The notes under the pieces were generated by a model that was not told the DNA's origin, made no database searches, and saw only the letters and a list, made by a program, of their open reading frames with translations. Source: an uncultured Anaerolineaceae bacterium (GTDB taxonomy: Bacteria; Chloroflexota; Anaerolineae; Anaerolineales; Anaerolineaceae). Taken from it: a stretch of 10,037 bases of DNA. The position numbers were made by a program, and so were the translations under genes. Of this stretch, positions 1-10,037 are shown in pieces (the first letter of the stretch is position 1; every line of letters begins with the position of its first letter). The DNA lies in NCBI GenBank assembly GCA_937894825.1, contig CALCQT010000428.1, forward strand, positions 1 to 10,037. Direction: 5' to 3'.

Positions 1-536
1 AAAAAGGCATCACCCCCGCGGATATTAAAATCACCTACAGCTATAACACCACAGACGCCCAGAAGCTCCGTGCGGAAGCGATCCAGTCCATGTGGGAAAC
101 CAATCTCGGCATCACCGTTGAACTGAAAAACAGCGAGTGGGCAGTGTTTAAAGTTGAACGGCGCGAAGGTCTGGATAATGTCTACCGCGCCTCCTGGGTA
201 CAGGATTATATGGACGCCAACAACTTCACCGCTGATGTATTCCTTTGCCCCGGTGGCGGCTATCAGGAAGTCATCGACTGGCCGTCTGTAGGCTGCGTCG
301 ATCTTTCTGACCCGCAGTATATCGAATATGAAGAAGTCATTAAAGCTGCCGGCAAGGAATCCGATCCGGTCGCACGCGCCGCGCTCTATGCCCGCGGCGA
401 AGAGATTTTGCTGACAGAAGCGGCGATCCTCAATCCGCTGGCCTGGAATAATGCGTATGTGCTGATGAATCCCCGCTTGAGCATCCCGGTGTCCGTAACC
501 GGTTACGAGCGCTGGGAAAAATGGGAAGTCAAATAG
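1..536 (+). CDS. ABC transporter solute-binding protein, oligopeptide/dipeptide type (SBP_bac_5), 3' end only
   Basis: This is the C-terminal 177 residues of a gene that begins outside the window; the frame opens at base 3 and ends with TAG at 534-536. The protein would bind peptides or another small solute outside the membrane and deliver it to an ABC permease pair. Support is family resemblance: an early KITYSYNT-like strand, a Q-S-M-W-E-T-N-L-G-I-T-V-E-L segment typical of the family (an amphipathic helix, then a strand), and a C-terminal block with 'AILNPLAWNNAYVLMNPRL' followed by 'GYERWEKW', which matches how OppA/DppA-like proteins end. The signal peptide and N-lobe are not visible, so ligand class and lipoprotein status cannot be judged. 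A strong terminator follows within 20 bases, so this is the last gene of its transcription unit. Family assignment is fairly secure; substrate is unknown. Confidence 0.8.
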   Translation, partial: KGITPADIKITYSYNTTDAQKLRAEAIQSMWETNLGITVELKNSEWAVFKVERREGLDNVYRASWVQDYMDANNFTADVFLCPGGGYQEVIDWPSVGCVDLSDPQYIEYEEVIKAAGKESDPVARAALYARGEEILLTEAAILNPLAWNNAYVLMNPRLSIPVSVTGYERWEKWEVK

Positions 537-552
537 GCTGAACAAAACGTCC

Positions 553-585
553 AAAAAGCGTCCTGCAAATTGCAGGACGCTTTTT
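553..585. terminator. Strong palindromic, probably bidirectional terminator
   Basis: A near-perfect inverted repeat, AAAAAGCGTCCTGCAA at 553-568 and TTGCAGGACGCTTTTT at 570-585, can form a stem of about 14 bp with a tiny A/T loop. It has a T-run on the plus side and, because the left arm starts with five A, a T-run on the minus side too. It lies 17 bases after the stop of the plus-strand binding-protein gene and 78 bases beyond the stop of the minus-strand ABC ATPase gene. It therefore probably ends both convergent units. Confidence 0.88.
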
Positions 586-662
586 ATTTCGAATAGGATG
601 GAAGTTTACGATAAGCGATGGAGCATAAGGTTATGATTCAGGGCAGTTCCGGGAATGTTGTA

Positions 663-1721
663 TCAAATCAGCCAACAGGCATGTTTCGAGAAATTAAGCA
701 CAATTTCATCGCCAGTCCGGGGGAAGGTCAGATCGCGCTCATTGAAAATATCCGCCGTAATAAAAACATCGTTAACACGGACCCGTAAACGGACAATGGC
801 GCCAAGGAAAAGCACTGAGGCAATCTCGCCACGCAGAACGTTGACTTCCTCATCTGTTGCAGGCAGCCCGATGTGCAATTCTTCCGGACGGATTGCCAGA
901 CGAGGGGATTCCCCCGGCTCGCGTCCGGCGGCCGTTTCAAAATGGACAGTCTGTTCAGCCACCGTGCAGGTGGCAGCATCCAGATCAACTGCTGAAACCG
1001 GCAGCAGGTTCAGCTGTCCGACAAACTGCGCGACAAATTCCGTGGCAGGATGGTTATAGATCATCGAAGGCGAGCCGATCTGCTCCACATGTCCCTGACT
1101 CATCACCATCACGCGGTCGGATAACAACATGGCCTCTTCCTGATCATGCGTGACGTAAATCGTCGTGATTCCCATGGTTTGCTGAATTCGCCGGATCTCC
1201 AGCCGCAGCTCGACACGGATCTTCGCATCCAGCGCCGAGAGCGGCTCATCCAGCAACAGCACCGCCGGATTGATGGCCAGCGCCCGTGCCAGCGCGATCC
1301 GCTGCTGCTGACCACCAGAAAGTTGATAAGGATATTTGTCAATGTGGCTCTCCAGATGCACCAGCGCCAGCATCTCGGCCACCTTTTCTTTGATTTCTGT
1401 TTTGGACAGCTTACGGGTTTGCAGACCAAACCCGATATTCTGGCCGATGGTCATGTTCGGAAAAAGTGCGTAGGACTGGAACACCATGCCGATATTCCGG
1501 TCCCGCGGAGAGAGATTGGTAATATCCGTACCATCCAGAACAATGTTTCCCGTATTCGGCAGTTCAAAGCCCGCAACCATGCGCAGTGTGGTTGTTTTCC
1601 CACAGCCTGAAGGTCCCAAAAAGGAGATGAATTCACCTTTTTCGGCGGAAAGGTTGACATTTTCAACCACAGTTGTTGTCCCGTAAACTTTTGATAGGTT
1701 CGATAATTCTATAAATGCCAT
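663..1721 (-). CDS. ABC transporter ATP-binding protein, PotA/FbpC-like with TOBE domain
   Basis: This 352-residue ATPase powers the importer encoded just upstream; it would sit on the cytoplasmic face, bound to the two permeases. Visible motifs in order are Walker A GPSGCGKTT (36-44), the Q-loop Gln in VFQSYALFP (Q82), the ABC signature LSGGQQQR (134-141), Walker B VLLLDEP (154-160), the D-loop SALD (162-165) and the switch His in THDQEEA (H192). About 120 residues after the nucleotide-binding domain form a TOBE-type regulatory region, recognisable by the 'LAIRPEELHIG' segment near 275-285. Length fits the PotA/FbpC/UgpC group. Start: ATG at 1721 gives the standard beta-strand 'MAFIELSNLSKVYG'; a weak GGAA precedes it. 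It is the last gene of the operon, 32 bases after the second permease. All catalytic motifs are intact. Substrate is not readable. Confidence 0.93.
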   Translation of the reverse strand: MAFIELSNLSKVYGTTTVVENVNLSAEKGEFISFLGPSGCGKTTTLRMVAGFELPNTGNIVLDGTDITNLSPRDRNIGMVFQSYALFPNMTIGQNIGFGLQTRKLSKTEIKEKVAEMLALVHLESHIDKYPYQLSGGQQQRIALARALAINPAVLLLDEPLSALDAKIRVELRLEIRRIQQTMGITTIYVTHDQEEAMLLSDRVMVMSQGHVEQIGSPSMIYNHPATEFVAQFVGQLNLLPVSAVDLDAATCTVAEQTVHFETAAGREPGESPRLAIRPEELHIGLPATDEEVNVLRGEIASVLFLGAIVRLRVRVNDVFITADIFNERDLTFPRTGDEIVLNFSKHACWLI

Positions 1722-1753
1722 ATTTTTTCCATTTGCGTAAAAAGCATGAAAAC

Positions 1754-2551
1754 TCAGCGTCCCCCGGAATGTGTCCCGTTATTTGCTTTGGTTCGGTTGA
1801 AAAGTTGGATCACCATCATCAAAGCCCATGTCATCAGAAAACTGATAATCGTGATGGATGACGATTCATAGGTTTTATTCTGACCAACCAAAGACATGTA
1901 CGGACCGAAGGACTTAAGCCCGATGATGAAACTGGCCATGGTATATTCGCCAATTACTGTAGCCAGCGTCAGGAAAACGCTGCTCAGGATTGCCACCTTT
2001 AAATTCGGAAAAATGACCCGGAAAAGAATCGTCCCCCATCCGGCGCCGAGACTTTGGGCCGCTTCAGTCAGCGAACGGACGTCGATGGCGCTCATACCGG
2101 TATCAATGGCCCGAAAAGAGAAAGGCAGCGTCAAAACGACGTAGGCCGCGACCAGCAACACGTACGTTCCAAAATAGCTGTTTGTCAGGTAAAAAGGCGA
2201 CCCGCTGAACACCCGGATCAAGCCGAACACCAGCACAATGGCCGGAATAACGTAGGAGAGCATGGAGATGAACTCAACCAGCATTCGCAATTGCGGCAAG
2301 CGCAGCCGGATCCAGTACACTGTCGGAACGACCAACAGAATACTGAAAAATACCGTGAACAATGCAATAACCAATGAAAAGCGGATTGTGCTCCAGAACT
2401 GGGGATCTTTAAAGATATTTTCGTACGCGACAAAAGTCAGAATCCCTTTTTTTGCCCGCAGAGAAAAATCAAAAGTCGACAGTAATGGCAAGAAAAAATA
2501 GAGGCCGCCAATGGCAACCCAAAGCCATGACCAAAAGGAACCTCGTTTCAT
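1754..2551 (-). CDS. ABC transporter permease, PotC/FbpB-like (second permease of the operon)
   Basis: This 265-residue integral membrane protein has about six hydrophobic segments, beginning with 'WLWVAIGGLYFFLPLL' and ending with 'IISFLMTWALMMVIQLF'. The cytoplasmic EAA loop that docks onto the ATPase is clear: LTEAAQSLGAGWGTILFRVIF-PN at about 161-183, matching EAA---G---------I-LP. Start choice: ATG at 2551 overlaps the TGA of the upstream permease as ATGA, and an AAAGGTGG Shine-Dalgarno lies 8 bases before it. A GTG at 2563 would add four residues but lies inside that Shine-Dalgarno, so it is less likely. The ATGA overlap implies translational coupling with the other permease, as expected for partners that pair one to one. 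Its polar C-terminal tail is cytoplasmic by inference. Confidence 0.92.
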   Translation of the reverse strand: MKRGSFWSWLWVAIGGLYFFLPLLSTFDFSLRAKKGILTFVAYENIFKDPQFWSTIRFSLVIALFTVFFSILLVVPTVYWIRLRLPQLRMLVEFISMLSYVIPAIVLVFGLIRVFSGSPFYLTNSYFGTYVLLVAAYVVLTLPFSFRAIDTGMSAIDVRSLTEAAQSLGAGWGTILFRVIFPNLKVAILSSVFLTLATVIGEYTMASFIIGLKSFGPYMSLVGQNKTYESSSITIISFLMTWALMMVIQLFNRTKANNGTHSGGR

Positions 2552-3462
2552 TTCCGCAGCCACCTTTCACTGCGTTGGCGCAGAAGATAATAGAAGATCA
2601 TCATAATCAGCATCACAATGACCATTCCAACCGCAAGGGCATAACCCAGTCCGGGATTATAAAGGACATCCCCTTTGATTTGCGCGCCCACCATGATGGT
2701 GATCAGGTTGAGAAAACCGCCGGTCAGGGAATAGGCCGTCGCATAAGCACCGAACGAATTGCCAAACAGCAGAATCATCCCGCCCAGAATGGATGGCGTC
2801 AGAATCGGCAGCATGACTTTACGCAGATAGGTCCCTTGCGAAGCGCCCAGATTCTCAGCAGCTTCCCGCCAATCCGTCTTCAACCCGTCCAGCGCCGGTG
2901 TGATGACCAGAATCATGAGCGGAAACTGGAAGAAGGTATAGGTCAATGAGAGGCCAAGAAAGCTGTACAGGTTGAATCCCATATTGTAGATATTGATATG
3001 GAAAACATTTTTCAACAGCACCGTAATCATGCCGGTCCGGCCCATGGTCGCGACAAAAGCAAAAGCCAGCGGAACGCCGGCAAAGTTGGATGCGACACCC
3101 GAAAAAGTCAGAATCACGGAGCGACCCCCCGCCGGTAATTTTCCGACGGTAATGGCATAGGCCATCAGAAAGCCCAGCAATCCGCCTGCCACGGCGGTAG
3201 TAAAACTGATTCGGATCGAAATCCAGTAGGAACTCAGAATCTCACGGGTGAACAGGTTTGCGAAATTTTGCAGTGTAAAATTTCCGGCATTATCCTGAAA
3301 AGCGCGGGAAACCAGACCAACAGAAGGCAGCACAATGAAGAAAAGCGTGAAAATAAAAAATGGCGCAACCCCGATCCAATCGCTAAAAAACGAATGATGG
3401 GGACGCACGTTGCGTGCGTCCCCGTTCGTGGTTGTATTTGTACTTTTGTCGTTATTTAACAT
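2548..3462 (-). CDS. ABC transporter permease, PotB/FbpB-like (first permease of the operon)
   Basis: This 304-residue permease pairs with the downstream one to form the membrane channel. A polar N-terminus of about 28 residues (Asn/Thr-rich) precedes the first membrane segment 'IGVAPFFIFTLFFIVLP'; about five more follow, ending in 'VGMVIVMLIMMIFYYLL'. The EAA loop is WREAAENLGASQGTYLRKVM-LP at about 198-219. Start: the reading frame stays open further upstream, but those codons lie inside the binding-protein gene. ATG at 3462 overlaps the end of that gene by 11 bases (ATG precedes its TAA) and is the only sensible methionine before the first membrane segment. No good Shine-Dalgarno is visible, so translation probably relies on coupling to the upstream gene. 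A strong hairpin covers codons 14-22. Its TGA overlaps the next start as ATGA. Confidence 0.9.
   Translation of the reverse strand: MLNNDKSTNTTTNGDARNVRPHHSFFSDWIGVAPFFIFTLFFIVLPSVGLVSRAFQDNAGNFTLQNFANLFTREILSSYWISIRISFTTAVAGGLLGFLMAYAITVGKLPAGGRSVILTFSGVASNFAGVPLAFAFVATMGRTGMITVLLKNVFHINIYNMGFNLYSFLGLSLTYTFFQFPLMILVITPALDGLKTDWREAAENLGASQGTYLRKVMLPILTPSILGGMILLFGNSFGAYATAYSLTGGFLNLITIMVGAQIKGDVLYNPGLGYALAVGMVIVMLIMMIFYYLLRQRSERWLRK
3399..3423 (-). promoter_or_regulatory. Strong mRNA hairpin just inside the first permease gene
   Basis: GGGGACGCACG (3399-3409) and CGTGCGTCCCC (3413-3423) form a perfect 11-bp GC-rich stem with a 3-base loop. In the operon mRNA it starts 28 bases after the stop codon of the binding-protein gene and covers codons 14-22 of the permease. 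A TTTTTT run follows 8 bases after the stem, too far for a standard terminator but possibly enough for partial attenuation. In many importer operons a hairpin after the binding-protein gene protects its 3' end and lowers expression of the membrane genes. That role is inferred here from position. Confidence 0.6.
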
Positions 3463-4561
3463 CTGCACCGACAACCGCCATCCAGTTTTCGGCAATGGCT
3501 GCATTGGCTGCGTTGAGTTGATCCAGGGTGGGGAAAGCAACCGGGCCGTCGAAGGAAGGCAATTTGGCAGCAACTTCAGGATCGAGGGTACCGTTCGCTT
3601 TCATGTCTTCGAAGCGGATCGGGTGGCAATAGCCGGAGAGCCAGATGTTCTGACCTTCGTCGCTGTAAAGATATTCCATCCACAGTTTCGCGGCGTTCGG
3701 GTGCGGCGCATAGGCGGAAATAGCCTGAATATAGACACCGGCGATGGTTCCGGAAGCGGGGTAAACAACTTCAATGGTCGGGTTGCCATCCAGCGCGTCG
3801 CGATCGGCCAGCGCATTGTAGTCCCAGCGCAGAATAACCGGGGTTTCGCCCTTGGCGACGGTGGCTTGTTTCGCAATCAACGGCACGAAGTTGCCGGCAG
3901 CGTTGACCTGTTTGAAGAAGTCCAAACCCGGGGTAACGTCATCCAGGGAACCACCATTATACAAAGAAGCGGCATAAACGCTCATCTGAGCCTGGGTTGA
4001 AACACGGGGATCGCCGGAAAGAGCAAACTGGTTCTTGAATTCGGGTTTGAGCAGATCGGCCCAATCCTGGGGAACGGTCTCGACCAAATCAGCGTTGACT
4101 TCGAAAGCCAGGATACCGTAATAATCGCCGTACCAGTATCCGTCAGGATGCTTGGCATCATCCGGGATGGAGTCCCAAGTGGAGACTTTGTAGGGTTCAA
4201 CCAGACCTTCCGCGATCAGCTGCGGGCCAAAGGAGTATCCGACATCCAGAACATCCGGGGCCTGCGGGCCTTTGTTATCTTTGTTGGCTTTCACCGCTTC
4301 AATTTCGTCAGCGGAAGCGCCGTCCGGGTTCAGTTCGTTGACTTCAATGCCATATTTGGCTTTGAAACCATCGATGGCCGCGCCATAATTGCACCAGTCG
4401 CGGGGCAGCGCGATGGTAGTGAGGGTGCCCTCGGCCTGCGCCGCGGCAATCAGTTCATCCAGCGAACCCTGAGCGGAAACGCCGGCGGCATTGAACGCCG
4501 CAAAAGCAAACACAGACGCCAGAACGAATAAAACCAGGAAAAACACTTTATTCTTATTCAT
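3452..4561 (-). CDS. ABC transporter extracellular solute-binding protein (Fe3+/polyamine/thiamine-like family, substrate unknown)
   Basis: This 369-residue secreted protein is the first gene of the operon and delivers the solute to the two permeases. Residues 1-30 are a classical signal peptide (MNKNK, a long hydrophobic core, then AGVSA|QG); there is no lipobox Cys, so it looks like a signal-peptidase I substrate. The mature part begins 'SLDELIAAAQAEGTLT', the usual opening of the family-1/6-type binding proteins, and holds 'APDVLDVGYSFGPQLIAEGLVEPY' split around 101-124, the hinge-like 'YYGILAFEVNADLV' (147-160) and 'DWADLLKPEFK' (166-176). Cys57 and Cys312 are the only cysteines and could pair. 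Start: ATG at 4561 has GGAG six bases upstream; the open frame reaches 4747 but that extension lacks a signal peptide at its N-terminus. It overlaps the permease gene by 11 bases. Related proteins bind ferric iron, polyamines, thiamine or aminoethylphosphonate; none can be preferred here. Confidence 0.9.
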   Translation of the reverse strand: MNKNKVFFLVLFVLASVFAFAAFNAAGVSAQGSLDELIAAAQAEGTLTTIALPRDWCNYGAAIDGFKAKYGIEVNELNPDGASADEIEAVKANKDNKGPQAPDVLDVGYSFGPQLIAEGLVEPYKVSTWDSIPDDAKHPDGYWYGDYYGILAFEVNADLVETVPQDWADLLKPEFKNQFALSGDPRVSTQAQMSVYAASLYNGGSLDDVTPGLDFFKQVNAAGNFVPLIAKQATVAKGETPVILRWDYNALADRDALDGNPTIEVVYPASGTIAGVYIQAISAYAPHPNAAKLWMEYLYSDEGQNIWLSGYCHPIRFEDMKANGTLDPEVAAKLPSFDGPVAFPTLDQLNAANAAIAENWMAVVGADVK

Positions 4562-4576
4562 TTTGTTCTCCATTAT

Positions 4577-4608
4577 CTTGACTAAAATCAAGCGGACGAA
4601 TTGTCCGC
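4577..4608 (-). promoter_or_regulatory. Two adjacent leader hairpins before the binding-protein gene
   Basis: In the mRNA of the minus-strand operon, GCGGAC (4603-4608) pairs with GTCCGC (4592-4597) around a 5-base loop. Immediately after it, CTTGA (4588-4592) can pair with TCAAG (4577-4581) around a 6-base loop. They share base 4592, so they would stack or compete. The second hairpin ends only a few bases before the GGAG Shine-Dalgarno of the binding-protein gene. Possible roles are mRNA stability or control of ribosome access. No known riboswitch consensus was recognised. Confidence 0.4.
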
Positions 4609-4705
4609 CTGAAATTTCTGCACTTTCATTCGCCGCAACTTCCACGATCCCGTCTGCTTGTCCAACAGAACAATAAATTTGATCGGTTTTTCTTAATCGT
4701 GATGC

Positions 4706-4735
4706 AATATATAGAATAAACCCGGCAATTGAAAA
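4706..4735 (-). promoter_or_regulatory. Candidate sigma70-type promoter for the ABC operon
   Basis: On the minus strand TTTTCA (4730-4735) and TATATT (4706-4711) are separated by 18 bases and match the -35 and -10 consensus at four and five of six positions. Transcription would begin near 4699 and give a leader of roughly 140 bases containing the two hairpins. An alternative pair lies further upstream: TTCACG at 4814-4819 inside the tandem repeats and TACAGT at 4792-4797, spacing 16. Neither can be confirmed from sequence alone. Confidence 0.3.
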
Positions 4736-4804
4736 CCTCGTGTGCAACAGGTTAAATTATTGTAAAAACTGCGGGATTTTTTACTGTCTTAACTGTATTT
4801 GCTT

Positions 4805-4850
4805 GTGAACATTCGTGAACGCCAGTGAACGCCAGTGAACGCCAGTGACT
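4805..4850. repeat. Helically phased 10-bp direct repeats (GTGAACGCCA)
   Basis: Three exact copies of GTGAACGCCA occupy 4815-4824, 4825-4834 and 4835-4844. A degenerate unit precedes them (GTGAACATTC, 4805-4814) and a partial one follows (GTGACT, 4845-4850). GTGA therefore recurs five times at exactly 10-bp steps, about one helical turn, so equivalent bases face the same side of the DNA. The array sits in the middle of the divergent control region, about 245 bases upstream of the binding-protein start and 115 bases upstream of the CAP/LysM start. It is most simply read as a regulator-binding array, but replication slippage of a neutral sequence is also possible. Confidence 0.8.
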
Positions 4851-4859
4851 GTTAAAAAA

Positions 4860-4871
4860 GATAGCGCTATC
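4860..4871. promoter_or_regulatory. Perfect 12-bp palindrome, LacI-family-like operator
   Basis: GATAGCGCTATC is an exact inverted repeat with no spacer. Its AGCGCT core with central CG resembles operators of LacI/GalR/CcpA-type regulators. It lies nine bases after the tandem repeats, in the same divergent region and about 95 bases upstream of the CAP/LysM start. No regulator gene is present in the window, so the binding protein is unknown and the assignment is inference. Confidence 0.4.
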
Positions 4872-4965
4872 GGCTGTTCGACAGTGTGTGCCGGAACAGA
4901 AAAGTGTTTCTTTCTTCATTTCTGCAAATGAGGGTATCATTCATAATGATCAAGCGAGGTTTTCC

Positions 4966-6195
4966 ATGAAAACAGCTCTCATCAGTGTAACCCTGCCGCT
5001 GCTATTCTTCCTCATGCAATGTCATGGCATGAGACCTGTTTTTGCACAGGGTGTTGAACAAAATACCAAAGTTGTGAATAAAATTACCGCCAATGATCTG
5101 ATCGCCATGGAAAACGCGTCCCGTAATGCGAACGGCCTCGGCTCGCTTAAAGTTGACAGCAATATTATGAAATGCGCGCAGGAAACAGCCGACACGATGG
5201 CTTATTTCAGCATGGGCGGGCATATCGGCGATGTCAAAACCAGGATATCGTCATGCGGCTATAACAATTTTTACGAATGCTGGGCAACCGAAAACTGGTG
5301 GCAGGGGCCGCCCGGAACCACGCTGGAAGCGGTGAAAGCCGGTTGGGGGGATGCGCCGCACATGATTCCGGCAGAGAATCCGCTTTACTGCCATATCGGC
5401 GCGGGCGTCGCCGAGGCAGCCGATGGGACGATTTATTTTGTTTTGCAGGCAGCTTACCCGGCGAATAAAGCAGGATGTGATTATCTCAAACCGGAAATTG
5501 CCAAAGTTCATGGGCTGGAACCGGTGACGTCGTCCTCCGTCGGCGGCAGTTTTTTCAACGCGGCAGAATTAATATACGGGGTTCGCACGGCGACGCCCGA
5601 CCCTGACGGCCTGATCTATCATACCGTTCGGCAAGGACAAGCGTTATGGCATATCGCGAATGCATATGGAATTTCCGTCGAGGACATTGCGCGCTGGAAC
5701 CATATCAAAGCCGACGCCTCCCTTCGCCTGGGAGAGGTTCTCATCATTCCTTCGGCGGGTGTAACGGTGGCGATCCCGACAGCCATCCCGACAATTTTGC
5801 CGACCATGAACCCGGATGGGAAATTTATTCACACTGTTCGGGAAGGAGAGACGCTCTGGCAGATCGCTGAATTATGGCAGGTTGATTTTTCAAGATTGTT
5901 GGCTGTCAATGGATTAATGGAAGATACGGTAATCAGCGTCGGATGGCGATTATCCATTCCGGCCACGCCTACCGCAACGCCGCTGCCAAGCCCGACCGGC
6001 ACAATCACCACAACGATCCTTCCTACACAAACACCGCCAATTGTTGAGGCATCTGTTCAAGAAGCGCCTCCTTCGGAAACAACGGGAACCCACCCCGTCC
6101 AAAAAAACAGCCGGTTCGTGCTTTTCATGATCGGTCTGGGGATCATCATTGTATGTTTATGTTTTGTGATCATCCGAATGCGAAGCGGCAGGTAG
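4966..6195 (+). CDS. Secreted, membrane-anchored CAP-domain protein with two LysM domains
   Basis: The product is 409 residues with this order: signal peptide 1-27 (cleavage near VFA|QG); CAP/SCP-like domain about 38-165; first LysM 217-262 (YHTVRQGQALWHIANAYGI); a Pro/Thr-rich spacer; second LysM 287-332 (IHTVREGETLWQIAELWQV); a Pro/Thr linker starting PTATPLPSP; one membrane helix about 384-404; and a short basic tail RMRSGR. CAP hallmarks are the early 'ASRNANGLGSLKVD', the GGHIGDV histidine (H86), 'WATENWW' and 'YCHIGAGVA...IYFVLQAAYP'. LysM domains bind peptidoglycan or chitin-like glycans, so the protein probably faces the cell wall from the outer side of the membrane. CAP-domain function in bacteria is poorly known. 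Five cysteines in the exported part may form disulfides. Start: ATG at 4966 has GAGG six bases upstream and begins the signal peptide; the open frame further upstream, from a GTG at 4888, adds only a non-signal-like extension. Confidence 0.88.
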   Translation: MKTALISVTLPLLFFLMQCHGMRPVFAQGVEQNTKVVNKITANDLIAMENASRNANGLGSLKVDSNIMKCAQETADTMAYFSMGGHIGDVKTRISSCGYNNFYECWATENWWQGPPGTTLEAVKAGWGDAPHMIPAENPLYCHIGAGVAEAADGTIYFVLQAAYPANKAGCDYLKPEIAKVHGLEPVTSSSVGGSFFNAAELIYGVRTATPDPDGLIYHTVRQGQALWHIANAYGISVEDIARWNHIKADASLRLGEVLIIPSAGVTVAIPTAIPTILPTMNPDGKFIHTVREGETLWQIAELWQVDFSRLLAVNGLMEDTVISVGWRLSIPATPTATPLPSPTGTITTTILPTQTPPIVEASVQEAPPSETTGTHPVQKNSRFVLFMIGLGIIIVCLCFVIIRMRSGR

Positions 6196-6259
6196 CTGAT
6201 AGTTCATGTTGCCAAGGCATTTCATGATTCAGATATCAAAAGTAGTAGACGGTATCCCT

Positions 6260-6300
6260 TGTAGGGGCGATCACCCCCGCCAGGGTGCGCTGTCCCTACA
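6260..6300. repeat. Imperfect intergenic palindrome, REP/MITE style
   Basis: TGTAGGG (6260-6266) and CCCTACA (6294-6300) form the outer stem. GCG plus CACCC (6267-6269, 6272-6276) pair with GGGTG plus CGC (6283-6290), leaving an AT bulge on the left, a TGT bulge on the right and a CCGCCA-type loop. About 15 base pairs are possible. The 'TGTAGGGGCG ... CCCTACA' layout is familiar from palindromic repeats scattered between genes in many bacterial genomes. It lies between two convergent genes, the usual place for such elements. No T-run follows on either strand, so it is not a standard terminator. Only one copy is in the window, so its repeat status is inferred. Confidence 0.55.
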
Positions 6301-6403
6301 CAGCGCTCATGTAAAAGTTTTTTTCTTCCCCAAATGCTATGCTTTCCGAACATACTTTTGACACTCATATCACCTTTGATTGTGACGTCAAATGGCGGAT
6401 AAC

Positions 6404-8776
6404 CTATGAAATTTCCGCCATCACTTCAACAAACTCCGTCTTCTGATCCGGCAAGGGGATAAGCGTTCCCGCGACCGGCTCCCCATCCACGGTCAGCCGG
6501 CAGGTATTGCCCGGTCCAACCCGCTTGACATTGATCAAATACCGGACGCCGCGGAAAGCCCGCTCAAAGTAGAATTCCTGCCAATCCGGCGGAACTACCG
6601 GTTGAACGCGCAGGCCGTTCCATTCCGGACACACGCCAAGAATGTACTGTGTGATCGCCACATGATTCATGGCAGCCGTTCCGGTTTGCCACGAAACCTT
6701 TCCCTCGCCGGAGGTTGGCGATTCCGGACCCGCGATGGTGCGGGCATAAACATAAGGTTCACAGCGATGGACATCACTGATCTCTTCCCGCGCGGATGGG
6801 CAGATACGCAGATAATAGTCCAGCGCCCGTCCGCCATTCCCGAGTATTGATTCGGCAATCATCGCCCAGGGGTTGGAATGACAAAAAATTGAACCGTTTT
6901 CATGAAAGCCCGGCGGGGAAGCGGAAATCCCGGACAGCGTCGCGTCATACTGCCGATAAGCCGGCCATAAAGACGCGATTCCATGCTGACCGGAACAATG
7001 CAGGTTCAACGATTCCAACGCTGCCTGCGCCTTGCCGCGCTCCAACCCGGCGCACGCTACGCTCGCTATGCTCGCCATCACGCAAAGCGCCTGCGGTTCA
7101 AGAAAAATCCTGCCTTCCGCTGATAGCTGCGATCCGACCGGATTTCCGGCTGCATCATAAGCCCGGCGGAACCAGGCGCCATCCCAACCGGCGCTTTCCA
7201 AAACGGCGGCCATCCGCAATGCTTCCTGCCGGTATGCCTCTGCCTCGTCCGGATTTTCCACCCAAACAGCCAGATCCGCCATTTCATTCGCCGCCAACAC
7301 AAATTGCGCTCCCAGCAAAACGGATTCCGGATTCAGGTCAGCCTGACCAATCTTCGGCAATCCATGCGGACCGATCCGATCCAGTATGGAACGAATGGCG
7401 CGCCGCAGGTGATCCAGCAGCGGTTGTTCGCTCCCCGACCGGTTTTCATACGGCGCCGGTTCGTTCAGAATCGACAGGTCGCCGGTTTCACGCAGATACG
7501 CCGAAACGCTCAGCACCAGCCACAGCGGACTGTCATTGAGATCCGACCCGATCCCATGATTGCTGCCATTCAACGGTCGATATTGAGAGGAAACACCACC
7601 GGAGTCAAACTGCCTTGCCGCCAGAACCAAAATTTGCTGCCGGATCCGATCGGGGACCATGTGTATAACGCCCAACAGTTCCTGATTCGACGCCTGCCAA
7701 CCCGGGCCGCATTCAATCCCGCTACCCAGACGGGAGGTGAAACAGGATAGATTAAACGTGGTCATACATTGATAGGCATCCCAAATGTTCACCATCCGGT
7801 TGACATGCGGGTCCGGCGTATTGACATAAGTCTTTCCCAACCGGGCGCTCCAATACCAGATCAGCTCAGTAAAAGCGGCATCCACAGCAGCAGGATCGGA
7901 CCATTTTTGAATGACGGGATAGACTGTGGTTTTATCAATCAGCCCGGAACCCGGCTGGCTGAATTTTTTCTCCGGCGGATTTTCATGATAACCCAGAATA
8001 AAAATTACCCGCCTGGTCTCGCCGGGAGCAAGCGTCAGCTTCAGGTGGTGCGAACCGATCGGCTGTCCGGAATGCGCCTGTGAGTTGCAGGATTCGCCCT
8101 CCGCAACCGCCCGCGGATTATGCCAGCCCCGGTACGGCCCGAGAAAACTGTCGCGCAGCGTGTCAAACCCGTCCACAGCTTCCGAACAATGCAAAAATGT
8201 GAAATAGTTATACCGGTCACGATAGCCGGACTTGTGATAAATCGTGCTGCCTTCGGTTTCGATTTCGGCGATATCCATGCTGTCCCGGATGGGTGTGGCA
8301 TTCTCCTGGCCATCCCACAAACAGAATTCAACGGCAGAGAAAAGGGAAAGTTCCGCGGTGGTTTCCCGCAGGTTTTCCAAATGAACATCCCAAACTTCCA
8401 ACGTTTGTTTTAATGGGACAAAATAGCGGATCCGGGCCGCAATCTCTTTCTTTTCGGAAGCAATAATGGTATATCCCAAGCCATGCCGGCAGGAGTAATT
8501 ATCCAGATCCCCCATCACAGGCTGCCAGGTGGGCGACCAAAAGGTTCCGTTGCCATTGTCGCGCAGGTAAATGTAACGGCCGCCGGCATCAACCGGAATA
8601 TTATTATTCCGATCGTATGTCAACCGCATATTCCGATAAAATGAATAGCCGCCGGCTGTATTCGAGATCCGGGCAAAATAACCGTCTGTACCGAGATAAT
8701 TCACCCACGGCAGCGGGGTGTCCGGGCGCGTGATAACATATTCGCACTGTGCATCGTCAAAATGACCGTATCGCAT
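6404..8776 (-). CDS. GH94 cellobiose-phosphorylase-like protein lacking the catalytic motif
   Basis: The 790-residue product resembles cellobiose phosphorylase throughout. It opens with MRYGHFDDAQCEYVITRPDTP and 'PWVNYLGTDG', then 'AGGYSFYR' (41-48), 'PVDAGGRY' (61-68), 'CRHGLGYT' (96-103), the linker to the (alpha/alpha)6 barrel near 310-340, 'PPGFHENGSIFCHSNPW' (621-637), 'EPYVYARTIAG' (673-683) and 'SWQTGTAA' (695-702). True enzymes split cellobiose with phosphate in the cytoplasm. Here the D-W-N-D motif with the general acid is gone: 'IGQADLNPESV' (476-486) replaces a longer segment, about 26 residues short. The G-R-G-M-G-F-R-D-S-N-Q-D motif reads ECGPGWQASNQE (355-366). The putative phosphate residues H633 and T698-G699 remain. 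The frame is unbroken and the total length is only slightly short of the roughly 810-820 usual. Start: ATG 8776 follows GGAGG and AAGGA. No signal peptide. Family call is secure; phosphorylase activity is doubtful. Confidence 0.85.
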   Translation of the reverse strand: MRYGHFDDAQCEYVITRPDTPLPWVNYLGTDGYFARISNTAGGYSFYRNMRLTYDRNNNIPVDAGGRYIYLRDNGNGTFWSPTWQPVMGDLDNYSCRHGLGYTIIASEKKEIAARIRYFVPLKQTLEVWDVHLENLRETTAELSLFSAVEFCLWDGQENATPIRDSMDIAEIETEGSTIYHKSGYRDRYNYFTFLHCSEAVDGFDTLRDSFLGPYRGWHNPRAVAEGESCNSQAHSGQPIGSHHLKLTLAPGETRRVIFILGYHENPPEKKFSQPGSGLIDKTTVYPVIQKWSDPAAVDAAFTELIWYWSARLGKTYVNTPDPHVNRMVNIWDAYQCMTTFNLSCFTSRLGSGIECGPGWQASNQELLGVIHMVPDRIRQQILVLAARQFDSGGVSSQYRPLNGSNHGIGSDLNDSPLWLVLSVSAYLRETGDLSILNEPAPYENRSGSEQPLLDHLRRAIRSILDRIGPHGLPKIGQADLNPESVLLGAQFVLAANEMADLAVWVENPDEAEAYRQEALRMAAVLESAGWDGAWFRRAYDAAGNPVGSQLSAEGRIFLEPQALCVMASIASVACAGLERGKAQAALESLNLHCSGQHGIASLWPAYRQYDATLSGISASPPGFHENGSIFCHSNPWAMIAESILGNGGRALDYYLRICPSAREEISDVHRCEPYVYARTIAGPESPTSGEGKVSWQTGTAAMNHVAITQYILGVCPEWNGLRVQPVVPPDWQEFYFERAFRGVRYLINVKRVGPGNTCRLTVDGEPVAGTLIPLPDQKTEFVEVMAEIS

Positions 8777-8829
8777 CGATTCCTTATCCTCCGTCAGGGA
8801 TGTGAGGGTTTTACGCTAAAAGTCAAAAA

Positions 8830-9582
8830 TTATTTCCGGATGTTCTCCAAAAATTCCTGACTGTTGATCTTGCGTTCAAGTACAAAGGTCAGGAAACTGG
8901 TCAGGAGCTGTTCACTCTCCGACCGGATGTCTATGGGCCAACCGGCGGCAAGACAATCCTTAAACCCGTTCTTCTGATAGTAACGCAGGAATTTCAGTGT
9001 CCGCACAGAAATGGGTCGACAGGCCGTCTCATGGCCATAACAGGCGGGACAGACGACCCCGCCCAATGATGCCGAAAAAAATTGATTCTGCGCCTGGATT
9101 TCCCGCCGGCAGATGACACAATTCTGTAGATCCGGGCGGAAACCGGTCAAATCCAACAGCCGTAAATCAAAAAAACGGAGCGCCGGAAAAGGATCCTCCA
9201 TTGAAGCGATGCGGCGAATCGTTTCCACAGCCAGCAGGAAAAGCGGCCGATTCTCCACTTCTTCCAGCGCAAAGCGGTCTGTCAGTTCCGTCACATACGA
9301 GGCTTGGGTGGTCCGTTCGAGCGTGCCGGAAATCTGCGGGAAGGATTCAATCGTGGAGACCTGATCAATGACCCATGCGCCCCCAAGACCCCTGGCCAAT
9401 TGAATCGAAGCCAGTGTAAACGGCTCCAGATGACCGGCCTTTCTTGAGTTCATCCGGCGTACGCCCCGTGCCAGCGCTGAGATTTTTCCCCGCTCGGCCG
9501 TCAACAGCCGCACAAAGCGGTCGGCTTCACCATAGTTATAATGGTGGAGCACCAGTCCCTGAACACGGATGGATCTTTCCAT
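8830..9582 (-). CDS. recO: DNA repair protein RecO
   Basis: RecO works with RecR and RecF to load RecA onto SSB-coated DNA and anneals complementary strands during gap repair. This 250-residue protein has the normal length. The N-terminal OB-fold (about 1-80) shows the classic opening 'RVQGLVLHHYNYGEADRFVRLLTAERGKISALARGVR' in pieces from residue 6 to 42. A helical C-terminal domain follows, with a four-cysteine zinc site CVIC (155-158) and CPAC (178-181). ATG at 9582 lies six bases after the stop of the cytidine deaminase gene and has no clear Shine-Dalgarno, so its translation probably depends on that of the upstream gene. Clustering of recO with cdd (often with era) is common in bacteria. 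The identification is strong. Confidence 0.93.
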   Translation of the reverse strand: MERSIRVQGLVLHHYNYGEADRFVRLLTAERGKISALARGVRRMNSRKAGHLEPFTLASIQLARGLGGAWVIDQVSTIESFPQISGTLERTTQASYVTELTDRFALEEVENRPLFLLAVETIRRIASMEDPFPALRFFDLRLLDLTGFRPDLQNCVICRREIQAQNQFFSASLGGVVCPACYGHETACRPISVRTLKFLRYYQKNGFKDCLAAGWPIDIRSESEQLLTSFLTFVLERKINSQEFLENIRK

Positions 9583-9588
9583 AAGACA

Positions 9589-10005
9589 CTATGCAAGCTT
9601 TTTTTTGTCGAAAGCGCCCGGTAAAATTTCCGCCACAGTGGCGTTCATGATGACCTGCCCGCTTTCATCCGTCGTGATCACTTTCATCTCCGGAGCGAAT
9701 TCACTCATCACCTGACGACAGGCCCCGCAGGGAGAACCGCCGTTTTTTGTGGCGATCACGATGGTGTCAAACGCAAACTCACCTTCACTGACCGCTTTAA
9801 AGATCGCAGTCCGCTCCGCACAAATTGTCAGCGGATAGGAAGCGTTCTCAATGTTCACACCGGTATATACTTTGCCGCTTTTTGTCAACAAAGCGGCTCC
9901 GACAGGGTAGTTTGAATAAGGCACATAAGCCCGTTTCCGCGCTGAAATTGCGGTTTGAATCAAGTCTTCCATTGTTTCACGCTTTTGCTCATTCATCTCA
10001 TTCAT
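9589..10005 (-). CDS. cdd: Cytidine deaminase
   Basis: The enzyme deaminates cytidine and deoxycytidine to uridine and deoxyuridine in pyrimidine salvage. The 138-residue product fits the small homotetrameric type. 'AYVPYSNYPVGAALL' (26-40) and 'GVNIENASYPLTICAERTA' (49-67) supply the substrate-binding Asn/Glu and the first zinc ligand C62 with catalytic E64. 'PCGACRQ' (92-98) supplies zinc ligands C93 and C96. It ends with the usual 'ILPGAF' near 126-131. Start is slightly uncertain: ATG at 10005 opens the frame, with alternatives at 9996 and 9972, none with a good Shine-Dalgarno. A TATACT box ends eight bases before 10005, so the mRNA may be leaderless. recO follows after six bases. Confidence 0.95.
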   Translation of the reverse strand: MNEMNEQKRETMEDLIQTAISARKRAYVPYSNYPVGAALLTKSGKVYTGVNIENASYPLTICAERTAIFKAVSEGEFAFDTIVIATKNGGSPCGACRQVMSEFAPEMKVITTDESGQVIMNATVAEILPGAFDKKKLA

Positions 10006-10012
10006 AATTTGA

Positions 10013-10018
10013 AGTATA
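10013..10018 (-). promoter_or_regulatory. Candidate -10 element for cdd-recO
   Basis: On the minus strand TATACT matches five of six positions of the -10 consensus. Transcription would begin about base 10006, directly at the cdd ATG (10005). The matching -35 would fall at or beyond the window edge, so the promoter is incomplete here. Confidence 0.3.
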
Positions 10019-10037
10019 AGCCAGTTTTTCGAATTCT

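What the first reader, a model, noticed from the sequence alone, without database searches (positions are those of the whole stretch)
7319..7342. GH94 protein has lost its catalytic D-W-N-D segment by an in-frame deletion
Cellobiose phosphorylases carry R-A-D-W-N-D-C-L-N here, followed by about 20 residues and then A-E-S-V; the second Asp of D-W-N-D is the general acid (known GH94 biology, consensus recalled from memory). The window reads Q-A-D-L-N-P-E-S-V at residues 478-486. The simplest alignment removes W-N-D-C and the following loop, about 26 residues, while both flanks (GPHGLPKIG and the helix after ESV) align normally. The reading frame stays open for 790 codons. An intact large gene without its catalytic acid suggests a pseudoenzyme (sensor, scaffold, glycan-binding) or a new activity on the GH94 fold.
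Basis: partly seen in the sequence, partly recalled or inferred. Interest (0 to 1): 0.78.

Follow-up and report, generated by a model that had tools for sequence, protein, structure and literature searches.

The report
Dead cellobiose phosphorylase, fold kept
A bacterial sugar-splitting enzyme has lost its catalytic acid and much of its active site, yet the rest of the protein still looks protected by natural selection, which suggests it has been kept for a non-catalytic job.

Summary
The 790-codon ORF (6404-8776, minus) is a full-length cellobiose-phosphorylase-like GH94 protein. Its catalytic loop (R-A-D-W-N-D-C-L-N...A-E-S-V) is shortened in frame by 26 codons to Q-A-D-L-N-P-E-S-V, removing the general acid. 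A 99%-identical protein from another contig has the same junction, so assembly error is unlikely.

Of 12 literature active-site residues 6 are gone, and 62 of 252 positions at least 98% conserved have changed (22 of 252 in the intact paralogue of the same genome). The gene is the positional orthologue (cdd-recO-GH94) of intact genes in four same-genus genomes; in the other nine no GH94 was found at the recO locus.

Relaxation is strongest at the most conserved sites (omega 0.0015 to 0.14), mild at intermediate and not significant at variable ones. A "functional, then wholly neutral" model fits worse and predicts about 8 stops; none is seen, and 4 of 4 indels are in frame.

Best reading: a GH94 pseudoenzyme whose fold is still under selection; function untested. 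Rivals: a gene on its way out, or a new activity. Known from one species only. AlphaFold supports only the fold: its low-confidence active-site loops recur in the intact control.

The parts
6404..8776 (-). GH94 pseudoenzyme gene, 790 aa, PF06165 + PF17167 profiles matched end to end
7319..7342 (-). Shortened catalytic loop, A479-V486; the 26 missing codons, aligned between N482 and P483 (7330/7331), held the general acid (CgCBP Asp490)
7679..7747 (-). Degraded phosphate / -1 sugar motif, residues 344-366: SCFTSRLGSGIECGPGWQASNQE against SRSASYFESGIGRGMGFRDSNQD in relatives (R345C, R356C, R361Q, D362A)
8279..8311 (-). Degraded N-terminal-domain loop, residues 156-166 (relatives A-Q-D-D-A-T-N-F-Q-R-N); taken, from memory of CgCBP, to be the opposing loop that reaches the partner subunit's active site
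   Evidence: existence of an opposing loop; its assignment to these residues is recalled
8606..8632 (-). Degraded loop, residues 49-57, with a 3-codon deletion (L006: D-A-R-L-R-R-I-T-R-Y-R-Y)
7529..7594 (-). Degraded segment, residues 395-416, with a 1-codon deletion (H397S, D416S)
6902..6934 (-). Degraded segment, residues 615-625 (Y620S, K625H; CgCBP Y653, K658); E626, N627, F631 and H633 next to it are kept
6668..6742 (-). Residues 679-703: Q679R, A692G, N694V, L697Q, W703M; T698 and G699 (CgCBP T731, G732) kept
7046..7072 (-). 6-codon insertion against L006, made of a 9-bp tandem repeat (S-I-A-S-V-A-C-A-G); the twin P0001 has one copy fewer
8788..8792 (-). GGAGG Shine-Dalgarno-like sequence 11 nt before the GH94 ATG
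8830..9582 (-). recO, conserved upstream neighbour
9589..10005 (-). cdd (cytidine deaminase), conserved neighbour of recO
3..536 (+). C-terminal part of a family-5 solute-binding protein that lies directly beyond GH94 in the four relatives with an intact copy; here separated from it by an ABC operon and a CAP-LysM gene

Best explanation
The gene encodes a GH94 pseudoenzyme: an orthologue of the recO-linked cellobiose-phosphorylase-like gene that has lost phosphorolysis. SHOWN by sequence: the general-acid loop is deleted, and the R-D motif, further sugar-site residues, one phosphate-binding Arg and several active-site loops are replaced, while the ORF, its in-frame indels, most framework residues and a ribosome-binding sequence remain. 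SHOWN by codon models (own implementation): relaxation is strongest at formerly near-invariant positions, the variable rest of the protein being close to background constraint. INFERRED: catalysis is abolished, because the family's mechanism needs this one carboxylate. INFERRED: the folded protein still does something without catalysis, most likely binding (a ligand in the remodelled pocket) or scaffolding with a protein partner. Donating its opposing loop to an active partner subunit looks unlikely, because the loop I take for it is degraded too. Another intact cellobiose-phosphorylase-like gene in the same genome (contig C552) could have relieved it of its catalytic duty.
For: Deletion and substitutions. 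Twin protein with the same lesion. 223 of 224 listed homologues keep D-W-N-D. 62 of 252 positions at least 98% conserved are changed, against 22 of 252 in the intact paralogue L037; at the 176 positions at least 99.5% conserved the figures are 27.8% and 2.3%. 86 positions are at least 99% conserved in 237 GH94 proteins and identical in eleven checked members (L037-L039, L043-L049, L051); 15 of them are changed in the window protein. Branch omega 0.19 against 0.10 background; omega = 1 rejected, LRT 61. Partitioned omega: 0.0015 to 0.142 at sites at least 98% conserved (LRT 74.5), 0.055 to 0.106 at 80-98% (LRT 4.6), 0.267 to 0.339 below 80% (LRT 1.1). A functional-then-neutral model is 15.9 lnL units worse with 2 fewer parameters (not nested) and expects about 8 nonsense changes (P of none 3-4e-4); none is seen in the 790-codon frame and 4 of 4 indels against L006 are in frame. 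Synteny makes it the positional orthologue. GH94 fold. Intact GH94 genes elsewhere in the genome. Mechanism needs a single carboxylate: PMC5667895 passages.
Against: Only one species-level genome and one twin carry it, so constraint AFTER the loss is inferred, not seen by comparing dead orthologues. No GH94 was found at the recO locus in 9 of 14 same-genus genomes, the closest relative by recO (G049) included, so the gene is dispensable in the genus. Second-position GC is higher than in its nearest orthologue (0.463 against 0.412 in L006), the direction expected under partial decay, although the intact L013 has 0.463 too. Omega at 80-98% conserved sites is also raised. A 9-bp repeat in the coding region differs between the two strains, a sign of tolerance. 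Branch models average over time before and after the loss. No expression, binding or activity data.
Confidence: 0.6

Rival explanations
1. A dying gene: inactivated in this lineage and now drifting on the way to deletion, as the locus suggests for the genus; the open frame is luck and recency.
For: No GH94 found at the recO locus in 9 of 14 same-genus genomes. The genome has two other intact GH94 genes. Overall nonsynonymous acceleration and a coding repeat that varies in length.
Against: Change is concentrated at the most conserved positions rather than spread. The neutral-tail model fits worse and expects about 8 stops where none is seen. 4 of 4 indels keep the frame. A GGAGG is kept before the ATG.
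Confidence: 0.22
2. A neofunctionalised enzyme: the remodelled pocket does other chemistry with another acid (for example E626, kept, or E355, new).
For: Many substitutions at once in the pocket; H633, T698, G699, E626, N627 and F631 are retained. Loss of phosphate-binding residues with a change of activity is known in another phosphorylase family, GH130 (PMC4599007, abstract start in the search listing).
Against: The only catalytic carboxylate of the family is deleted with its loop. In the GH130 case basic phosphate-binding residues are replaced by carboxylates; here the three Arg become C, C and Q. No conserved new motif can be defined from one species.
Confidence: 0.12
3. Still an active phosphorylase: an acid from a neighbouring position replaces Asp490.
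For: D480 of A-D-L-N is retained, close to the missing acid.
Against: D480 is the family's own conserved A-D aspartate, not a substitute. The equivalents of W488, R351, R362, R367, D368, Y653 and Q712 are lost as well.
Confidence: 0.03
4. Assembly or sequencing artefact.
For: A fragmented genome (613 contigs, 3.2% contamination).
Against: P0001, from a different contig, has the same junction and the same substitutions while differing elsewhere. Deletion and substitutions keep one frame over 790 codons.
Confidence: 0.03

Closest known systems
GH94 cellobiose phosphorylase (CgCBP 2cqs, C. uda 3rrs, C. thermocellum 8ho8)
   Different: General-acid loop, R-D motif and the W488, R351, R362, Y653, K658 and Q712 equivalents absent.
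recO-linked cellobiose-phosphorylase-like genes of same-genus genomes G037, G045, G039, G044
   Same: Same locus cdd-recO-GH94 next to a family-5 solute-binding protein gene; 59-63% identity over aligned residues.
   Different: They keep the D-W-N-D loop.
GH94 domain of cyclic beta-1,2-glucan synthase (Cgs; PMC10901819)
   Same: Same domain family. Its catalytic-acid mutant had only minor impact while truncation of the C-terminal domain was harmful, which its authors read as a hint of scaffolding: a precedent for non-catalytic use of the GH94 fold (passages).
   Different: The natural Cgs domain is catalytically active and part of a large membrane synthase.
Pseudoenzymes as a class (reviews such as PMC10211241; abstract start in search listing)
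   Different: No paper holds both 'cellobiose phosphorylase' and 'pseudoenzyme' (0 papers); two searches showed 20 of 466 and 20 of 57 papers, none on a GH94 pseudoenzyme. The library is open-licence PMC only.

Membership tests
GH94 (fold / sequence family) | PF06165 supersandwich and PF17167 catalytic domain | tested here: met
   248.9 and 365.7 bits, cut-offs 23 and 27, profiles matched end to end
GH94 (fold / sequence family) | CBP-like three-dimensional fold | tested here: met
Active cellobiose phosphorylase | General acid Asp of the W-N-D motif | tested here: not met
   deleted
Active cellobiose phosphorylase | R-D motif for sugar 1-phosphate (CgCBP R367/D368) | tested here: not met
   Q361, A362; motif from PMC6771811 and PMC5501786 passages
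Active cellobiose phosphorylase | Phosphate site R351, H666, T731, G732 | tested here: not met
   R351 is Cys; H666, T731, G732 kept, so 3 of 4 present
Active cellobiose phosphorylase | Sugar-site residues W488, Y653, E659, N660, F664 | tested here: not met
   W488 and Y653 lost; E659, N660, F664 kept, so 3 of 5 present
Active cellobiose phosphorylase | Reversible phosphorolysis of cellobiose | not testable with these tools
   needs purified protein
GH94 homodimer | Dimer through the beta-sandwich domain with an opposing loop in the partner's active site | not testable with these tools
   no coordinates or complex model; the loop taken for it is degraded
Pseudoenzyme | Catalytic motif absent in an enzyme-family member | tested here: met
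Pseudoenzyme | Kept by selection rather than decaying | tested here: inconclusive
   codon models and the absence of stops favour it, but one species only

The most novel reading that the evidence does not exclude
The old phosphorylase pocket has been rebuilt into a binding site for a different ligand. R351, R362 and K658 equivalents became C345, C356 and H625 around the retained H633 (H666), a two-Cys/two-His set that could hold a metal or serve a redox or ligand switch, turning a catabolic enzyme into a sensor or regulator co-encoded with cdd-recO. That these side chains point at one another was not tested.
Probability: 0.07. Interest if true: 0.7.

Novelty: new variant of a known kind. Interest (0 to 1): 0.45.

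Why it matters
If confirmed it would be a natural GH94 pseudoenzyme, in a family whose domain has an experimentally suggested scaffolding use inside cyclic glucan synthase. It would give a case of in-place conversion of a catabolic enzyme that can be compared with intact orthologues at the same locus. It also warns annotators: PF17167 scores it 365.7 bits, far above the cut-off, so a pipeline that goes by the domain alone will call it a phosphorylase.

Tried and rejected
Low AlphaFold confidence as evidence of a collapsed active site: the window model's low-pLDDT segments (56-63, 157-168, 346-362, 397-414, 478-481, 571-579) looked telling, but the intact relative P0002, folded with the same 54 sequences, is low in the matching loops (49-67, 156-171, 349-366, 402-418, 483-489 and pieces of 499-510) and has a lower mean (80.6). 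Only 571-579, the 6-codon insertion, lacks a counterpart. Rejected.

A wider subfamily with the same deletion: single-piece matches through residues 482/483 at 33-43% identity looked like candidates. Those inspected have naturally shorter loops but keep D-W-N-D or D-W-D-D: L038, L039, L043-L051, L085-L091. The many other such rows were not opened. In one search L085 and L086 seemed to lack the motif; my script had taken an antisense ORF and the right frame has it.

Heterodimer complementation of an active partner: disfavoured because the loop taken (from memory) as the opposing loop is degraded too.

A shared lesion with the nearest relative G049: its contig goes from recO to the solute-binding protein gene within about 150 bases, without GH94. 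G040 has about 2.7 kb there with ORFs that are not GH94.

The 12 literature residues alone (6 of 12 changed) were judged too few for a test; conservation bins and codon models were used instead. The strain twin's DNA could not be fetched, so dN/dS between the two strains was not computed.

Full report
WHAT IS THERE. The window is a contig of a 3.38-Mb, 613-contig genome (G000:C428; completeness 95.9, contamination 3.2). ORF 6404-8776 (minus) has 790 codons, PF06165 and PF17167 profiles matched end to end, no NCBIfam model at E 0.001, and PDB hits led by cellobiose phosphorylases. The nearest named relative is P0002, from a MAG named Flexilinea sp., 63%; the organism is therefore probably a Chloroflexota relative of Flexilinea (inference from names).

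THE DELETION. Residues 478-486 are QADLNPESV. L006, L007 and P0002 read GRADWNDCLNLNCFSD(T/V)PGQSFQTTTNR(E/D)G(K/L)NAESV. 26 codons are missing against L006. P0001, a 787-aa protein whose longest contig is 5,274 bases, has the same junction and differs by I378V, L551R and one in-frame 3-aa indel. The tool lists it without sources, a mark it also gives to proteins the window encodes, so it is another contig and another sequence but perhaps not another sample.

IT IS NOT ONLY THE DELETION. Active-site residues come from PMC5501786 (passages), CgCBP numbering: acid D490; phosphate R351, H666, T731, G732; sugar R367, D368, W488, Y653, E659, N660, F664. By the alignment: D490 deleted, R351 to C345, R367 to Q361, D368 to A362, W488 to L481 (or deleted), Y653 to S620; the other six are kept. 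R362 to C356, K658 to H625 and Q712 to R679 are further changes; their roles are recalled. PMC5667895 (passages) states that only a single carboxylate is required in this mechanism. PMC6771811 (passages) describes the WND and RD motifs as shared by GH149 and GH94 enzymes.

HOW UNUSUAL. Two searches of 5.8 billion proteins listed 224 distinct proteins; 223 contain DWND and P0001 does not. One search listed the best 120 of 7,935 matches and the best 120 of 1,376, so lesions further down are not excluded. In 147 same-family genomes (102 with a match) and 396 class genomes (160 with a match; some genomes are in both sets) no other printed row above 43% identity runs through residues 482/483 in one piece; not all rows are printed. 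Of the 29 loci L006-L034, 28 show DWND and L032 is cut off before the site. The inspected shorter-loop members keep DWND or DWDD.

CONSERVATION TEST. Against 225 homologues, 62 of 252 positions conserved in at least 98% are changed in the window protein, and 62 in P0001; 22 in L037, the intact paralogue of the same genome, which was held out; the median row has 1. Two more distant members of other GH94 types, also held out, reach 79 (L039) and 66 (L049), so the count alone does not mark a dead enzyme: what differs is which positions change. The 86-position test asks for that: positions at least 99% conserved across 237 GH94 proteins and identical in eleven checked members (L037-L039, L043-L049, L051); 15 are changed in the window protein, among them R54, D159, R345, R361, D362, H397, D416, W481, three deleted positions, K625 and Q679. 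Per bin, the window protein differs from the family residue at 18.4% of 90-95% positions but 27.8% of positions at least 99.5% conserved; L037 shows 31.6% and 2.3%. L039 and L049, from other GH94 types, show 30.7% and 22.7% in the top bin but also 50% at 90-95%. The changes cluster along the sequence (51 substitutions, adjacent pairs 18 against 10.6 expected, p 0.004; with the deletion 29 against 15).

SELECTION. Eight orthologous genes, 784 codons, own GY94-type codon likelihood (not PAML), one weakly supported internal node (42). One omega 0.110; two omegas 0.103 background and 0.191 on the window branch, LRT 10.8; omega 1 on that branch rejected, LRT 61. Partitioned by conservation in 218 homologues with the eight tips held out: 242 sites at 98% or more, 0.0015 background and 0.142 window; 228 sites at 80-98%, 0.055 and 0.106; 314 sites below 80%, 0.267 and 0.339 (LRTs for equality 74.5, 4.6, 1.1). 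A model of ordinary constraint followed by complete neutrality gives lnL -13863.96 against -13848.05, a neutral fraction of 0.117, and about 8 expected nonsense changes. Observed stops: none. The four indels against L006 (-3, -1, -26, +6 codons) are all in frame. Against this reading: GC at second positions is higher than in L006, the 80-98% class is mildly relaxed, and branch models average over time before and after the loss.

LOCUS AND HISTORY. cdd-recO-GH94 followed by a convergent family-5 solute-binding protein gene is shared with G037, G045, G044 and G039 (L035, L036, L040, L041). In the window an ABC transporter operon and a CAP-LysM gene lie between GH94 and that gene. All 14 same-genus genomes, this one included, have recO. 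The recO stretches of G038, G040, G041, G042, G043, G046, G047, G048 and G049 gave no GH94 hit at E 0.001; for G048 only 1.5 kb downstream of recO is on the contig. The one GH94 hit in the ten stretches was at the edge of another G049 contig, L076. In G049 and G041 recO and the solute-binding protein gene are about 150 bases apart. GH94 is faster on the window lineage: G000-G037 amino-acid difference 0.374 against 0.285 for G037-G039, while recO gives 0.301 and 0.430 and cdd 0.386 and 0.432. The genome keeps two intact GH94 genes, C552 (48%) and C216; the C552 type is 60-61% identical to genes in G042, G043, G047 and G048 and 57-58% to the intact recO-linked ones.

STRUCTURE. The window model has pLDDT 83.3 and pTM 0.87 and matches CBP throughout. 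Its low-confidence active-site loops also appear in the intact control and are no evidence.

CONCLUSION. Loss of phosphorylase activity is very likely (inference from missing residues). Retention of a non-catalytic function is the best reading at 0.6; drift towards loss 0.22; new activity 0.12; the rest residual activity or artefact. PMC10901819 (passages) gives a precedent for a scaffolding use of a GH94 domain.

Noticed in passing
window 663-6195: An ABC transporter operon (ATPase with TOBE_2, two permeases, SBP_bac_6 binding protein; 663-4747) and a CAP + LysM protein gene (4888-6195) lie between GH94 and the solute-binding protein gene that is its direct neighbour in four relatives: an apparent insertion at this locus.
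   Followed up: partly
L077:6016-8486: In genome G040 the recO/solute-binding-protein interval holds two adjacent ORFs (197 and 278 aa) that by eye resemble an AbiEi/AbiEii-type pair, and an exonuclease-like ORF (258 aa), instead of GH94; no family search was run.
   Followed up: no
window 7046-7072: 9-bp coding tandem repeat that differs by one copy between the window protein and its 99% twin P0001.
   Followed up: partly
window 6255-6305: GC-rich stretch GTAGGGGCGATCACCCCCGCC...GTCCCTAC downstream of GH94 that looks like a short interspersed or palindromic element; the repeat finder reported no inverted repeat of 12 or more there.
   Followed up: partly
L037 (G000:C552) and L076 (G049:C626): The intact cellobiose-phosphorylase-like paralogue of this genome is 96% identical over 53 residues to a contig-edge fragment in G049, so the two close relatives share the paralogue while the recO-linked copy is dead in one and absent from the recO locus in the other.
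   Followed up: partly
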